A stretch of DNA of 64,000 nucleotides from Candidatus Obscuribacterales bacterium. Lineage in GTDB: Bacteria; Cyanobacteriota; Vampirovibrionia; Obscuribacterales; Obscuribacteraceae. Location of the stretch: assembly GCA_019637435.1 (NCBI GenBank), contig JAHBVO010000002.1, positions 186,001-250,000 on the forward strand, written 5' to 3'. The notes below the pieces were generated by a model that ran no database searches, was not told the DNA's origin, and saw nothing but the letters and a program-made list of their open reading frames with translations. The position numbers were made by a program, and so were the translations under genes. This document shows positions 1 through 64,000 of this stretch, piece by piece; within the stretch, counting starts at the first letter, position 1, and the number at the start of each line of letters is the position of its first letter.

Positions 1-66
1 CGTAGAGAGCGCCTTTTTGACGTCCTCCGCTGTTACCTTGCTGCCTTTGCTCGTTCCAAAAATCAT
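1..66 (-). CDS. start of a gene running off the left edge (unknown)
   Basis: An ATG on the minus strand at 64-66 opens a frame that stays open to the window edge (22 codons, beginning MIFGTSKGSKVTAEDVKKAL). It is preceded by GAGG five bases before the ATG, a good ribosome binding site. It lies 127 bases downstream of the TPR gene on the same strand and could follow it in an operon. The fragment is too short to recognise a family. It could be a chance frame, but the ribosome binding site and orientation favour a real gene. Confidence 0.5.
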   Translation of the reverse strand, partial: MIFGTSKGSKVTAEDVKKALST

Positions 67-193
67 AGCTGCCTCACGTAACCGCACGAATAAAATGCCA
101 AAACGACTTTTGCCGAACTTGTTTGAAGTTGGCTCGCCTCAGTCGTTGCATTTTTAATAATAGATCATGAATACAGGAACTACGCAGGCGTAA

Positions 194-1384
194 TCAAATA
201 TTCATGTGCGATACACGAGTCAATTCGGCGCTCGCGACGCCCGTGTCCGGGTGCTGGCTGCCCAATAGAGCCTTGCGGATTGTCAAACAATTCGTCAATG
301 CGCTCGCTGCTTTCTTGTAATCTTTCTGGGCATCGTACAGCTTGCCAAGGTATTCGTAGGTGTCTGCAACGTCTTTGTGATTTCGCGGTAATCTGGCTAG
401 TTGTATCTTCAACGCTGATTGCAAGTAGCGATCGGCGCTTTTGTAGTCGCCCTCGTTGAGAGCAATTGCGCCGAGACCAGTGAGGCTCTTAGCGACAAGC
501 GGGTGATTGGGACCCAGCTTCTTTTCCCGCACGGCCAGTGCTTGTTTAAACAACGGCAATGCTTCCGCTTCCCTTCCGGTAACTCGGTATAAACCTGCTA
601 GATCGTTTAAATCAGTAGCCGTATCCGGATGTGTGGCGCCGAGCGCTGCCATGTCCATTTCCAAAGCGCGTTTATAGCAACTCTCGGCTTCTTTGTATTT
701 ACCTGTGTCTCGATATATCGTTCCCATGTTGATGAGAATGCTGGAAGTGGCGACGTCATTTTTACCAAGCGCTTTTTCCTTCAGGGCAAGCGCTTCTCTG
801 TAGTACTTGTTTGCTTCCTCAAATCGACCGGTGTCTCGGTAGACTTTTGCCAACCCGTTTAGAAAGGCGGCACGTCTTGGGTCCTGGGGCTCCTTGATGT
901 TCTCATCCCAGAGGCGCAAAGCCTTTGTGTAGCAAATTTCCGATTCTTTAAAGTTGGACTGATCGCGAAGAACCAGAGCTAGCCCATTGTAGGCGAGTGG
1001 AATTTCTTTTCGGTTTTTCTTCAACTGGGATTCAGTGGTTTTGACAAGAAATCGAAAGTAGTTTTCCGATCTAGCGTAGTCCGCGGTCACGCGCTTGAGT
1101 TCAGCCATATTGTTGATGGCACTCAAATATCTTGTATCGGCGATACCGTACTTCTCGGAATCAGCGATCGCTTGCCGAAATGATTTTTCTGCTTGAGGGT
1201 AGTTGCCGGCCTCGAAGGCTTGCTTGCCTTCACCGATTGCTGTGTAGAAGGGAACGCTGTCCAGGATGTAAAATCCTGCCACTACTGATGATATCGCGAT
1301 GACGCCTCGTTGATACCACTTGTACTTCTTGCTTTCTACAATTGACTTGAAGATTGCTTGTGCGCGTTTGAGCTTCTCTTTCAT
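194..1384 (-). CDS. membrane-anchored tetratricopeptide (TPR) repeat protein
   Basis: A 396-residue protein with a short basic cytoplasmic N-terminus, one hydrophobic segment at about residues 27-43 (RGVIAISSVVAGFYILD), then 7-8 TPR/kinesin-light-chain-like repeats to the C-terminus. Repeats of the type 'A-xx-Y-xx-A-xxx-Y-x-xAL-xxxE-xxLGxxHP' recur about every 42 residues, which is typical of TPR_12 proteins. Such repeats are protein-interaction scaffolds and no catalytic motif is visible. The ATG at 1382-1384 is preferred over a GTG at 1406-1408 that lacks a ribosome binding site. It stands 203 bases downstream of lysC and probably has its own promoter. Function unknown beyond scaffolding at the membrane. 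Confidence 0.85.
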   Translation of the reverse strand: MKEKLKRAQAIFKSIVESKKYKWYQRGVIAISSVVAGFYILDSVPFYTAIGEGKQAFEAGNYPQAEKSFRQAIADSEKYGIADTRYLSAINNMAELKRVTADYARSENYFRFLVKTTESQLKKNRKEIPLAYNGLALVLRDQSNFKESEICYTKALRLWDENIKEPQDPRRAAFLNGLAKVYRDTGRFEEANKYYREALALKEKALGKNDVATSSILINMGTIYRDTGKYKEAESCYKRALEMDMAALGATHPDTATDLNDLAGLYRVTGREAEALPLFKQALAVREKKLGPNHPLVAKSLTGLGAIALNEGDYKSADRYLQSALKIQLARLPRNHKDVADTYEYLGKLYDAQKDYKKAASALTNCLTIRKALLGSQHPDTGVASAELTRVSHMNI

Positions 1385-1460
1385 GCGAAATCCAATCAAA
1401 AACCGCACGACACGTCGTGAAAGCAGGCTGACTTACGGTTTTTGTACTAAGGTTTTGGAA

Positions 1461-1478
1461 AGGCGGCTAAGTCCGCCT
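1461..1478 (-). terminator. hairpin downstream of lysC, possible weak terminator
   Basis: A perfect 6-bp stem AGGCGG/CCGCCT with a 6-base loop lies 110 bases after the lysC stop codon. On the minus strand it is followed by TTTCCAAAAC, so the U tract is poor. It may end lysC transcription or simply be structure in the gap before the TPR gene. The same gap carries the inverted repeat CACGAC-AC-GTCGTG at 1406-1419 just upstream of the TPR start. Confidence 0.3.
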
Positions 1479-1587
1479 GGAACAGACTAAGTGTTGGATT
1501 GGTTGAAGTCAAGCGGGGTAAACCCTGAGGTCGTTCATGTTCAAGAAACCTCTCACAGACAGGCGGGTGATGGTTCAGGGCAGGGCG

Positions 1588-2904
1588 TCATGAAACGCCC
1601 GCTCGCATCGAGTCTGATGCGGCAGCCAGTTGTCGGGACGAATGAGCGCCTACTGTCAGCGGGCTTGTTACAGCAACGCATTCTGTTTCCTCCGGCAGTG
1701 AGATAAATTGGTCATGAAGAAGTTGGGTCGCGCGACTAGAATCGGCTTCATCTATGAGAATTGAAATGGTCGACTCGCTGCTTGAATAGAGTCGCGGTTC
1801 AATTCTTGCGGAATTCAGGGTGGCAATTGCGCGCGAGCGAATCTCAGGTGCATTGCCGATTCCCGCGCCGACGAGACTAACTCTAGTGACGTTCAAATCA
1901 ATGAGAACGTCTTTTGCTCCGCACTGATTTTTCAATTCGTCCAGAATCGTTCTAAAGATTGCTTCATCGGAATATCGCAATGAAAGCTGCACGCAGCGCG
2001 TGTTTTCGCAAGACCCTTTGCCTTGGGAAACACTGTCGACGATTATGTTGTCGCGAAGGAAGAGTGTCTCGCATTCTGTGAGGAACGAGAACTGCCAGGG
2101 AATATCGATGAATGATACGTATGCTTGATGCGAGTCTAATGCGACTCCTTTGACTCTACAAACCTTTTCCACGTTACTGTCTCCTGTAATGAGAGTGCCC
2201 GGATTGTCCGGTTTAAAAGTATTTCTGACGCGCAGCTTAATGTTGAAATCTCTGGCGAGTTCTGCGGCGCGCGGATGCAGGACCTGCGCGCCTGCTCGTG
2301 CGAGTTCAATTGTTTCCGAGTACGATATGGTGTCTAGCAATTCCGCTTGCGGAAATTTGTTAGGGTCGGTCGTGAATATTCCATCGACATCCGTGTAGAT
2401 GTGGCATTCATCAGCACCTGCGGCAGCAGCCAGGGCTACGGCCGAAGTATCGGAGCCGCCGCGACCGAGTGTTGTAATTTCGCCGCAATCGCTCTGTCCT
2501 TGAAACCCGGCCACAACGATCACGTCGTGCTCATCGAGAGCGGCACGAATAGAGCCTTTGCATATGTCAACGATGCGAGCGCAACTGTGGATGTTGTCGG
2601 TTTTAATTCCGATCTGGGCTCCGGTAAATGACTTTGCTTTTATTCCGCGTTCCTGTAACGCAATAGTCAGGAGTGCGATGGATACTTGTTCACCGGTGGA
2701 GAGCAGAAGGTCTACTTCGCGTTTGTTGGGAGTCGCTGAGATTCGTTTGGCCAGGTCGTACAGATAGTCTGTTGTATCGCCCATCGCCGATACAACCACT
2801 ACGCATTTATTTTTCTGTTTGGAAACGATGTCTACAACGTGATTGATGCGTCCGATGTTTTTGACGGATGTGCCACCAAATTTGAGAACCGAAATTTTGC
2901 TCAT
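1588..2904 (-). CDS. lysC: aspartate kinase
   Basis: Aspartokinase phosphorylates L-aspartate to 4-phospho-aspartate, the committed step toward lysine, threonine and methionine. The 438-residue protein begins with the family signature KFGGTSV at residues 8-14, has the amino-acid-kinase core to about residue 260 (GFQGQ, TLGRGGSDTSAVALAAA, YTDVDGIFTTDP), and ends with a tandem ACT-type regulatory region to about 425 (SLVGAGIG). GGAGGAG sits just before the ATG. It starts 8 bases after the upstream metB-like stop, so the two are one operon and should share the Met attenuator at 4211-4389. Feedback by lysine or threonine is expected of ACT-containing members but cannot be read here. Confidence 0.96.
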   Translation of the reverse strand: MSKISVLKFGGTSVKNIGRINHVVDIVSKQKNKCVVVVSAMGDTTDYLYDLAKRISATPNKREVDLLLSTGEQVSIALLTIALQERGIKAKSFTGAQIGIKTDNIHSCARIVDICKGSIRAALDEHDVIVVAGFQGQSDCGEITTLGRGGSDTSAVALAAAAGADECHIYTDVDGIFTTDPNKFPQAELLDTISYSETIELARAGAQVLHPRAAELARDFNIKLRVRNTFKPDNPGTLITGDSNVEKVCRVKGVALDSHQAYVSFIDIPWQFSFLTECETLFLRDNIIVDSVSQGKGSCENTRCVQLSLRYSDEAIFRTILDELKNQCGAKDVLIDLNVTRVSLVGAGIGNAPEIRSRAIATLNSARIEPRLYSSSESTISILIDEADSSRATQLLHDQFISLPEETECVAVTSPLTVGAHSSRQLAAASDSMRAGVS

Positions 2905-2912
2905 CGCTCCTC

Positions 2913-4181
2913 CTACCTTGTTTGCACGAGTGCACGTTCGGCGGCGCGAGTTTCCAACTTCGAATTTGCATCTGTGCCATTGTTGGTCAGGCTCTGCTGA
3001 TTGCCTGGTGAACCGGAAAGTGCCTGGTCGAGATCGGCGATCAAGTCTTCGGCTTCTTCGATGCCGGGCGATAGACGAATTAACCCGTCAACAATGCCGC
3101 AATGTTCTCGGATTTCTTTCGGTATCGGTTTGTGCGTCATCGTTGCTGGATGGCAGATTAGCGATTTAACTCCGCCGAGGCTTTCTGCCAGTTGGAATAG
3201 ATTCGTTGAGCTGACCGTATTTGCCGCGAAATCAATTCCGCCTTTGACGACGAAAGAAACCATTCCGCCGAAACCGCTCATCTGCTTTGCGGCTAGTTCG
3301 TGCTGCGGGTGGGTTGCTAAACCTGGATAGTGGACAGTTTCAACATTCGGATGCGATTCGAGAAACTTTGCAATCGCGAATGCATTTCGTTCATGTTCTC
3401 TCATTCGCAGTTTTAACGTCTTCAGTCCACGAAGGACAAGGAAGCAATCGAATGGTCCGGGAACCGCTCCAACAGCGTTGTTGTGGTACTGCAATCGTTC
3501 ATAAAGATCATCGCTCGAGGTGACGATGGCACCGCCAATGACATCACTATGTCCGCCCAGGTATTTTGTGGTGCTGTGAATTATGACGTCGGCGCCAAGT
3601 TCCAGTGGTCGTTGGAAATAGGGTGTAGCAAAAGTGTTATCGACGGCAAGGCGCAGCCCATTTGCATGACAGAGGTCGGCGATCGTTCTTATGTCCGCTA
3701 ATCGAAGCAATGGATTCGTCGGTGTTTCGATCCAGACCAATCGAGTTTTTTCGTTTATAGCCTGTTCAATTTCTTCAATGTTGCGTGCGTTCACGTAGGT
3801 GAATGATAAACCGTAGCGTGTTAAAACTTGCTCGAAGAGCCTGTAGACGCCTCCATAGACATCCTCTCCCACGATGACGTGATCGCCTGCCGACAACAAG
3901 TTTGTAACTGTATAAGCCGCGGATAAACCGGATGCGGATGCGAGTGCATACTTGGCGTTTTCCAGTGACGCAATACATTGTTCCAATGCGGTTCTTGTCG
4001 GATTGTGCGTGCGAGCGTATTGATACCCTTTGTTTACTCCAAGTTCGTCCAGGACGAATGTGGAAGTTTGAAATATTGGCGTGTTCAAAGCGCCTGTGCT
4101 CGGGTCCGCGTCTTGACCCGCATGAATAGCGCGAGTCGAGAATTGCTGCTGGTTGTTTGGATATTGGTTGTAAACACTCAT
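2913..4181 (-). CDS. metB: Cys/Met-metabolism PLP enzyme, probably cystathionine gamma-synthase
   Basis: A fold-type I PLP enzyme of the Cys/Met metabolism family (422 residues). The Schiff-base lysine is K206 in the signature STTKYLGGHSD. Also visible are the phosphate-binding SASGLSA region, YARTHNPT, and the C-terminal LSPGIE motif. Family members are cystathionine gamma-synthase, gamma-lyase, beta-lyase and O-acetylhomoserine sulfhydrylase, which cannot be told apart reliably by eye. The operon with lysC and the Met-codon leader upstream argue for methionine synthesis. The last ~35 residues (from SGSPGNQQ) are a polar extension beyond the usual end. CAGGAG lies at a good distance before the ATG. 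Confidence 0.9.
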   Translation of the reverse strand: MSVYNQYPNNQQQFSTRAIHAGQDADPSTGALNTPIFQTSTFVLDELGVNKGYQYARTHNPTRTALEQCIASLENAKYALASASGLSAAYTVTNLLSAGDHVIVGEDVYGGVYRLFEQVLTRYGLSFTYVNARNIEEIEQAINEKTRLVWIETPTNPLLRLADIRTIADLCHANGLRLAVDNTFATPYFQRPLELGADVIIHSTTKYLGGHSDVIGGAIVTSSDDLYERLQYHNNAVGAVPGPFDCFLVLRGLKTLKLRMREHERNAFAIAKFLESHPNVETVHYPGLATHPQHELAAKQMSGFGGMVSFVVKGGIDFAANTVSSTNLFQLAESLGGVKSLICHPATMTHKPIPKEIREHCGIVDGLIRLSPGIEEAEDLIADLDQALSGSPGNQQSLTNNGTDANSKLETRAAERALVQTR

Positions 4182-4210
4182 TGGCGTAACTCCTGTGTGT
4201 GTGAATGCGT

Positions 4211-4241
4211 AAAAACGCCCCCTCTCATCCGAGAGGGGGCG
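4211..4241 (-). terminator. intrinsic terminator in the metB-lysC leader (attenuator)
   Basis: On the minus strand an 11-bp perfect stem (CGCCCCCTCTC at 4241-4231 pairing with GAGAGGGGGCG at 4226-4216) closes a GGAT loop and is followed at once by TTTTT (4215-4211). This is a textbook Rho-independent terminator, yet it lies only 30 bases upstream of the metB start codon and downstream of the promoter, so transcription must pass it to reach the genes. Its 5' arm is also complementary to an upstream segment at 4297-4309. Confidence 0.9.
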
Positions 4242-4317
4242 CTGAAGTTCTTGATTCTGTTAGCTAATTTCTTATGCTATAAACCGTGAACAGCAACGCC
4301 ACCCTCTCGCGGAGGGC
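4216..4317 (-). promoter_or_regulatory. mutually exclusive attenuator stems upstream of metB-lysC
   Basis: Four pairing segments can be read on the minus strand. Segment 1 is GCCCTCC (4317-4311), segment 2 CGAGAGGGTGGCG (4309-4297), segment 3 CGCCCCCTCTC(G) (4241-4230), segment 4 GAGAGGGGGCG (4226-4216). Segments 1 and 2 can form a small hairpin (CCCTC/GAGGG). Segments 3 and 4 form the terminator. Segments 2 and 3 can instead pair over 12 bp with a single bulged T, forming an antiterminator that would destroy the terminator. Segments 1 and 2 lie inside the Met-rich leader ORF, just after its Met codons, which is the geometry of ribosome-mediated attenuation. Confidence 0.75.
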
Positions 4318-4355
4318 ATTTGCATTGCCATAGACATAGTCACGTGTTTTTGCAT
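4272..4355 (-). CDS. methionine-rich leader peptide of the metB-lysC operon
   Basis: A 27-codon ORF with ATG at 4355-4353 and TAA at 4274-4272 whose first 13 residues are MQKHVTMSMAMQM, giving five Met codons among the first 13 and four at alternate codons 7, 9, 11 and 13. The run ends exactly where pairing segment 1 of the attenuator begins. The remaining codons cover segments 1 and 2 and contain no Met. No Shine-Dalgarno precedes the ATG. With the -10 box CATAAT at 4367-4362 the predicted transcript start falls on the A of this ATG, so the leader would be translated from a leaderless mRNA. The role as a Met-sensing leader peptide is inferred. Confidence 0.7.
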   Translation of the reverse strand: MQKHVTMSMAMQMPSARGWRCCSRFIA

Positions 4356-4361
4356 GCCACC

Positions 4362-4389
4362 ATTATGGTCGAACAAAAATGTTTGTCAA
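4362..4389 (-). promoter_or_regulatory. sigma-70-type promoter of the metB-lysC operon
   Basis: On the minus strand TTGACA (4389-4384, perfect -35) is followed after 16 bases by CATAAT (4367-4362, five of six matches to TATAAT). The expected start of transcription is at about 4355, the first base of the Met-rich leader ORF. The promoter lies in the gap after the first LRR kinase gene, so metB-lysC has its own transcription unit. Confidence 0.7.
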
Positions 4390-4487
4390 AGGTTAGCGCG
4401 CGCTATGTAACGTTGCTGCAATCTCGTTCCATATGTATGCAATTCGATCTGGTTTCTTGATTCAACCTGCTGATGAACTGCAGCAGT

Positions 4488-6701
4488 CTAGAGTTTGGAC
4501 TGCGCTGAGATAATGAAGTCCATTGGATCCTTGTCTTCACTTTTTAGTGACGTAGCATTTATGCACTCTGTCATTAATCCGCATTTTGGAAGAGCTGCGC
4601 GAATTCGAGCCTCGGTCGCTTCAGTCATGTTGCTATATAGAATGCCTGTTTGAGTCAGTTTTCGCAGACCGAGCAGAGTATGGTAAATCGCCTTCTCTGA
4701 TGCTTTGATGTGACTGAGGTGTAATGCCTCCAACTTTTTCAGCTTACCAATTACTTCCAGATCATTATCATCGAGTGGAATGCCTCCCAGGCTGAGCTGC
4801 TGCAGATTTGGGCATTTTGCTATCAGGGGCACTGTGGCGCGAGTTGTTTTTGTGCCGCTCAGCCCCAGGGCTTTCATTTTGACGCCCTTTTCACTTGCCA
4901 CCATTGCCACCGTTTTATCAGTGATGCCCGGACAATCATTCAGTTGTAAGTCGTTCAGTTTCGGAAGTGACAGGAGCGTTTCTACGCAATCATCATCACA
5001 GGGCGTTGAGTTTAGTACGATAGCTTCAAGTGTCCGAGATCCGCTAAGCATTTTGATACCGCCCCTGGTGATATCAGTGATGCCGACGCTCAAAAATTTG
5101 AGCTTGGGAAAGCGGCACAGTTCTGCTACGACTTCCGGGCTAATATTTTTGCAGTTATCTAGATAAAGCGAATGAAGATTTTTCATCTTCTTGAGCTTTC
5201 GAATTTTGGCAAGGGTGATGTTGGTATCTTGCAGCGCCAGCTTTTCAATGTTATCCAACTTGACCAGTTCTGCGAAGCCTGCGTCAGTCAGGTTTGTCGC
5301 TGACAAGTCCAGGATTGTGACATTGGGCGTTCTGAGGTACTTCAATCCGGTTCCAGTTATTGAAGTGTGGTTCAAACTTACTGGAAGAATTTTGTCTTTG
5401 TATGTGTAATTTTGGAAGCAAATTAATTCTTCATCTCTAAGCAATGTCGAGTTGTACGGCGTATAGTGCTGCTTAGGTGAGCGCTCCATGTAATCGGAGT
5501 CGCCGCTCGAGTGGAAAAAATTGCTGATTTTCTTTGGTTTTTCCGTTATCGGTTTGATCTTGATCGAACCTATGTCGTCCAGCCCCGACGACTCTACTTT
5601 TGCGCTCTTTATCGACTTCTCGTGACGTTTAAATCCGGAGGCGGCTTTAGCTGCACCGCTATGAGGATCGTGAAGGACAAAAGCTGCAAGCCCGAACGCC
5701 GCCGCGAGTATTCCGCCAACCGCGACAACTGGAAGGGCGGCATGGATGACTCTCAGCGTCATGAATACTTTGTCGCGCTTCGTCGACTCGGTTTTTGCAC
5801 CGCCAGCGGTGCTATCCGGTTTCGCTTCCAAACCATGCTTCACTCGCGAAAGCGTCTCCCTGACTTCGATGACACTTTGCGGTCGATCTTTCGGATCTTT
5901 CGAAAGCATCGAGTCAAGCAAACGGTCCAGCTGCTCAGGAATTTCCCATGCGGGTGCCAGTTCCGAAAGTAGTGGTGGCTGTTCATCAATGTGCTGGCGA
6001 AGCAGGTCAAAAATATCTTCGCTGTAAAACGGTGTCTCGCCGGCTATCATTCGAAAGGCGATGCAAGCTAAGCCGTAAATATCGGAGCGTTCGTCACCCA
6101 GTCGACCTTGCGCCTGTTCCGGACTCATGAACAGCGGGCTCCCGATTGCGGCTCCTGTGTCTGTTCTCGATTTCTCCTGATCGGGATCTTTGGCAAGACC
6201 GAAGTCCACTACAACCGCAAGCGGTTCAGTTTCAAAATTTTGCACCATTATATTCGACGTCTTCAAATCTCGATGAGCGATGTTCTTCGAATGCGCGCTC
6301 TTCAATCCGTCGCAGATCTGAATCAGCAGATTGAGCGCCAAAGGCAGGGGAAGGCGCCCTTCTTGATCAATAATCTCGTCAAGACTTTTTCCATCGACGA
6401 AACTCATAATAAGGTAGGCTCGATTCTTGTGAGTCTTGCCAAAGTTGAGAATCGAAACCAGGTTTGGATGATCTAGCTTGGCGGCGGACTTCGCTTCCTT
6501 TTGAAAGCTGATCAAGCCGCGTTCATCTATATGGCGTAAAACCTTGATAGCGACTCGCTTGTCAAGGTTGCTGTCGTGTGCGCTGAATACTGATGCCGTG
6601 GCGCCGCTGGAAATGTAAGTAATATCGCTGTATCGAGAACCTAGAGCCGACGCGACATCGTCAGGCATCTGGTTTGGATTGAGGCTTGTGATAGCTCTCA
6701 A
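4488..6701 (-). CDS. transmembrane Ser/Thr protein kinase with C-terminal leucine-rich repeats (copy 1)
   Basis: A 737-residue protein. A Hanks-type kinase domain spans about residues 26-285 with VAIK lysine K53, HRDLKTSN at about 143, DFG at 166-168 and MSPEQ in place of APE. A transmembrane segment follows at about 320-343, then ~400 residues with at least eight leucine-rich repeats (LxxLxLxxT/C-xI) resembling Cys-containing LRRs. The kinase should be cytoplasmic and the repeats outside the membrane. The Gly-rich loop reads SSGATASVF, so its first glycine is Ser. The start is uncertain: a TTG at 6699-6701 has GAGGAA seven bases before it; an ATG at 6668 would align with copy 3, and the frame is open to 6797. 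Confidence 0.9.
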   Translation of the reverse strand: MRAITSLNPNQMPDDVASALGSRYSDITYISSGATASVFSAHDSNLDKRVAIKVLRHIDERGLISFQKEAKSAAKLDHPNLVSILNFGKTHKNRAYLIMSFVDGKSLDEIIDQEGRLPLPLALNLLIQICDGLKSAHSKNIAHRDLKTSNIMVQNFETEPLAVVVDFGLAKDPDQEKSRTDTGAAIGSPLFMSPEQAQGRLGDERSDIYGLACIAFRMIAGETPFYSEDIFDLLRQHIDEQPPLLSELAPAWEIPEQLDRLLDSMLSKDPKDRPQSVIEVRETLSRVKHGLEAKPDSTAGGAKTESTKRDKVFMTLRVIHAALPVVAVGGILAAAFGLAAFVLHDPHSGAAKAASGFKRHEKSIKSAKVESSGLDDIGSIKIKPITEKPKKISNFFHSSGDSDYMERSPKQHYTPYNSTLLRDEELICFQNYTYKDKILPVSLNHTSITGTGLKYLRTPNVTILDLSATNLTDAGFAELVKLDNIEKLALQDTNITLAKIRKLKKMKNLHSLYLDNCKNISPEVVAELCRFPKLKFLSVGITDITRGGIKMLSGSRTLEAIVLNSTPCDDDCVETLLSLPKLNDLQLNDCPGITDKTVAMVASEKGVKMKALGLSGTKTTRATVPLIAKCPNLQQLSLGGIPLDDNDLEVIGKLKKLEALHLSHIKASEKAIYHTLLGLRKLTQTGILYSNMTEATEARIRAALPKCGLMTECINATSLKSEDKDPMDFIISAQSKL

Positions 6702-7054
6702 AATGGGGTTCCTCGGGACTCTAGGGTTTCGAAGGCATAGTCGCAGCCGAGCAAAGCTCATGCGAATACGCAATGCTGTACCAGAAATATATTCCACGGG
6801 TATATCGGTTTTTCGCGTCTAAATTTTGCCCGAAATCCAGAAGAGGCAAGGGCGCCCGGATTTCGATCATTAAACTTTCACGCGGCGTTAAGACCACAAC
6901 GTTTAGTTGAATAAAGACTACGAGCCAGTCGCCTATTAACTACCAAATGTGATCGATAAGTTGAGTGACAGGGTCACTTTCGTAAACGTTACCGACCATC
7001 AGTAAAACGACGATTCTGCTAACGACGTTTCACGCCTATGATTTCACGGAGCGT
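6702..7054. other. gap between LRR-kinase genes with two inverted repeats
   Basis: No convincing gene. It holds an 8-bp inverted repeat CGAAATCC/GGATTTCG (6831-6838 and 6858-6865) whose loop contains the palindrome GGGCGCCC, placed in the leader of the downstream kinase gene, and a hairpin AGTGAC-AGG-GTCACT (6964-6978) about 75 bases after the stop of the upstream kinase gene. Neither has a U tract. The reading frame of the downstream kinase stays open to 6797, so part of this gap may be coding. Confidence 0.5.
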
Positions 7055-9199
7055 TCACTGGGGCTGTATCATCTCTAAGTAATCTTCTACATTGTCACCG
7101 TTTTTGGGTTTGTTGCCCGGCGTCATAAACATGCAGCCTTGCCAACGTTTGCGGAGTTCATCGATTGCTTCTTCCGGCGCGTCGATCGAAAGTATATAAA
7201 TTTTGCGCATGTTTTTTAGCTTGTATAAATGAGCGATTCCCTCCGCCGAACACTTAACTTCGCCTATGTATAGATACTTTAGTTCGGGAAGATCTCCAAA
7301 AACTTTCATCTGCGCATCGCCGATAAGCACTCCCGGTATTTCTATGAATGACAGTCTTTTGCATTTCTCCAGACAAGCAAGATCCTCAGGTTGTGTGTTA
7401 GTTGCGCCAAATCCGATAAGCTGAAGATTTGGAAGTGCATCCGTAATTGCTTTCAGAGTTTTGCCCGTCAATTTTTCGCAGCGATTCAAGCGGACATCGA
7501 TCAGATTCGGCAGCGTGAATAGTGGCTCTATTCCCGCGTCTGTGAGGTCGGCTCCATCAAGTTGAACTGTGACGAGGTTGGTGCAATTTGTCAAACAAGA
7601 TGCGCCTTTGTCTGTGACTTTCGATTTCTTATCACGCGCAACAAGAACAAGAAGAGATTTGATTCTCGAAACCTCTTCCATCATCTCATCATTCAAGTTT
7701 CGATTGGTATCGAGGCCCAGTTCCATTAACTTTGGCAGGCGAGATAGCAGGCGCATTTCTTTCGCGCTCACATTCGTACTTGCCAGAGTCACTGCGTGCA
7801 AATTGTTCAAGCTCGCGAGAGTCTCGTACCCGATAGGTTGTAGGTTTGTGTAATTCAGCTCCAGGCAGAGGTTTGGAATATGGGCCAGATATTTGAGGCC
7901 CTCTCCGGTTATATTGGAGGCAAAGCTCAAATTGATGTTGGATGTGGGAAGGGCTTGACCGTCGAAAACTTCCAGATCTGCATCTGTTAAACTGCCGGCG
8001 TCTTTTGCCGCAAGTTGGTCCCAGTCCAGATGACTCATGAATACAGCGTTTTCGAAACGAAACAAGCGGTCAAGTTTCTCCGCTTTTGTTTCCACCTTTA
8101 TCGTCTCCGCAGGTTTTCCCTCCAGCAATTGATAAGTTATTAAACCAAGAGCTGATACTACCAGCAGTGCCCCTATCACTACAGGAAGAATGAGTTTGGA
8201 ACGCCTCCGTCGCTTAACCGGTGTGTGGGCGATTCGGACTAGCGGGGTTTGTCCGGCTGCAGGCTGCGCCATACGCTGGCGTTGAATCTCAAGCAAAGCT
8301 TCTTTTACTTCTTTGATAGACTGAAACCGCTCAGTCGGATCTTTCTCCAGCATTTGATCGAGCAAGGGTTGAAGCAGAGGATCGAAATGCAGATGTGGTG
8401 CGGCGTCTGTGAGTCGCGGAGGATTATCTTCAATGTGCTGACGGAGAAGTTCGAACAAATCATCCGACTCGAAAACATATTTACCGGTGATTGCTCGAAA
8501 AATGATGCACCCAAATGAGTATATGTCCGAGCGTTCATCTCCGTGTAAACCTTTAGCCTGTTCCGGACTTATGAATCGAGGCGTACCGCGTAACTTTCCG
8601 CTGGACGACCCCTGTCTGGTTTTGTCCTGCGTTTTTCGCTCCCTTGCTAAACCGAAGTCGACAACTACCGCGTTCACTCCGTCGGTTCCAAAGTTTTGGA
8701 TGATTATGTTTGATGTTTTCAAATCTCTGTGCGCAATTTTCTTGCTGTGCGAATGAATCATTCCTTCGCATATTTGCAAAAAAATTGGTAGAGCGGTATC
8801 GAATTTGAGAGGACCGTGCTCTTCGATCAGGTCCTCGAACTCAACTCCTTCCACGAAATCCATGATCAAATAAGCATGGTTTTTCGACGTTATACCAAAG
8901 TTCAGCGTTGCCACGAGATTTCGATGATCGAGCTTGCAGGCGGTTTTTGCTTCGTGCTGAAAATTCATGAGTCGATGCTCGTCAGCGTTCGACAATAGTT
9001 TAATAGCAACGCGTTTATCGAGATTTCGATCCAGAGCGCTAAACACTGAGCTGGTCGCGCCACTCGAAATATATTCTATGTTTGCGAAGCGCCCTGCTCC
9101 AAGCGCATCGAGCACATCCTGCGGCAATTCACGTTGGTTGAAAACTTCTTCTGTCTCTGAAGCTCTCGATTCGATATCTGAATTTGGATCCGCGTTCAT
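7055..9199 (-). CDS. transmembrane Ser/Thr protein kinase with C-terminal leucine-rich repeats (copy 2)
   Basis: A 714-residue paralogue of the neighbouring kinase, same architecture: polar N-terminus of ~40 residues, kinase domain about 41-305 (K67 in VAIK, HRDLKTSN at 157, DFG at 181-183, ISPEQ), basic stretch KRRRRSK, transmembrane segment 336-358, then leucine-rich repeats to about 690. The Gly-rich loop is again SSGATSSVF. Its ATG overlaps the stop of the nucleoside hydrolase gene by four bases (ATGA), so the two are cotranscribed and probably translationally coupled. The ligand read by the repeats is unknown. Confidence 0.93.
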   Translation of the reverse strand: MNADPNSDIESRASETEEVFNQRELPQDVLDALGAGRFANIEYISSGATSSVFSALDRNLDKRVAIKLLSNADEHRLMNFQHEAKTACKLDHRNLVATLNFGITSKNHAYLIMDFVEGVEFEDLIEEHGPLKFDTALPIFLQICEGMIHSHSKKIAHRDLKTSNIIIQNFGTDGVNAVVVDFGLARERKTQDKTRQGSSSGKLRGTPRFISPEQAKGLHGDERSDIYSFGCIIFRAITGKYVFESDDLFELLRQHIEDNPPRLTDAAPHLHFDPLLQPLLDQMLEKDPTERFQSIKEVKEALLEIQRQRMAQPAAGQTPLVRIAHTPVKRRRRSKLILPVVIGALLVVSALGLITYQLLEGKPAETIKVETKAEKLDRLFRFENAVFMSHLDWDQLAAKDAGSLTDADLEVFDGQALPTSNINLSFASNITGEGLKYLAHIPNLCLELNYTNLQPIGYETLASLNNLHAVTLASTNVSAKEMRLLSRLPKLMELGLDTNRNLNDEMMEEVSRIKSLLVLVARDKKSKVTDKGASCLTNCTNLVTVQLDGADLTDAGIEPLFTLPNLIDVRLNRCEKLTGKTLKAITDALPNLQLIGFGATNTQPEDLACLEKCKRLSFIEIPGVLIGDAQMKVFGDLPELKYLYIGEVKCSAEGIAHLYKLKNMRKIYILSIDAPEEAIDELRKRWQGCMFMTPGNKPKNGDNVEDYLEMIQPQ

Positions 9200-10122
9200 C
9201 TCATTGCGAGAATAGAAAGGAGCAATTCTTCAAATGCGTTTTTATCGAGCTGTGATGCCACCTGAACCTTCCGCCCGCCGAAGAGAGTTGTGAAAGTTCT
9301 GCCCTGACTTTTGCCGCTGACGTTTGTGTCCAGCCGCATATCTTTGAATTTGAACAGGCTCGGCTCGATTGCTGCAGCAGCGGTTATGGTATCCCAGAAG
9401 TAGTATTCAAAGCCCTTAACCAGCGACCAGAGTTTCGTCGCCAGTTTTGATGCTTTCGACTTTTCAGCTTGAATCTCAAGCTTTTGCAAAAACTCTTTTG
9501 TGACCGGCAGCTGATTAGTCAAATCAAGCGTTATAAGTTTAATTGGAATTTTGGTATCTAGAATGGCTTTGAAAGCGCCCGGATCCGCGTAGAGATTCCA
9601 TTCAGCGCTGCCATCGTGCCCCTCTTCCTCAACATTGCCTGGTACGTTGATGGCACCACCCATGATGACCATCTCTTTGACCTTCTGGGTTAGATCCGGT
9701 TGTTCAGCAAACACTTTGGCGACGTTTGTGAGTGGACCCGTGGTGACAATAGTCATCGGGACTTTGGTGTTAGCCAGACAGTCCGCAAATACTGCTTCGC
9801 AACGCCGCGCGCGACCCGCCTGGTAAGGTTCCTTCAAATAATTTTCGCCGAACAGAGGCAACTCGTTGATGATGTGGCTTTCCCTTCTCCAGTTGTCAGG
9901 GAATGGATTCGGCATTTCGTCCGGAGTCATGGCTATCTCGGCGCCTTCAAGATCGAGATAGGTTCCAATCTTCAGCATGACCTCCAGTCCCTGCTCGGCG
10001 AAGCAGTCGCCGTTTGTCACGCCGATAGCCTGCAATTCGATTTCCGGCGCGAGCCAGAGCAGAATTGTGCTTATCAGATCATCTACGTGACCGTCGTGGT
10101 CGTGAAGGACAGGCTGACCCAT
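9196..10122 (-). CDS. nucleoside hydrolase, resembling purine-specific (IAG-type) enzymes
   Basis: Inosine-uridine nucleoside hydrolase family (308 residues), which cleaves the N-glycosidic bond of ribonucleosides for base salvage. The calcium/ribose-binding N-terminal signature is present as DHDGHVDD at residues 8-15 rather than the common DxDxGxDD form. The DHDG variant, together with NPFPDNWR and EWNLYADP, recalls the trypanosomal IAG-type enzyme from memory, which suggests purine nucleosides. TTGPLTNVA and IMGGA are family motifs. No signal peptide, so cytoplasmic. It is the first gene of a two-gene unit with the LRR kinase that follows. Substrate preference is inference. Confidence 0.88.
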   Translation of the reverse strand: MGQPVLHDHDGHVDDLISTILLWLAPEIELQAIGVTNGDCFAEQGLEVMLKIGTYLDLEGAEIAMTPDEMPNPFPDNWRRESHIINELPLFGENYLKEPYQAGRARRCEAVFADCLANTKVPMTIVTTGPLTNVAKVFAEQPDLTQKVKEMVIMGGAINVPGNVEEEGHDGSAEWNLYADPGAFKAILDTKIPIKLITLDLTNQLPVTKEFLQKLEIQAEKSKASKLATKLWSLVKGFEYYFWDTITAAAAIEPSLFKFKDMRLDTNVSGKSQGRTFTTLFGGRKVQVASQLDKNAFEELLLSILAMR

Positions 10123-10224
10123 CGAGGCTGACGCTCTCTAGTGTTTTGTTATCCGGGAAACCAGAGACTCAGTTTACTGCGCCTAAGGTCATCCTTGCAT
10201 TAGCACATGAAAAATCTTTGAGGT

Positions 10225-12048
10225 TTATAACAGCGAAAAGTCATCACTGTGTTTTTTGCTCGCTGTATTGACGATTTTGAGCCCAGGACGCGCTTCCTGA
10301 AGCGCTTGTATAGCTTTGTTGGTGATTTTAGGGCAGCCGTCAATTTTGAGGTCGAGCAGGCGGGGCATTCGCTCTATGTGCTTAAGGGTGAGGTCCGTGA
10401 TCTCTTGGTTTCGCGAAAGCGTCAGAGAGTCAACGTTTAGTGCCAGAATCGGCTTGATTGATTCGTCGTTTAACTCGCTGTATGAGACGTTGAGGTCTCT
10501 AAGACTCGGCAGATTCTTCAACTTCTTGTAACCCTCTACCCCGACCGGGGTATAGGACAAGTCCAGCCGCTGAAGATGGGGGGCGAATTTTTGAACTGAG
10601 TCGATAGATTCATGTGTCAACGTTCTGCATCCAGCCAATCCTAAAGATGTGAGATTGGGGAGCTCGGAAATTTGCGCGACTCCTTTGTCCGTAATCCAGG
10701 AATAGCTGATATCCAGGTTTTTGAGTTTTTTCAGATCGCCGAGGAAGTGAAGGTGCTCGTCCTTTATCTTTGATTCCGGCATTTCGAGTTTTTCTAGCGG
10801 CTCCTCTTTTAGATATTTCAGCCCCCAACCGTCCAATCGCATGGCATACAACCGCACGGAACGCACGTTTTTGCCGCGCAAATCTTTGAAATATTTGTCT
10901 CCCATCCTGCAGTCGATGTTGGTCCATGTTGTGTCTTTGTCGTTTTTGCGACACTCCATAAACCTCCAGTCCTTCTCTTCAAAACCGTTGTAACTGTAGG
11001 ATGAGGGTTTTGTAGTGACCACAGCTTTCTCTTCATTTCTTATAGCGTTAAGAGAGAATATGCTCGTCGCCGCGACGAGAACTGCCGCCGCGAGCAGCGC
11101 TATTCGGTGCTGGCGAATAAAGGAGGATGCCTTGAATTTATTTTTCGTGTATTCCTTACCGTTATCCGGAAAAAGTAATTGTGTTTCTTCCGGCAACAGT
11201 GCAAGTAATTCGGACTTGAGTTGATAAAAGGATTGATAGCGATCGTTTTTATCCTTCGACATGGCCGTTGAAATAATCTGATCGAGGTCCTCTGAATAAT
11301 CGCCTGTATAGCCGCGTTCCGCAAGCTTTGGCACAGGGCTGTTCACATGGAGGTCGAATAACTCGATTTGGTTTTGACCTTTAAATGGCGGCGTCTTCGT
11401 CAACGTTTCAAACATCAAGCACCCGAAGGAGTAGATGTCCGTGCGATGGTCGAGTGGTTTTGATTGAAATTGTTCAGGACTCGAATAGGTCGGCGTTCCG
11501 ATGACTACACCGGTGCGTGTTAGCTTCTGATCGCTGGAAACGACCTTTGCTAGACCGAAGTCGACGATGCGAACGTTGCTGTTATCGTTGGATGCGTCAA
11601 CCAGCATCACATTACTCGGCTTCAGATCCCTGTGCATAACGCCCTGACCATGAGCATGCGCAAGTGCGTCGCAGATCTGGACAAATACTTTTATTGCCTT
11701 TTCCAGCGGCATCGGACCGTGCTCTTTCAGTGCTTGCGAAAGTGTGCCACCCTCCACCAGATCCATCACAAGAAATAAGAGGCCGTTGTCTCCTCTTCCG
11801 AAATCGAGCACTGTGACTATGTTTGGATGATGGAGTTTGCTCGCCAGTCTCGCCTCTTGCTGGAAGCGCACGGCAAGCTCTTCAATTGCATGATGGCCCG
11901 CTACAACTTTCACGGCGACCGGGCGCGCGAGTACCGAATCATAGGCGCTGAAAACGCAAGCCATACCGCCAGCTCCGATACTGCGGATGTTGCCGTATCG
12001 AAGTCCTAATGCAGCTTGAACTTGTGAGACGTCAAATGTACTCGGCAT
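10225..12048 (-). CDS. transmembrane Ser/Thr protein kinase with C-terminal leucine-rich repeats (copy 3)
   Basis: A 607-residue kinase with a canonical loop GAGGMACVF, K47 in VAVK, HRDLKPSN at 139, DFG at 163-165 and SSPEQ. Its single membrane segment is at about 315-336 and five to six leucine-rich repeats fill residues ~400-590. It is shorter and more standard than the other two copies, so it may be closest to the ancestral form. GGTGA lies four bases before the ATG. It begins 61 bases after the last suf gene on the same strand and may be reached by readthrough from that operon, which would link Fe-S supply and signalling, but this is not shown. Confidence 0.93.
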   Translation of the reverse strand: MPSTFDVSQVQAALGLRYGNIRSIGAGGMACVFSAYDSVLARPVAVKVVAGHHAIEELAVRFQQEARLASKLHHPNIVTVLDFGRGDNGLLFLVMDLVEGGTLSQALKEHGPMPLEKAIKVFVQICDALAHAHGQGVMHRDLKPSNVMLVDASNDNSNVRIVDFGLAKVVSSDQKLTRTGVVIGTPTYSSPEQFQSKPLDHRTDIYSFGCLMFETLTKTPPFKGQNQIELFDLHVNSPVPKLAERGYTGDYSEDLDQIISTAMSKDKNDRYQSFYQLKSELLALLPEETQLLFPDNGKEYTKNKFKASSFIRQHRIALLAAAVLVAATSIFSLNAIRNEEKAVVTTKPSSYSYNGFEEKDWRFMECRKNDKDTTWTNIDCRMGDKYFKDLRGKNVRSVRLYAMRLDGWGLKYLKEEPLEKLEMPESKIKDEHLHFLGDLKKLKNLDISYSWITDKGVAQISELPNLTSLGLAGCRTLTHESIDSVQKFAPHLQRLDLSYTPVGVEGYKKLKNLPSLRDLNVSYSELNDESIKPILALNVDSLTLSRNQEITDLTLKHIERMPRLLDLKIDGCPKITNKAIQALQEARPGLKIVNTASKKHSDDFSLL

Positions 12049-12109
12049 CGTTCACCGAACTGTGGATGGTTTATTTATTCCACAATTCAAGTTGAGCGAA
12101 AACGGGCGC

Positions 12110-12418
12110 CTAGATTATGCCGAGCTGCATTTGAACTTCTTCGCTCGACATTGTTCTCGGGTCCCAGCGAGGACTCCAGACCAACTCGATCTTCGCTTCG
12201 TTGACCCAGGGGAGTTTTTTCACAGCTTGATGCGCTTGACCCTGTATGACGGCTCCAAGTGGGCATGCCGGGCTGGTCAAGGTCATTTTGACTGTCACGT
12301 TGGAATCTTCGACCTTGATGTCGTAAATCAAGCCGAGGTCGACGATACTCATGTTGAGTTCCGGATCGACAACAGTTCTTAAGTTTTCTCTGACTACATC
12401 TTCTTGAAGCGTCGACAT
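12110..12418 (-). CDS. sufT: SufT-like MIP18/DUF59 Fe-S maturation protein
   Basis: A 102-residue MIP18-family (DUF59) protein. The conserved DPEL at residues 18-21, VDLGLIYD, and the hallmark TSPACPL with its single conserved cysteine are visible. Family members such as SufT assist Fe-S cluster maturation or delivery and are often the last gene of suf operons, as here. Stand-alone length is normal. It follows sufU by 56 bases. Confidence 0.88.
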   Translation of the reverse strand: MSTLQEDVVRENLRTVVDPELNMSIVDLGLIYDIKVEDSNVTVKMTLTSPACPLGAVIQGQAHQAVKKLPWVNEAKIELVWSPRWDPRTMSSEEVQMQLGII

Positions 12419-12474
12419 CTTTCCTCTCCTGAAACGAATTGCGTCTTTCTCGTTTTTCTATTGCCGAGGAAACT

Positions 12475-12927
12475 CTAGCGTTTTCCTTCGACGGTTTCGA
12501 TTCCTTCGATCAGCGTGTTCCACGGAAGCAACGCGCACTTGATTCGAACCGGGTATTTTTTTACGCCCTGGAGCGCTTCCAGATCCTCGAGGTCTTCCGG
12601 AAGATCAAGTTCTACAGTATCGTTTCCTTTCGCAAGCATCATCTCTTTGAATGTGCCGATGATTTTGTTCGCTTCATCGATACTTTTTCCAAGCACAGCT
12701 TCAGTCATCATGGAACCAGATGCGGTATTAATCGAGCAACCTTTCGCTTCCAATTTCACATCTTTGATCTTTCCATCTTCCATGCTCAGGTAGAGTGTGA
12801 GCTCATCACCGCAAAGCGGGTTGACACCCTCGATTTTCGCATCCGGTGATTCGATCGTTCCGTGATTACGAGGGTTGTGATAATGGTCGAGAATTGTTTC
12901 CCGATAAAGCTCATCTGCTAATGACAT
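12475..12927 (-). CDS. sufU: SufU, zinc-dependent sulfur acceptor for SufS
   Basis: A 150-residue NifU-N/SufU family protein. It has the metal ligands C39 and D41 (PLCGD), C64 (GCSINTASGSMMT) and C131 (RIKCALLPW), plus the ~18-residue insertion between the last two regions that marks SufU rather than IscU. SufU takes persulfide from SufS and passes it to SufBCD. The start overlaps the sufS stop by 17 bases, indicating tight coupling. Confidence 0.95.
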   Translation of the reverse strand: MSLADELYRETILDHYHNPRNHGTIESPDAKIEGVNPLCGDELTLYLSMEDGKIKDVKLEAKGCSINTASGSMMTEAVLGKSIDEANKIIGTFKEMMLAKGNDTVELDLPEDLEDLEALQGVKKYPVRIKCALLPWNTLIEGIETVEGKR

Positions 12928-14197
12928 GACCGAAAATTCTTTTTGCCTCCACTAACGCGTTGATAAATGCATCAACGTCATCCTTTGTGTTGTATATGTA
13001 GAAACTGGCTCTGGCTGTGCCGCTCACGCCCAGGTCGTTCATCAGCGGTTGGCAGCAGTGGTGACCTGCTCTGATGGCGACGGCCGACTCATTAAGCAAC
13101 TGACCTAAATCATGAGGGTGAATGTCGTTAAACGTGAAGGAAAGAACGCCGCCCTTGAGCGACGCGTCTGTTGGTCCATAAACCTTTACGCCATCGAGTT
13201 CGTGAATGCGTTTCATCGCATAGGACGTCAGTTCAATTTCGTGCTGGCGAACGTTATCCATTCCGATCGCATTCAAATAATCAATTGCGGCACCAGCTGC
13301 GATGACATCAGCGATATTAGGAGTTCCAGCTTCGAACTTCCAGGGAAGCTCGTTGAACTTGGTTCTGTCGCGATGCACGGATGCAATCATGTCGCCGCCG
13401 AACATCCAGGGAGGCATTTTTTCAAGCAACTCTTCTCTGCCGTATAGAACACCAACGCCTGTTGGACCGAGCATTTTGTGAAAAGAGAAAGCTAGAAAAT
13501 CCACATCGAGATCTTTCACGGAGGTGGCGAGGTGAGGCACGCCTTGAGCGCCATCGAGGAGAACGACCGCGCCGTTGCTGTGAGCGAGTTGCACGATCTC
13601 TTTGACCGGCGTTATTGAACCCAGTACGTTCGACATTTGCGAGATCGCGACAATCTTAGTCTTCGGTCCAATCACTTCCGCCGCATGCTTCAAGTCAATG
13701 CGTCCGTCTTCGGTAAGTTCGATAAAGCGCAGCGTGGCGCCTTTCTCAAGGGCTAGTTGTTGCCAGGGAACGAAATTCGAATGGTGTTCGAGCGCTGAAA
13801 TAACGATCTCATCACCGGTATTGACATTAGTTCGGCCCCAGCTGTTTACGACCAGGTTAATCGCTTCGGTCGCGCCACGAGTGAAGATAATCTGGCGTTC
13901 AGATCCCGCTTCAATAAAGTCGCGAATCTTCTCTCTGGTTTCTTCGTAAGCGCAGGTCGCCTCTTCGCTCAACGTATGCAACCCGCGGTGAATGTTTGCG
14001 TTGTAGTATTCGTAGTAGTGTGTCAGTGCTTTGATGACCTGCACCGGCTTTTGAGATGTTGCTGCGTTATCGAGGTAGACGAGTCTTTTACCGTTCAACT
14101 CGCGGCTCAAAATTGGAAAATCGCTGATTATCTTTGCTTGATCGAACATGGTTACCGATTTTTCTGCTACTAACTCACTTTTTACAGATGGTGTCAT
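12911..14197 (-). CDS. sufS: group II cysteine desulfurase SufS
   Basis: A PLP enzyme that takes sulfur from cysteine as an enzyme-bound persulfide for Fe-S assembly. The PLP lysine is K241 in FSFHKMLGPTGVG and the persulfide cysteine is C381 in RAGHHCCQPLM. The short active-site loop and RAGHHC motif place it in the SufS/CsdA group rather than IscS/NifS. The first ATG has no clear ribosome binding site. A second in-frame ATG at 14147-14149 (MFDQAKIISDFPIL) gives the more usual N-terminus, so the first 16 residues may not be made. It lies between the Rieske ferredoxin and sufU. Confidence 0.96.
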   Translation of the reverse strand: MTPSVKSELVAEKSVTMFDQAKIISDFPILSRELNGKRLVYLDNAATSQKPVQVIKALTHYYEYYNANIHRGLHTLSEEATCAYEETREKIRDFIEAGSERQIIFTRGATEAINLVVNSWGRTNVNTGDEIVISALEHHSNFVPWQQLALEKGATLRFIELTEDGRIDLKHAAEVIGPKTKIVAISQMSNVLGSITPVKEIVQLAHSNGAVVLLDGAQGVPHLATSVKDLDVDFLAFSFHKMLGPTGVGVLYGREELLEKMPPWMFGGDMIASVHRDRTKFNELPWKFEAGTPNIADVIAAGAAIDYLNAIGMDNVRQHEIELTSYAMKRIHELDGVKVYGPTDASLKGGVLSFTFNDIHPHDLGQLLNESAVAIRAGHHCCQPLMNDLGVSGTARASFYIYNTKDDVDAFINALVEAKRIFGHVISR

Positions 14198-14274
14198 ATG
14201 TGGTTACCCGATTTTTCGTAAGTCCTTCTGATTGCCGCGTGAGGATTTTGAATTAAACTTCTCTGTTCGTTTCC

Positions 14275-14589
14275 CTATTCATCCGCTCCGACGAAAACAT
14301 CCTGGTCTCGCGTTTCGACCTTGAATGTCTCAATTGGTTTAACCGCTGGAAGACATAGCGCTTTGCCGTTGGTGACATCGAATCTCGCGCCATGAAGAGG
14401 GCAGGTGACTTCTTTGCCGTTCAATTCGCCGTCGCTCAACAATGCATAATCGTGTGAACACACGTCGGATACCGCATAGAGTGAGCCTTCGACGTTGCAA
14501 ATCAGGACTTGCTCCCCGTCTATTTCAACGGCTTTCATTTGACCCGCTGGAATTTCACTGAGGCTGGCAACTTTTTGAAGGTCGCTCAT
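14275..14589 (-). CDS. Rieske [2Fe-2S] ferredoxin in the suf operon
   Basis: A 104-residue soluble Rieske-type ferredoxin with the two cluster-binding motifs C44-x-H46 (DVCSHD) and C63-x2-H66 (TCPLHGARFD). It lacks a membrane anchor or signal peptide. Similar proteins serve as electron carriers for ring-hydroxylating dioxygenases, but no oxygenase gene is nearby. Its position inside the suf operon suggests electron supply to cluster assembly. The ATG overlaps the sufD stop by four bases. Confidence 0.93.
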   Translation of the reverse strand: MSDLQKVASLSEIPAGQMKAVEIDGEQVLICNVEGSLYAVSDVCSHDYALLSDGELNGKEVTCPLHGARFDVTNGKALCLPAVKPIETFKVETRDQDVFVGADE

Positions 14590-15986
14590 GAGAGTGTACC
14601 TGACAATTCCTTCTGCGTTTCTACCGCGTGAATTTTGTCACCGATCAAATCTTCGATCCACTGTGCCGCGCCTTCAATCTTCAAAGAAGACAGCAGCGAC
14701 GCAAAGAAACCAGTGACTATGAACTCCTCGGCTTCTTTTTCGGACAAGCCGCGCGTCATCAGGTAGAACAACTGATTTTTATCGACTGGTCCAACGGTCG
14801 CGCCATGCGAACATTTGACGTCATCGGTAAGAATTTCCAAACGCGGAATCGATTCCGCTTTTGCGGTTTCGCTCAGCAAAAGGTTTTTATTCGATTGGAA
14901 CGCATCCGTTCTCGATGCTGTGAGCGCGACTTTGATGTTGCCCTGATAGCTGGAAACAGCATTGCCCTTCAACGCGACTCGGAAGTTGATATCGGATTTG
15001 GTATCGGGAGAGTCGTGGTTCTGAACCGTGTTGAAATAGAAATGCTCGTCCTTATCGCCGAGAACAATTCCGCGAACGTCGCTTGTGGCGCCGCGATCTC
15101 TGAGCTCGGTCACGATGTCAGACTTTAATTGACCGCCGCCGAGTGCTGCGGTGAAGGAGTAGACGAACGCATCCTTCGCCACCAGGTTGTTGTTTCTTGA
15201 AACGGAGAATACTTGCCTGCCGAGGTTATACAGTTCCAAATAATGTATCGACGCCGACTGTTTCGCGGCGACATCCACGATTGCGCTTGTGAAAACCCAC
15301 TCGCGTTTTGCGCGCGCTTTCGGCTTCGCGTCTGGGCTCGGACCTGCTGAAGGACCACCTTCGAATACGTTTACGACTTTGACCGAAGCGTTTTCGTCAG
15401 CGACGACGATAACGCGCGGGAAGATCGCCTGACCGACTTGAGCGTCTTCGGCGATCGAATTGACGATTACGAATGGGGCTTCTACTGTTACGTTTTTCGG
15501 TACGAAGAGGAACGCGCCACTTGTGAAGAATGCCGAGTTCATCAAAGAAAGTTTGCCGATTTCACGGTGAGTCCCGTTCTCCAAATACTCTTTGATCAAG
15601 TCACCATGCTTGGCGACCGCGTCTTCGAAGGTAGTGAAAATCACACCCTTCTTCGCTACCTCATCATCGATATGCAGTTCAGAACGCATACCATTGACGA
15701 TTGAAACTACGCCGGAGACGTTAGTGAGAATTTTGTCGTAGTCCGCTTTGACATTTTGCTTGGCTTTGGAAGAGCCGCCGCAGAACTGGCTGATTGCCGT
15801 CAGGTCGACGGTTTCAACTAAGGTTTTGCGCCAATCGTCTAAACGAATGTTCGGTTGATCTGCTTCGAAAAAGGCTTCGAAAGCTGACATTCGCAGTTTT
15901 TCAAGCCAATCCGGTTCGCCTCGTTTTTTCGTGAGGCTATCTACATCTGCACGGGTGATCGTGCTCAAAGCTCTGGACTCTGACAT
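14586..15986 (-). CDS. sufD: SufD subunit of the SufBCD scaffold
   Basis: SufBD family, 466 residues. It starts at the ATG at 15984-15986 (MSESRALSTITRADV), preceded by GAAGGGAAA; the frame is open further upstream but without a ribosome binding site. It forms SufBC2D, which builds Fe-S clusters. The C-terminal core KCSHGATVGPVDKNQLFYL contains the conserved histidine of SufD. The region around residue 210 has a short Pro/Ala/Lys insertion (GGPSAGPSPDAKPKARAKRE). Confidence 0.94.
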   Translation of the reverse strand: MSESRALSTITRADVDSLTKKRGEPDWLEKLRMSAFEAFFEADQPNIRLDDWRKTLVETVDLTAISQFCGGSSKAKQNVKADYDKILTNVSGVVSIVNGMRSELHIDDEVAKKGVIFTTFEDAVAKHGDLIKEYLENGTHREIGKLSLMNSAFFTSGAFLFVPKNVTVEAPFVIVNSIAEDAQVGQAIFPRVIVVADENASVKVVNVFEGGPSAGPSPDAKPKARAKREWVFTSAIVDVAAKQSASIHYLELYNLGRQVFSVSRNNNLVAKDAFVYSFTAALGGGQLKSDIVTELRDRGATSDVRGIVLGDKDEHFYFNTVQNHDSPDTKSDINFRVALKGNAVSSYQGNIKVALTASRTDAFQSNKNLLLSETAKAESIPRLEILTDDVKCSHGATVGPVDKNQLFYLMTRGLSEKEAEEFIVTGFFASLLSSLKIEGAAQWIEDLIGDKIHAVETQKELSGTLS

Positions 15987-16029
15987 TTTCCCTTCTTTCC
16001 GTTTCCCCATACTCCGTCGGGCTATAAAA

Positions 16030-17460
16030 CTAGCCGACCGAGCCTTCCATCTCAAGCTGAATCAAGCGGTTTAGCTCTACAGCATATTCAAGCGGAAGCT
16101 CTTTCGTGAATGGCTCGAAGAAGCCGTTCACGACCATCGCCTTAGCTTCGTCCGCGGTGAGACCACGGCTCATCAAATAGAACAATTGTTCTTCTCCGAC
16201 TTTGGAAACGGTTGCTTCGTGCTCGACGGAAACATCCTTTTCATCGATTTCCATGGTCGGATATGTATCTGAACGCGATTCTTCATCAAGAAGCAGAGCG
16301 TCGCATTTTACCGAAGTTTTAACGCCGGTCGCCCCAGGATAAACCTTGACCAGACCGCGATAAGAGGTACGTCCACCATCCTTCGAAATTGATTTCGAAG
16401 TGACGATTGATGTCGTATTCGGTGCGGCGTGAACGATTTTTGCGCCGGCATCCTGGTGTTGATCGTGACCGGAGAATGCGACCGAGAGTACTTCTCCGGT
16501 TGCGCCTTCGCCCGTCAAATAGATCGCTGGATACTTCATCGTGAGTTTGGAACCGAGGTTGCCATCGACCCACTCGACCTTAGCATTAGCTTCAGCTACG
16601 GCACGTTTGGTCACGAGGTTGTACACGTTACGCGACCAGTTTTGAATCGTGGTGTAGCGAATGTGCGCACCCGGTTTTGCAATCAATTCAACAACAGCTG
16701 AGTGCAGTGAATCGGTTGAGTAGATGGGCGCCGTGCAACCTTCGATGTAGTGAACGAAGCTGCCCGGTTCTGCGATGATCAATGTTCTTTCAAACTGACC
16801 CATGTTTTCAGCGTTGATACGGAAATAGGCTTGGAGAGGGATTTCTACCTTCACGCCTTCCGGAACCCAGATGAAACTTCCGCCCGACCATACAGCCGAG
16901 TTCAATGCCGAGAATTTGTTGTCTGCCGCTGGAATGACCGTCGCAAAGTGCTTTCTGACGATCTCTTCGTGTTCGCGCAAACCTGAATCCATATCAAGGA
17001 AGATGACGCCTTGCTTGACCAGATCTTCGCGGATCGAGTGGTAGACTACTTCTGATTCGTATTGCGCGGTGACGCCTGCGAGGAACTTTCTTTCTGCTTC
17101 GGGAATACCGAGGCGGTCGAAGGTCTTCTTGATGCCTTCCGGCACGTCTTCCCAGTTCTTCTCGCTCTTTTCCGAAGGCTTGATGTAATAGTAGATGTTC
17201 TCGAAGTCAATATCTTCGAGCATCTTTGTGTTGCCCCAGGTAGGCATCGGTTTCTTATTGAAAATATCGAGCGCGTTGAGACGGAAGTCGAGCATCCATT
17301 GCGGCTCTTTCTTCATCTTCGAAATCGATTCTACGATTTCGGGCGTAAGACCTCTGCCTGACTTGAAGACATAGTCTTCCTTGTCTTTGAAACCATACTT
17401 GTAGTCGTCACCAATGTCCCTGATATTTGTATTCGGGTCATATGCTAATTCGGCGGCCAT
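16030..17460 (-). CDS. sufB: SufB subunit of the SufBCD scaffold
   Basis: SufB family, 476 residues. GAGGAAA precedes the ATG at 17458-17460, so this start is preferred to a TTG 21 bases upstream. It has [12 protein letters not shown], the typical central beta-helix region, and the C-terminal [22 protein letters not shown] in which Glu/His residues take part in cluster assembly. It lies 13 bases after sufC and 43 before sufD. Confidence 0.97.
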
Positions 17461-17473
17461 GATAGTTTCCTCG

Positions 17474-18232
17474 TTAGGCAATAGTCAGTTCTTGTGTAAC
17501 CCAGTCGTATCCTTGCTCTTCGAGTTTGGTCGAGAGTTCCGGACCGCCTGAGGCCACAATTCTTCCGTCCTGGAAGACATGCACGAAATCGGGTTGAACA
17601 TAGTTGAGCATGCGCTGATAGTGGGTAATCAGCAAGATAGCGGTTTCTTTCGTAGCAAGCGCATTGATGCCGCTTGATACCGTCTTTAGTGCGTCGATGT
17701 CGAGGCCGGAATCGGTCTCATCCAGCACCATGACTGATGGTTTGAGCATGGAGAGCTGCAGAATCTCAAGGCGTTTTTTCTCACCGCCAGAGAAGCCGTC
17801 GTTGATGTAGCGCGAAAGGAAGTCTTTCGGAACGCCCAGCTTGTCCATGTTTTCCGTCAATTCTTTTCTGAATTCTTTGATCGGTACGTCAACACCGCCG
17901 CGTGTCGCTTTGGTTGTTGCTCTCAGGAAGTTTGAAACCGATACTCCTGGGATTGCGACTGGATATTGGAAAGCCAGTGCCAGTCCCAATCTCGCGCGTT
18001 CGTCAGTGGCGAGTTCGTTGATGTCTTGTTCTTTGAAAAGAATGCGACCTTTGGTCACTTTGTAGTTGGGGTGACCCATAATCACGTACGACAGCGTCGA
18101 CTTGCCGGAACCGTTACGACCCATGAGCGCGTGTACTTCTCCCGCGTTGAGCGTCAAGTTAACGCCCTTGAGAATTTCCTTGCCGTCGACTTCGACGTGC
18201 AGGTCTTCAATTTTGAGAAGTGGAGTTGCCAT
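17474..18232 (-). CDS. sufC: SufC ATPase of the SufBCD complex
   Basis: An ABC-type ATPase without membrane domain (252 residues). Walker A is GRNGSGKST (39-47), the signature is [11 protein letters not shown], Walker B is [12 protein letters not shown], and the switch histidine is in LLITHYQR. These match SufC. It is the first gene of the operon and its start faces the divergent sufR gene across a 403-base region. Confidence 0.97.
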
Positions 18233-18635
18233 TGCCTTTTACACCTTCCTGGAACGAACTCTCGCGAGTCCGAGGACATCGCGGATATATATTGATGATC
18301 TCTAGAATCGTACTCTTATTACACTTGGGAACGACCTTAAAGATCCTAAAGCTTTGATTGTACGGCTTTTACATATAAAATAGTATCAAAAATGTGGAAA
18401 GTATTCACCGTATTTAATAATGCCTTCAGGCTGCTACCTGTGAGGCGTTCAAAAAATGCGATACTGTTATAAGACGACCTTGGAAGCCCACTCCGGCTGA
18501 ATCCCGGCCAATCGGACAACAAACTACTTTTCTGAAGTTTCTTCGAAAAGCCCAGCAGAGCCGGTTTCGTGTAAAGGTCTCAATTTGAGAGTTGATTAAA
18601 AGGTTTTGACGACAAAAGGGGCTATGCTGTAACAA
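18233..18635. promoter_or_regulatory. divergent sufC-sufR control region
   Basis: This 403-base gap should hold both promoters and the SufR operators. On the minus strand a weak pair GTGAAT (18408-18403) and TACTAT (18385-18380) with 17-base spacing could serve sufC. The sequence TTATATGTA (18378-18370) resembles elements upstream of several other minus-strand genes in the window. A bulged inverted repeat GCCTTCAGG/CCTGTGAGGC lies at 18422-18446. I could not find the cyanobacterial CAAC-N6-GTTG-type SufR operator. No gene is evident here. Confidence 0.5.
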
Positions 18636-19301
18636 ATGATTACGCATCAACTATCTAAAAAGCCTGACAGCACTCAAGATGCAGTTCTTCTTTATCTGAA
18701 GAAAGAAGGCGAAATGACGGTACAGGCACTCTGCGACGTCCTCGGCATCACTGCAATGGCTGTGCGCCGCCATCTTCAGGTTTTACAGAACGACGGATTG
18801 ATTGAGTCTCGTATGGAACGTCAATCGCGCGGTCGGCCTACTTATAAGTACAAACTGAGTTCCAAAGCTGAATCCTTGTTTCCATCAGGTTTTCAAACTC
18901 TGGCAATGGACTTACTCGATGCCGTCTATGATGCATCCGGGCACAAGGGTGTGATGGACCTGTTGACGGCGAGAAACCGGAAACGGATGTCGCGTCTGAA
19001 AGATCGTGTGCAACAAACAGAACTGCGCGATCGAGTCGCCGAGGTTTCAAAAATATTCTCTGAAGACGGCTATATGACAGAGTGGACGGAGCTGGATAAC
19101 GGTGATTTCTTCATTTCCCAGCAGCACTGCGCTTTACACGATGTGGCGAAACAGTATCGACAGGTCTGCGCGCTTGAACCGCAGTTGATGGAAAGTCTTC
19201 TAGGCGTGAAAGTAACGCGCGAGAAATATATTCTTAAAAACGATCCCGTCTGCGGGTATCTCGTCCACCACGATCAAGCGGCTGAAACTGAGGCTCTCTA
19301 G
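18636..19301 (+). CDS. sufR: SufR-type Fe-S sensing repressor of the suf operon
   Basis: A 221-residue winged-helix regulator. The N-terminal HTH (about 13-70: MTVQALCDVLGITAMAVRRH) is DeoR/ArsR-like, and the C-terminal half carries C165, C178 and C206 with the spacing C-x12-C-x27-C seen in cyanobacterial SufR, where cysteines bind a [4Fe-4S] cluster. Known SufR represses sufBCDS while holding its cluster. It is transcribed away from sufC, the same arrangement as in Cyanobacteria. AAAGGGG lies 15-20 bases before the ATG, further than usual. Confidence 0.92.
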   Translation: MITHQLSKKPDSTQDAVLLYLKKEGEMTVQALCDVLGITAMAVRRHLQVLQNDGLIESRMERQSRGRPTYKYKLSSKAESLFPSGFQTLAMDLLDAVYDASGHKGVMDLLTARNRKRMSRLKDRVQQTELRDRVAEVSKIFSEDGYMTEWTELDNGDFFISQQHCALHDVAKQYRQVCALEPQLMESLLGVKVTREKYILKNDPVCGYLVHHDQAAETEAL

Positions 19302-19351
19302 CTCAGAACAAATCTCTGTCGTAGTTGTAGATTGGCACCACTTGTAGTGGC

Positions 19352-19750
19352 TTACGGCTTCTTGAATTCAAAGTCTTTAAAATCTAGCTTCGAAGCGGCC
19401 TGCGGCAGCGGGCTGAAATAGTCAATGTTGACCGAGTCTCCTTCGTTTAACCGTTTATACGAATACTCGGAACAGGATGCGCTGTGCCTGATTGTGTGTC
19501 CATTTGCCTCGAAAGCATAGTCTAGTGTGTAACTCGAAGCACCATCGTCATCAGTTATGATCCGTTTATTGACGATCGTAGCTTTGCCGGGCACGACGCC
19601 AATATTGAGTGAAAAAATCATTTGATAAGCTGCCGCGCACACGACCATGGTCAGGAGTAGCGAACCAATAACCGCTGCAATCAATCCTTCGATTTTTTTT
19701 GCGCTCGGTTTATCGTGATTCGAATCTTTGGTCTGCGACGGCTGCACCAT
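19352..19750 (-). CDS. small membrane protein, DUF3592-like
   Basis: A 132-residue protein with one hydrophobic segment at about residues 22-50 and an extracytoplasmic beta-rich domain (VVPGKATIVNKRI, then TLDYAFEANGHTIRHSAS and YKRLNEGDSVNIDYFSPLP). This pattern of a membrane helix followed by 'Y.F...G....' and 'G..V.V.Y.P..P' is that of DUF3592 proteins, whose function is unknown. It lies 25 bases downstream of pyruvate kinase and is convergent with sufR. Confidence 0.75.
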   Translation of the reverse strand: MVQPSQTKDSNHDKPSAKKIEGLIAAVIGSLLLTMVVCAAAYQMIFSLNIGVVPGKATIVNKRIITDDDGASSYTLDYAFEANGHTIRHSASCSEYSYKRLNEGDSVNIDYFSPLPQAASKLDFKDFEFKKP

Positions 19751-19775
19751 ATTCGGTACCTTCTTTACGCCGAGC

Positions 19776-21224
19776 TTATATGCCTTTCAATTCCCAATCG
19801 CTGGTGGGCAGGCGCGGTGAGATAGTCGACAGTTTCACAAAGTTTGCCGGACCGCGTGCCGCGATAGGCAAACCGCCTGTTATAACGATGTTGTCCTTCG
19901 CGGCCACGACGCCTTTGCGGAGCAGAGTTTGCTCGACAGAGTTTAAAGTCGAGATCGAGTCGCTGACTTCCGTGAGCATGATAGGTGTTGTGCCCCAGAG
20001 AAGCGTTAGCTGGTTGTACACGTGACCGTGCTGGGTTAGAGCGATGATGGAAACAGGAGGACGCAACTGCGAAATCAATCTTGCGGTGGCACCACTCTTG
20101 GTGAATGTTGCTATCACTCGTGCTTTCAAATCGACGGCCATTTCGCAGGCGGCGTGCGCGATTGCGTACGCGGTGCTGCGCACGTCTTGCGGATCTTCGC
20201 GTAACTGGTTTTTACCCTGACTTGTTTCAACTTCGTTGGCAATCTTTTCCATCATACGAACAGCATGAATAGGATAGTTTCCAGTCGCAGACTCTTCCGA
20301 GAGCATGACTGCGTCGGTGCCATCGAAGATAGCGTTTGCGACGTCCGAAGCTTCGGCTCTGGTTGGGCGTGGGTTGTTGACCATTGAGTCGAGCATCTGC
20401 GTTGCCGTGATGACAGGCTTGCCTTTAGCAATCGCTTTGCGTGTGATAAGTTTTTGCACGGGAGGAACTTGTTCCGGCGGGAGCTCCACACCCAGGTCAC
20501 CGCGGGCGATCATAACTCCGTCGGTCACGTTCAAAATCTCGTCAATGGCGGCCACCGCTTCGGGTTTTTCAATCTTCGCGATGACCATCGGCGTTGGCCA
20601 ATGATCTGCCATCAATTCTCGCAGTTCAAGGATGTCCTGCGCGTCTCGGACGAATGACAGAGCAACGAAGTCTACTTCGCATTTCAATCCGAACGCCAGA
20701 TCTGCGCGATCCTTTTCTGTCAAGGCCGGGATGGAAAGCCGAACTCCAGGGATGTTTATACCTTGTCTGTTTTTGAGGACGCCACCAGTGACTACTTCAC
20801 ATACGCAATCTGTTTCAGTCGTGGAGACGACTTTCAATTCCATTAAGCCGTCGTCGAGTAGAATGCTGTCGCCTGCTTTTACTTCTCGCGCTAACGGCTC
20901 GTAGTTGGTGGAGACGCAACTTTCATCGCCTGGAACTTTGCGGCTCGTCAGTGTAAATGACTTGCCTTCGACCAGATCTATTTGACCCTTCTCGAGTTTG
21001 CCGGTTCTCAACTTGGGACCTGACAAATCGAGAAGAATGCCGACCGGTTGATCTAGTCGAGTTGCAACTTCTCTGATGTCCGTCACAAGATCACGGATGA
21101 AGTCGTGCTCGGAATGTGAGCAGTTGATTCGGGCGACATCCATACCGGCTTCAATCATCTTTTGAAGCATTTTTACGTCACGGCATGATGGTCCGATGGT
21201 TGCGACAATTTTTGTGCGCGCCAC
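19776..21224 (-). CDS. pyk: pyruvate kinase
   Basis: Converts phosphoenolpyruvate and ADP to pyruvate and ATP. Full-length at 482 residues, with TKIVATIGPSC at the N-terminus, DLSGPKLRTG, the lysine-containing signature VIAKIEKPEAV, metal-binding MIARGDLGVELP and ATQMLDSM, then the C-terminal allosteric domain ending around GGLPIAARG. The usual NFSHG segment reads NCSHS. No extra PEP-utiliser domain is attached. Confidence 0.97.
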   Translation of the reverse strand: MARTKIVATIGPSCRDVKMLQKMIEAGMDVARINCSHSEHDFIRDLVTDIREVATRLDQPVGILLDLSGPKLRTGKLEKGQIDLVEGKSFTLTSRKVPGDESCVSTNYEPLAREVKAGDSILLDDGLMELKVVSTTETDCVCEVVTGGVLKNRQGINIPGVRLSIPALTEKDRADLAFGLKCEVDFVALSFVRDAQDILELRELMADHWPTPMVIAKIEKPEAVAAIDEILNVTDGVMIARGDLGVELPPEQVPPVQKLITRKAIAKGKPVITATQMLDSMVNNPRPTRAEASDVANAIFDGTDAVMLSEESATGNYPIHAVRMMEKIANEVETSQGKNQLREDPQDVRSTAYAIAHAACEMAVDLKARVIATFTKSGATARLISQLRPPVSIIALTQHGHVYNQLTLLWGTTPIMLTEVSDSISTLNSVEQTLLRKGVVAAKDNIVITGGLPIAARGPANFVKLSTISPRLPTSDWELKGI

Positions 21225-21566
21225 AAAAGTTTCCTCGTTATATACGCAGTACTAGAAAGGTACAACAGTGCGAGGTCTTTGGCCTGTACTTTCTAAGAAA
21301 TATGACCGCCGGTGTGCGTCGGAACATTAACCGGGGTAAGGCGTCATCCGAAGAGTTGGCAATCTGCACCGTTTGCAGAAGTGGTTCTTAAATGGACATC
21401 TTCGTCACGGCGCCGTCACCTTTCTTTCGTGCTAGTAATCAAGAAGTAGTCATTGCAAAACTAGACAGGGACGGACCTGTGGGGTACGATGAAAATAGTA
21501 CCCGCGAGAAACCCGCTCAGGTAGCCAGTCTTAACAGTAATACCGAAAAATTCCGAGGGCTCATCC
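21225..21566. other. divergent promoter region, no gene seen
   Basis: The 342 bases between the divergent pyk and SRPBCC genes hold no convincing gene or hairpin. It should contain both promoters. I see no clear -35/-10 pair. Confidence 0.4.
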
Positions 21567-22382
21567 ATGCCATGCGCTCGGGCGACGCTTGCCGTCGCCA
21601 TGTTTCTATTCTGTCTTGCCCTTTCAATACCCGCTGGAGATGCCCGCCAGGTGAGCCCTGTTCTGGAAAAGGGTTCCGAAGTCGTTCGACAACAGATTAG
21701 CGGTGACTGGAAACGTTTAAAAGATGGAGAGGTGATCGTCAACGCTGTCAATGAAGGCACCACTCGATATGTGGCTGCGAGAATTCTGATCAACGATACG
21801 CCTCATCACGTCTGGCGGGTGCTGACCAATCCTTTTGAATTCGAGGGGCGAATTTCTCCGCGCATGAAGGATGTGGAGATTCTTGTCGATGCCACCACTC
21901 GGTCTGTCATGAAGTGCAAAGTCGAAATTTTTCCACCACTTATTCCGTTTATAACCTACACTGTTGAGTCTGAGTACAAGCCATACGAGCAGGTATTGTT
22001 CAAGCGAGTCGACGGAACTTTGAAAGATTTCCGAGGCGGTTGGTATTTGTCGTCTAAAGAAAATGGTGCATCGACCGAAGTAACTTATCAGATGTTTGTC
22101 GATCCTGGAATGCCCGTCCCGCAGTGGATTATTCGTAAGGCCATGAAAGCGGAACTTCCGAAGACGCTCGTTGCTTTGCGCGATAGGATTCAAACGAATG
22201 ATACTGCCAATAGTGCCGAGCCATTGCGCTCGATTCTGGCCGTTGGAGAGATCGCTCCTCTCGTTCAAATTAATCCGCCGCTTTCTGTAAGCGCGTCAAG
22301 CCGCCATGCGAAAGCTCCGGCAAAATCCAAACCTGCGTCGAAGCCGCGCCAAGTTAGCTCCTTACCACCGGGCGAGTTCTGA
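21567..22382 (+). CDS. exported SRPBCC (START-like) domain protein
   Basis: A 271-residue protein with a signal peptide (residues 1-26, ATLAVAMFLFCLALSIPAGDA) and an SRPBCC/polyketide-cyclase-like fold: INDTPHHVWRVLTNPFEFEGRISPRMKDVEIL, a long beta region, and a C-terminal helix PQWIIRKAMKAELPKTLVALRDR. Such domains bind hydrophobic ligands. The last 40 residues are basic and Pro/Ser-rich. GAGGG lies seven bases before the ATG. Ligand unknown. Confidence 0.8.
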   Translation: MPCARATLAVAMFLFCLALSIPAGDARQVSPVLEKGSEVVRQQISGDWKRLKDGEVIVNAVNEGTTRYVAARILINDTPHHVWRVLTNPFEFEGRISPRMKDVEILVDATTRSVMKCKVEIFPPLIPFITYTVESEYKPYEQVLFKRVDGTLKDFRGGWYLSSKENGASTEVTYQMFVDPGMPVPQWIIRKAMKAELPKTLVALRDRIQTNDTANSAEPLRSILAVGEIAPLVQINPPLSVSASSRHAKAPAKSKPASKPRQVSSLPPGEF

Positions 22383-22387
22383 TTGAA

Positions 22388-24064
22388 CTAACGCTTTGTT
22401 GTGGTACTGGTGGCGATACTGGATTCCGTAAGCTTAAAGTTTTCCAGAGCGATTTCCGGGAAGCAGTTGTCGATGTTTTCGATCTCTGACAGCTTGCCTT
22501 CATCAACGTTTCCGGATTTGAGCATTTCGTAGATGGTGTTGAAACGTTCCTGGTGTCCACGGAAACGCTCGACTGCATACTGCTTCGCTTGCGCAGTTGT
22601 GACGAGGAACGGCCAATCGCTGGACTCGAGCAAGAAGAGTTCTCGTCCAAGCTGTTTCAATGCCCTGGTTTTCAAAGGATCTTGCTCGTTGGCCTGGAAG
22701 TATTTTTCGACCAGGTCTTTCATGGTTTTCTCGGCGGCTTCGATAACCGGCCACATCCACTCGGTTTCGTTATTCAACCAGACTTGCCAGTGACCGCCCG
22801 ACCCCCAGGATGATTGCGGAAGTTCCATCGCGTGAACCGGTGGGTTTTCCGTCAGATATTCACTGGCTGTGCACATCTTCACGGCAGTGTATTCGTGCAA
22901 CTTTCTGATGACTTGCTCGATGAAGACGATGCCTTCAAACCACCAGTGACCGAACAATTCTGTGTCAAAGCTCACCATTAACAGACCTGGATTGCTGGTC
23001 GAGCGCAACTGTTTAGTCAATGCGCTTTGAATCAATCCAACATAATGATCTGAATTTTCCGAAATCCGCATGATAGCGACTTCCGGGTTGTACAGCTCTT
23101 TGTCGCCGAGCTCGGTGGTTTTCGAGGTGAGCTTCCAGAAGTGCAAGCCGGATATATCGTCTTTCTTGTGAAACTCTCTATAGTTACCATCACCTGGATA
23201 ACCATTGCCGGCCGACCAGACCTGATAACTAGCTTCTTCGTGGCGCCCCATCACGGCGACCGGGTAGTCTTTCAGCCAGAAGGCTTCGAACGTGTCATAT
23301 CCCGTGGGTGGGCGTTTTGGTGCCGGAATATACTCGATTGCGCCGTAAGGTCCAAACACTCTGCGGACTTCCGAAGTTTGTCCGCCTGTGATCACAAATG
23401 TTTCCGTGAAAAAGTATTTGAGTCCGGCTTCATGCAACCAGTGTCCGATGCCGGGGCGATCGTTTTCTTCAGGTCGGTATGCGCATTCAGGCAGCCAGCA
23501 ACCCCTCGGATCGCGTCCGAAATGTTTTTTGTAATTGGCCACACCAGCTTTGAACTGAGCTTGAAGTGAGGTGTCTTCGCCAATCAGTGGCGAGAAGCAG
23601 TGCGTGGCTGCTGAAGTTGTGATCTCGATTGCATCGAGGTCTTGATATTTTTTTAGACCACCGATGATGTCGCGACCCCAGCGATTGCGGAAAGAGTCCA
23701 AAATCTTGCTGTACCAATCTACGTAAAAACGAGCCAGCCTCAGGCGCTCGGGGTCAGGCGTTTCGCCGCGAGCCATGTAGCGAGCTTCGTCTTCCTTGGC
23801 TTTCTCAACTCGGCTTTCCATCCACTTTTCGAAGCCGGCTTTCATGTGTTCGTCCGAAAGCTGCTCAGCGAGGATTGGGGTTATGCCGACTGTGAGTTTT
23901 GCCTTGATGCCATCATCGTAGAGGTTGCCAATCATGTTGAGGAGCGGCACATAAGTCTCCGCCATGCACTCATACACGTTTTCTTCGCCGAAGGGCCACA
24001 TTCCAGCCTTTCGATAATAAGGAAGGTGGCTGTGAAGCATGAATACGAACGAACCAACACTCAC
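22388..24064 (-). CDS. GH57 family 1,4-alpha-glucan branching enzyme-like protein
   Basis: Glycoside hydrolase family 57 (558 residues from a GTG at 24062-24064 that has GAGGAG eight bases before it). The N-terminus GSFVFMLHSHLPYYRKAG is the GH57 HxH motif. The nucleophile-type glutamate is in GCWLPECAYRPEE, and the acid/base aspartate region is SFDTELFGHWWFEG. These match the thermococcal/cyanobacterial GH57 branching enzymes that introduce alpha-1,6 branches into glycogen. A C-terminal helical domain is present. No other glycogen gene is in the window. It ends five bases after the convergent SRPBCC gene. Confidence 0.9.
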   Translation of the reverse strand: MSVGSFVFMLHSHLPYYRKAGMWPFGEENVYECMAETYVPLLNMIGNLYDDGIKAKLTVGITPILAEQLSDEHMKAGFEKWMESRVEKAKEDEARYMARGETPDPERLRLARFYVDWYSKILDSFRNRWGRDIIGGLKKYQDLDAIEITTSAATHCFSPLIGEDTSLQAQFKAGVANYKKHFGRDPRGCWLPECAYRPEENDRPGIGHWLHEAGLKYFFTETFVITGGQTSEVRRVFGPYGAIEYIPAPKRPPTGYDTFEAFWLKDYPVAVMGRHEEASYQVWSAGNGYPGDGNYREFHKKDDISGLHFWKLTSKTTELGDKELYNPEVAIMRISENSDHYVGLIQSALTKQLRSTSNPGLLMVSFDTELFGHWWFEGIVFIEQVIRKLHEYTAVKMCTASEYLTENPPVHAMELPQSSWGSGGHWQVWLNNETEWMWPVIEAAEKTMKDLVEKYFQANEQDPLKTRALKQLGRELFLLESSDWPFLVTTAQAKQYAVERFRGHQERFNTIYEMLKSGNVDEGKLSEIENIDNCFPEIALENFKLTESSIATSTTTKR

Positions 24065-24385
24065 GAATAAAACTCCTCGTTTTTCACGAACCACTTGAGA
24101 TGGCGCCCAGCGAATTCGGCGGCACCTGACATGAGAGATTGCGACTCGTCGGCTCACTTACAACGACGGTCCCAAACGGATCGAAATATAGCAATTACAT
24201 ATAAGGTTTGCCAGACGCGAACAGGGCAACCGTTACTATTCTTGAGGATTTCGGAAGGATGAGTCTTGCGGTATGCTGAAAGTAAATCGGGTTTGAATTA
24301 GCACCATCGACGTGGTAATTTTGCAATTCCGATCAAGCTACCAGACTTGGAGAAGCCGATCGAGGCGAAGGTAGGAATCGTACGA
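24065..24385. promoter_or_regulatory. divergent control region between GH57 and the acidic protein gene
   Basis: On the minus strand a possible promoter for GH57 reads TGGCAA (24213-24208), 17 bases, TATATT (24190-24185). The same stretch carries CCTTATATGTA (24206-24196), a sequence repeated upstream of other minus-strand genes. No gene is evident; the plus-strand frame is open from a TTG at 24347 but the ATG at 24386 is preferred. Confidence 0.35.
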
Positions 24386-24997
24386 ATGTCAGGCAGTGAG
24401 CCGGATCCCAATAAAGATCTCGAAGAAGATGTCGTGGAAACCCAGGGCACGCTGCGCTACAAGCAGGCTGCGAACACGCAAGATGCTGATGACGACGATG
24501 ACTTCGACGATTACTATGATGAGATCGTTAGCGAATCGGAAACTGTTGTGACCGTTACGAAAACGGAAACCGCTGCAGGCGCCGCTTCTGATATTGCGGG
24601 CTCGGAGTCTTCAGAAGTTGAAGAAGATTACTGGGAAGAGCAGCAGCGCTATGAAAGTGCCGATGGCACCCGCGTTATCCGCCACAACCTCAAAACTAAA
24701 CAGAAGAAGGTTGATGACGAGAACGAAGAAACTAAACAAGCCGGCGGAACCATCAGGAATAAACTTGGCCGAAGTGTCGAGGAGAAGCCGCGTACAAATG
24801 TAGTAGTCAAGCTTCTGGAAAAAAATCCTCTTGGAATGACGTTGCCGGAAATGGCAGGCGGCGTGCGAAAGCAAAAGCGTATAAAGACGCTGCGACCAAT
24901 GCTCGCTCAGGCGATTAAAGAGGGGCAAATTATGCCGGTCAGTCAGCGAGCCGGTCACACGGTTTACAAGCTTGTAAAGAACATCGGTCCGCGCTAA
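24386..24997 (+). CDS. acidic protein with a basic C-terminal winged-helix-like region, unknown
   Basis: A 203-residue protein I do not recognise. Residues 1-90 are very acidic and low in complexity (DADDDDDFDDYYDEI, SSEVEEDYWEEQ). The C-terminal ~70 residues are basic and helical (VVVKLLEKNPLGMTLPEMAG, RPMLAQAIKEGQIMPV, HTVYKL), a pattern like a small winged helix. It may therefore bind nucleic acid. The ATG at 24386 has AGGTAGGA before it. Its 3' end overlaps the convergent DUF167 gene by four bases. Confidence 0.7.
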   Translation: MSGSEPDPNKDLEEDVVETQGTLRYKQAANTQDADDDDDFDDYYDEIVSESETVVTVTKTETAAGAASDIAGSESSEVEEDYWEEQQRYESADGTRVIRHNLKTKQKKVDDENEETKQAGGTIRNKLGRSVEEKPRTNVVVKLLEKNPLGMTLPEMAGGVRKQKRIKTLRPMLAQAIKEGQIMPVSQRAGHTVYKLVKNIGPR

Positions 24998-25329
24998 ACG
25001 GCCTTTGCAAGAAGCTCCGTCAGTTTTGCGATTAGTTTGTCAGGGTCTCCGGTCAGCAAAATTGTTTTCTGTTTTGACTTCTCGCCTTTCAGCAAAGTTA
25101 CAGAACTTTTGCTCAGGTCGAAACAGTCGGCGAGCAAGGCTCGAACAGCCTCGTTAGCGGCACCGTCCAGTGCCTTCTTCGTGACGGAAACCTTTATCCT
25201 TTCCTCGATTAGCCCGATGACACCTGCCCTGGAGGCGCCTGGAACGACGTGGAGAAACAGAATCAAGCCGTTGTCTGCGCGCCTGGCTGCTTGGGCAATT
25301 CTTGGATGGCTATCATGGCTGTTATTCAT
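24994..25329 (-). CDS. DUF167 (YggU-like) small protein
   Basis: A 111-residue protein of the DUF167 family, recognised by FLHVVPGASRAGVIG, the VSVTKKALDGAANEAVRALLAD core and SSVTLLKGEKSKQKTILL. Family members are widespread small proteins of unknown role, often near cell-division or envelope genes. The ATG at 25327-25329 has no strong ribosome binding site. The next gene, kdsA, diverges from it 33 bases away. Confidence 0.88.
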   Translation of the reverse strand: MNNSHDSHPRIAQAARRADNGLILFLHVVPGASRAGVIGLIEERIKVSVTKKALDGAANEAVRALLADCFDLSKSSVTLLKGEKSKQKTILLTGDPDKLIAKLTELLAKAV

Positions 25330-25362
25330 TTTGGTATTAGAATGGGGCGCACGTAGGAGGCT

Positions 25363-26241
25363 ATGACTGTGACTATTAATATCGGATCTCTGGAAGTCGG
25401 GCGCGATAAGCCGTTTCTTATTATCGCCGGTCCATGCGTTATGGAAAGCTGGGACATCATCTACAAAACAGCGCAAAAATTGCAGGACCTCTCCAAGAAA
25501 CATAATTTTTCGCTGGTGTTCAAGTCGTCCTTCGACAAAGCTAATCGTACTTCTATCGACTCTTATCGTGGACCTGGTCTCGATGAAGGTCTGTCGATGA
25601 TGAAGGAAATCAAGTCCAAGACTGGATTGCCGGTACTCACCGATGTACATGAGGCGGCTCAATGCGCCAAAGCCGGAGAAGTAATCGATGTTCTTCAGAT
25701 TCCAGCTTTTCTATGTCGGCAAACTGATCTATTGATTGCAGCGGCTGAGACAGGCAAATGCGTCAACATCAAAAAGGGTCAATTCGTTGCACCCGATGAT
25801 ATGAAGAACGCTGTGAAGAAGTGCTTTGATTCCGGCAATAAGAATGTTTTCCTGACCGAGAGAGGCACCACATTCGGTTACAACAATCTGGTCGTCGACA
25901 TGCGTGCAATACCGATGATGCAGTCACACGGAGTGCCGGTCATCTTTGATGCCACGCATAGCGTTCAACTTCCCGGTGGCGGCGGAACGGTTTCACACGG
26001 CTTGCGCCAATACGTTCCACATCTCGCGCGGGCTGCTGTGGCTGCCGGTTGTGATGGCGTTTTTATGGAAGTGCATCCGAATCCGGATGAAGCGAAAAGC
26101 GACGGTCCCAATCAGGTTCCACTGTCTCAAGTCGAAGAGTTAATCGAACAACTGTTGAAGGTTCACGAGCTCGTCAAGTCGTTACCGGCGCTTGAATTGC
26201 CGCAAGCGGGCAAGTGCAAAGAAGTGGCGATGAAGGTTTAA
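25363..26241 (+). CDS. kdsA: 3-deoxy-8-phosphooctulonate (KDO-8-P) synthase
   Basis: Condenses phosphoenolpyruvate with arabinose 5-phosphate to KDO-8-phosphate for the LPS inner core. The 292-residue TIM barrel shows LIIAGPCVMES, FKSSFDKANRTS, RGPGLDEGL, TDVHE, KKGQF, TERGTTFGYNNLVVDMR, FDATHSVQ and MEVHPNPDEAKSDGPNQ. Cys25 in AGPC marks the metal-dependent class rather than the E. coli-type Asn form. It supports an outer membrane with KDO-containing LPS. GGAGG directly precedes the start. Confidence 0.97.
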   Translation: MTVTINIGSLEVGRDKPFLIIAGPCVMESWDIIYKTAQKLQDLSKKHNFSLVFKSSFDKANRTSIDSYRGPGLDEGLSMMKEIKSKTGLPVLTDVHEAAQCAKAGEVIDVLQIPAFLCRQTDLLIAAAETGKCVNIKKGQFVAPDDMKNAVKKCFDSGNKNVFLTERGTTFGYNNLVVDMRAIPMMQSHGVPVIFDATHSVQLPGGGGTVSHGLRQYVPHLARAAVAAGCDGVFMEVHPNPDEAKSDGPNQVPLSQVEELIEQLLKVHELVKSLPALELPQAGKCKEVAMKV

Positions 26242-26284
26242 AATGAAGCTGTCGGCCAACTTCAATGTATAGATTAAGGAACTA

Positions 26285-29032
26285 ATGGAAAAACTCGCTT
26301 TCCGCAAGCTACTGGCATCGTACCTGGCGATGAGCCTGGGTTGTGCGCTCACCGCACCACAGCTTCCGGTCTTCGCTCATGGTATCTCCCGTGATACTAC
26401 CTTGATTGCGCAAGATGCCGGCGAGGGCGAGGAGGAGCGAAGCGAAGGTGAGATGGATGGCGATGGCGCAGAGCCGGGCTCTTCATCAGGCTCCGGCGGC
26501 TTACGCGGACTCGGTGATGATAATTCTCAGTCCACCGAAATCGACGCAGCTGGCTCTCCGGCGGAAGACTTGCCTGCCCGAAGCCGTCCGTCATCGTCGA
26601 CTCCTGGTGCTGTTGATCCGTTGATTCAATCAAGTAGCGCATCTTCTTCGGCTGCTGATCTCGATAAGGTCGAGTCAGTTGTGGCGAAAGCCGTCGAGGC
26701 AATGGGAGATGCTGCCGGTTTGAAAAAACTGGAGAAGTCGATAATAGTCGTTGGGAAGCTCATTCCCGGCAATCAAGATCAATCGGCTGCTTACACCTAT
26801 AAGAAGTTCCGCAAAGGTAAGAAGTGGCGCGTAGACCTCGAGTCGCCGAGCAAACCTGGTCAAACCGAAACCAGGCGAATTCTTGCGTATAACGGCATGG
26901 CTGGCTGGAGATCGTCTGGAACGATCGCAGAAGATTTGAGTGCGATTCGTTTGCGACAGTTAAATGACGACAACGAACGCGCGCAAACTATTCTCGCGCG
27001 TTTTTCCAATCCCGATTATAAGTTCACATTGCTGGGTCCGACAACGTTTCGGCAGATTCCCGTGTATGCGGTTCAGGTCGATCATGATGGGGAAACACCC
27101 ACCACTGTGTACATCGACAAACGCAACTTCCTGGTTGATGGAATTTCTTATGAAACCAGCGACCCATCGGATGCCAACGGGCGAAAAATCTCGATGGAGT
27201 ATGCCGAATATCGCCCCATCGGCGGTACCATGTTTCCCTACCGTCAGACGAAATACATGGACGATAAGGCAGCGTCAGAGATTGTCGTGACCAGTATTTC
27301 GCTGACTTCGGAGATTGATGAAGCTGTTTTCGACCGTCCGCAATCTGCAGATAAAGTTCACCTCTCTCGGGCGATTGTTGTTCCTTTCGATTACCAGCAA
27401 CGTGAGATTCTGGTCAAAGGCCGCATTAACAGCGGCGAAGAGGTCACGTTCCTCTTCGACACCGGAGCCAGTGATACCATCATCGATCGTCGCGTGGCGG
27501 CAGAAAGTTTTCTAAACAAGGAAGGGCAGAGTGGCTTGATGGCGTTGGGTGGCAGAGTCGACGTCAACAACACTGTTCTCAAACGATTGGAAATCGGTGG
27601 TCTGGTTCTTAACGACGTTGATGCTCGGATTGCCAATTTGAGCGCTCAATCGACGCAGCTCGGTCGCAAGCTCGCTGGTATCATCGGCACTAACGTTATG
27701 GAGAAGGCGGTCGTACGCATTGACTACGGAAAGCCCAATCTGACCTTCTACGACAAGGACGCATTTCAGCGTCCGGCAAACGCTACTATCGTCCCGCTTG
27801 TGCAGCAAAACGCACCGGTGGTAAAAGCTCGAATAAACGGTGCGGACGAAGTTCTCATGCTTGCAGACACCGGTGCGGCGTTGAATAATTTGCCGGCGGA
27901 AGTCGCGAAGAAAGTGCTTCAGCGAAACAGCAACCAGGAAACTCATACTACTGAAGGTACGGGTCTGGACGGGCGACGAGTGAAGCTGGGCAATGTGGTG
28001 GCGAAAACTACTTCGGTCGGTCCGCATTCAGTCTCGAACATGAACTATACCTATACTGTCTCCGGCGCTGCCGCTGCGAAGCCGGAAGCCGGAAAGGTCG
28101 TCGAGGCCAAAGAAGGTTTCTTTCAAAATTCATCGATCGGAATTCTTGGTAATTCATTCTGGGAGAATTTCATCGTCACCGTCGATTATAAATTCCAACG
28201 TTTGCTGCTAGAGCCGAATCCGGGCGTTCGCATCAGAAGCGAGATTGGTAAGGCGCTTGATCTGGGCGACTCGAAACTGTTTGTCTACAGTGATTATCGT
28301 GCTGGTGAAGCGGCTTATCAACGCGGACTGATGCTTGCAGCCAATGCCAAAGATCTGAGAAACGAAGCTTTGCTTTGGGGACGTATGGGTAATCTGCGCA
28401 GAATGATGGCAAAGGATCTGGCACGTCCGGAGCATGCAAAGGCTTCGTATGAGTACTTCATAAAGGCTCAGGATATGGCTCGCCGAGCGGGTGCTCACGA
28501 TGTAGAAGGACGAATTCTTGCCGATTGGAGCTTGCTCTACAGTGATAACGGACAGATTCAGGAAGCACGACAGACCATTAATCGCGCAGTCATGATGGCG
28601 CCGCAAGATCCGCAGGTCAACCTGGATTACGCGATACATCTCTCCAAGGATCAAAATTTCCTGGAGATGCAAAAGTATATCGACAAAGCGCTCTTTTTCG
28701 ATCCATCCAACTGGCAGGCGCTATGGGCGCAGTTCAAACTCTCGGAAAAATTTATGGACTACGCCAAGGGGATCACAACGCTGAAGGAAATTACACGGTA
28801 TTACCCGTGGTCGAAGCTGGCTGCGTCCAAACTAGTCGAGTGGCAGGGTCTGCTGAAACAGTCAAAAGCCTCGCCGGCTCCAGCTTCGGTCGCTGCACCG
28901 GGTATGAGACCGGTTAATGCGATTCCTCAACCTCCAAGTATCAGACCTGGAGCACCGCAGACGGTGCCAAGTATACGGCCCGGTTATCCGCAGAGTGTTC
29001 CAAGCATTCGCCCGGGTTCTTCGATGCAGTAA
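26285..29032 (+). CDS. large exported protein with two retropepsin-like aspartic protease domains and TPRs
   Basis: A 915-residue protein with a signal peptide (about 1-31), a Gly/Ser/Glu-rich linker (45-125), a LolA/MucB-like beta domain (about 130-350), a first retropepsin-like domain with FLFDTGASDTIID (D392), a second with MLADTGAALNNLP (D528), about four TPR units (700-850) and a Pro-rich tail that repeats PSIRPG. Retropepsin domains normally dimerise to supply two aspartates; two in tandem could form an internal pair like bacterial aspartyl-protease_2 proteins. It should act in the periplasm or outer membrane. AAGGAA precedes the ATG. Substrate unknown. Confidence 0.85.
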   Translation: MEKLAFRKLLASYLAMSLGCALTAPQLPVFAHGISRDTTLIAQDAGEGEEERSEGEMDGDGAEPGSSSGSGGLRGLGDDNSQSTEIDAAGSPAEDLPARSRPSSSTPGAVDPLIQSSSASSSAADLDKVESVVAKAVEAMGDAAGLKKLEKSIIVVGKLIPGNQDQSAAYTYKKFRKGKKWRVDLESPSKPGQTETRRILAYNGMAGWRSSGTIAEDLSAIRLRQLNDDNERAQTILARFSNPDYKFTLLGPTTFRQIPVYAVQVDHDGETPTTVYIDKRNFLVDGISYETSDPSDANGRKISMEYAEYRPIGGTMFPYRQTKYMDDKAASEIVVTSISLTSEIDEAVFDRPQSADKVHLSRAIVVPFDYQQREILVKGRINSGEEVTFLFDTGASDTIIDRRVAAESFLNKEGQSGLMALGGRVDVNNTVLKRLEIGGLVLNDVDARIANLSAQSTQLGRKLAGIIGTNVMEKAVVRIDYGKPNLTFYDKDAFQRPANATIVPLVQQNAPVVKARINGADEVLMLADTGAALNNLPAEVAKKVLQRNSNQETHTTEGTGLDGRRVKLGNVVAKTTSVGPHSVSNMNYTYTVSGAAAAKPEAGKVVEAKEGFFQNSSIGILGNSFWENFIVTVDYKFQRLLLEPNPGVRIRSEIGKALDLGDSKLFVYSDYRAGEAAYQRGLMLAANAKDLRNEALLWGRMGNLRRMMAKDLARPEHAKASYEYFIKAQDMARRAGAHDVEGRILADWSLLYSDNGQIQEARQTINRAVMMAPQDPQVNLDYAIHLSKDQNFLEMQKYIDKALFFDPSNWQALWAQFKLSEKFMDYAKGITTLKEITRYYPWSKLAASKLVEWQGLLKQSKASPAPASVAAPGMRPVNAIPQPPSIRPGAPQTVPSIRPGYPQSVPSIRPGSSMQ

Positions 29033-29068
29033 GGAGCTAGGTCTCGAGCCGGTTTAAACGTCTCTGCC

Positions 29069-29851
29069 TCAATGTGTCGAACGCTCTTTCACGGCATTTC
29101 GAAGTTTGTCGTACTTCACACCGAACCAGTACTTCCGCATCTCCTTATAGGTATCGTCGAAGCTCCAGTTGTCGCGAGTGACGCGCCAGATGCCAATCAT
29201 GCAGCCGGTTCTGTCTGAACCATGTGCGCAGTGAACCAGGACGGGTTCGTTTTTCTCCCTGGCACTGTCTATGGTGGCAAGCAGCGTTTCCACCTGCTTC
29301 TTCGTCGGTGCTTCGGCGGTCATGGTCATATTTATGTACTTCATGCCGAGCTTTTTCGCGAGTTCTTCCTCGTTGTGCGCGGCCTCGGTTTTTGCTCTCA
29401 GGTCGATCAAGGTTTTCACACCCATCTTCTGGAGCTGTACCATGCCTTCGGGGCTAGGTTCGCCCCCTCTATATAAGTAGTTCGTGACCTTATGGAAGTT
29501 CGGCAATGCCTGCGTCTCCTTGGGACGAGCTGCGCTCATTTTGTCTTCTGGTTGCCTGGCGACCGGTTTAGCAGACTCTCCGCTGACGGACGATTTAACC
29601 GGATGAGTCTCAAGCGGCTTAACGGGCGCCTTGGCGGCCTCGGTAGCCTGTCTCTTCACTGTCTCTCCGGCCGGCGAATCGGATAAAGTAGATCCTGATG
29701 TCTGGGCGTCAACGGAAAAACTGTTGAAAACAACAGTGCCACAGGCGGTTATGGACGCCAAAATGGTCTTCACGAACTTTCTGGTGGAAGGATCGTCAAG
29801 GAGATTGGAGCGATAGACTTGCTTAAATTTGATTAATTTTTGCGTTTTCAT
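29069..29851 (-). CDS. exported dual-specificity (Cys-based) phosphatase-like protein
   Basis: A 260-residue protein with a signal-like segment (residues 27-50), a Lys/Pro/Ala-rich linker to ~115, and a catalytic domain of the DSP/DUF442 type. The P-loop HCAHGSDRTG has the cysteine at C208 and arginine at R214, and the upstream YRGGEPSPEGMVQLQKMGVKTLIDLR is typical. The general-acid region is less clear. The preferred ATG at 29849-29851 has GAGAAAAG before it. It is divergent from the ECF sigma gene 57 bases away and may share its regulation. Substrate unknown. Confidence 0.85.
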   Translation of the reverse strand: MKTQKLIKFKQVYRSNLLDDPSTRKFVKTILASITACGTVVFNSFSVDAQTSGSTLSDSPAGETVKRQATEAAKAPVKPLETHPVKSSVSGESAKPVARQPEDKMSAARPKETQALPNFHKVTNYLYRGGEPSPEGMVQLQKMGVKTLIDLRAKTEAAHNEEELAKKLGMKYINMTMTAEAPTKKQVETLLATIDSAREKNEPVLVHCAHGSDRTGCMIGIWRVTRDNWSFDDTYKEMRKYWFGVKYDKLRNAVKERSTH

Positions 29852-29908
29852 TGAACTTTTCTCGTGCTTTTTACGTTGATCTAAGTGTAACCAATCGTTG
29901 GGTTGGAT

Positions 29909-30550
29909 ATGGAAGTCGAAATGACCGATGAGGCCCTTGTCAAAAAATACAGACAAGCCAGGGACATGAATTCATTCAAGACCCTGGTGCGCCGATACCA
30001 AAATCGAATATTCAATTCGGCTTACCACTTAATTGGTAACAAAGAGGAGGCTGAGGAGGTTGTGCAAGACACCTTCGTGAAAGTCCACCAGGGGATCGAC
30101 AACTTTAGAGAAGACGCATCTTTTGGAGCCTGGGTTTTTCGCATCTCGCACAATCTTTGCATGGACATCTTGAGGAACAGGAAGAAGAGAGTCGCAATTC
30201 AAACTATCCCGCTTCTGGCGCGTACCGGTGAAGAAACCGATGGCGACTTTGAAGCGGGAGTGGATGATATTGCCGATATGACTCTAGAGCCGGCTCAAGT
30301 TCTCGATCTCAAAGAGGAGAGCGAGATTATCGAGTTTTCGCTCAAGAGTCTTCCTGAGGCTCAGAGAGCCGTTCTTATCCTGCATGACCTCGAAGGATTT
30401 CAGTATCAACAAATTGCTGAAATCATCGGAGCCAGCATAGGGACTGTGAGATCGAGGCTTCATTATGGCCGAATCAAACTGAAGGAGATGCTCGACGCGT
30501 ATTACGCGATGAAGAGCAATCCTGTTACTCCACCGATAACTCCAAGGTGA
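29909..30550 (+). CDS. ECF-type RNA polymerase sigma factor
   Basis: A 213-residue extracytoplasmic-function sigma factor. Region 2 is at about 10-80 (FKTLVRRYQNRIFNSAYHLIG, EEAEEVVQDTFVKVHQ, FGAWVFRISHNLCMDILRNRKKR) and region 4 at about 150-205 (LPEAQRAVLILHDLEGFQYQQIAEIIGASIGTVRSRLHYGR). An acidic insertion of ~35 residues separates them. The start is uncertain between ATGs at 29909 and 29921, as neither has a strong ribosome binding site. The stop sits six bases before the anti-sigma ATG, so the two genes are coupled. Confidence 0.95.
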   Translation: MEVEMTDEALVKKYRQARDMNSFKTLVRRYQNRIFNSAYHLIGNKEEAEEVVQDTFVKVHQGIDNFREDASFGAWVFRISHNLCMDILRNRKKRVAIQTIPLLARTGEETDGDFEAGVDDIADMTLEPAQVLDLKEESEIIEFSLKSLPEAQRAVLILHDLEGFQYQQIAEIIGASIGTVRSRLHYGRIKLKEMLDAYYAMKSNPVTPPITPR

Positions 30551-30555
30551 TTGAT

Positions 30556-31395
30556 ATGAACGCTAACGATAACTGCCTGGACATGAAGGAGCTGATAAGC
30601 GCCTATCATGATGCTGAGCTTGATGCCGAAGAGCATCGTCGCGTTGAAGAGCATCTGGGCTCGTGCTCCGCATGTCGAGAAGAACTCGCGACTGTCGAGT
30701 CGGCCGTCCGGAGTCTCAAAAGCCTCTCGCCTGCCAAGCTCTCCGTTGATTTCGCCGATGACATAGACGCAATCATCAAGCGCGCTGAGGCGGGCGGGGC
30801 TAGTAAAGCGTCAGTGAAGGAGCCGACTGGTAATTCGCCTTCAGCACCCGATTCTAACGACCGTGCCAATGTCGTACCGTTCAAGCGCAAGTCTCAAAAA
30901 GCCTGGCTTGCGGTGGCCGCTGCGATTACCGTTACACTGCTTGCTGCTGCCTACTTTGTCAACGGTGGAAGCGGGCCGGCTGTGGTTGCCGATGGACCGG
31001 AGAACGTGATGCGATCCGTCGATCAGGCCGATGAGGACGAAATTGCCAGCTCTGAGGACATCCCGTCGCTAAGTGACACTAAAGATGAACCTTCGATGAG
31101 CGAGGCTGTTGCACCGGAAATTGCCACCGCAGGTGGTGTTGAGGAGAAAGCCAAATCCAACACCATCCGAGTTCAAAAGGAAAACGCACCTTCTTCTCAC
31201 ATGAAGGATGACAGCGTCATCGCTCAGGCTCCGAAGGTAGTTTCCAGCGATAACAGAGGACCACGAACAGAACTCTTTGTTGACGATCTATCAGATAACG
31301 AGGCCCTGGTCGCTTTATCCGATTCGTACGACGATGGTGGTATCTTTGACGGTATCAGCACAGATGAGGATGGTCTCTATGCGATTAAGATGTAG
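30556..31395 (+). CDS. membrane anti-sigma factor with zinc-finger (zf-HC2) domain
   Basis: A 279-residue protein whose N-terminal anti-sigma domain has the zinc-binding H33-x3-C37-x2-C40 motif (EEHLGSCSACREEL). One membrane segment at about 117-136 is followed by a 140-residue acidic, low-complexity exported region. This is the RsrA/ChrR-like zinc anti-sigma architecture with a membrane anchor; it should hold the sigma factor until an envelope signal arrives. AAGGTGAT lies before the ATG at 30556. A GTG at 30547 overlapping the sigma stop is the alternative start. Confidence 0.9.
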   Translation: MNANDNCLDMKELISAYHDAELDAEEHRRVEEHLGSCSACREELATVESAVRSLKSLSPAKLSVDFADDIDAIIKRAEAGGASKASVKEPTGNSPSAPDSNDRANVVPFKRKSQKAWLAVAAAITVTLLAAAYFVNGGSGPAVVADGPENVMRSVDQADEDEIASSEDIPSLSDTKDEPSMSEAVAPEIATAGGVEEKAKSNTIRVQKENAPSSHMKDDSVIAQAPKVVSSDNRGPRTELFVDDLSDNEALVALSDSYDDGGIFDGISTDEDGLYAIKM

Positions 31396-31435
31396 GACGA
31401 ACCTGACCGCAGACCGTGCGAAAGGGGATAAGAGA

Positions 31436-32260
31436 GTGCGATGTCTCACTCTCTCCATTACTACCTTGTCTTTTCTAGCAGCCATCAGCCTGTCTCAGAT
31501 GCCGGCCTGCGCGGCGCCAGCTGATGATAGCAGTGCAAGCTCGACCATGTCTGAACGAATCAGGAAGTATACCGGAGAGGAAGAGGCTGAGTCTGGGAGC
31601 GGTTTGCCGGCTGACCGAATGCAGAGAGTTCGGGAAAAGCTTATGCAGATGCCTCCTGAGCAGCGCGAGAAGTTGATGCAGCAGATGCGCGAACGACGCG
31701 GCGCGAAGCGCGGAGCAAATTTTGGACCTGACGGTGGACCCGAAGGCGGCCCACCGCCAGATGGAATGGGACCGGACGAAGGACCTCCTGGCGGACCGCC
31801 GGATGGCGCTCCGGGTGGGCATCGTCGTCCTCGGAACTTTGGAAATGGTCCTTCGATTAAAGGCGGAAAGTTCTTCGGTCGTGAGCCGCTCGATTTGACG
31901 AAACTGAATTTGACCCAAGACCAGAAAACCAAGATTCAGACGATGCGTTCCGCGAACGGTCAGAAAGCGCGCGCATTGCATGCTGATCTGAAGCAGCGCC
32001 GTGAGAAATTTCGAGAGATGTTATTTGATCCCAACGCCTCGAATGATGAAATTCTTGCGATGAGGCGCGAGGTCAACAAGCTTCAGACCCAGGCCGAAGA
32101 CCTGATGCTTACAGACTTTCTGGGAATCAGAAAGTTGCTCACGAAAGAGCAGATGGAACTTTTGCCGTCCATTCGCCCTCAGGAGCCGCCCAGGCGAATG
32201 GCTAAACCGCGCAAGAAGACTGGCGAGTCTGAGATATCCGGTCGTGGCGCTGATTCATAG
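31436..32260 (+). CDS. exported Spy/CpxP/CnrX-like protein
   Basis: A 274-residue protein starting at a GTG (31436) with AAAGGGG nine bases before it, and a signal peptide ending near ACAAPADD. Two helical, Met/Arg/Gln-rich zones (RMQRVREKLMQMPPEQREKL and LNLTQDQKTKIQTMRSANGQ onward) flank a Gly/Pro-rich segment (about 105-140). The LTxxQ motif and helix-loop-helix pattern match Spy/CpxP chaperones and the CnrX/ZraP metal-resistance family. CnrX-type proteins sense metals for an ECF sigma/anti-sigma pair, so this may be the sensor of the adjacent pair. The frame is open upstream into the anti-sigma gene. Confidence 0.75.
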   Translation: MRCLTLSITTLSFLAAISLSQMPACAAPADDSSASSTMSERIRKYTGEEEAESGSGLPADRMQRVREKLMQMPPEQREKLMQQMRERRGAKRGANFGPDGGPEGGPPPDGMGPDEGPPGGPPDGAPGGHRRPRNFGNGPSIKGGKFFGREPLDLTKLNLTQDQKTKIQTMRSANGQKARALHADLKQRREKFREMLFDPNASNDEILAMRREVNKLQTQAEDLMLTDFLGIRKLLTKEQMELLPSIRPQEPPRRMAKPRKKTGESEISGRGADS

Positions 32261-32264
32261 TCAG

Positions 32265-33425
32265 CTATTTGCCCTTTTTGCCGTCGGATGCCCAATCCAA
32301 TAGATAGCTAGGATCTTCTTCAGCTGCGTCAGGCGCAGAAGATGCGGCTGGTTTGGGTTTCTTCTTCTCTTTCGGTTTTTCGGCCGGCGGTTTGGTAATG
32401 CTTGCTTTCGTCTCCAAAATGAAACCGCTCGGTGGCGGCGGCATCATGCCGAAACCAGTGTTGAAGACTGGGCCTGGTGGAGGTGGTGGAACGAGACCAT
32501 TTTTCGATTTCTTCGAAGGTGCGGCGGAGGCAACGATTTGCTGCGGCTCTACCGGTTTTGGTTTTGATACTCGAACGGCCGGCGGTTCCTTTTTCGCTGC
32601 GGCTACGACAGGTTTCTCAACAGGTTTTGCTTTTGCGACTTTGGGTTTCGCTGGCACTGCAGGTGGTGCCTTTGCCTTTGGCTTTGCGATCTCCTTGATT
32701 TCGATTTTGGGAGGAGCGACGTTGGCGACAACCGGCTTGGGTTTTGGTTGAGCCTTGGTCTTCGGTTTTGCAAAACTGTTTCTCCAGTTGGAAATATTAG
32801 CCATAGTCGCGGCAACGGAATTATGACCCATGTTCCTCAGGTTGAAGCACTCCCAGGTGGCTGCAACGTTTGCAATCGCGCCTTCAGCCGTTCTGTGGCT
32901 GGCCTGGCTCATCATGAATTTGACCATTGCCTGTTGGGCGATTGGCGAGCCGGGACTGATCTTCAGCGCTTCTTGAATCTGCGCGAAGGCGTCGCTTGTG
33001 TTTCCGCGCATTGTCAGCAGGTCTGCGTACTTCACTCTGGCCATTACCGAGTTCGGTTTTTTTGATACTGCCTTCTTCAAATAGTTTTCGGCGTTCTGAA
33101 ACTGCCCGTCTTCCAGCGCTATCGTCCCCACTTCGTAACAGAGGTCGGCGACGAAAGTGGAATCTTTGCCGTATGCGGTCTCTCCGGCCTGGATTGCACG
33201 TCTGTAGAGGTCGCTGGCACCTGGCAGGTCGCCCTCGAGATACTTTTGAAACGCCGCGAGCCTGAGTTCTCTCGGGTCGCTGTCCTGCATCGATGAAGGG
33301 AAAGCCCCTTCCGAAAATGCGGGTGCGGCCATGGTCGAAACAAGCAGTACGGCGGCGACTAGAGCTGATTTTTGCATAGGGCTGACTACCCCTGCTCGCC
33401 GGTTGATTAGTTTCATCTTATCCAT
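32265..33425 (-). CDS. exported TPR protein with Pro/Lys-rich C-terminal half
   Basis: A 386-residue protein with a signal peptide (MQKSALVAAVLLVSTMAAPAFSEG region, about 17-39), four TPR-like units (50-180), then a long Lys/Pro/Ala/Val-rich segment (220-370; repeats of 'KPKPV' and 'KAKP') with a PPPPPG stretch. It probably acts as a periplasmic or envelope-spanning scaffold; the tail resembles TonB-like linkers in composition only. Translation could start at 33425, at the fourth codon or at codon 17. The 3' end lies 4 bases from the convergent Spy-like gene. Confidence 0.75.
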   Translation of the reverse strand: MDKMKLINRRAGVVSPMQKSALVAAVLLVSTMAAPAFSEGAFPSSMQDSDPRELRLAAFQKYLEGDLPGASDLYRRAIQAGETAYGKDSTFVADLCYEVGTIALEDGQFQNAENYLKKAVSKKPNSVMARVKYADLLTMRGNTSDAFAQIQEALKISPGSPIAQQAMVKFMMSQASHRTAEGAIANVAATWECFNLRNMGHNSVAATMANISNWRNSFAKPKTKAQPKPKPVVANVAPPKIEIKEIAKPKAKAPPAVPAKPKVAKAKPVEKPVVAAAKKEPPAVRVSKPKPVEPQQIVASAAPSKKSKNGLVPPPPPGPVFNTGFGMMPPPPSGFILETKASITKPPAEKPKEKKKPKPAASSAPDAAEEDPSYLLDWASDGKKGK

Positions 33426-33621
33426 TCTACGGATCTTTGAAACAATGTACAGGGGAAAAACGATAGTTTCTCTCTTAAATGGCGCCTTTCTTGCTAGAAT
33501 TCCTTCTGCTTCAGTGTGCCTTACAGCTTTCGAGGCATGGTCCAGGCAGATTCGAGTCTGCCGCTGAAGGTTCAGTCAGTTTCCGACTCTGTCGGTTTAA
33601 CCAAATTGGGAACGAGGAATT

Positions 33622-34524
33622 ATGCGTCGCGGACGTCAAAAAGGCAAAGGTCAACATCAACGGCAGGAGCAACCTCGCATAGCTCGGGTTCACGAACCAG
33701 CTTCTTCTGCTCGGATTTATATGAATCACGGTATCGACATCAACACCAATCTTGGTGAGGGTTTCGGTCACTACAAAGTGGACAATGAAGCGGAGATTTT
33801 GCCGTACGTCACTTCCGCTAACATCGCCTGCGGCGCTCATGCCGGCGACCCTGTCCACATGGAAGAAGCGCTCGAGATGGTTCGTTATTACGGTCTGGCA
33901 CTCGGAGCCCACATCGGCTATCCGGATTTGCAAGGCTTCGGACGTCGCGAGCTGCATCTATCGTCGTCCGAACTGAGAGCAAATGTTCTATTTCAGCTTG
34001 GTGCATTGAGCGGAATGGCTCGTACATTCGGTTTCGAAATAACTCAGGTCAGACCGCACGGCTATCTTTATCGCCAGATGTCTCACGATGTGCGCGTTGC
34101 CACTATCGTCGCTAAAGCCATCGCCGAATTCGATCCGTGGCTCGTAGTGATCGGACCGGCCAGCAATCCGCTCCTGCAATCGGGAGAGAGAGCCGGAATC
34201 CGAGTTGCTCCCGAGGCCTGGGTCGATAGAGTTTACGACGCCGACGGCAATCTTCTTCCCCACACTCACAGCCGCGCCATTTTGAAGAACCCGAACGAGA
34301 TTCTCAAACAGGCTGCCAATCTGATTTATAAAAACCAGGTTGTGGCTGTTGACGGAACGATAGTGCATCTCGATTTCCAGACGATTCACTTGCACGCGAA
34401 TGTCCCGGAAAGCCATTACATCGCCGAGGAAATCAGGCGGATGGTGCCGAACGCATGCGCACTGACTTCCGAGCCTTTCTCTGTTGAACAGGAAGACGGC
34501 GATCCGGAGTTGGCTTTCAGCTAG
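33622..34524 (+). CDS. pxpA: LamB/YcsF family, 5-oxoprolinase subunit A-like
   Basis: A 300-residue PxpA family protein. The conserved N-terminus DINTNLGEGFG and the motif TSANIACGAHAGDP are present, followed by GAHIGYPDLQGFGRRE and VRPHGYLY. PxpA works with PxpB and PxpC to cleave 5-oxoproline to glutamate with ATP, but no pxpBC gene lies in this window. The first ~35 residues are a basic extension (RRGRQKGKGQHQRQ) before the usual start; an internal ATG at residue 34 (MNHGIDINTNLGEG) would give the standard length, although the first ATG has the better ribosome binding site GAGGAA. Confidence 0.9.
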   Translation: MRRGRQKGKGQHQRQEQPRIARVHEPASSARIYMNHGIDINTNLGEGFGHYKVDNEAEILPYVTSANIACGAHAGDPVHMEEALEMVRYYGLALGAHIGYPDLQGFGRRELHLSSSELRANVLFQLGALSGMARTFGFEITQVRPHGYLYRQMSHDVRVATIVAKAIAEFDPWLVVIGPASNPLLQSGERAGIRVAPEAWVDRVYDADGNLLPHTHSRAILKNPNEILKQAANLIYKNQVVAVDGTIVHLDFQTIHLHANVPESHYIAEEIRRMVPNACALTSEPFSVEQEDGDPELAFS

Positions 34525-34533
34525 CTTTGTCGC

Positions 34534-34593
34534 TTGCGTGATACCGCTGGCGGTGTCATAACGCAAATGAGGACAGTTGCCTGCCCTCATTTG
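34534..34593. terminator. two overlapping hairpins between convergent genes
   Basis: Hairpin one pairs TTGCGT-GATACCGC with GCGGTGTC-ATA-ACGCAA (34534-34566). Hairpin two pairs CAAATGAGG with CCTCATTTG (34564-34593) with an inner CAG/CTG. They share the bases CAA at 34564-34566, so only one can form fully at a time. Between the convergent pxpA and HExxH genes they probably act as a bidirectional terminator. Neither has a long U tract. Confidence 0.55.
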
Positions 34594-34620
34594 AATAGCA
34601 CTTAGGTTTGATAGCTGCGC

Positions 34621-35166
34621 TTACGGAATTCGTTTGGAAGCAGGCACGATTTCGTCATACCAGCTCGCATAATATTCCGGATAGTCCTCGCCCGTAGTAG
34701 ACGTCACGGTCTTCTCCAGTGCGCGTCGGATCGCTCGGCGACCGCCGCTGCGATAGCGTCTCAGCCATTCGAGCTCTTTCGGGTCGATTTCCACTCCGGC
34801 TTCCAGGAGCTCCTTAACGATGAGAATTTCGTGGACGATGGCTTCCGTTTCTTCTTCCAGGCATCGGTCTACGAATTCCTGACGACCCGTTTCGCCGGGG
34901 ACCGGGTCGATTGTCGGTCGGATGACCGCGTGCACAAACTCGTGCGCGATGCTGATCAGTTTGTAATTGCGCGGACACCATTTTCCGATGTATATCGTTC
35001 GCTTCTTCCTGTCGTAGTATGCGCGGCACGGGCCGTTGACCATCCTGATTTTCACCCCATCCTCGCGGATGCGGTTGAGGTCGGCAACGAGCGTCGGGCA
35101 CTTAGCTGCCGTCTCGACGAATTTCTTGCCGAATTGTCTTTTTAGTCGTTTTACTGCGTCACTCAT
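34621..35166 (-). CDS. small HExxH putative zinc metallopeptidase
   Basis: A 181-residue protein of no named family that I recognise. It has the zinc-protease motif HEFVH (H75-E76-H79) after YKLISIA, and about 27 residues later a glutamate cluster (EEETEAIVHE) that could supply the third ligand, as in gluzincins or SprT/ImmA-type proteins. The preceding segment KKRTIYIGKW is the edge-strand pattern usual in such minimal zincins. No signal peptide or membrane segment, so it should be cytoplasmic. Activity is inferred only from the motif. Confidence 0.7.
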   Translation of the reverse strand: MSDAVKRLKRQFGKKFVETAAKCPTLVADLNRIREDGVKIRMVNGPCRAYYDRKKRTIYIGKWCPRNYKLISIAHEFVHAVIRPTIDPVPGETGRQEFVDRCLEEETEAIVHEILIVKELLEAGVEIDPKELEWLRRYRSGGRRAIRRALEKTVTSTTGEDYPEYYASWYDEIVPASKRIP

Positions 35167-35594
35167 TTTAATGTTAAATTCCTCGCTCTCCTGGCGGGGT
35201 TAAATTAATTCTATCCTATTTTGGGGCGCTTAGGAAGTGCTCTAAATGGTTAGTTGGCGGGACCTCTGAGCTCCTGCCAAGTGATAATAGTCGTTTTGGA
35301 GAACATAAAATATTTCTCATATCAAACATTGACAGCCCGTTTGCCCTTTCAGCCCTACGTTTCCAGCGCTTAGAAAGGTAGTGAAGATCCGACCACTCGC
35401 CGTTTCGCTTTGAAACGCCTAATTTCTCTTAGCGCGAAAACAGCTTTCTATTGTTGGACAAGAACTGCGGGAAATCCTTGTAAGGGATTCCCGTGCCGAC
35501 ATGGGGTTTGCCCGTATGTCATCATAGTAAAGGTGTCACTGGCGCGGAAATTTCTCCCATCTTTGACGCTTGGAATCTCCTCAGGAATCTCGAT
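35167..35594. promoter_or_regulatory. divergent control region upstream of the LuxR-type gene
   Basis: No gene is convincing here. A perfect -35 box TTGACA occurs at 35330-35335 on the plus strand but without a good -10. A stem CGGGAAATCC/GGGATTCCCG with one mismatch lies at about 35469-35493. On the minus strand TAGAAT near 35212 could be a -10 for the HExxH gene. The plus-strand frame of the regulator is open from 35493, but the ATG at 35595 has AGGAAT before it. Confidence 0.35.
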
Positions 35595-36878
35595 ATGTTC
35601 TCCTCAAGTAATGACCGACCCTACAACGACAAAATGGATGAGCTTGTCCTGACAGAACTTCAATTGCCACTATTAGTCGTTGACGGTCGAACCGGAATCG
35701 TTGTGAGAGCGAATGATGTCGCCCATCGCACTTTTTCAATCGAGCGTCAGGGATGGCAGCCGCGTCCTCTCGATGAACTCGTCCCTTTCCATGCGGAGTT
35801 GAATGCACTTATTTCAGGCATGAGCGACGGCAGAGGTGGGCGGCCGTATGGCGCCTGCCAGCTCCAGTACAACGGCAGCGCATGCCAGGCGGTAGCGTCA
35901 AGGCTGGAAGAGTCCGGGGAGCAGATCTGTATTCTGTTTTTTCCGCAAACTGATGGCATGGGCGAAATTTCGAAGAGTCTGGCGGGATTGGCTGGCAGTC
36001 AGCATGACGGTGGCGCAAACACCGTGGAAGCGTTGAATAAACAGCTGCACTTCGAGCGGATGGTGCGCCAGATCATGACGAAGGTGTACAGCTCGCTCGA
36101 TAAAGACGCCATACTTCAAGCGCTGGTCGATAATCTGGGGCGAGCCCTGAAATGTCAGCGGTGTCTAGTAATCGTAGAGAACGCCCAGGCACTACCGGTG
36201 GTGACACATGAGTATGCTGAAGCCGACATCTCTCCTCTGGGTCTCGGGCGAACTGCCAAGTTTCCCGTGAGCGTGTTTGAGCGACTGCTTGAAGGCGTTG
36301 TTGCCGTGCCTGACGTCACGAATTTAAGAACCGTCAAGGGTGTGATGCTGGAAGACGTGAATGATCTTCTGGATAATAGCGTTAGTAGTATGGCTGGAGT
36401 ACCCATGGTTCATCGTGGTGTTATCCACGGTGTCATTGTCGCCCTGCAACTTGGGCACATCAGAAAGTGGGAGGTGCAAGACCTGGACTTTCTGCAAATA
36501 TGCGCACATCACGCGGCCATCTCGCTTGAGCATTGTCAGAACTTGCAGCGCGTAAAAGATCAGCTGTTTAACGTCAATGTCTGGAGCAATCTCACTCAAC
36601 AACTCACCTCCACGCTCGAGCTGGCTTCTCGAACTCCTCAGCGCGTTTCGGAAAAACCGTCGAGGACCGAGACTGGAGGCGAATTACCGGCGCTCTCTTC
36701 TCGTGAGCTGGAGGTTCTGAAGTTGATTGCCAGCGGTTTGGCTAACAAAGAGATCGCCAACCAATTATTTCTGACTGAATCCACGGTCGAACTGCATGCT
36801 TCCAGAATCCGAAAGAAACTGAAATTGCGCAGCCGCACTGCGCTTGTCAAATACGCCTGTGACCACGGTATAGTTTGA
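35595..36878 (+). CDS. LuxR-type transcription regulator with PAS-like and GAF-like domains
   Basis: A 427-residue protein. A PAS-like region lies at about 15-110 (LPLLVVDGRTGIVVRANDVAHRTF), a GAF-like region at about 155-330 (ILQALVDNLGRALKCQRCLVIV, SSMAGVPMVHRGVIHGVIVAL), and a LuxR-type HTH at about 365-425 (LSSRELEVLKLIASGLANKEIANQLFLTESTVELHASRIRKKL). It is probably a one-component sensor-regulator responding to a small molecule. It is unlinked to any kinase gene. It ends 45 bases from the convergent DUF58 gene. Confidence 0.88.
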   Translation: MFSSSNDRPYNDKMDELVLTELQLPLLVVDGRTGIVVRANDVAHRTFSIERQGWQPRPLDELVPFHAELNALISGMSDGRGGRPYGACQLQYNGSACQAVASRLEESGEQICILFFPQTDGMGEISKSLAGLAGSQHDGGANTVEALNKQLHFERMVRQIMTKVYSSLDKDAILQALVDNLGRALKCQRCLVIVENAQALPVVTHEYAEADISPLGLGRTAKFPVSVFERLLEGVVAVPDVTNLRTVKGVMLEDVNDLLDNSVSSMAGVPMVHRGVIHGVIVALQLGHIRKWEVQDLDFLQICAHHAAISLEHCQNLQRVKDQLFNVNVWSNLTQQLTSTLELASRTPQRVSEKPSRTETGGELPALSSRELEVLKLIASGLANKEIANQLFLTESTVELHASRIRKKLKLRSRTALVKYACDHGIV

Positions 36879-36896
36879 CCGCGTTTGGTTAGTAGG

Positions 36897-36920
36897 GAAA
36901 CCACTGACGGTGCTGGTTTC
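36897..36920. terminator. hairpin between convergent genes
   Basis: A 7-bp stem GAAACCA/TGGTTTC with a 10-base loop lies in the 45-base gap between the LuxR-type and DUF58 stop codons. It may end transcription in both directions, although no U tract follows. Confidence 0.35.
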
Positions 36921-36923
36921 AAC

Positions 36924-38252
36924 CTATAGCCTTGCGCGCGTTTTGATTTCCAGATACTTATCAACAATTTTGTCTGACAATTCTTGAGGCGGGCAGTCGA
37001 GAATCAGGCATCCTCTGCGTTGCAAAACAGTCAAGGCCAGTTCGCGTTGCTCGAGCAGATCGGTCGCGACGGCGCGTCGATAAAGAGTGTTCATCACCGC
37101 TTCATTGGGTTCCGCTGACGAGAAGGACTGCTGTCGAGCTGCATCCGTAATTTGTCTGTCCTTCAAAGTTACGCAAAAGGGCAGGTGTCTGCCGGAGAGT
37201 CCAGCGAGAGCCGCCAACAATGCCTGTGAGCCCGTCGGGTCGGTAAGGTCCGTCAACAGGCATATCAAAGACCGTCCCTTTTGATTCGCAGCGAAATAGC
37301 TGAGCATTCCAACGTAATCAGGCTCTGTCATGCGTGGTTCGAGACTGAACGTATTCTCCAGAATGTTTTTCATATACGCTTTGCCTCGACGAGGAGGCAG
37401 GTACATAAGCGGTTTGTCTGCGAAGGCGCCGATGCCAACCTGATCGTTATGACTCAAACCGGTAAGCGCTAAACAAAGCGCCGCGTTTAACGCGTGATCG
37501 AATCGACTTAAGCCCTCGAGGTCAGAGACCATCATTCGTCCTGCGTCGAGAAGGATTAAGAGTCTCTGCTCTTGCTCGGCTTCGTAAGTGCGGAGAACAG
37601 GGCGGTCTCTTCTTGCAGTGGCTTTCCAGTCAATCGCTTTGGTGTCATCGCCACTCGTATATTCTCTCAGCGATGCGAAATCGGTTCCCTGACCTCGTTT
37701 GCGCTGGTGCAATTCTCCAAGTTCGGTGGACTGCGCCAGTTTGATCGAGAGATCGTAAAGGGCTTTGAGGTCGGAATAGACCTTAATCTGTTCAGTCTGT
37801 TTGTGCATCGCTTGACGCCAAAACAATCCAAGCCGGCTCCGGTAGCGGACCGTCACGTTGCCGAAGTTGTAAGCGCCGCGGCGTTTTGGAGTTAGTTTAT
37901 ATTCAAGTGTGCTTGAACCTTTTGAAGGTAAGTTGAACTCAAACAGCTCAGTGTCGCTTTCAATCTCCTGCGGAAAGTCGTCTTTGAGACGGACATGCAG
38001 ATTGGCGGCACCGCTATTGGTGACAGTTATGATGACCGGATTTGAACGCCCGATCGACAGACGGTCAGCTACGCTACGACTCATTTCAAGAAAATTCGGT
38101 CGTTGAGTGATTTGGTAGTCGATGATCAGGAGGACAAGAAGACCGACATTGTAAGCCGTTCCGACTGTAGCCAGCGCCGGGTGAAGCCCGGACAGGGCGT
38201 ATGGTATTACGGCTAGTGCCAATAGAAAGTAGAGTTTCTTTGAGCCGGTCAT
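36924..38252 (-). CDS. DUF58 (von Willebrand A-like) protein
   Basis: A 442-residue protein with two membrane segments near the N-terminus (8-50), a beta-rich middle (about 55-170) and the DUF58 core with its signature IDWKATARRDRPVLRTYEAE and the vWA-like LLILLDAGRMM. DUF58 proteins accompany MoxR ATPases and are thought to be vWA-type partners in assembling membrane or exported complexes. It is the last gene of the operon, 7 bases after moxR. Confidence 0.92.
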   Translation of the reverse strand: MTGSKKLYFLLALAVIPYALSGLHPALATVGTAYNVGLLVLLIIDYQITQRPNFLEMSRSVADRLSIGRSNPVIITVTNSGAANLHVRLKDDFPQEIESDTELFEFNLPSKGSSTLEYKLTPKRRGAYNFGNVTVRYRSRLGLFWRQAMHKQTEQIKVYSDLKALYDLSIKLAQSTELGELHQRKRGQGTDFASLREYTSGDDTKAIDWKATARRDRPVLRTYEAEQEQRLLILLDAGRMMVSDLEGLSRFDHALNAALCLALTGLSHNDQVGIGAFADKPLMYLPPRRGKAYMKNILENTFSLEPRMTEPDYVGMLSYFAANQKGRSLICLLTDLTDPTGSQALLAALAGLSGRHLPFCVTLKDRQITDAARQQSFSSAEPNEAVMNTLYRRAVATDLLEQRELALTVLQRRGCLILDCPPQELSDKIVDKYLEIKTRARL

Positions 38253-38259
38253 CTTTCTA

Positions 38260-39237
38260 TTAGCGAGGGACTGGAACTTGTCGCATCAGGTTATTGATGA
38301 TCTGGGTTATGGTGACGCCGTCGAGCTCTGCTTCCGGGGTAAGAATGAAACGGTGCCTCAACACTGGCTCTGCTACGAACTTGATGTTGTCCGGAGTGAC
38401 GAAATCCTTGCCCTCGATAGCGGCGTGCGCCTTGGCCGCCGAGAGCCACGAGAGTGCAGCTCGGGGACTGGCGCCCAGCTGCAGATCGGAGAGCGATCGC
38501 GACTTCGTTACTAGATTAGATAAGTAGTCGATCACTGAGTCTTCGACTTTGATATTCGAAAGCTGCTTGCGGCAATCAATTATGTCCTGTGCGCTGGTGA
38601 CAGGCTCCGCCATCGGTGTGTGGCGATCATATTTTCCATTCTGCCAGTTTCGCAGCATCTGCTTTTCCGCGTCGCCTTGCGGATAACTGATTAGAATCTT
38701 GAGCATGAATCTGTCGAGCTGCGCTTCTGGCAAAGGATACGTTCCTTCGAATTCGATCGGATTCTGGGTCGCGATCACCATAAACAACTCCGGCAGAATT
38801 TCAGTTCTACCTTCGAGACTGACCTGGCGTTCTTCCATAGCTTCCAGAAGTGCTGACTGTGTCTTAGGTGGCGTGCGATTGATTTCGTCTGCCAGGAGCA
38901 GGCTCGTGAAAATAGGTCCGCGTTTCAACGCAAAGGTTTTCGTAGTCAGGTCGTAAATGCTTGTGCCGAGAATGTCTGAGGGCAGCATATCCGGCGTCAA
39001 TTGGATTCGCCCGTACTCCGTTCCGAGAAAACGCGCCATGGTTTTTACCATCAAGGTTTTCGCGGTGCCGGGAACGCCCTCCAGAAGCACATGCCCATCG
39101 GCGAGTAGCGCAATGAGAATCTGGTCGATAACTAGCGGTTGTCCGACGATGACTTCGTTCAATCTATTGCGTAAGCGCCCGAAGACATCGTTGATTTTGT
39201 CAACGACCACTGTCTCAGTTTTCACTTGTTCTTGCAT
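38260..39237 (-). CDS. MoxR-family AAA+ ATPase
   Basis: A 325-residue AAA_3/MoxR ATPase. Walker A is GVPGTAKT, Walker B and the family hallmark are LLADEINRTPPKTQSALLEAMEERQV, sensor 1 is ATQNPIEFEGTYPLPEAQLDRF. The C-terminal lid is present. MoxR proteins act as chaperones that mature protein complexes with vWA-domain partners, matching the DUF58 gene that follows. It lies 12 bases downstream of the DUF4350 gene. Confidence 0.96.
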   Translation of the reverse strand: MQEQVKTETVVVDKINDVFGRLRNRLNEVIVGQPLVIDQILIALLADGHVLLEGVPGTAKTLMVKTMARFLGTEYGRIQLTPDMLPSDILGTSIYDLTTKTFALKRGPIFTSLLLADEINRTPPKTQSALLEAMEERQVSLEGRTEILPELFMVIATQNPIEFEGTYPLPEAQLDRFMLKILISYPQGDAEKQMLRNWQNGKYDRHTPMAEPVTSAQDIIDCRKQLSNIKVEDSVIDYLSNLVTKSRSLSDLQLGASPRAALSWLSAAKAHAAIEGKDFVTPDNIKFVAEPVLRHRFILTPEAELDGVTITQIINNLMRQVPVPR

Positions 39238-39249
39238 AATGTCTCCAGG

Positions 39250-40548
39250 TCAGGATTTCGAGCTTGTCAGCACTCTTGTAGTTGACGGCTCCGGCGAAGT
39301 TTCAGAGGTGATCTTATCGCAGGTCTCTACCATGTTTTTCAGTTCCGAGTCTGTAACGTGCCGCCGCGTCATAAACTCTTCGTATTGTGCGAGCAGGGAT
39401 TCCAAATTGTGAGTTGACTGATACTTAGACTGTTGCCATGCTTCATTCAATCGCTCCGTGGGTTCATGCGGGGAAACCGCCAGAGCCCTGGAAAGTTTAT
39501 TCTTGAATGCATGAAAGAGAATTTCTAGCACCGCGGTGTTTGCCCTGGCGCGCCTGTAAGCGTGAGATAAGCCACTTATAAACTCCAGATTGGAGATTTT
39601 TCTGCGCACCTCATTGCCTCTTGCTGCGCCGAATCTCTGACTTTCGCTAATCACTCCGACGATGAGAATGAGTGCTATCTGTGCCGCGACTGCGCCAACC
39701 GGAGTGCTGGCGATATAGGCAAAAACATTCGTTCCACCGGAGAAGCCGTGACCATATTCGTCAAAATAGATGGTACCAGGGGTGGTTCTACAAAAATTGG
39801 CAAACAGTTGAAAATTTCCCCAGAATTCCTTCTTCGCTATCGTGTTATTTGCAAGAAAACTGGGGCAGGTTCCGAAAAGCACGCGCCCCTTGCCAAACTT
39901 CTTTATGGTGAAGTATGCGCCCCGGTCGTCTTTGGCGATTGGAGTTCCACCGTCGACCCTGGTCGTCGATTGCAGTCTCAAAGTTTTGACGTTTTCCAGC
40001 TCCGGCACACCACCTGAAGGAACGATGTCGACTTCCTCTGCTTTCTTTCCGGCTGGTCCTGCCGCTTTGGTTTGAATTCCTAACTTAGTAGCGACGCTGT
40101 TGGATAGCTCGAATGTCATGTCGTCGGTGTAGATCAAATCGTTGCCCTCACTGACCCACGACAGAATCTGTTCGGTCTGAAACGGCTGCAATGACTCGGT
40201 TGGAGAGATCAATACCAGTGTGCCGCGTTCCCCTTTAAGTTCACGATAGGGATGTTCCCACGCCTCGACAGTCAAGCCGACTGATTTGGCCAGTTGGGCA
40301 GCCGCTTTCAGACCGGTAGCTCTCTTGTTGTGCATAGACGCCATCTGGCGACCTTCAGGAACAACCTTTTTCCACTCTTCGTCGAACGCGCTGCCTGTAA
40401 ATACAGCGAGTGTACTCACCGCTATAAGAGCCGCAATCTGCCACCACAGGCGGTTTGTCTTGCCAGGGCTCGCGCTGCGAACTTCTGCGTGGTCATCCGG
40501 TGTTGACGCCGCTATCGGAAAACTCTCCTTATCGTTTTCCTCGCTCAT
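39250..40548 (-). CDS. DUF4350 membrane protein
   Basis: A 432-residue protein with an N-terminal membrane segment (about 32-51), an extracytoplasmic Rossmann-like DUF4350 domain (ATGLKAAAQLAKSVGLTVE, RGTLVLISPTESLQPFQTEQI, NDLIYTDD; the GATase1-like fold), a second membrane segment around 280-300 and a cytoplasmic tail. DUF4350 genes are usual partners of MoxR/DUF58. GGAGG lies seven bases before the ATG, and the start overlaps the stop of the upstream DUF4129 gene by four bases. Confidence 0.88.
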   Translation of the reverse strand: MSEENDKESFPIAASTPDDHAEVRSASPGKTNRLWWQIAALIAVSTLAVFTGSAFDEEWKKVVPEGRQMASMHNKRATGLKAAAQLAKSVGLTVEAWEHPYRELKGERGTLVLISPTESLQPFQTEQILSWVSEGNDLIYTDDMTFELSNSVATKLGIQTKAAGPAGKKAEEVDIVPSGGVPELENVKTLRLQSTTRVDGGTPIAKDDRGAYFTIKKFGKGRVLFGTCPSFLANNTIAKKEFWGNFQLFANFCRTTPGTIYFDEYGHGFSGGTNVFAYIASTPVGAVAAQIALILIVGVISESQRFGAARGNEVRRKISNLEFISGLSHAYRRARANTAVLEILFHAFKNKLSRALAVSPHEPTERLNEAWQQSKYQSTHNLESLLAQYEEFMTRRHVTDSELKNMVETCDKITSETSPEPSTTRVLTSSKS

Positions 40549-41210
40549 GGAGTGACCTCCGCTTTTTCCGCGTAGTAACGGATATCCTGGGAGAGGCTTG
40601 TGCAAAGCTGAACACAGCTGTCGTATTCTTCTTGACCTGCTTGCAAATTTCCGAACCAGGATTCTTCGACGATATCGGCAAGTTTTCGGAAGCCGCTTTG
40701 TAAGCCGCTCTTGCCGTGTAAGGCGTAGAAGTATTCGTAGTTCGACCTGGTCGGTGTGAATGCCAGAATCTTCTGCTCATCCAGCGAATAAATAACGCTC
40801 AGATAGACTGCCCGGCAAGCGTCTTTGAAAAGGCGCTCACGCGCGAGTTCTTCGCTCTTTTGCATCCACCCGGCGCTATCCAGAATTTCTTCCAGAGAGA
40901 GAGCTCCGCGTTTTGCGAGTTCGGCTTGCGTGCGTAACTGTTTCATCCTGGTCGACATGAGATAGAGAACAACGCCCAGGCAGACGACGCCGACAATGAC
41001 GATCAGTACCTGCATGACATTGCCGACCGCGCTCGTGTCGGCCATGCCCGGCAACGAAATCTTGAATTGTTTTAGAAAGTCCGCAACCGCTCGAAGAACG
41101 TAACTCACAAGCTCTTGCAAACGAATGAGAAAATCCGGCGGATCCTTATATTGGAATTCGCTCGACAGTTTTTCAAGCTGAGGTGAAACGTCCTGAAATT
41201 CCATCGTCAC
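40545..41210 (-). CDS. DUF4129 membrane protein
   Basis: A 221-residue protein with one membrane segment (about 65-84, VLIVIVGVVCLGVVLYLMS) and a C-terminal cytoplasmic helical domain containing LFKDACRAVYLSVIYSLDEQKILAFTPTRSNYEYFYAL, typical of DUF4129. The TPTRSNYEY motif and the position next to DUF4350 and MoxR are the main evidence. Start and stop overlap both neighbours by four bases. Confidence 0.85.
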   Translation of the reverse strand: MTMEFQDVSPQLEKLSSEFQYKDPPDFLIRLQELVSYVLRAVADFLKQFKISLPGMADTSAVGNVMQVLIVIVGVVCLGVVLYLMSTRMKQLRTQAELAKRGALSLEEILDSAGWMQKSEELARERLFKDACRAVYLSVIYSLDEQKILAFTPTRSNYEYFYALHGKSGLQSGFRKLADIVEESWFGNLQAGQEEYDSCVQLCTSLSQDIRYYAEKAEVTP

Positions 41211-42118
41211 TCCAGAAGCGCGCGTTGTTTAAGTTTAATGGTTTCCAGAGATTCGAGCACGTCAATGCCTTCGTATCGCAGTCTTAAATCGTAATAGTAA
41301 AAGCCATAAGCGAGCAGAAGAATTGGCTGGGTGATCATTTCGATTAGCGTTTCCCAGGCGACGACCGTGACCTGCCAGTGCAGCGGCAATCCTTGAATCA
41401 TGCCGGCTCCTCTAACCGCGTCCAGCGAGCCGAGTATGGAAAGCGGCAACCAGAGGGGCGTAGCGAGCAGGTTGACGGTTATCGCTGCAATCAGACCACA
41501 CCACATCGTGCGCCAGAAGCTCTTGCTTGAGAGCGTAAACCCCCTCGACAACAGGGTTGTCACTCCACTGTCCTCGCATGCCAGAGCTACTATCGAAAGG
41601 AAAAACGCAAAGATCATAAATGCGAATGAGACCACAAGACCCAGAAAGCCGAAGACCATCGCGAAAATCGCAGGCGCCAGGGCAATTTTTAGAAGAACAG
41701 CTGCGGCTATGATTTCGAGCAACCAGAGAACTGAGACTGCCGAGAATATTGTCAGGCAGAGGATTGCTATACCGGCTAGCGTCCATTTGCGGCGCCGCAT
41801 GTATGACATGGCATCATCCAGAGTGCCGGCAAATCGGTTGGAAAAACGAACGAACGCGAGCAGCTTTAAACATAGCCACCACTTGCCGAGCATAACGATG
41901 CCCAGTCCGGAAATCAGGAAGCCAAGCGATGGCAGGTGGCTCTGATTTTGCTGAAACGAGAAAGCTGAGGTCTGGTAGACTACGCGTCCCACCAGAACCG
42001 TGATCGTCGGCCAGAGAAGGAGCGGCGCCCACTGTCTGATGTTGGCTCGATAAACGCGCACAGCCCGACCTACAAGGTCGCCAATTGTCTGCGGATTTAA
42101 ATTCTGTTCGTCAGGCAA
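41207..42118 (-). CDS. multi-pass membrane protein, first gene of the MoxR operon
   Basis: About 303 residues with six or so hydrophobic segments (for example LLLWPTITVLVGRVVYQ, LGFLISGLGIVMLGKWW, IAILCLTIFSAVSVLWLLEI). It resembles the membrane domains found as companions in DUF58/DUF4129 operons and in glycerophosphodiesterase-type membrane proteins, but I cannot name a family. The start is uncertain: the TTG at 42116-42118 has GGAGAAG before it; the frame is open to 42187. Confidence 0.75.
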   Translation of the reverse strand: MPDEQNLNPQTIGDLVGRAVRVYRANIRQWAPLLLWPTITVLVGRVVYQTSAFSFQQNQSHLPSLGFLISGLGIVMLGKWWLCLKLLAFVRFSNRFAGTLDDAMSYMRRRKWTLAGIAILCLTIFSAVSVLWLLEIIAAAVLLKIALAPAIFAMVFGFLGLVVSFAFMIFAFFLSIVALACEDSGVTTLLSRGFTLSSKSFWRTMWCGLIAAITVNLLATPLWLPLSILGSLDAVRGAGMIQGLPLHWQVTVVAWETLIEMITQPILLLAYGFYYYDLRLRYEGIDVLESLETIKLKQRALLE

Positions 42119-42377
42119 GGCTTCTTCTCCGATGCCAATTTTAGCGCTTTCACGCCCAAATAAACCGTATCGTGCGCCTCGGTGCACGCGCTGCCGAGCC
42201 TTGGCGGAAGAATCCGCTGAGCGCTGACCGGTAATTTCCGTTAGTCTGATATTGTCATCGGGCGCGGTTCCGAAAGCTCGCGGTGTTCAGCATCTTGACT
42301 TGTTTTGATAACGAAACTTGCTCTCTTGTTATTGGGGATAGCCGCATTGGTATGAAAATGAGAGATACTAAAGGCTA

Positions 42378-45188
42378 TTGTTTATAGGCGTTGATCATTT
42401 GACAAGTTCTGCAGACTTTGGAGAATTTCCCTACAGGCCCAGTCCGCTGGTGCAAAAACTGTTCGGTGTTCGGGATCTGAAACGGATTCTTGAAACGACC
42501 GTTCGGGAGCTCGGCGACACGTTCAATGCCGATGCTTGTCAGGTGATGCTGTCCAATCCGCTGGACCCGAATGTCACGTCCATTTGCGAATTTCGTGCCT
42601 CGCCTGATTCAATCGATAGCGAAGCCTGTGTGACGGTTCCGCTTGTTCTGCAAGGCCGCACATTTGGCTCCGTGAGCGTCAGTCGCGACACGCAATTGAC
42701 GCCTGATGAGCTCAACGCACTGCGCGTTCTTCTGGGCGAACTCGGAGATATCATTCGCCTTGCCCAGATCAATGACATCGTCCAACGCGACACTTTCCGA
42801 GAAACCTTCCTCGTCGAAATCGGCAACGTCATGGCCTATTCGATGGGTATTGGCGATGCGCTTTTCCTCGTGGTCAACATTCTGGGAAAAGCTCTACAAG
42901 CCAGCCGTTGTTTGTTTATCTGTACTGACGAACAACAGGCGGGATGGAAGTGTTATGAATTCTGGCAACAGGACAAGGTTGCCAGCTGTCAGGAGTATTA
43001 CTGGCCGGCTACGGATTCACCGCTGGTCGCTCAAGTGTTGCTTTCACGCACGCCGCTCAAGGTATTCGAGGGGCGTATGAACTCATACGTCTCTCCCGTC
43101 CAGGAAGAGCTGCAGTTCATCAACGTTAAGTCACTGCTCGGTGTGCCGCTTCGCAGCGAAAAAGGCACACACGGTTGCGTGATTCTTCAACAATGCGATT
43201 ACCGGCGAGCCTGGACGCGCAGCGAAACCGACATGGTGCAAAATGTCGCCGATAAAGTCGCAGAAGCGCTTCTCAAGCTGCCTGCGGAAAAGCTCGCGCG
43301 CGAGCCGATCATGCAGTTGCATCAACGCATCGTCACTGCCAATCCTCAAGATCAGGGACAGTCGGACGTACAATTGCGTCGTGCCCTTAAGGGCGCTCTC
43401 GGGCAGCAAGCGATTCCTTCGGCTCGAAAGACCTCGCAACAACAGATTCCAGCGGCCGCGCAGACACCGCCACCACCTTCTCCACCACCACCACCTCCTC
43501 CTCCGCCTCCGGCACCGCCGCCTCCTGCAGTGACGATGCCAGATCCGATGGTCGCGAGTGTGGAAGGCGGCGTACCCATGGGCTTCGCTCCTGCAGAGCC
43601 AGTTCCGCCTCCGATGCAGCATCAACCTGCTATGCCGCAACCACCGGAGATGCAGCCACCAGCCCTGCAACCGGCCGCTGAAGCTCAAGCTCCGGCACCA
43701 GCTGCTGAAACTGCCAGTGGCGTCTGGGCTTCCCCGGCTGTCGCAATCGACTATACTCAATCACCCGAAATTCCAACTCCTCAAGCTCCCTCCGGCTCTC
43801 TCGATGTGACCGCGACCATGCCGGTTACGCCGCTTGAGAGCCTCGCACCCACTCCGGACGCCGGGCCCTCGCCGACTATCAAGCCCATCACGCGCACCGG
43901 ACGCACTGACACCGCACTGCAAAAACCATCGGACGATATGTTGTCTTCCGGGCGGCAGCAGAGAATGTCTGTGGAAATTGATCTTGGCGCTGCGCCTCCG
44001 AAAGCAGAAGATCCATACGCAGATCTCGATTTTGGAGACGAACCGCCAGCACCGCCTGCGGTGCCTGCTGAACCGACGGGGCCTTCCGTATCTCCGCTCG
44101 CAGACGCCATTGTGGCCCAGGCTATGCCGATAGAGCCGGTCATGCCGCCACCGGTAGCGCCGGCCGAAGCGCCGCTCGCTGCAGCGGTCGCCGAATCAAC
44201 TACAGTTCCCTCCGGCACTGCTGAGCCTGTGGCTGAGGCTGGTGGCTGGGGTAATCTCGACGCCATCCCGACTCCCAAGAGCGGTGGTGCTGCCACTACA
44301 TCTGGTGTCGCTCCCTCGTGGGGTAATCTTGATGATATTCCTACACCGTCATCCGCTGGCGGCGGTTTGGGCGGTGGTCTAAAAGGTTCAATGATGAGCA
44401 AGGCGAAAGCGACAAGTGCCGCCAGCCCTCTCATGTCGTCGTTCAAGAAGTCTCGCGGAACTGAAGCGGTCAATTCGCCTCCGTCCGAAGCGGCAGCGGC
44501 TCCTGCTGCTCCAATCGACGAAGCGGCAGCTAAGAAGAAACTCGATCAAATAATGTCGAGTTCTACAAACGAGACATCCGATTACATCTTCCAAACACCC
44601 GGTCTCGATGCACGATTGCTCGGTCGCATCGACGGTTGGGTTGCACAGATTGAACAAAAGGATCGGTATAAAAACGGTCACGCTCGCCAGGTTGCCCAAT
44701 ACGCTGTCGCTATTGCCGAAGAACTGGGTATGAAACCGCCTGAGGTCGCGACCATTCGTCAATCCGCTCTGGTGCACGATCTCGGAAAGCTCGGCATTCA
44801 CCAGCAAATATTGCAAAAGGCCGATGACTCACTCGAAGACGAACAATTCGTTTTAAAAATGGGGCACGCAGTTGCTGGTGCCCAACTGCTCGAATCGTTT
44901 CCGGATTTGAAACACCTTGCACCAATAGTCATGGCGCACCACGAAGAATATGATGGCGAGGGCTTCCCGCAAGGTCTGAAGGGCGATGAGATTCCTGTTG
45001 CCGCGCGCATAGTTTGTGTGGCCAACAGCTATCATGAGCTCGTTGCCGACAAGGTTTACGGAGCCGGAATGAATCCAACCGAAGCACAACAGCAAATGGT
45101 CGAAGGCGCCGGCAGCCAGTTTGATCCGACTCTTGTCGAAGCGCTCATTCAGGCAATTCAGTCCGGCAAAGTTCCGCCGACTTGCTAA
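42378..45188 (+). CDS. GAF-domain HD-GYP protein with a long Pro/Ala-rich linker
   Basis: A 936-residue protein. Two GAF-like regions lie at about 20-140 and 150-300, a Pro/Ala-rich disordered linker at about 330-720 (with PPPPPPPPP-type runs and two copies of WGNLDxIPTP), and a C-terminal HD-GYP phosphohydrolase at about 745-925. The HD pair is in SALVHDLGKLGI, with HHEEYDGEGFPQGLKG giving the GYP-type motif as GFP. HD-GYP proteins typically hydrolyse cyclic-di-GMP. The start is a TTG at 42378 or 42399; neither has a good ribosome binding site. Confidence 0.85.
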   Translation: MFIGVDHLTSSADFGEFPYRPSPLVQKLFGVRDLKRILETTVRELGDTFNADACQVMLSNPLDPNVTSICEFRASPDSIDSEACVTVPLVLQGRTFGSVSVSRDTQLTPDELNALRVLLGELGDIIRLAQINDIVQRDTFRETFLVEIGNVMAYSMGIGDALFLVVNILGKALQASRCLFICTDEQQAGWKCYEFWQQDKVASCQEYYWPATDSPLVAQVLLSRTPLKVFEGRMNSYVSPVQEELQFINVKSLLGVPLRSEKGTHGCVILQQCDYRRAWTRSETDMVQNVADKVAEALLKLPAEKLAREPIMQLHQRIVTANPQDQGQSDVQLRRALKGALGQQAIPSARKTSQQQIPAAAQTPPPPSPPPPPPPPPPAPPPPAVTMPDPMVASVEGGVPMGFAPAEPVPPPMQHQPAMPQPPEMQPPALQPAAEAQAPAPAAETASGVWASPAVAIDYTQSPEIPTPQAPSGSLDVTATMPVTPLESLAPTPDAGPSPTIKPITRTGRTDTALQKPSDDMLSSGRQQRMSVEIDLGAAPPKAEDPYADLDFGDEPPAPPAVPAEPTGPSVSPLADAIVAQAMPIEPVMPPPVAPAEAPLAAAVAESTTVPSGTAEPVAEAGGWGNLDAIPTPKSGGAATTSGVAPSWGNLDDIPTPSSAGGGLGGGLKGSMMSKAKATSAASPLMSSFKKSRGTEAVNSPPSEAAAAPAAPIDEAAAKKKLDQIMSSSTNETSDYIFQTPGLDARLLGRIDGWVAQIEQKDRYKNGHARQVAQYAVAIAEELGMKPPEVATIRQSALVHDLGKLGIHQQILQKADDSLEDEQFVLKMGHAVAGAQLLESFPDLKHLAPIVMAHHEEYDGEGFPQGLKGDEIPVAARIVCVANSYHELVADKVYGAGMNPTEAQQQMVEGAGSQFDPTLVEALIQAIQSGKVPPTC

Positions 45189-45274
45189 GAATCCCGTTTC
45201 AATCATCAAAAGCAGGTCAAATTCTGAAGCCTGCATGAACGATTGCATTGACTCCATATGGAAGGGCGCCCTGT

Positions 45275-45308
45275 AAAAAAAATGGGCGACTCTTTCGAGC
45301 CGCCCATT
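45275..45308 (-). terminator. Rho-independent terminator of rpsA
   Basis: On the minus strand AATGGGCG...CGCCCATT forms a 12-position stem with one mismatch and a TTTC/GAAA loop, followed by an unbroken run of eight T (45282-45275). It lies 28 bases after the rpsA stop codon. Confidence 0.9.
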
Positions 45309-45335
45309 CTGAGTTTCTATCTTTCGAAACTGGCT

Positions 45336-46481
45336 TTAGCCGCCAGATCCGAGCAAGTCGCTTACATCCATGCCTTTGAGGCTCAAGCTGATCTTGTGTT
45401 CTTTGGGCGAGAACTTCTTGATCAACGCTTTCACTTCTTGTCCGACTTGGACAACTTCTTCAGGCTTGACGTTAGGCTGTTCGCTCATTTCTACGGTCGG
45501 GAGCAGTGCATCGACACCCGGATAGATTTGAACGAATGCGCCGAAGGATTGGATCTTTCTGACAGTACCGGTGATGACTTGTCCTTCTTCGAACTTGTCT
45601 TCAATTTCTTGCCATGGATCAGGCTGCATCTGCTTGAGTGACAAGCTGATGTGGCCCTTGTCCTGGTCGACTTTGAGAACCTTGGTGGTGACGATTTGTC
45701 CGACCTTCAATACATCGCTCGGGTGCGAGACGCGCTCCCACGAGATTTCGGAGATCGGCAGCAAGCCGTCGAGTCCGCCGAGATCGATGAAGGCACCGAA
45801 GTCCGCGATACGGACAACTTCGCCGGATACGATCTGACCAGCTTCGAGTGTGTTCAAAATCTTCTCGCGCTGAGCAGCTTTCTCTTCTTGAACTGCCAGT
45901 CTTTGCGAAAGGATCAGTTTGTTGCGCTTGGTGTCGGTTTCCAAAATCTTCATCGGAATTTCCATACCGATCAATTCTTCCGGAGTCGTTCCCTTGACGC
46001 GCAATTGGCTTGCCGGAACGAATCCGCGCAATCCATATACATCTACAACTACGCCGCCTTTGACGACAGCTGAAATTTTGGCGCGAATGGTTTCGTCGTT
46101 TTTCTTCTGGTCTTCGAGCTTGACCCAGCCGCGAGCTTGAGCAACGCGCTTGAGTGAAAGAGTCAGCTGACCATATTCGTTTTCTTCACGGAGAATGTAA
46201 AACTCGTATCTATCGCCAACTTTGACGACATCTTCGATTTGATCCATCGGCATGTTGGATACTTCTTTCAAAGGCACGAAGCCTTCTGATTTAGCACCTA
46301 CGTCTACCAGAACCCCATCGCGCTCGATGCGGACGATATCACCTGTGACGATGTCTCCCTGCTCATATCTGAATTGCAGAGTCTCTTCAAGAAGTTTTTC
46401 GAACTCTTCTCTGAGAGGGTTTTGCTCTACCTTATTTTCCGACACTGAGTTTGTTTCTCCTTTGACCTTTGTTTGTGGCAT
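45336..46481 (-). CDS. rpsA: 30S ribosomal protein S1
   Basis: A 381-residue S1 with four S1 RNA-binding repeats at about 35-105, 120-185, 205-275 and 290-360 (for example GDIVTGDIVRIERDGVLVDVGAKSEGFVP and GQIVSGEVVRIADFGAFIDLGGLDGLLP). E. coli S1 has six and cyanobacterial/plastid forms fewer, so this is an intermediate form. It binds mRNA at the ribosome during initiation. GAGGA lies about 11 bases before the ATG. The 631-base leader may carry autoregulatory sites. Confidence 0.95.
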   Translation of the reverse strand: MPQTKVKGETNSVSENKVEQNPLREEFEKLLEETLQFRYEQGDIVTGDIVRIERDGVLVDVGAKSEGFVPLKEVSNMPMDQIEDVVKVGDRYEFYILREENEYGQLTLSLKRVAQARGWVKLEDQKKNDETIRAKISAVVKGGVVVDVYGLRGFVPASQLRVKGTTPEELIGMEIPMKILETDTKRNKLILSQRLAVQEEKAAQREKILNTLEAGQIVSGEVVRIADFGAFIDLGGLDGLLPISEISWERVSHPSDVLKVGQIVTTKVLKVDQDKGHISLSLKQMQPDPWQEIEDKFEEGQVITGTVRKIQSFGAFVQIYPGVDALLPTVEMSEQPNVKPEEVVQVGQEVKALIKKFSPKEHKISLSLKGMDVSDLLGSGG

Positions 46482-47112
46482 TTTTGAGTCGATCCTCTGG
46501 ACACTATAGTTCCCGCTACCTACGCGCTCATTTAGACGCTTGTAGCTTCGTTTGCCGCCGACAGAACGTTATCCGGGGACACGAGCTGTCGCGATGGGTC
46601 CAAAAGATCCACCATCCACGGCGAAAGAACAAATATAGAATAAGTGCTGATGGGACTTCAAGAGATCTCCTTAAGTATTTTGCGAACCTTTGCTGTTCAC
46701 AAAACGCGGGACCATCCTCTTGCTTCGCGACGCCCACACCGGCTTGCTTGCGGTTCATTAACTACAGTCTAGATCGTTTATATATAAAGGTGTGTATATT
46801 CTCATCTTGCGCAAGATATAGAGGTGCCCGCTCTTGGCTATTTGGTCAGGCTAGCTCTGATGCGGCTCTCCGTCGATCGGCAAGCGTTAAGCACTTGCTT
46901 ATCAATTCTGAAGTCGGCTATATGTCTTAATTGCACAAAAGATCTCGAATAGATGCGGGCGGATGTGCGTTTGTATAACCGCGCCTTGTGAGGTTTTTCA
47001 TAATGGTCCGGATCGTATCTTTTTGATTCATAATTCCTGTAATCGCCTGTTCATGGGTTTTCTGAAACACCTGTTTTCGAACTACTATTTCCTACCGTAC
47101 TGAGGCATCGAC
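46482..47112. promoter_or_regulatory. long divergent region upstream of rpsA with a 14-bp palindrome
   Basis: No convincing gene. It contains the perfect palindrome ATCTTGC-GCAAGAT (46804-46817) and the palindrome TTTATATATAAA (46777-46788), about 300 bases before rpsA and the same before the opposite gene. These may be operators or promoter parts. The plus-strand gene at 47113 has GAGG seven bases before its ATG. Confidence 0.4.
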
Positions 47113-47703
47113 ATGAAAGTTAGAAATCTAGCTGCAACACTCGCGTTGGCTTTTGCTTTGCCAATCGCTTTCCAAAGTTCATCCATGGCACAGGAATCGC
47201 TTGTGCCGGGCACCGACACCCAAGCCAATATCGACTCGGCAAAGGACCGCCTCGATAAAGCGAAGGTGAGACTCGATATCGCCAACAAGCAAGTAGAAGC
47301 TGCTAAAGCCAGACTCAAGGCTGCTGACGCGGAATTCAAAGCTGCCAAGGCTAACCTTGATTCAAGAAACCTCGAGCATCACGCCAAGAAGCTCTCTGAT
47401 GCATCGGGACTTCCTGAGATCACAGAAGGTCAAATCGAGCGTGGTAGAACGAAGGCTATAGCCGAGAAGGTTGTTGAGCCTGCTAAGACTGAAACCGCTC
47501 CAGCCGCTCCGGTAGATCTGTCGAATACCCGTCTCGACTTCAATGCTCAACCTGACAATGCACAACCCGTTCCAGGCGCAGCACCTGCTGTCGAGCCTCA
47601 ATCGGAAGCTCCCAGTCAGGACAAAGAAGCCTCAGCTCAGCCGGTCTACACCATGGCGCCGACCCAGGTAGCCGCGACCGAGCAACCCGCTATCGTTCCC
47701 TAA
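47113..47703 (+). CDS. exported coiled-coil protein with Pro/Ala-rich tail, unknown
   Basis: A 196-residue protein with a clear signal peptide (1-26, ending SSMAQ), a Lys/Ala/Asp-rich coiled coil (about 35-90: AKDRLDKAKVRLDIANKQVEAA and similar heptads), and a disordered Pro/Ala/Gln-rich tail. It resembles small envelope spacer proteins only in composition. A strong terminator follows, so it forms its own transcription unit. Function unknown. Confidence 0.7.
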   Translation: MKVRNLAATLALAFALPIAFQSSSMAQESLVPGTDTQANIDSAKDRLDKAKVRLDIANKQVEAAKARLKAADAEFKAAKANLDSRNLEHHAKKLSDASGLPEITEGQIERGRTKAIAEKVVEPAKTETAPAAPVDLSNTRLDFNAQPDNAQPVPGAAPAVEPQSEAPSQDKEASAQPVYTMAPTQVAATEQPAIVP

Positions 47704-47724
47704 GCCGGGATATAGATTGAAAGC

Positions 47725-47756
47725 AAAACGCCTGCCGTCAATGACGCAGGCGTTTT
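47725..47756 (+). terminator. Rho-independent terminator
   Basis: The stem AAAACGCCTGC(C)GTC/GACGCAGGCGTTTT with an AAT loop is nearly perfect (one bulged C) and is followed by TTTTTATTATT on the plus strand. It ends the gene at 47113-47703. On the minus strand it also has T-rich sequence and could end rnc transcription. Confidence 0.9.
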
Positions 47757-47803
47757 TATTATTCAGTTTTGAAGAAGCCAACAATCGCAGTGGTTTTGAA
47801 AAA

Positions 47804-48655
47804 CTAGGCGTTTTTCAGTTTTTCCATAGCTGCTTTGGCTGCTTCTTGTTCCGCTTCCTTCTTTGTGGCACCAGATCCGGTGGCGATTGCTTCTCCGGAT
47901 ATGCTTACGGCAATGGAGAAGACAGGAGAGTGTGCTGGACCTTCGGTACTGAGCACCGTGTATGCCGGCAGACCTTGTGCTCGAGCTTGAGTGTACTCTT
48001 GAAGCTGTGCTTTGAAATTTTGCTTGCATTCATCGCGATCAATTTCTGTTGCATGTGCGCCGAACAATCTCACGATGACGTTCTGCACATGGAACAATCC
48101 CTGATCTTGATAGATGGCACCGAGAATGGCTTCCATTGCATGTGCCATGATCGACGGTTTCATCTGGACCTGGCGTCCCAGAAGGATATAACGATCGAGA
48201 CCTATCTTTCTGGCGATTTCCGCGAGCACCTTATCACTGACGAGAACCGCACGGATTTCCGTGAGTTGCCCTTCGTTGTAGTCAGGAAAGCGGTCTATAA
48301 GATATTCACTTACGACGAACTTGAGAACAGCGTCGCCAAAAAATTCGAGCCGTTCGTAATCATTAGAGCCAGGGTGCTCCGAACTATAAGATCCGTGCGT
48401 TAAAGCCTCATTGATCAAGACCATGCGACCGCAGCTGACATGAAGCTTGCCCAAAAGCTCATCCAGCTCTTTCAAACGACGCGGACTCAGACTTTGCGTT
48501 TGGCTGGCTTCACCAGGCAAAACGCATGTTGCTACCGTTGACAAAGAAATACCGTTCTTCAATTTTGAATTCCCACTTGGACACCTATCTAACTTGTAAT
48601 GTACGACCGGTTTGATCTCTTTGCACCCCTTTGTAAAACAATATTTCTCTAGCAT
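47804..48655 (-). CDS. rnc: ribonuclease III
   Basis: Double-strand RNA endonuclease for rRNA and mRNA processing. The catalytic signature is ERLEFFGDAVLKFVVSEYL, with MEAILGAIYQDQG supplying the second acidic cluster, then a double-stranded RNA-binding domain at the end (FKAQLQEYTQ, GSGATKKEAEQEAAKAAMEKL). The frame gives 283 residues, about 50 more at the N-terminus than usual, with no ribosome binding site at the first ATG, so translation may start later (near PRRLKELDELLGK). Confidence 0.93.
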   Translation of the reverse strand: MLEKYCFTKGCKEIKPVVHYKLDRCPSGNSKLKNGISLSTVATCVLPGEASQTQSLSPRRLKELDELLGKLHVSCGRMVLINEALTHGSYSSEHPGSNDYERLEFFGDAVLKFVVSEYLIDRFPDYNEGQLTEIRAVLVSDKVLAEIARKIGLDRYILLGRQVQMKPSIMAHAMEAILGAIYQDQGLFHVQNVIVRLFGAHATEIDRDECKQNFKAQLQEYTQARAQGLPAYTVLSTEGPAHSPVFSIAVSISGEAIATGSGATKKEAEQEAAKAAMEKLKNA

Positions 48656-49003
48656 TCACGATAAAAAATGTGTACCTGAAAGGGGCTTAAAAACTAAATT
48701 TCGGTAATCTTGCTTGTTCATTTTCTCGAGTTACAAAAAGACGGTTTTCATATAAGGCGGTTTCGCGCGCCAAATCTCAAGCAAGACTTGCAAACTCCAG
48801 TAATAAAGAGCTTGCAAGCAAGGCGATCCTTACGTCGCTATCATTTAGTCCCTGTGCCCGTTTGAAGCAATCCTGTTATCCTTAGCACTTGATTCTGAAC
48901 AGTCCAACCTCTTGATAATGCGCTCCGGCTGCGTTTCCAAGCAAAGAATCTAGTTACAATGATCCCGTGTAGGGACGGCTTTGAATGGTGTTCTAGGAAA
49001 TCT
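48656..49003. promoter_or_regulatory. divergent rnc-nuoA control region
   Basis: The 348 bases should hold the nuo promoter. A possible pair is TTGATT (48891-48896) and TGATAA at 18-base spacing on the plus strand. A 7-bp inverted repeat CTTGCAA/TTGCAAG lies about 48788-48819. On the minus strand CCTTATATG (48757-48749) repeats an element seen upstream of other minus-strand genes, 94 bases before rnc. No gene seen. Confidence 0.35.
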
Positions 49004-49402
49004 ATGTACGAGCTACAGCTGACTCAAATAATCATTTTCGTACTCGCGGGATTCGCGCTACCAGCTCTGGGGATGATTCTCCTCGCCTGGGTGCTGCAGA
49101 ATGTGTTGGGTTATCACCAACCGAACGCGATGAAGAATCAACCTTACGAATGCGGCATGAAGCCTTTGCAAGAAGCGATCGTGCAATTCGACATTCGTTA
49201 TTACTTGTACGCACTCCTATTTATACTGTTCGACATCGAAGTCATTTTTATTATTCCGTGGGCACTGGCGACTGATAACCTGCCCAACATAATCACTGGA
49301 GACTCGCTCTGGCTCGGGCCAATCGAGATGGCCGTTTTCCTCGTCATCCTCGCTTTCGGGCTTGCCTACGCCTGGAAGAAGGGCGCGCTTGAGTGGGAGT
49401 AA
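49004..49402 (+). CDS. nuoA: NADH-quinone oxidoreductase subunit A
   Basis: Complex I membrane subunit (132 residues) with three transmembrane segments and the conserved loop YECGMKPLQEA...QFDIRYYLYALLFILFDIEVIF. AGGAAA precedes the ATG at 49004; the frame extends 15 codons upstream without a better start. First gene of the nuo cluster. Confidence 0.96.
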   Translation: MYELQLTQIIIFVLAGFALPALGMILLAWVLQNVLGYHQPNAMKNQPYECGMKPLQEAIVQFDIRYYLYALLFILFDIEVIFIIPWALATDNLPNIITGDSLWLGPIEMAVFLVILAFGLAYAWKKGALEWE

Positions 49403-49408
49403 AGCATC

Positions 49409-50077
49409 ATGTCCGAAGATAAACCAACTACAGCATCATTTGCTCTTCCGGTCCCGGAAGAACTGCGCGATACAGTCACTCTGACCAACATCGACGCGAT
49501 CACACAGGCTCTGTCTGACATCATTTCGCCAATTGCCAACCTCGCTCGTTCGAACTCCGTATGGCCGCTGACTTTCGGTACGTCATGCTGCGCGATCGAG
49601 ATGATGTCGGTCGGTATGTCGAAGTACGATATTTCGCGCTTTGGCTCGGAAGTATTCCGCGCCACACCGCGTCAAGCCGACATGATCATCACGGCAGGAA
49701 CCGTGACGAGAAAGATGGCTCCCGCTCTTATCACGCTGTACGAGCAGCTCCCTGAGCCTAAGTACGTTATCGCAATGGGCGCCTGCACTGTCACTGGTGG
49801 CATGTTCAACGACTCCTATTCGGTTGTGCAGGGTGTCGACCGTATTATTCCGGTCGATGTTTATCTGCCCGGCTGTCCTCCTCGTCCGGAAGCGCTTCTT
49901 GATGCTCTGATCAAACTGCAGCACAAGATTCGCACCGAAAATTATGCGGAGAGAAAGAAACGCATGTATCAGCAACGCGCCATCCGCTACGTCGATTACG
50001 ACACAGGATTGCCAATGGAAGACCTGGTCGACGAGGTTCGTGAAGATACCGCGTTGGCCCTCGGAAAAGCAGACTAG
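49409..50077 (+). CDS. nuoB: NADH-quinone oxidoreductase subunit B
   Basis: The 222-residue subunit holds the N2 [4Fe-4S] cluster, the last electron carrier before quinone. The ligands are the tandem cysteines C60-C61 ([10 protein letters not shown]), C126 (MGACTVTGG) and C156 (LPGCPPRPE). N- and C-terminal ends are slightly extended. It follows nuoA by six bases. Confidence 0.97.
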
Positions 50078-50105
50078 TAGATACGTTACGTAGAATCGCA
50101 AAACA

Positions 50106-50369
50106 ATGACAGACTCAACACCGGACAATACAAAACCGAAACCGCCAGAACTGAAGGCGGACGATAAGCCCGCGGAAGAGGCGAAACCAGCTGCCGATGC
50201 AGCTGCTAAGCCTGAGGAAAAACCGACTGACGCTGCTGCTAAACCAGCCGCAGCCGCTCCTGCCGGCGCGAAGGCCGCACCTGCAGCCGCACCTGCCGGT
50301 GCAAAGGCTGCGGCTCCAGCTGGTGCAAAAGCGCCCGCCGCTCCGCCGGCACCGAAAGAGCCGCTCAAG
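50106..50369 (+). repeat. low-complexity Ala/Pro/Lys coding repeat in nuoC
   Basis: Degenerate GCx-CCx-GGx codon repeats encode PAGAKAA units (about residues 52-75). The same protein motif recurs in the C-terminal tail of nuoI at 53921-54298. The codons differ between copies, so the sequences are related mostly at protein level. Confidence 0.8.
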
Positions 50370-50864
50370 CCGGGCGTTTTCGGAACTTTTCTCTCGGAGC
50401 ATGGAATTTCGTCTGAGCGTCTCGACGATCACGCTGGTGGCGTTGAGTGCATAGTTGTCGCTCCCGAGCACATTCAAAAAGCTTTGAAGCTCTTGCGCGG
50501 TTCGGAAGAAACCAAACTCAATTACCTGCTTACCGTTTCAGGCGTGGAACAGAAGGATTCGTTCGAGTCGGTCTACCACCTGTGGTCTTACAACAATTTG
50601 AACGAGCTCGTTGTGAAAGTGCAGATCAAAAAAGCTGATGTGCCTGAAGGACAACTGCCGATGGTGCCCAGTTTGTCGCGCTTCTGGAAAGCGGCGAACT
50701 GGCATGAGCGAGAGACCTACGATCTCGTCGGCATTCGATATCTCGGACATCCTTACCCGAGACGCATTCTCAACACATGGGACTGGGACGGTCATCCGCT
50801 CCGTCGCGATTATCTTCAACCGATTGATGCGCTTAACGACAAAGCTCCTGGATCTTTCCGCTAA
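50106..50864 (+). CDS. nuoC: NADH-quinone oxidoreductase subunit C with Ala/Pro-rich N-terminal extension
   Basis: The 30-kDa subunit domain occupies residues ~90-252 (VYHLWSYNNLNELVVKVQI, FWKAANWHERETYDLVGIRYLGHPYPRRILNTWDWDGHPLRRDY is the diagnostic region). Residues 1-88 are a low-complexity Lys/Ala/Pro-rich tract with three PAGAKAA-type units, absent from usual NuoC. C and D are separate genes here, not fused. It lies in the peripheral arm near the quinone site. Confidence 0.95.
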   Translation: MTDSTPDNTKPKPPELKADDKPAEEAKPAADAAAKPEEKPTDAAAKPAAAAPAGAKAAPAAAPAGAKAAAPAGAKAPAAPPAPKEPLKPGVFGTFLSEHGISSERLDDHAGGVECIVVAPEHIQKALKLLRGSEETKLNYLLTVSGVEQKDSFESVYHLWSYNNLNELVVKVQIKKADVPEGQLPMVPSLSRFWKAANWHERETYDLVGIRYLGHPYPRRILNTWDWDGHPLRRDYLQPIDALNDKAPGSFR

Positions 50865-50884
50865 TGCATAGAGGCAACCGATAA

Positions 50885-52024
50885 ATGACTTCCGCCGATA
50901 CAGAACTCAAACCATTAAAGACTGATGAGATGGTCATCAACATGGGACCGCAGCACCCTGCGACCCACGGCGTTCTTCGAATGGTGCTGACACTTGATGG
51001 AGAAATCGTTAGACACGCTGAAGCGGTCATCGGTCACCTTCATAGAGCGCAGGAGTGGCAAGGACAGAACCGTACCTGGTTCCAGTACCAGGCGCTAATC
51101 GATCGGGTCGACTATCTTTCGGGCATGTTTACCTCGCTGGCGATGGCTCGAGCTGCTGAGACTCTTGATGGCGGAGAAATTCCTGAGCGCGCCGAATACC
51201 TGCGCGTGATTGTCTGCGAGATGAACCGCATCACCTCTCACCTTCTCTGGTTGGGAACCTATTTGATCGACTTGGGCGCGATGTTTGGTTTCCCCTTCTA
51301 TCCTTTTAGAGAACGCGAAAAACTTCTCGATTTGTTTGAAGAGATTGCCGGCCAGCGCATGATGTTTAACTACATCCGCATCGGTGGAGTTCAGCGTGAT
51401 CCCAAGCCGGATTGGTTTAAACGCTTAGCTGCTTTCACAAAAGAGTTTCCGGATCGTGTTTCCGAGTACGAGGCAATCGTCACTGAAAACCCGATCTTCT
51501 TGAAGAGAACCAAAGGTATCGGCATTCTGCCGTTGGAAACAGCAATGGAGTATGGCGTCACCGGACCGACTCTGCGTGGTTCAGGAAACGCAATGGATTT
51601 GAGAAAAGATAGACCTTATTCAATCTATCCGAAGCTCGAGTTCCAGACTCACTGGTTCGACAAGCCTGAGGGCGGCGATACCTGGGATCGCTATATGCTC
51701 CGCATTCGTGAGATGCGCGAGTCCAACGAGATTATCAAACAGTGCCTCGACATGATCACCGAAGGTCCGATCATGGGCAAAAAACAAATCGCCGGTATGC
51801 GCGTGAAAGCCGGCGAAGGTTTTGCAGCGATCGAATCGCCCCGCGGAACGCTGGGCTGCTACGTCATCTCCGATGGTTCTGACAAGCCTTACAGGTACAG
51901 ATGGAGAAATCCATCGTTCTGCAACCTGGCTGTTGTTGGTGAGATGTTAGTCGGTTCGCCAATCGCCGACATCATGGCAATCTTCGGATCCGTTGATGTC
52001 ATCTTGCCTGACGTTGATCGGTAA
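50885..52024 (+). CDS. nuoD: NADH-quinone oxidoreductase subunit D
   Basis: The 49-kDa subunit (379 residues), which with NuoB forms the quinone pocket. Diagnostic stretches are NMGPQHPATHGVLRMVLTLDGE, HRAQEWQGQNRTWFQYQALIDRVDYLSG, CEMNRITSHLLWLGTY and the C-terminal FGSVDVILPDVDR. Twenty bases separate it from nuoC. Confidence 0.97.
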   Translation: MTSADTELKPLKTDEMVINMGPQHPATHGVLRMVLTLDGEIVRHAEAVIGHLHRAQEWQGQNRTWFQYQALIDRVDYLSGMFTSLAMARAAETLDGGEIPERAEYLRVIVCEMNRITSHLLWLGTYLIDLGAMFGFPFYPFREREKLLDLFEEIAGQRMMFNYIRIGGVQRDPKPDWFKRLAAFTKEFPDRVSEYEAIVTENPIFLKRTKGIGILPLETAMEYGVTGPTLRGSGNAMDLRKDRPYSIYPKLEFQTHWFDKPEGGDTWDRYMLRIREMRESNEIIKQCLDMITEGPIMGKKQIAGMRVKAGEGFAAIESPRGTLGCYVISDGSDKPYRYRWRNPSFCNLAVVGEMLVGSPIADIMAIFGSVDVILPDVDR

Positions 52025-52077
52025 GTTGAAACGGAACTCTCGGATACTAAAAGGAAGAACAAGGACAGCATCGAAAA

Positions 52078-53457
52078 ATGATTCCCAACGCACCTGAAAT
52101 TGGAAAGCTACTTTTCATAATCGGATTTTGGATTTGCGCAATCTTTCTTCCTGTCTGGCTCGTGGGCTGGGCTGTCGGGGTTTTGCTTCCTATGTTGCTT
52201 GAGCAGCTGGGTAGTGGACCAGAGATCACAGTAGTTTGTGATGCATTGAGAGCACTCACTCCGATCATCTCGGTGATGGTGTTTATTCCGATCAACGCTA
52301 TGTTCATGGTTCTCTACGAACGTCGCGCGCTGGCTCTTTTTACGGTTCGCATGGGACCAAACCGCGTCGGTCCAGACGGTCTTTTGCAAACCGCAGCAGA
52401 CGCTGTGAAATTGTTGTTTAAAGAAGACATCACTCCCCGCGGTGCCGATGCGTTTATGTTCACGCTCGCTCCCATCATCTTCTTTGCGCCTTCTATCTTC
52501 GGCGCCCTGCCGCTCCTGGCCGCTATCACCGACAATCACAATCTGTTTGCGATTACTAATCTGCCGACCGGTATGTTCTACATTCTGGCAGCCGCTTCAA
52601 TTCCGGTGGTGGCGCTGGTGATGGCAGGATGGTCGAGCAACAACAAGTATTCGCTCGTTGGTGGACTGAGAGCCGCGGCGCAAGCCATCAGTTATGAAAT
52701 CCCACTGGTGCTCTCACTTGTCACGGTTTGCTTACTGGCTGGAACGCTTGATGTTGTTCAGATTGCAAAACAGCAAGATGGTGGGTTCTTAAACTGGAAC
52801 ATCCTTGGTGGTGGCGCTCTGCGTGGCGTAAACGCTGCGATTCAAACATCGCTCGCCGGCGGCAACGTTCAAGAAGTACTAAACACGTTCTATCCAGCAG
52901 GCTTCCTGTCTGCAGTCAGTGCAGTGGTTCTTATCATCTGCGCTCACATCTTGCTCGGTCTCTATCTGACCGGTGCCTGTGCTGAAATCAACCGTATCCC
53001 GTTTGACTTGCCTGAAGCTGAATCTGAACTGGTTAGCGGATACAACACCGAATATAGTGGTATCAAATTCGCTATCTTCTTCCTGGCAGAATTCACTAAC
53101 TTGTTTATAGTGTCGAGCATCGCGACTGTGATGTTCTTCGGAGGCGGCGACAACCCAATCCCACAGTGGGTTCTCGACAAGCTCCCGCTTGCGCCGATTC
53201 AGGCTGCGCTCAGCACCGCACTTGATCCGTTAATCAACACGCTTCACCTGATCAACCCTGATACATTCTGGGCTGCTATATGGGTGATCGCAAAGGTTTA
53301 TACCCTTGTATTTATTGCAATCTTGATCCGCGGCACCTTGCCACGCTTCCGTATCGACCAGTTGATGGACTTCGGATGGAAACGGCTCGTGCCTTTATCT
53401 CTGATTGCATTCTTCCTCGTTATATTCGCTCGCGTTCTGGTGGTATGTCATGGGTAG
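52078..53457 (+). CDS. nuoH: NADH-quinone oxidoreductase subunit H
   Basis: Membrane subunit that joins the arms and forms part of the quinone entry (459 residues, about eight transmembrane segments). Motifs: ERRALALFTVRMGPNRVGPDGLLQTAADAVKLLFKED, GLRAAAQAISYEIPL, EINRIPFDLPEAESELVSGYNTEYSG, LPRFRIDQLMDFGWKRL. It is about 100 residues longer than E. coli NuoH, mostly from insertions around residues 225-270 and 355-400. It follows nuoD directly, where many bacteria have nuoE/F/G. Confidence 0.96.
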   Translation: MIPNAPEIGKLLFIIGFWICAIFLPVWLVGWAVGVLLPMLLEQLGSGPEITVVCDALRALTPIISVMVFIPINAMFMVLYERRALALFTVRMGPNRVGPDGLLQTAADAVKLLFKEDITPRGADAFMFTLAPIIFFAPSIFGALPLLAAITDNHNLFAITNLPTGMFYILAAASIPVVALVMAGWSSNNKYSLVGGLRAAAQAISYEIPLVLSLVTVCLLAGTLDVVQIAKQQDGGFLNWNILGGGALRGVNAAIQTSLAGGNVQEVLNTFYPAGFLSAVSAVVLIICAHILLGLYLTGACAEINRIPFDLPEAESELVSGYNTEYSGIKFAIFFLAEFTNLFIVSSIATVMFFGGGDNPIPQWVLDKLPLAPIQAALSTALDPLINTLHLINPDTFWAAIWVIAKVYTLVFIAILIRGTLPRFRIDQLMDFGWKRLVPLSLIAFFLVIFARVLVVCHG

Positions 53458-54301
53458 CAATTTGATCGGTAGAGCTTTTAGCAGTTTCGCTCGCATCGGC
53501 GAAGGTTTGAGAACAGTTCTCATGCACTCGTTCCGCGAGCCAATCACCAAGACTTATCCCGACGCGGTCTCGCAGCTGCCGCCGCACTTCCGCGGTCGGC
53601 TTGGGCTTAACGTCAATCCTGACACGGGCGAGCACCTCTGCATTTCATGCCGTCAGTGTGAGCGCGTCTGCCCTGACAAATGTATTGAGATTACAGCGCA
53701 CAAAAGTCCCGACACCAATAAGTTGGAACTCATCGATTTCAAAATCGACCATGGTCTGTGCATGTTCTGCGGTTTGTGTACGGAAGTATGTCCGACTCAG
53801 TGCATCATTAATACCAATGATTTCGAGATGGCGGATTACACGCGCGAATCGCTTGTGTATGACATCAAGCGATTGACTCTGACACAAGAAGAATCCGGAT
53901 ATTACTTCGAGCAAAAAGAATTACCGAAGCCGAAACCGAAGCCGCCGAAACCGGCTCCGGGCGCTGCTCCTGCAGCACCTGCCGGTGCCAAGGCTGCTGC
54001 TCCTGCAGCTGGCGCTGCTGCGCCGGCTGGCGCGAAAGCCGCTCCAGCTGCTGCCGCCGCTAAACCTGCAGCTGACGCTGCTGCTGCTCCAGCCGCTGAT
54101 GCTGCGAAACCGGCTGCTGATGCTGCGAAGCCAGCGGAAACAAAACCTGAAGCTGAGGCGAAGCCCGCTGAAAGCAAACCTGAAGCTCCCGCTGCAAAGC
54201 CGGAAACCGCAGAGAAACCCGCTGAGGCAAAACCGGAAGCGGCAGAGAAGAAAGAAGAAAAAGCCGACACTAAGACTGAAGGCGAAAGCAAGGAAGGTTA
54301 A
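53450..54301 (+). CDS. nuoI: NADH-quinone oxidoreductase subunit I with Ala/Pro/Lys-rich C-terminal tail
   Basis: Two [4Fe-4S] ferredoxin motifs carry electrons to N2: C64-x2-C67-x2-C70-x3-C74 and C104-x2-C107-x2-C110-x3-C114. The first ~155 residues are standard. From about residue 158 to 283 follows a low-complexity tail of Pro-Lys, then Ala-rich (PAGAKAA) then acidic Lys/Glu/Ala repeats, unlike usual NuoI. The ATG at 53450 overlaps the nuoH stop by eight bases. Confidence 0.95.
   Translation: MGSNLIGRAFSSFARIGEGLRTVLMHSFREPITKTYPDAVSQLPPHFRGRLGLNVNPDTGEHLCISCRQCERVCPDKCIEITAHKSPDTNKLELIDFKIDHGLCMFCGLCTEVCPTQCIINTNDFEMADYTRESLVYDIKRLTLTQEESGYYFEQKELPKPKPKPPKPAPGAAPAAPAGAKAAAPAAGAAAPAGAKAAPAAAAAKPAADAAAAPAADAAKPAADAAKPAETKPEAEAKPAESKPEAPAAKPETAEKPAEAKPEAAEKKEEKADTKTEGESKEG
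53921..54298 (+). repeat. low-complexity Ala/Pro/Lys/Glu coding repeat in nuoI
   Basis: Encodes the NuoI tail: PKPKPPKP, two PAGAKAA units at about residues 177-198, repeated AADAAKP units, then KPEAxxKPAE repeats. It mirrors the nuoC N-terminal repeat at 50106-50369. Confidence 0.8.
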
Positions 54302-54306
54302 CGAGC

Positions 54307-54921
54307 ATGGACCAGTACATGATCCTCAAAGAATACGTTGCCTCGTCATCTGCCGAGACAGCCGTTTTTTACGCAATTGCGATTCTCGCCATAGCGCTTT
54401 CGGTCGGTGTTATCTCTGATCGAAACGTCATCCGAAGCGGCTTTCTGTTAATCGGTGTTTTTGGTGCGATCTCCGGTCTCTTTCTATTGCTCCAGGCTCA
54501 GTTCCTAGCGCTGGCGCAAGTCATGATCTACGCTGTCGGCATCACTCTCGTGGTGGTAATCGCGCTGATGTTGACCAATCCTAAATCGGAAAAGGACAGC
54601 AGCTACGAAGAGATTGCTCCGGCGAATCAAGACGGTTCGATGCTCGGACAACTTCTGAGAGCCAAAGGTGCGCTTCCGGCTCTGGTTGGCGCGCTCTCAT
54701 TTTTCACAATCTATGTTGCAATCCGTTCCGAGAGTTGGGTTTCAACTCAAGAACCGGTCGCTGCGGATAACGTTCGCGTACTTGGTGAGGCGCTGACGAC
54801 TAAGTATTCGCTACCCTTTGAATTTGCATCTGTCCTTCTTCTCGCCGCTCTGATTGGAGCGATTATGCTTGCGAAAGCCGATCCGAAGGTTACACCCAAC
54901 GATTCGCCAGTGGAAGAGTAG
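54307..54921 (+). CDS. nuoJ: NADH-quinone oxidoreductase subunit J
   Basis: Membrane subunit of 204 residues with five hydrophobic segments. The conserved helix LAQVMIYAVGITLVVVIALMLTNP (pi-bulge helix in complex I) is present, as is ASVLLLAALIGAIMLAK at the end. It begins five bases after nuoI. Confidence 0.94.
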   Translation: MDQYMILKEYVASSSAETAVFYAIAILAIALSVGVISDRNVIRSGFLLIGVFGAISGLFLLLQAQFLALAQVMIYAVGITLVVVIALMLTNPKSEKDSSYEEIAPANQDGSMLGQLLRAKGALPALVGALSFFTIYVAIRSESWVSTQEPVAADNVRVLGEALTTKYSLPFEFASVLLLAALIGAIMLAKADPKVTPNDSPVEE

Positions 54922-54962
54922 TTCTCGAGCTTCTAGTAGACAAGAAATTCCGGAGTAATCAA

Positions 54963-55523
54963 ATGTCAGGTTTCACAAACTCTCAGATCTTCAAAGATGT
55001 GCTCTATTCCGGGCTTATCTTCGTCGCTGTCTGCGCCTTCCTCGGAACGTTCGGTAACCCGGCGACTGCGGATTGGATCCTCAATTATTCGATCGACCTC
55101 TACATTTTTATTGCGATAATTCTTGCCGGTCTCGGTTTTCTCGCCTGGGGAGCCCGTTCTTCAACTGTCATCGCCAGCGGTGCTATCGGTTCTTTCATCG
55201 TATTCACTGCGACGCAGGACATGCTTGTCAAATATCTCTCGCTGAGCGCCTTGCTTTTCGCGATTGGAATGTATGGAATGGTGCGCTCTAGAAACGCCGT
55301 GCGTGTTCTTATGTCGATTGAATTGATGCTGAACGCAGTCAATATCAACCTGATCGCATTCTCTCGCTATATCGACCCGTCTGAAGTTAAAGGGCAACTC
55401 TTCGCGATCTTCATTTTGACGGTAGCGGCCGCCGAGGCTGCGGTAGGTCTTGCTATCGTCCTTTCCGTTTACAGAAATATGTCGACTATCGACATGAACA
55501 AATTCAATTTGTTGAAGTGGTAG
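54963..55523 (+). CDS. nuoK: NADH-quinone oxidoreductase subunit K with extra N-terminal membrane region
   Basis: The last ~100 residues (from MLVKYLSLSALLFAIGMYGM) are standard NuoK with RNAVRVLMSIELMLNAVNINLIAFS and the glutamates of helices 2 and 3. The preceding 86 residues add about three hydrophobic segments (SGLIFVAVCAFLGTF, LYIFIAIILAGLGFLAW, VIASGAIGSFIVFTA). GGAG lies seven bases before the first ATG, so the long form is likely made. An internal ATG at 55221 has only a close AGGA. It ends the cluster; nuoL, M and N are not in the window. Confidence 0.9.
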   Translation: MSGFTNSQIFKDVLYSGLIFVAVCAFLGTFGNPATADWILNYSIDLYIFIAIILAGLGFLAWGARSSTVIASGAIGSFIVFTATQDMLVKYLSLSALLFAIGMYGMVRSRNAVRVLMSIELMLNAVNINLIAFSRYIDPSEVKGQLFAIFILTVAAAEAAVGLAIVLSVYRNMSTIDMNKFNLLKW

Positions 55524-55825
55524 AAAGCCTGTTGAAGGTTTTAGAATCGCACTAAAAACGGCTGTAACGCCCACTTTTGGAGCGATTACAGGACTATTGT
55601 GCTTTCGTCAAACCTTCGCATTCTGAAGGTTGACACTAATTTATTGGTATGAGAGTGGCACGATAAAATCAATCACCCATCTGGGGGATTCTTTGATGCT
55701 TAGATCATAACTAAACTAAATACAGCTCCTTTCGGTGCCTCGGGTGTCTCCTGGTTAACCCCAGTTCGGCAGAATCAAATACAGCAGCAACGCGCGCCGT
55801 TGCTAGCAGTAACACGGAGTTTTGT
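55524..55825. other. gap after nuoK with two hairpins, promoter of the next regulator
   Basis: Hairpin one CTGTAA-CGC/GCG-A-TTACAG (55562-55591) with an inner CCA/TGG, and hairpin two AACCTTC/GAAGGTT (55611-55631), lie after nuoK and may end the operon or protect its mRNA, although no U tract follows. TTGACA at 55631-55636 is a perfect -35 but no good -10 follows at 16-18 bases. GGAG precedes the next ATG. Confidence 0.45.
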
Positions 55826-56533
55826 ATGAGTCGCAAGCTCAAATTACTAATCGCGGAGGATCATCAGATCCTGCGCATCGGTCTTCGCTTATTGATGACC
55901 GAATGGAACGATGTCGAGCTGGTCGGAGAAGCCTCCACCGGCTACGAGGCAATTGAAATTGCCAGCGAGACGCATCCGGACCTGGTAATCATGGACCTCG
56001 GCATGCCTCTTCTAGATGGGATCGAAGCTTGCAAAGTTATCAAAAAAGACCACCCGCAAACCAAAGTGATCGTTCTTACCTCGCATACGGACAGCAGAGA
56101 TATTTCTGCTGCGCTTTCTGCAGGAGCGACCGGCTATTGTCTCAAAGACGTCGATAGCGATCGTTTAAAAACGGCCATTCAGTCCGTCGCGAGCGGGGAC
56201 GTGTGGCTTGATTCAAGGGTAGCAGCTCAGATCATGTCAACTAAAGTGAAACCATCAGATCCTATTCAACCAAACACCACACCAAGTAAACCCGCGGGAA
56301 GCGAACCTGTTCAACCATCGTCCGTTCCGGAGATTGAAGCAGATGTTCTCTCTCCGCGGGAACTTGAAGTTCTGGCGTTACTTGTCGAAGGTTTATCCAA
56401 CAAGAAAATTGCCGAGCGCTTATTCATAAGTCCTGACACCGTCAAGACTCACATTCGGCACATCATGGAGAAGCTGGCTGCCGCGGATCGAACTGATGCT
56501 GCAGTGAAAGCAGTGCGTAACAAACTGGTATGA
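55826..56533 (+). CDS. NarL/LuxR-family response regulator
   Basis: A 235-residue two-domain response regulator. The receiver (1-125) has acidic E11-D12, phosphoacceptor D57 (VIMDLGMP), T/S in VLTSH and K107 region YCLKD. A Pro/Ser linker (145-170) leads to a LuxR-type HTH (LSPRELEVLALLVEGLSNKKIAERLFISPDTVKTHIRHIMEKL). It likely activates or represses target promoters when phosphorylated, perhaps by the hybrid kinase whose gene ends right at its stop codon on the opposite strand. Confidence 0.95.
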   Translation: MSRKLKLLIAEDHQILRIGLRLLMTEWNDVELVGEASTGYEAIEIASETHPDLVIMDLGMPLLDGIEACKVIKKDHPQTKVIVLTSHTDSRDISAALSAGATGYCLKDVDSDRLKTAIQSVASGDVWLDSRVAAQIMSTKVKPSDPIQPNTTPSKPAGSEPVQPSSVPEIEADVLSPRELEVLALLVEGLSNKKIAERLFISPDTVKTHIRHIMEKLAAADRTDAAVKAVRNKLV

Positions 56534-58099
56534 CTATCCTCGACCAATCGACACGGGGAGTCGAACAGTGAATGTGGTCAAGTCAGGATTGCTCCTGCAC
56601 GCTATAGTGCCATTAAGGACGTTCATAATCTGTTGGCAGTAGTATAAACCCAGCCCGCTTGTTGCTACGTAGCTTTTGCCGGGGGTTCCTCTCCAGAATT
56701 TTCTAAACAGATCTCGCTTGTCTTCCTGTGCGATGTAATGTCCAGGATTCGAAATTTTGATGGAGACACGCGTGTCGCTTGTCTCCATGCGCACGGAGAT
56801 GGTATCGCCCGTAGTGGCAAACTTTACAGCATTCGAAATCAGCTCGTCGATAACTTCACGTAATAATTCCGGGTCCGTGTGTAAGCTCGGCTCTACTTCT
56901 GATTGGAAGATTTCTACTTTCAGCTCCTTCTTCTGAATATCATTTTGCCGTTCTGCGATAACTGCATTCACGATATCCAGGGGGTTGGTCAGGCGCCATT
57001 CTGCATCGACCGAGCCGAACTCCACCCTGTATAGATTGAGCAATTTGTTCAGGCGATTCAGCAAAACTTTGTTTGAATCGTTGAGGACTAGGATGGCGTT
57101 TCTCAGTTCCGCAGTCAATTCTCCGACGTTGCCGGCTAAAATATGCTCGAGGATTCTATCAGCACCTTGAACTGGAACGCGTAGATCGTGAGCCAGAGCA
57201 CTGTGGAAATCTTCGATCGCTCGCAATCTCAAAACAGATTTCTCCGCGCGAAATCGAGCGATTGAATATCGAATGCAGCGTGTTAAGGCATCAGGCGAAA
57301 TACGTCCTTTGACTAAGTAGTCCTGTGCTCCACATGCGACAGACTCATCAGCAAGCGGCGTGTCATCGAGAGCCGTCAGTATGAGTATTGGCACCTCCGG
57401 TGCCAGATCGTGCACGGCGTGAAACGTTCTGATCCCCTCGCTGTCAGGTAAGGCCAGGTCTAGCAAAATGATGTCCGGTTCGAAGTTGTTTAAAAACTTG
57501 GCTGCTTCAGCGAGAGAGCGTGCGCTCAGAATTCCCTTGTTGAAATGTTCGTCACTGGAGAGGACGGACTGGATGATACTGATGAAAAATGGATCGTCCT
57601 CGATGAGAAGTACAAGCTGTCCGCTATTCTCCCGAATTTTTTCGACCTCGTCGAGTTCCGCAGCGGTAGCGTTTGTCAGCAGTCTCACCGTTGAGTCAGA
57701 CGCTTCCAGCCGATGTTCTAAAACATTTGCGTCGGCGGCTCCACAGCACTTGCGACAGAGTGCGATGGAAGACTTCAGGCCTGTTAACGCCAATTGATCC
57801 TCTAGCAGATTTCGTTGTTGGACTAACTTTAACTGATCTTCCAGAACGGCGAATGATGCTGAAACCATGCTCAATCCAAGCGTTCCGGCTGTACCCCTGA
57901 TGCGATGAGCAAGTATGATCGATTCAGTGATGCGTTCCTTTTTTGAGTTGCGATCTGGTACTCGAAGAAGATCTTCAATCGTATCGATCGACTCGGGGAG
58001 TGACTGTAAAAATGTTTCTGCAAGTTCACCCAGCTCTTCAACGAGGCCTGGCGGTAAAACTTTTGCCGTCTCTCCTGAATCTGTTTTAAAACCTGACAT
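56534..58099 (-). CDS. Hpt-receiver-histidine kinase hybrid
   Basis: A 521-residue cytoplasmic protein with an unusual domain order: an N-terminal Hpt-like domain with H65 (AHRIRGTAG), a receiver with D214 (IILLDLALP), a HisKA region with H304 (ALAHDLRVP) and a C-terminal HATPase with N423 (DELISNAVKF) and SGLGLYYC. No membrane segment or sensor is present, so it may take input through the receiver. The Hpt core has R where HxxKG is usual. AGGAGA lies before the ATG at 58099. Convergent with the NarL-type regulator. Confidence 0.88.
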   Translation of the reverse strand: MSGFKTDSGETAKVLPPGLVEELGELAETFLQSLPESIDTIEDLLRVPDRNSKKERITESIILAHRIRGTAGTLGLSMVSASFAVLEDQLKLVQQRNLLEDQLALTGLKSSIALCRKCCGAADANVLEHRLEASDSTVRLLTNATAAELDEVEKIRENSGQLVLLIEDDPFFISIIQSVLSSDEHFNKGILSARSLAEAAKFLNNFEPDIILLDLALPDSEGIRTFHAVHDLAPEVPILILTALDDTPLADESVACGAQDYLVKGRISPDALTRCIRYSIARFRAEKSVLRLRAIEDFHSALAHDLRVPVQGADRILEHILAGNVGELTAELRNAILVLNDSNKVLLNRLNKLLNLYRVEFGSVDAEWRLTNPLDIVNAVIAERQNDIQKKELKVEIFQSEVEPSLHTDPELLREVIDELISNAVKFATTGDTISVRMETSDTRVSIKISNPGHYIAQEDKRDLFRKFWRGTPGKSYVATSGLGLYYCQQIMNVLNGTIACRSNPDLTTFTVRLPVSIGRG

Positions 58100-58128
58100 G
58101 AATTCTCCTGTTGTCATAGCTACATTTG

Positions 58129-58587
58129 CTAACGCATGACTTCCTGAGCGTCGCTGTAAAGAGCACCATTGGCGGTGCTAATTAGAAGACGATTACGAAG
58201 TCTATTTGTTTCGAACGTATCCACCAGGAGTTGGATTTCGTCGGTTAGCGTAGCTGGATCAAATGGTTTTTGAATTAGCCCGGCTACGCCCATAGCTGTA
58301 TAGTATTCGGTTACCTCCGTCAGTACTTTCGCTGACATCATTATTACCGGAATCTCTTCGGAAAGCCCCTGATTTCGCAGAGCCTTCATTGTTGTCGGAC
58401 CGTCAGAATCAGGCATCATGATATCGAGTATCACAAGGTCAGGCTCGATTCTCTTTATGTAGTCGAGCGCTTCCTCGACGTTAGTACAATATTCTACTTC
58501 CCAGTCGGCCATTTTTTCGAGCACAAGTTTGACCATCTTGCCGATGATTCGGTCGTCGTCTACGTGTAGAACTGTCTTAATTTTCAT
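58129..58587 (-). CDS. stand-alone receiver (CheY-like) response regulator
   Basis: A 152-residue single receiver with D10-D11-D12, phosphoacceptor D55 (LVILDIMMPDSDG), MSAK, and the conserved KPFD lysine. The last ~30 residues are a short tail without a DNA-binding domain. It sits between the hybrid kinase (29 bases downstream) and the receiver-kinase fusion (7 bases upstream), so it may carry phosphate between them. Confidence 0.93.
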   Translation of the reverse strand: MKIKTVLHVDDDRIIGKMVKLVLEKMADWEVEYCTNVEEALDYIKRIEPDLVILDIMMPDSDGPTTMKALRNQGLSEEIPVIMMSAKVLTEVTEYYTAMGVAGLIQKPFDPATLTDEIQLLVDTFETNRLRNRLLISTANGALYSDAQEVMR

Positions 58588-58594
58588 AACGATT

Positions 58595-60214
58595 TTAAAT
58601 TACACACATTGCCAGCGCGTGTTTCAATTCGTGCATTGTTTGAAAACGCTTGGCTGGATCTTTGTCGAGACATTTAAGGACTACCGATTCGAGAACCGGA
58701 GGCACTTGAACTTTGGGATTTACGCGTTTGAACGAGTCAGCCTTAGTGTAGATCTGGTGATACATTACCTCCGGTGCAGATTGCGCTTGAAAAACCGTTT
58801 CGCCCGTCAGCACTTGATACATCAAGCAGCCCATTGAATAAACATCGGAGCGAACGTCGAGTCGGAGGCCGCGGCATTGCTCGGGACTCATAAATGCCGG
58901 CGAGCCAAAGATTTCTCCGGGAACAGTCATGACTATGTTGTTGTCGCCGGTAACTTTTGCCAAGCCAAAGTCGAGCACTTTTACCTTTGACCCCTTTTGT
59001 CCCTGGTTCAAAATGTGAACGTTGCCTGGTTTTAAATCGCGATGAATGATGCCTGCTTCGTGTGCGACAGCGACTCCCTCGCAGACCTCCATGAATATTG
59101 GAAGTGCCTGCCGGTAGTCCAGCATTCCGTTTTCTCTGATCATCGAAACCAGGCTTTTTCCGTCAAGATAATCCATCACCATGTAGAAGGTGCCTTCCCC
59201 GGTCATGCCAAAATCAATTACCGACACGAGATTAGGATGATCCAGCGAGGCTATGGCGATGGCTTCCTGTCTAAATCTCGCGACCAGATCGCCGCTTTGA
59301 GCCAGGTCAGAATGCAGTATTTTGACGGCGACAACTTTTTCCGTATAGCGGTGTCTTGCCTTATAAACGGCGCCATTACCGCCGGTGCCAAGAAGCGAAA
59401 GAATGAGATACCGATCAGTCAATTGCGTGCCAATTAAAGGGTCGGCTATCAGACCAGCTCCATCATCCGGACAGCTGTCCTGCCCGTCAACACGGGAGCG
59501 GCAACGTGTGCAGATCATCGCCACTTCGAACTGATTACTGCTCTGTGCCGCTTTTGACATATACCGCGATGTTGATGAGTGCCCTTTGGCGGTTCGGCGT
59601 AAAATCGCAGTAGTCAGATCATGTACTTTGACGAATGGAAGGCACAATTCGTGAGCGATTTCCTGTGTGCTCATTCCCGCTTTCACCATGACCATTATGC
59701 GTAGCTCCTGATCGGTCAGATTGTAATCGGAGTGAGGCAAACGGGGGAACATCTGCGCCGCTACCCTGTGCACGATGGAATCATCAATCCATGACGCTCC
59801 ATGTGCCACTGAATATAGTGCCGTGAGCAGGTCGTCGGATTTCGTGTCTTTTAATAGGAAACCATCTGCGCCTGCTTCTAGCGCGGCAATTACCGAGCGC
59901 TCGTCCACATGGCTTGTGAGGATAACGACCTTCTTGTTCGTACTCTGCTTGATTCGACGAGTGGCCTCTATGCCGTCAATCTCAGGCAAGCCAATATCCA
60001 TTATGACGATTTGCGCATCGGATTGATTTGCCAGCGCCACACCGTCAGTGCCAGTACGCGCTTCTCCAACTATCTTAATTTGACCGCTACTCTCCAGTGA
60101 CAATTTTACTGAAAGGCGAACCAGGTCGTGGTCCTCAATAATTAGCGCAGTCACTTTCCCCTGATTGTCACTCTGGACGGTTGAGCCGTACTTTTGTTGT
60201 AGCTGTTGAGGCAT
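58595..60214 (-). CDS. receiver-HTH-zinc ribbon-Ser/Thr kinase fusion
   Basis: A 539-residue protein joining two signalling systems. An intact receiver (about 20-140; E27-D28, D73 in IVIMDIGLP, K122 region FLLKD) is followed by a NarL-like HTH (165-210: LTDQELRIMVMVKAGMSTQEIAHELCLPFVKVHDL), a short Cys motif CTRC...SCPDD (235-248) and a complete Hanks-type kinase (269-537: GTGGNGAVY, K298 in VAVK, HRDLKPGN, DFG, MSPEQ). AGGGA precedes the ATG at 60212-60214. It is the first gene of the minus-strand operon with the receiver and hybrid kinase. No membrane segment. Confidence 0.9.
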   Translation of the reverse strand: MPQQLQQKYGSTVQSDNQGKVTALIIEDHDLVRLSVKLSLESSGQIKIVGEARTGTDGVALANQSDAQIVIMDIGLPEIDGIEATRRIKQSTNKKVVILTSHVDERSVIAALEAGADGFLLKDTKSDDLLTALYSVAHGASWIDDSIVHRVAAQMFPRLPHSDYNLTDQELRIMVMVKAGMSTQEIAHELCLPFVKVHDLTTAILRRTAKGHSSTSRYMSKAAQSSNQFEVAMICTRCRSRVDGQDSCPDDGAGLIADPLIGTQLTDRYLILSLLGTGGNGAVYKARHRYTEKVVAVKILHSDLAQSGDLVARFRQEAIAIASLDHPNLVSVIDFGMTGEGTFYMVMDYLDGKSLVSMIRENGMLDYRQALPIFMEVCEGVAVAHEAGIIHRDLKPGNVHILNQGQKGSKVKVLDFGLAKVTGDNNIVMTVPGEIFGSPAFMSPEQCRGLRLDVRSDVYSMGCLMYQVLTGETVFQAQSAPEVMYHQIYTKADSFKRVNPKVQVPPVLESVVLKCLDKDPAKRFQTMHELKHALAMCVI

Positions 60215-60429
60215 GTGTCTTTCCCTGAGTTCGTCTGCGGAGGAATCCATACCACTACTATCGCCCGGATTACCGAGCGGCCACAATTACCTAGTAGTTT
60301 GATTCCACCGTGTTCGAAGGATGACCGTTTCGCGTGGAAATGTCACTCAATCGGCGTTTCGATAGCTAATCCCGCGGGACTACTGCTGTCATCCATTCGG
60401 GTGATTTGAGGGTGAAAAGCCCGCGAAAT

Positions 60430-61881
60430 CTAGGTCAGTGCCTGGCGTAGGAAGCCTAGCGCCCAATCATGAAGTTGGTTCCATCCGATGACGTGCCGCA
60501 TGCTGGTCATCCGGCGGCGCTTCTCTTCAATACCCATACTCAAAGCCTTTGCCAGTGCATCGGAAAATTCAGAAGGACTGGTTGGCGAAACCAGAAGTGC
60601 TCCCTGACCGAGTTCTGCCGCGCAGCCGGCCCGATCGCTGAGTATGAGCGTACCTTGCTCGTCTTGACGGCAAGCGACGTACTCTTTAGCGATTAAGTTC
60701 AATCCGTCTCTTACGGAATTGACGGTCATCACATCTGCCGCCTGGTACCAAGCTGCAAGCTCTTTCTGGTTGAGTTGAGCCTGTATATGGAGAATTGGAC
60801 GCCATCCATCCTGCTCGTACTTTTCGTTCAGCTCCTGAATTTTTGCTTCTACCTTTTTAGAGTATTCGGAGAAACTTGGTTCATTCGATTGAGCCGGTTG
60901 GGAAATTTGTACATAGTGGAAGCGGCGGTGCATGTCCTTCGCGTTTTCCAAGTAATGCTCAAGACCGCTCAGCTTCTCGAGAACGCCTTTGGTGTAATCA
61001 AGACGGTCGATGCCCAGCAAAATCTGGTTGGCAAGCCTGTGTTTAACCGGCAACGCCTCAGCCATCGGTCTCGACGTTTTAGCGAGCTTGTGCCACTTCG
61101 AAACGTCGATACCCAGTGGCATCACTACAATTTGTGTTTTCTGACCTTTGAAAGACACCGTCATCTTCAAACTGTCGACCTGGGCCGCGTCGCAGAGCGC
61201 TTCCACTGTTTGCAGGAAGTTGTGAGCGTACTCGGCTGTGTGGAAACCGATCAGGCGATTGCAGAGTAGAGATTCGACCAGTTCTTTTGTGACCGGCTCG
61301 TGTTGCATTATTGCAACTTCCGGCCACGGGACGTGCCAGAACTGGCAAGCTATGGTGCCTCGTTCCGACGAGATCAGCGGGGCGCACATCGCCAGTTGGT
61401 AGTCATGCAACCAGCAGAGGGTCGGGAAACTTTCTGAGAGAACTGATTGGCACTCGGATGCGACTCGCGAGCAGAGCATCTTGTAGTTCTTCCAATCCTC
61501 TGCATCAAACAGCGCGTGTTCGCGCATTCCGTGAAGCAATGGCCAGAGATAGTTGGCCGAAAAACGTTTGTGCCCGTCAATCAATCGTTTTGGAATGCTT
61601 GTGGAGTAGAAGGCGAATCCGGAGTTGATAGAGGGAGAAAAGTTTCGGACTTGATCAAACGGAATCGGCTCCACGTCAGAACTCTGGTTTTCAATCGAGA
61701 ACCAGTGCACTTTTGTGCCCAGGCGTTTGACGATAGGCTCAAGACTGGTTGCCACTCCACCGGTTTGACCAGGTCCGCTGAAAGAGAGCACTTTGAGCGT
61801 CGGAAGATGGATGTCGAGATCGACTATATCTTCTGCGGAGATAGGCGTAAGCAGTGGGAGAGCATGTGGGCTTATTACCAT
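60430..61881 (-). CDS. otsA: trehalose-6-phosphate synthase-like (GT20) glycosyltransferase
   Basis: A 483-residue GT20 glycosyltransferase, normally joining UDP- or GDP-glucose with glucose 6-phosphate to form trehalose 6-phosphate. Visible are an N-terminal TGGVATSLEP, WLHDYQLAMCAPLI, IGFHTAEYAHNF, LGIDRLDYTKGVLEKL, VNSVRDGLNLIAKEYVA and LILSDRAGCAAELG. Several positions vary from E. coli OtsA (GLNL for GMNL; WLHDYQ for WVHDYH), so glucosylglycerol-phosphate synthase or another acceptor is possible. No OtsB phosphatase gene is nearby. Confidence 0.85.
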   Translation of the reverse strand: MVISPHALPLLTPISAEDIVDLDIHLPTLKVLSFSGPGQTGGVATSLEPIVKRLGTKVHWFSIENQSSDVEPIPFDQVRNFSPSINSGFAFYSTSIPKRLIDGHKRFSANYLWPLLHGMREHALFDAEDWKNYKMLCSRVASECQSVLSESFPTLCWLHDYQLAMCAPLISSERGTIACQFWHVPWPEVAIMQHEPVTKELVESLLCNRLIGFHTAEYAHNFLQTVEALCDAAQVDSLKMTVSFKGQKTQIVVMPLGIDVSKWHKLAKTSRPMAEALPVKHRLANQILLGIDRLDYTKGVLEKLSGLEHYLENAKDMHRRFHYVQISQPAQSNEPSFSEYSKKVEAKIQELNEKYEQDGWRPILHIQAQLNQKELAAWYQAADVMTVNSVRDGLNLIAKEYVACRQDEQGTLILSDRAGCAAELGQGALLVSPTSPSEFSDALAKALSMGIEEKRRRMTSMRHVIGWNQLHDWALGFLRQALT

Positions 61882-62333
61882 TCGGACGCGCCTCGTGCAG
61901 ATTGAGCTGTGTTTTCAATTCCGCGAAAGTCAGGCAAGTGCGCGACGATGCACGACGGAAGCAGCGCGCTTCCATCCCGAGCTCGCGGAGGACGCCATTT
62001 GAATAAAATCGATTCGATATTTCATCGATTGAAAGACTACATATAAGGTAAAGGATATTGGAGTGGTAATCAAGTAACTACATGACCATTTTTGGCAAGG
62101 TTAAATGAATGTTACGTTGCGGACTGACCGTTACTCCAGAGCAAGTAAATATCAGGGTTTCACCGACTTATCCGGTTTTCAAACGGGCGGAAGCGGGCTA
62201 CCCCAGAAATAGGCTTTCGTAGAGTGTTATCAGTGCCGGAAAATAAACTGAGGAGCTGGTTTGTATGACGGTCCAAGCCGGGTGATACTGCTGGTGGTGG
62301 CGATCCGGTTTCTCTACCATCGTTCGTATCGAA
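61882..62333. other. 452-base gap, no gene seen
   Basis: No convincing gene. It holds CCTTATATGTA on the minus strand (62048-62038), 157 bases before the otsA-like start and a repeat of the element upstream of GH57, and the inverted repeat AATCGATT/ATCGATT around 62007-62030. It should carry the otsA promoter and the end of rimM transcription. Confidence 0.4.
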
Positions 62334-62852
62334 CTAACTTGGTTCAAGTAACCCTGGCAAATCTACTACTTCGACGCGCCCTGCCTTCAAGTCCACCGTG
62401 GGTACAAGAGCTCTAACGAAAGGCACGAGATAAGTTTCCTTCTTGTCTTTACTGGAAACTTCCAGGAGCTCAGCCGAGTTGCCGGTGATACCGCTTATGG
62501 TGCCGACTTCTTTACCTTCGGTCGTAAATACTGCTAATCCGACCAAATCGTTGACCCAGAATTCATCCTCTTCCAGTTCATTTAGCTGTTCTCTGGTGGT
62601 GAACACCTGGGCGTCCAGGAAGTGTTCTACGGATGTTCTATCGGAGTAGTTTTCAAACTTGACATACAGCATTCGCTTTTCAAGTTTTACATCTTTGATG
62701 TCTACACGCAGGCGTTCTTTTCCTGCGAGAATTTCGACATCGTCAATGTCCAACAAAAGAAGCGGATTGTTTGTCTCAGGGCGAATTTTGACCTCTCCCC
62801 GCAGTCCGTGAAAACCGACAATCTTGCCGACCGGAAAATTATATTCACTCAT
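62334..62852 (-). CDS. rimM: 16S rRNA processing protein RimM
   Basis: A 172-residue 30S maturation factor. The N-terminal RimM domain begins VGKIVGFHGLRGEVKIRPETNNP, and the C-terminal PRC-barrel holds EFWVNDLVGLAVFTTEGKEVGTISGI and LVPFVRALVPTVDLKAGRVEV, ending in the typical DLPGLLE. The start overlaps the stop of ubiX by eight bases, so the two are coupled. The usual partners rpsP and trmD are not seen here. Confidence 0.95.
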   Translation of the reverse strand: MSEYNFPVGKIVGFHGLRGEVKIRPETNNPLLLLDIDDVEILAGKERLRVDIKDVKLEKRMLYVKFENYSDRTSVEHFLDAQVFTTREQLNELEEDEFWVNDLVGLAVFTTEGKEVGTISGITGNSAELLEVSSKDKKETYLVPFVRALVPTVDLKAGRVEVVDLPGLLEPS

Positions 62853-63495
62853 GAGTTTTTGCTCGTTGTGGTGTCACAATTGGTGCCGCGTCCTGTTTCC
62901 ACCGTTTAAACAAGGCGTTATCGAAATCAAATTGATCGAGGACGCGTCCGACGACAAAATCGATTTGATCAGACACGCTTTCAGGGCGGTGGTAAAAACC
63001 CGGGCTAGCACAGGAGACTATTGCACCTGCTTCGGAGAGTGCCACCATATTTTTCAACTGAATATGACCGAAGGGCATTTCGCGCACGACGACAACCAGT
63101 TTTCGCCGTTCTTTTAAACACACTGCAGCTGCGCGATGGACCAGGTTTTCGGTCAAACCATTAGCAAGTGCGCCGAGCGTTCCTATGCTGCACGGCAGAA
63201 TGGCCATGCCTAGCGTCTTGTAAGACCCGCTGGATACAGACGCTCCGTAGTCCATCAGATAGTGATGCTTTATCGGAGCATTTTCCGGCAACTCCAGATA
63301 GCGAAGCAGACCTTGAGTGTCGTTCTCTGCCAAAACCAGGTCATGCTCTTCTTTCATGACTCGCAGAGCGGCTTTCGACATAACTAACTCAACAGGTTGT
63401 TCTATGCTGAGAAGATATTGCAGCATGCGTAATCCGTAGATAACGCCGCTCGCGCCTGTTATCCCGAGAACAAAAGGAGTCTTTTTCTCGCTCAT
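62845..63495 (-). CDS. ubiX: flavin prenyltransferase UbiX
   Basis: Makes prenylated FMN, the cofactor of UbiD-type decarboxylases. The 216-residue protein has GITGASGVIYGLRML, a serine-rich phosphate-binding region (ILPCSIGTLGALANGLTENLVHRAAAVCLKERRKLVVVVREMP is diagnostic) and the C-terminal VDQIDFVVGRVLDQF. GTGAGA lies before the ATG at 63493-63495. No ubiD is in the window. Confidence 0.94.
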   Translation of the reverse strand: MSEKKTPFVLGITGASGVIYGLRMLQYLLSIEQPVELVMSKAALRVMKEEHDLVLAENDTQGLLRYLELPENAPIKHHYLMDYGASVSSGSYKTLGMAILPCSIGTLGALANGLTENLVHRAAAVCLKERRKLVVVVREMPFGHIQLKNMVALSEAGAIVSCASPGFYHRPESVSDQIDFVVGRVLDQFDFDNALFKRWKQDAAPIVTPQRAKTHE

Positions 63496-63581
63496 GAATC
63501 TCACTGTCGTGTTGAAACGCCAGTCAGTCTAACCTGAAACAACTGCGCCCGTAAAGGACGTTCAGCGCTACTGTAAAGGGA

Positions 63582-64000
63582 TTAAAACGCCTCACCGGGT
63601 TTCGCCTGACCCTGTTGTGCGTCGCCTTGCGCTCCACCCTGTTGAAAATTTGGTGGCTGTTGTTGGAAATTAGGAGGCGGTCCTCCTGGCTGGAAGTTCT
63701 GTTGTGGGCCACCCTGTTGCATGCCTTGTTGGGTGCTTTGCTCAGGGGTGAATGTCTTCTTCTTGTTTCGAAGAAATGCAGGCAGCCCATCGTCTGGTTC
63801 CGGCGGTTGGACTGGCGCGACAGCTTGAGGTTGTTGCACTTCTTCCTGCGGCGCTCTAGTAGCGGGCTGGAAGCGTCGGAAATTACCGGGGCGTGTGCCG
63901 TCCTCTAGCGAGGGAGTGACCTCGTCGAGATCAACTGACAAAGCACCTTTTGATGGTGCAATGCTAAGCTTCAGCGGCGCGTCGAGGCGCACCGTCAGTG
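63582..64000 (-). CDS. C-terminal part of a protein with Gln/Pro/Gly-rich tail, cut by window end
   Basis: The frame is open from the right edge to a TAA at 63582-63584 (139 codons visible). The visible N-terminal part (LTVRLDAPLKLSIAPSKGAL) looks like a beta-rich exported or assembly domain, and the last ~90 residues are low complexity (repeats of PNFQQ and GGPP). Its stop lies 86 bases upstream of ubiX. Family unknown; the start lies outside the window. Confidence 0.65.
   Translation of the reverse strand, partial: LTVRLDAPLKLSIAPSKGALSVDLDEVTPSLEDGTRPGNFRRFQPATRAPQEEVQQPQAVAPVQPPEPDDGLPAFLRNKKKTFTPEQSTQQGMQQGGPQQNFQPGGPPPNFQQQPPNFQQGGAQGDAQQGQAKPGEAF

Follow-up and report, generated by a model that had tools for sequence, protein, structure and literature searches.

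A probable methionine-specific, ribosome-mediated attenuator ahead of metB-lysC in Obscuribacterales

A short Met-rich open reading frame followed by a strong terminator ahead of metB and lysC in an Obscuribacterales genome raises the question of whether ribosome-mediated attenuation can respond to methionine. Met seems awkward for this kind of control because starvation also blocks initiation and because an untranslated leader terminates. We analyzed the surrounding stretch of 64,000 nucleotides (the window) together with related genomes, and the sequence comparisons make it very probable that the element is a Met-specific ribosome-mediated transcription attenuator of metB-lysC. The sequence-only reading had proposed the same, and it is supported by 25 leaders with Met codons and a terminator and by co-varying helices. 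The features of the locus, with the basis of each assignment in brackets, are as follows.

4362..4389, minus strand: promoter of the sigma-70 type, TTGACA-16-CATAAT (sequence and homologous leaders)
4272..4355, minus strand: Met-rich leader ORF of 27 codons (sequence and frame bias over 25 genomes)
4317..4337, minus strand: control codons Met7, Met9, Met11 and Met13 (same position relative to segment 2 in homologues)
4312..4331, minus strand: segment 1, overlapping the Met codons, partner of segment 2 (pairing and covariation)
4288..4309, minus strand: segment 2, partner of segment 1 or, as antiterminator, of segment 3 (pairing and covariation)
4230..4250, minus strand: segment 3, which pairs with segment 2 in the antiterminator and provides, with its 3' part, the 5' arm of the terminator (pairing and covariation)
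4211..4241, minus strand: intrinsic terminator, segments 3:4 and U tract, about -24 kcal/mol (sequence and covariation)
4190..4194, minus strand: Shine-Dalgarno site of metB, AGGAG (sequence)
2913..4181, minus strand: metB, cystathionine gamma-synthase (NCBIfam NF005871 above cut-off, PF01053)
1588..2904, minus strand: lysC, aspartate kinase (NCBIfam NF005154 and NF005155 above cut-off; follows metB in relatives)

The promoter, with its -35 box TTGACA at 4389-4384, a 16-nt spacer and its -10 box CATAAT at 4367-4362, matches 11 of 12 consensus bases. The leader ORF starts with the ATG at 4355-4353, encodes MQKHVTMSMAMQMPSARGWRCCSRFIA* and ends at 4272, and its Met codons are codons 1, 7, 9, 11 and 13. 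Both the promoter and the 27-codon ORF with five Met codons among the first 13 had been described from the sequence alone and were confirmed to the base. That description did not contain the distance between the -10 box and the leader AUG, which amounts to 6 nt and makes a Shine-Dalgarno site impossible at this AUG; the ORF is probably leaderless. When the window was scanned for open 13-codon stretches beginning with ATG, 1,353 were obtained, and at least four further in-frame ATGs occurred in two of them, namely the metB leader and a stretch at +24483 that was inspected briefly.

The terminator consists of an 11-bp stem (4241-4231 with 4226-4216) and five T residues at 4215-4211, and the ATG of metB at 4181 lies about 30 nt downstream of this T-run, in agreement with the earlier claim of a strong terminator some 30 bases before metB. 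The terminator 5' arm pairs with 4309-4297, as predicted, and the full antiterminator is even longer, extending to about 4288 with an energy of -35.7 kcal/mol, which was equalled by 3 of 20,000 random window segments and by 0 of 20,000 shuffles. The leader folded better than 200 of 200 dinucleotide shuffles (z = -6.45). NCBIfam identified as metB and lysC the two downstream genes, which had been read as a Cys/Met PLP enzyme and an aspartokinase, and these genes of the methionine/aspartate family match the pathway of the amino acid that would be sensed. The locus therefore combines what defines an attenuator: clustered codons for the end product, a terminator before the first gene, an antiterminator that excludes this terminator and arises from a stretch following directly on the control codons, and a 1:2 protector hairpin that includes the control codons. 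Upstream of the leader, the minus strand carries a tandem pair of similar Ser/Thr protein kinases (4488-6797 and 7055-9199), both apparently with C-terminal leucine-rich repeats.

Is this arrangement kept in relatives? Searching related genomes at the protein level yielded metB orthologues, and reading their upstream regions revealed the same element at 14 loci. A model built from these leaders and run on 53 genomes of the order gave strong matches (E < 1e-14) in 25 of them, located before metB in 24 cases and directly before lysC in one (genome G005). In all 25 leaders -35 and -10 boxes are present with a spacer of 16-18 nt (16 nt in 20 leaders), and the -10 box is separated from the ATG by 6-7 nt. 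The sequence-only reading had named as the outcome that would speak against it any relatives in which the Met codons or the alternative pairing are missing. No such relatives were encountered: each of the 25 keeps a terminator and an ORF of 22-31 codons, whose leader frame contains 3-8 Met codons immediately ahead of segment 2, and three helices co-vary between genera. A script detected the terminator in 23 leaders; in the other two the automatic gene start lies inside the leader, and the model match covers the terminator. The leader co-occurs with the metB orthologue, and a same-genus genome (G001) with no close metB orthologue is also without the leader. Downstream of metB, lysC was found at every locus long enough to judge, and hom followed closely in 2 genomes. 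At the G005 locus (L136, contig C214) the lysC ORF after the Met leader is extended at its N-terminus by about 70 residues, and no metB lies between.

In the genomes examined, no Met leader was seen before metH or hom; Met control would therefore be limited to a narrow set of targets, a point against the attenuator reading. The leader was also absent from the inspected upstream regions of a second CGS-like paralogue; the CBS-domain protein encoded ahead of this paralogue may be similar to cystathionine beta-synthase. In 10 genomes metX was not found above its cut-off. In-frame Met-x-Met matches in G006, G008, G010, G016 and G018 were judged to be chance or ordinary genes.

Promoter, ORF and Met codons are thus apparent by sequence and comparison, and so is a constraint on the reading frame. 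After the start codon and within the first 15 codons, ATG triplets of the 25 genomes number 91 in the leader frame and 0 and 0 in the other two frames, where the 91 come from related genomes and are not independent events, and no genome deviates. Unlike this in-frame ATG bias, the frame at the end of the leader ORF is not conserved. Covariation of the helices was studied in a swap test, in which segments were exchanged among 12 genus representatives with 20,000 permutations. Own segments paired with -23.0 kcal/mol for 1:2, -24.8 for 2:3 and -19.8 for 3:4, compared to -18.5, -19.0 and -13.6 kcal/mol, respectively, for swapped segments, and in each case 0 of 20,000 permutations reached the own value. 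The control pairings 1:3 (about 10%) and 2:4 (about 9%) showed no effect in these 12 genera. When pairs were counted explicitly in 14 leaders, the values exceeded those of shuffles and slid controls in most measures, both for the proportion of cells that are paired and for the covariation score. RNAalifold on a MAFFT alignment recovered the terminator alone, because two structures share segment 2 and some rows are misaligned by MAFFT; for this reason we relied on swap tests and on counting pairs explicitly. These comparisons indicate that the three rival helices (1:2, 2:3 and 3:4) co-vary between genera.

From these features we infer a start site, translation, stalling and a response to Met-tRNA. 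RNA polymerase would start at the leader AUG or within one base of it, and a ribosome would load at the leaderless 5' end of the transcript. If charged elongator Met-tRNA were scarce, the ribosome would stall at Met codons 7-13 and cover segment 1, leaving segment 2 free to pair with segment 3, and the resulting antiterminator would allow readthrough into metB-lysC. With plentiful Met-tRNA the ribosome would enter segment 2, the 3:4 terminator would form and transcription would stop about 30 nt before metB. In an untranslated leader the 1:2 hairpin would leave 3:4 free and lead to termination. An objection to Met attenuation is that Met starvation would also lower fMet-tRNA and hence initiation at the leader, favoring termination. 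Also, segment 2 would be incompletely covered by a ribosome released at the stop codon, because this codon lies after segment 2. Folding of the window's leader with a ribosome mask gave terminator probabilities of 0.32 for a stall at the Met codons, 0.97 for a ribosome in segment 2 and 0.97 for one at the stop codon, and the corresponding means over genomes were 0.57, 0.94 and 0.91. In this equilibrium model, which does not include co-transcriptional kinetics, the antiterminator was clearly favored in only about half of the genomes, a shortfall that reflects a limit either of the mask model or of the attenuation claim.

Nascent-chain arrest is known for plant CGS1/MTO1 and for TnaC, and an arrest peptide might likewise act here, in that a nascent Met-x-Met-x-Met chain together with a bound metabolite (SAM or Met), rather than a shortage of Met-tRNA, would stall the ribosome and set the switch. 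The M-x-M-x-M pattern is indeed kept in homologues, and the plant CGS1 case concerns the very enzyme that is encoded downstream here. However, the residues between the leader Mets are free to vary (S, T, A, Q, L, V, P, N), in genome G007 the Met pair lies at codons 13 and 15 rather than at 7-13 and still adjoins segment 2, and stalling at an abundant end product would turn the genes on, which is the wrong direction. We consider this explanation improbable.

The strong and conserved alternative structures, for which there is no characterised regulator, might also be operated by an undescribed riboswitch or RNA-binding protein, the ORF being incidental to the 1:2 / 2:3 / 3:4 switch. An Rfam scan of the window revealed no family, including RF00162 and RF00230, and primary sequence and loops differ between genera whereas pairing and Met codons are kept. 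An incidental ORF is also hard to reconcile with the restriction of ATG to the leader frame (91:0:0), and we regard this possibility as very improbable. The hairpin taken by itself could be explained by a terminator alone, that is, by an unregulated constitutive terminator or a small-RNA gene before metB. Yet covariation links the antiterminator to the terminator across 12 genera, and no promoter-like site that could serve metB was found between the terminator and the gene, which leaves this last explanation with hardly any probability.

How does such an attenuator compare to known systems? Classical trp, his, leu, thr, ilv and phe leaders likewise consist of a promoter, a short ORF rich in codons for the end product, mutually exclusive 1:2, 2:3 and 3:4 helices and a terminator ahead of a biosynthetic operon, and since the metB leader has the same anatomy, it is of a kind already known. 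It differs from them in the predicted sensing of Met, in its probably leaderless ORF and in its occurrence in non-photosynthetic Cyanobacteriota. Leader peptide systems were known by 2010 only in Proteobacteria and Actinobacteria, to which a His case in Firmicutes was added (PMC2965389). In Streptomyces lividans, metL before metNIQ encodes a leaderless leader peptide for which Met dependence was proposed (PMC8079986) and is similar in that a leaderless peptide with Met codons precedes Met genes. There, however, the genes serve Met transport, only two internal Mets are present, termination is unclear and a Rho-independent terminator is lacking (PMC8079986), whereas the metB element has biosynthetic genes, a Met cluster, a strong terminator and a co-varying antiterminator. 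Beyond S. lividans metL, itself a weak claim, no other claim of a Met leader was found in the open literature, and no conserved regulatory RNA structures were detected upstream of Met operons in a survey of Actinobacteria (PMC1262725). The leader ORF of Sinorhizobium meliloti trpL also starts at the transcript 5' end (PMC7298713), but that leader is Trp-specific, precedes trp genes and belongs to another lineage. S-box (SAM-I) and T-box elements control Met-pathway genes of other bacteria by transcription attenuation too, whereas the metB element would sense by translating Met codons. The mechanism is well known; what would set this case apart is the Met specificity, the lineage and the leaderless start.

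Further candidate leaders were obtained with a promoter-plus-ATG pattern search that required a gap of 6-7 nt by design, the downstream genes being checked with NCBIfam. In the genome that contains the window, thrS is preceded by a probable leaderless ORF that includes Thr codons (..NKTTSTR.., MHIHFPNFNKTTSTRV...; L173, G000:C6:458100-460600, leader at 213). Similar leaders precede serS (..FSSSSSPT; L174, G006:C59), proS (..RPPATPE..; L175, G012:C23) and cysD (MQNQRQSICMCMCMNCRKSRRVCHCACMC, with ..CMCMCMNC..; L172, G009:C60, leader at 223), each of the four being found in one genome. The leaders of thrS, serS and proS thus contain codons for the amino acid that the respective synthetase handles, which favors the attenuator reading of the metB element. 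The thrS, proS and cysD leaders contain a terminator and a competing pairing, both strong terminator and antiterminator being seen for cysD, and the competing pairing of serS is weak. The cysD leader is possibly a combined Cys/Met attenuator. A leader MNNRLMRNCHMFLTPRGGLRMRVRMH with terminator and antiterminator was seen before a pyridoxal-dependent decarboxylase (L183, G010:C30). Leaders at L182, L184, L185 and L191, some with a common YMQPT.I, lie before a DrrA-like ABC transporter ATPase and possibly sense ribosome-targeting drugs. The promoter-plus-ATG pattern also fell on the start codons of apparent aspartate carbamoyltransferase genes (L176, L177, L179) and MerR-like regulator genes (L180, L186), which suggests leaderless mRNAs kept across genera.

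When the leader search was extended to 386 genomes of the phylum, full-length Met-leader matches appeared in a family of small genomes of the same class other than the window's family, probably the gut Gastranaerophilales, as we presume. This second Met leader, present at 11 loci (L221-L231, e.g., MIYTNTMMMQMMMQSLIRGGHCCANRMC and L221:4441-4613), combines a promoter and an AAAGGA-like site with a terminator and an antiterminator, the bases of the latter changing together across the 11 loci, and the Met run of its peptide is highly conserved (NTMMMQMMMQSL..GGHC.A.RMC). The presumed target is a protein of about 420-460 residues, conserved with 64-74% identity among these loci, for which no family match was found in Pfam, NCBIfam or PDB sequences. 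We regard the element as a candidate attenuator in which the Met-rich leader has a Shine-Dalgarno site.

We lean towards the view that Met attenuation is widespread in Vampirovibrionia, in a leaderless version before metB-lysC in one order and in a Shine-Dalgarno version before a protein of unknown function in another family, within a wider set of Thr, Ser, Pro and Cys/Met leaders that may replace T-boxes and SAM riboswitches. If the metB reading is true, attenuation is able to respond to the very amino acid with which every protein begins, and a conserved Met attenuator would mean that evolution has solved the initiation problem. This raises the question of whether elongator and initiator tRNA-Met deplete differently or whether the leaderless start matters. 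In a lineage where neither the SAM-I riboswitch RF00162 nor the T-box RF00230 was found in 53 genomes of the order, the metB leader would provide a first control mechanism for sulfur amino acid genes.
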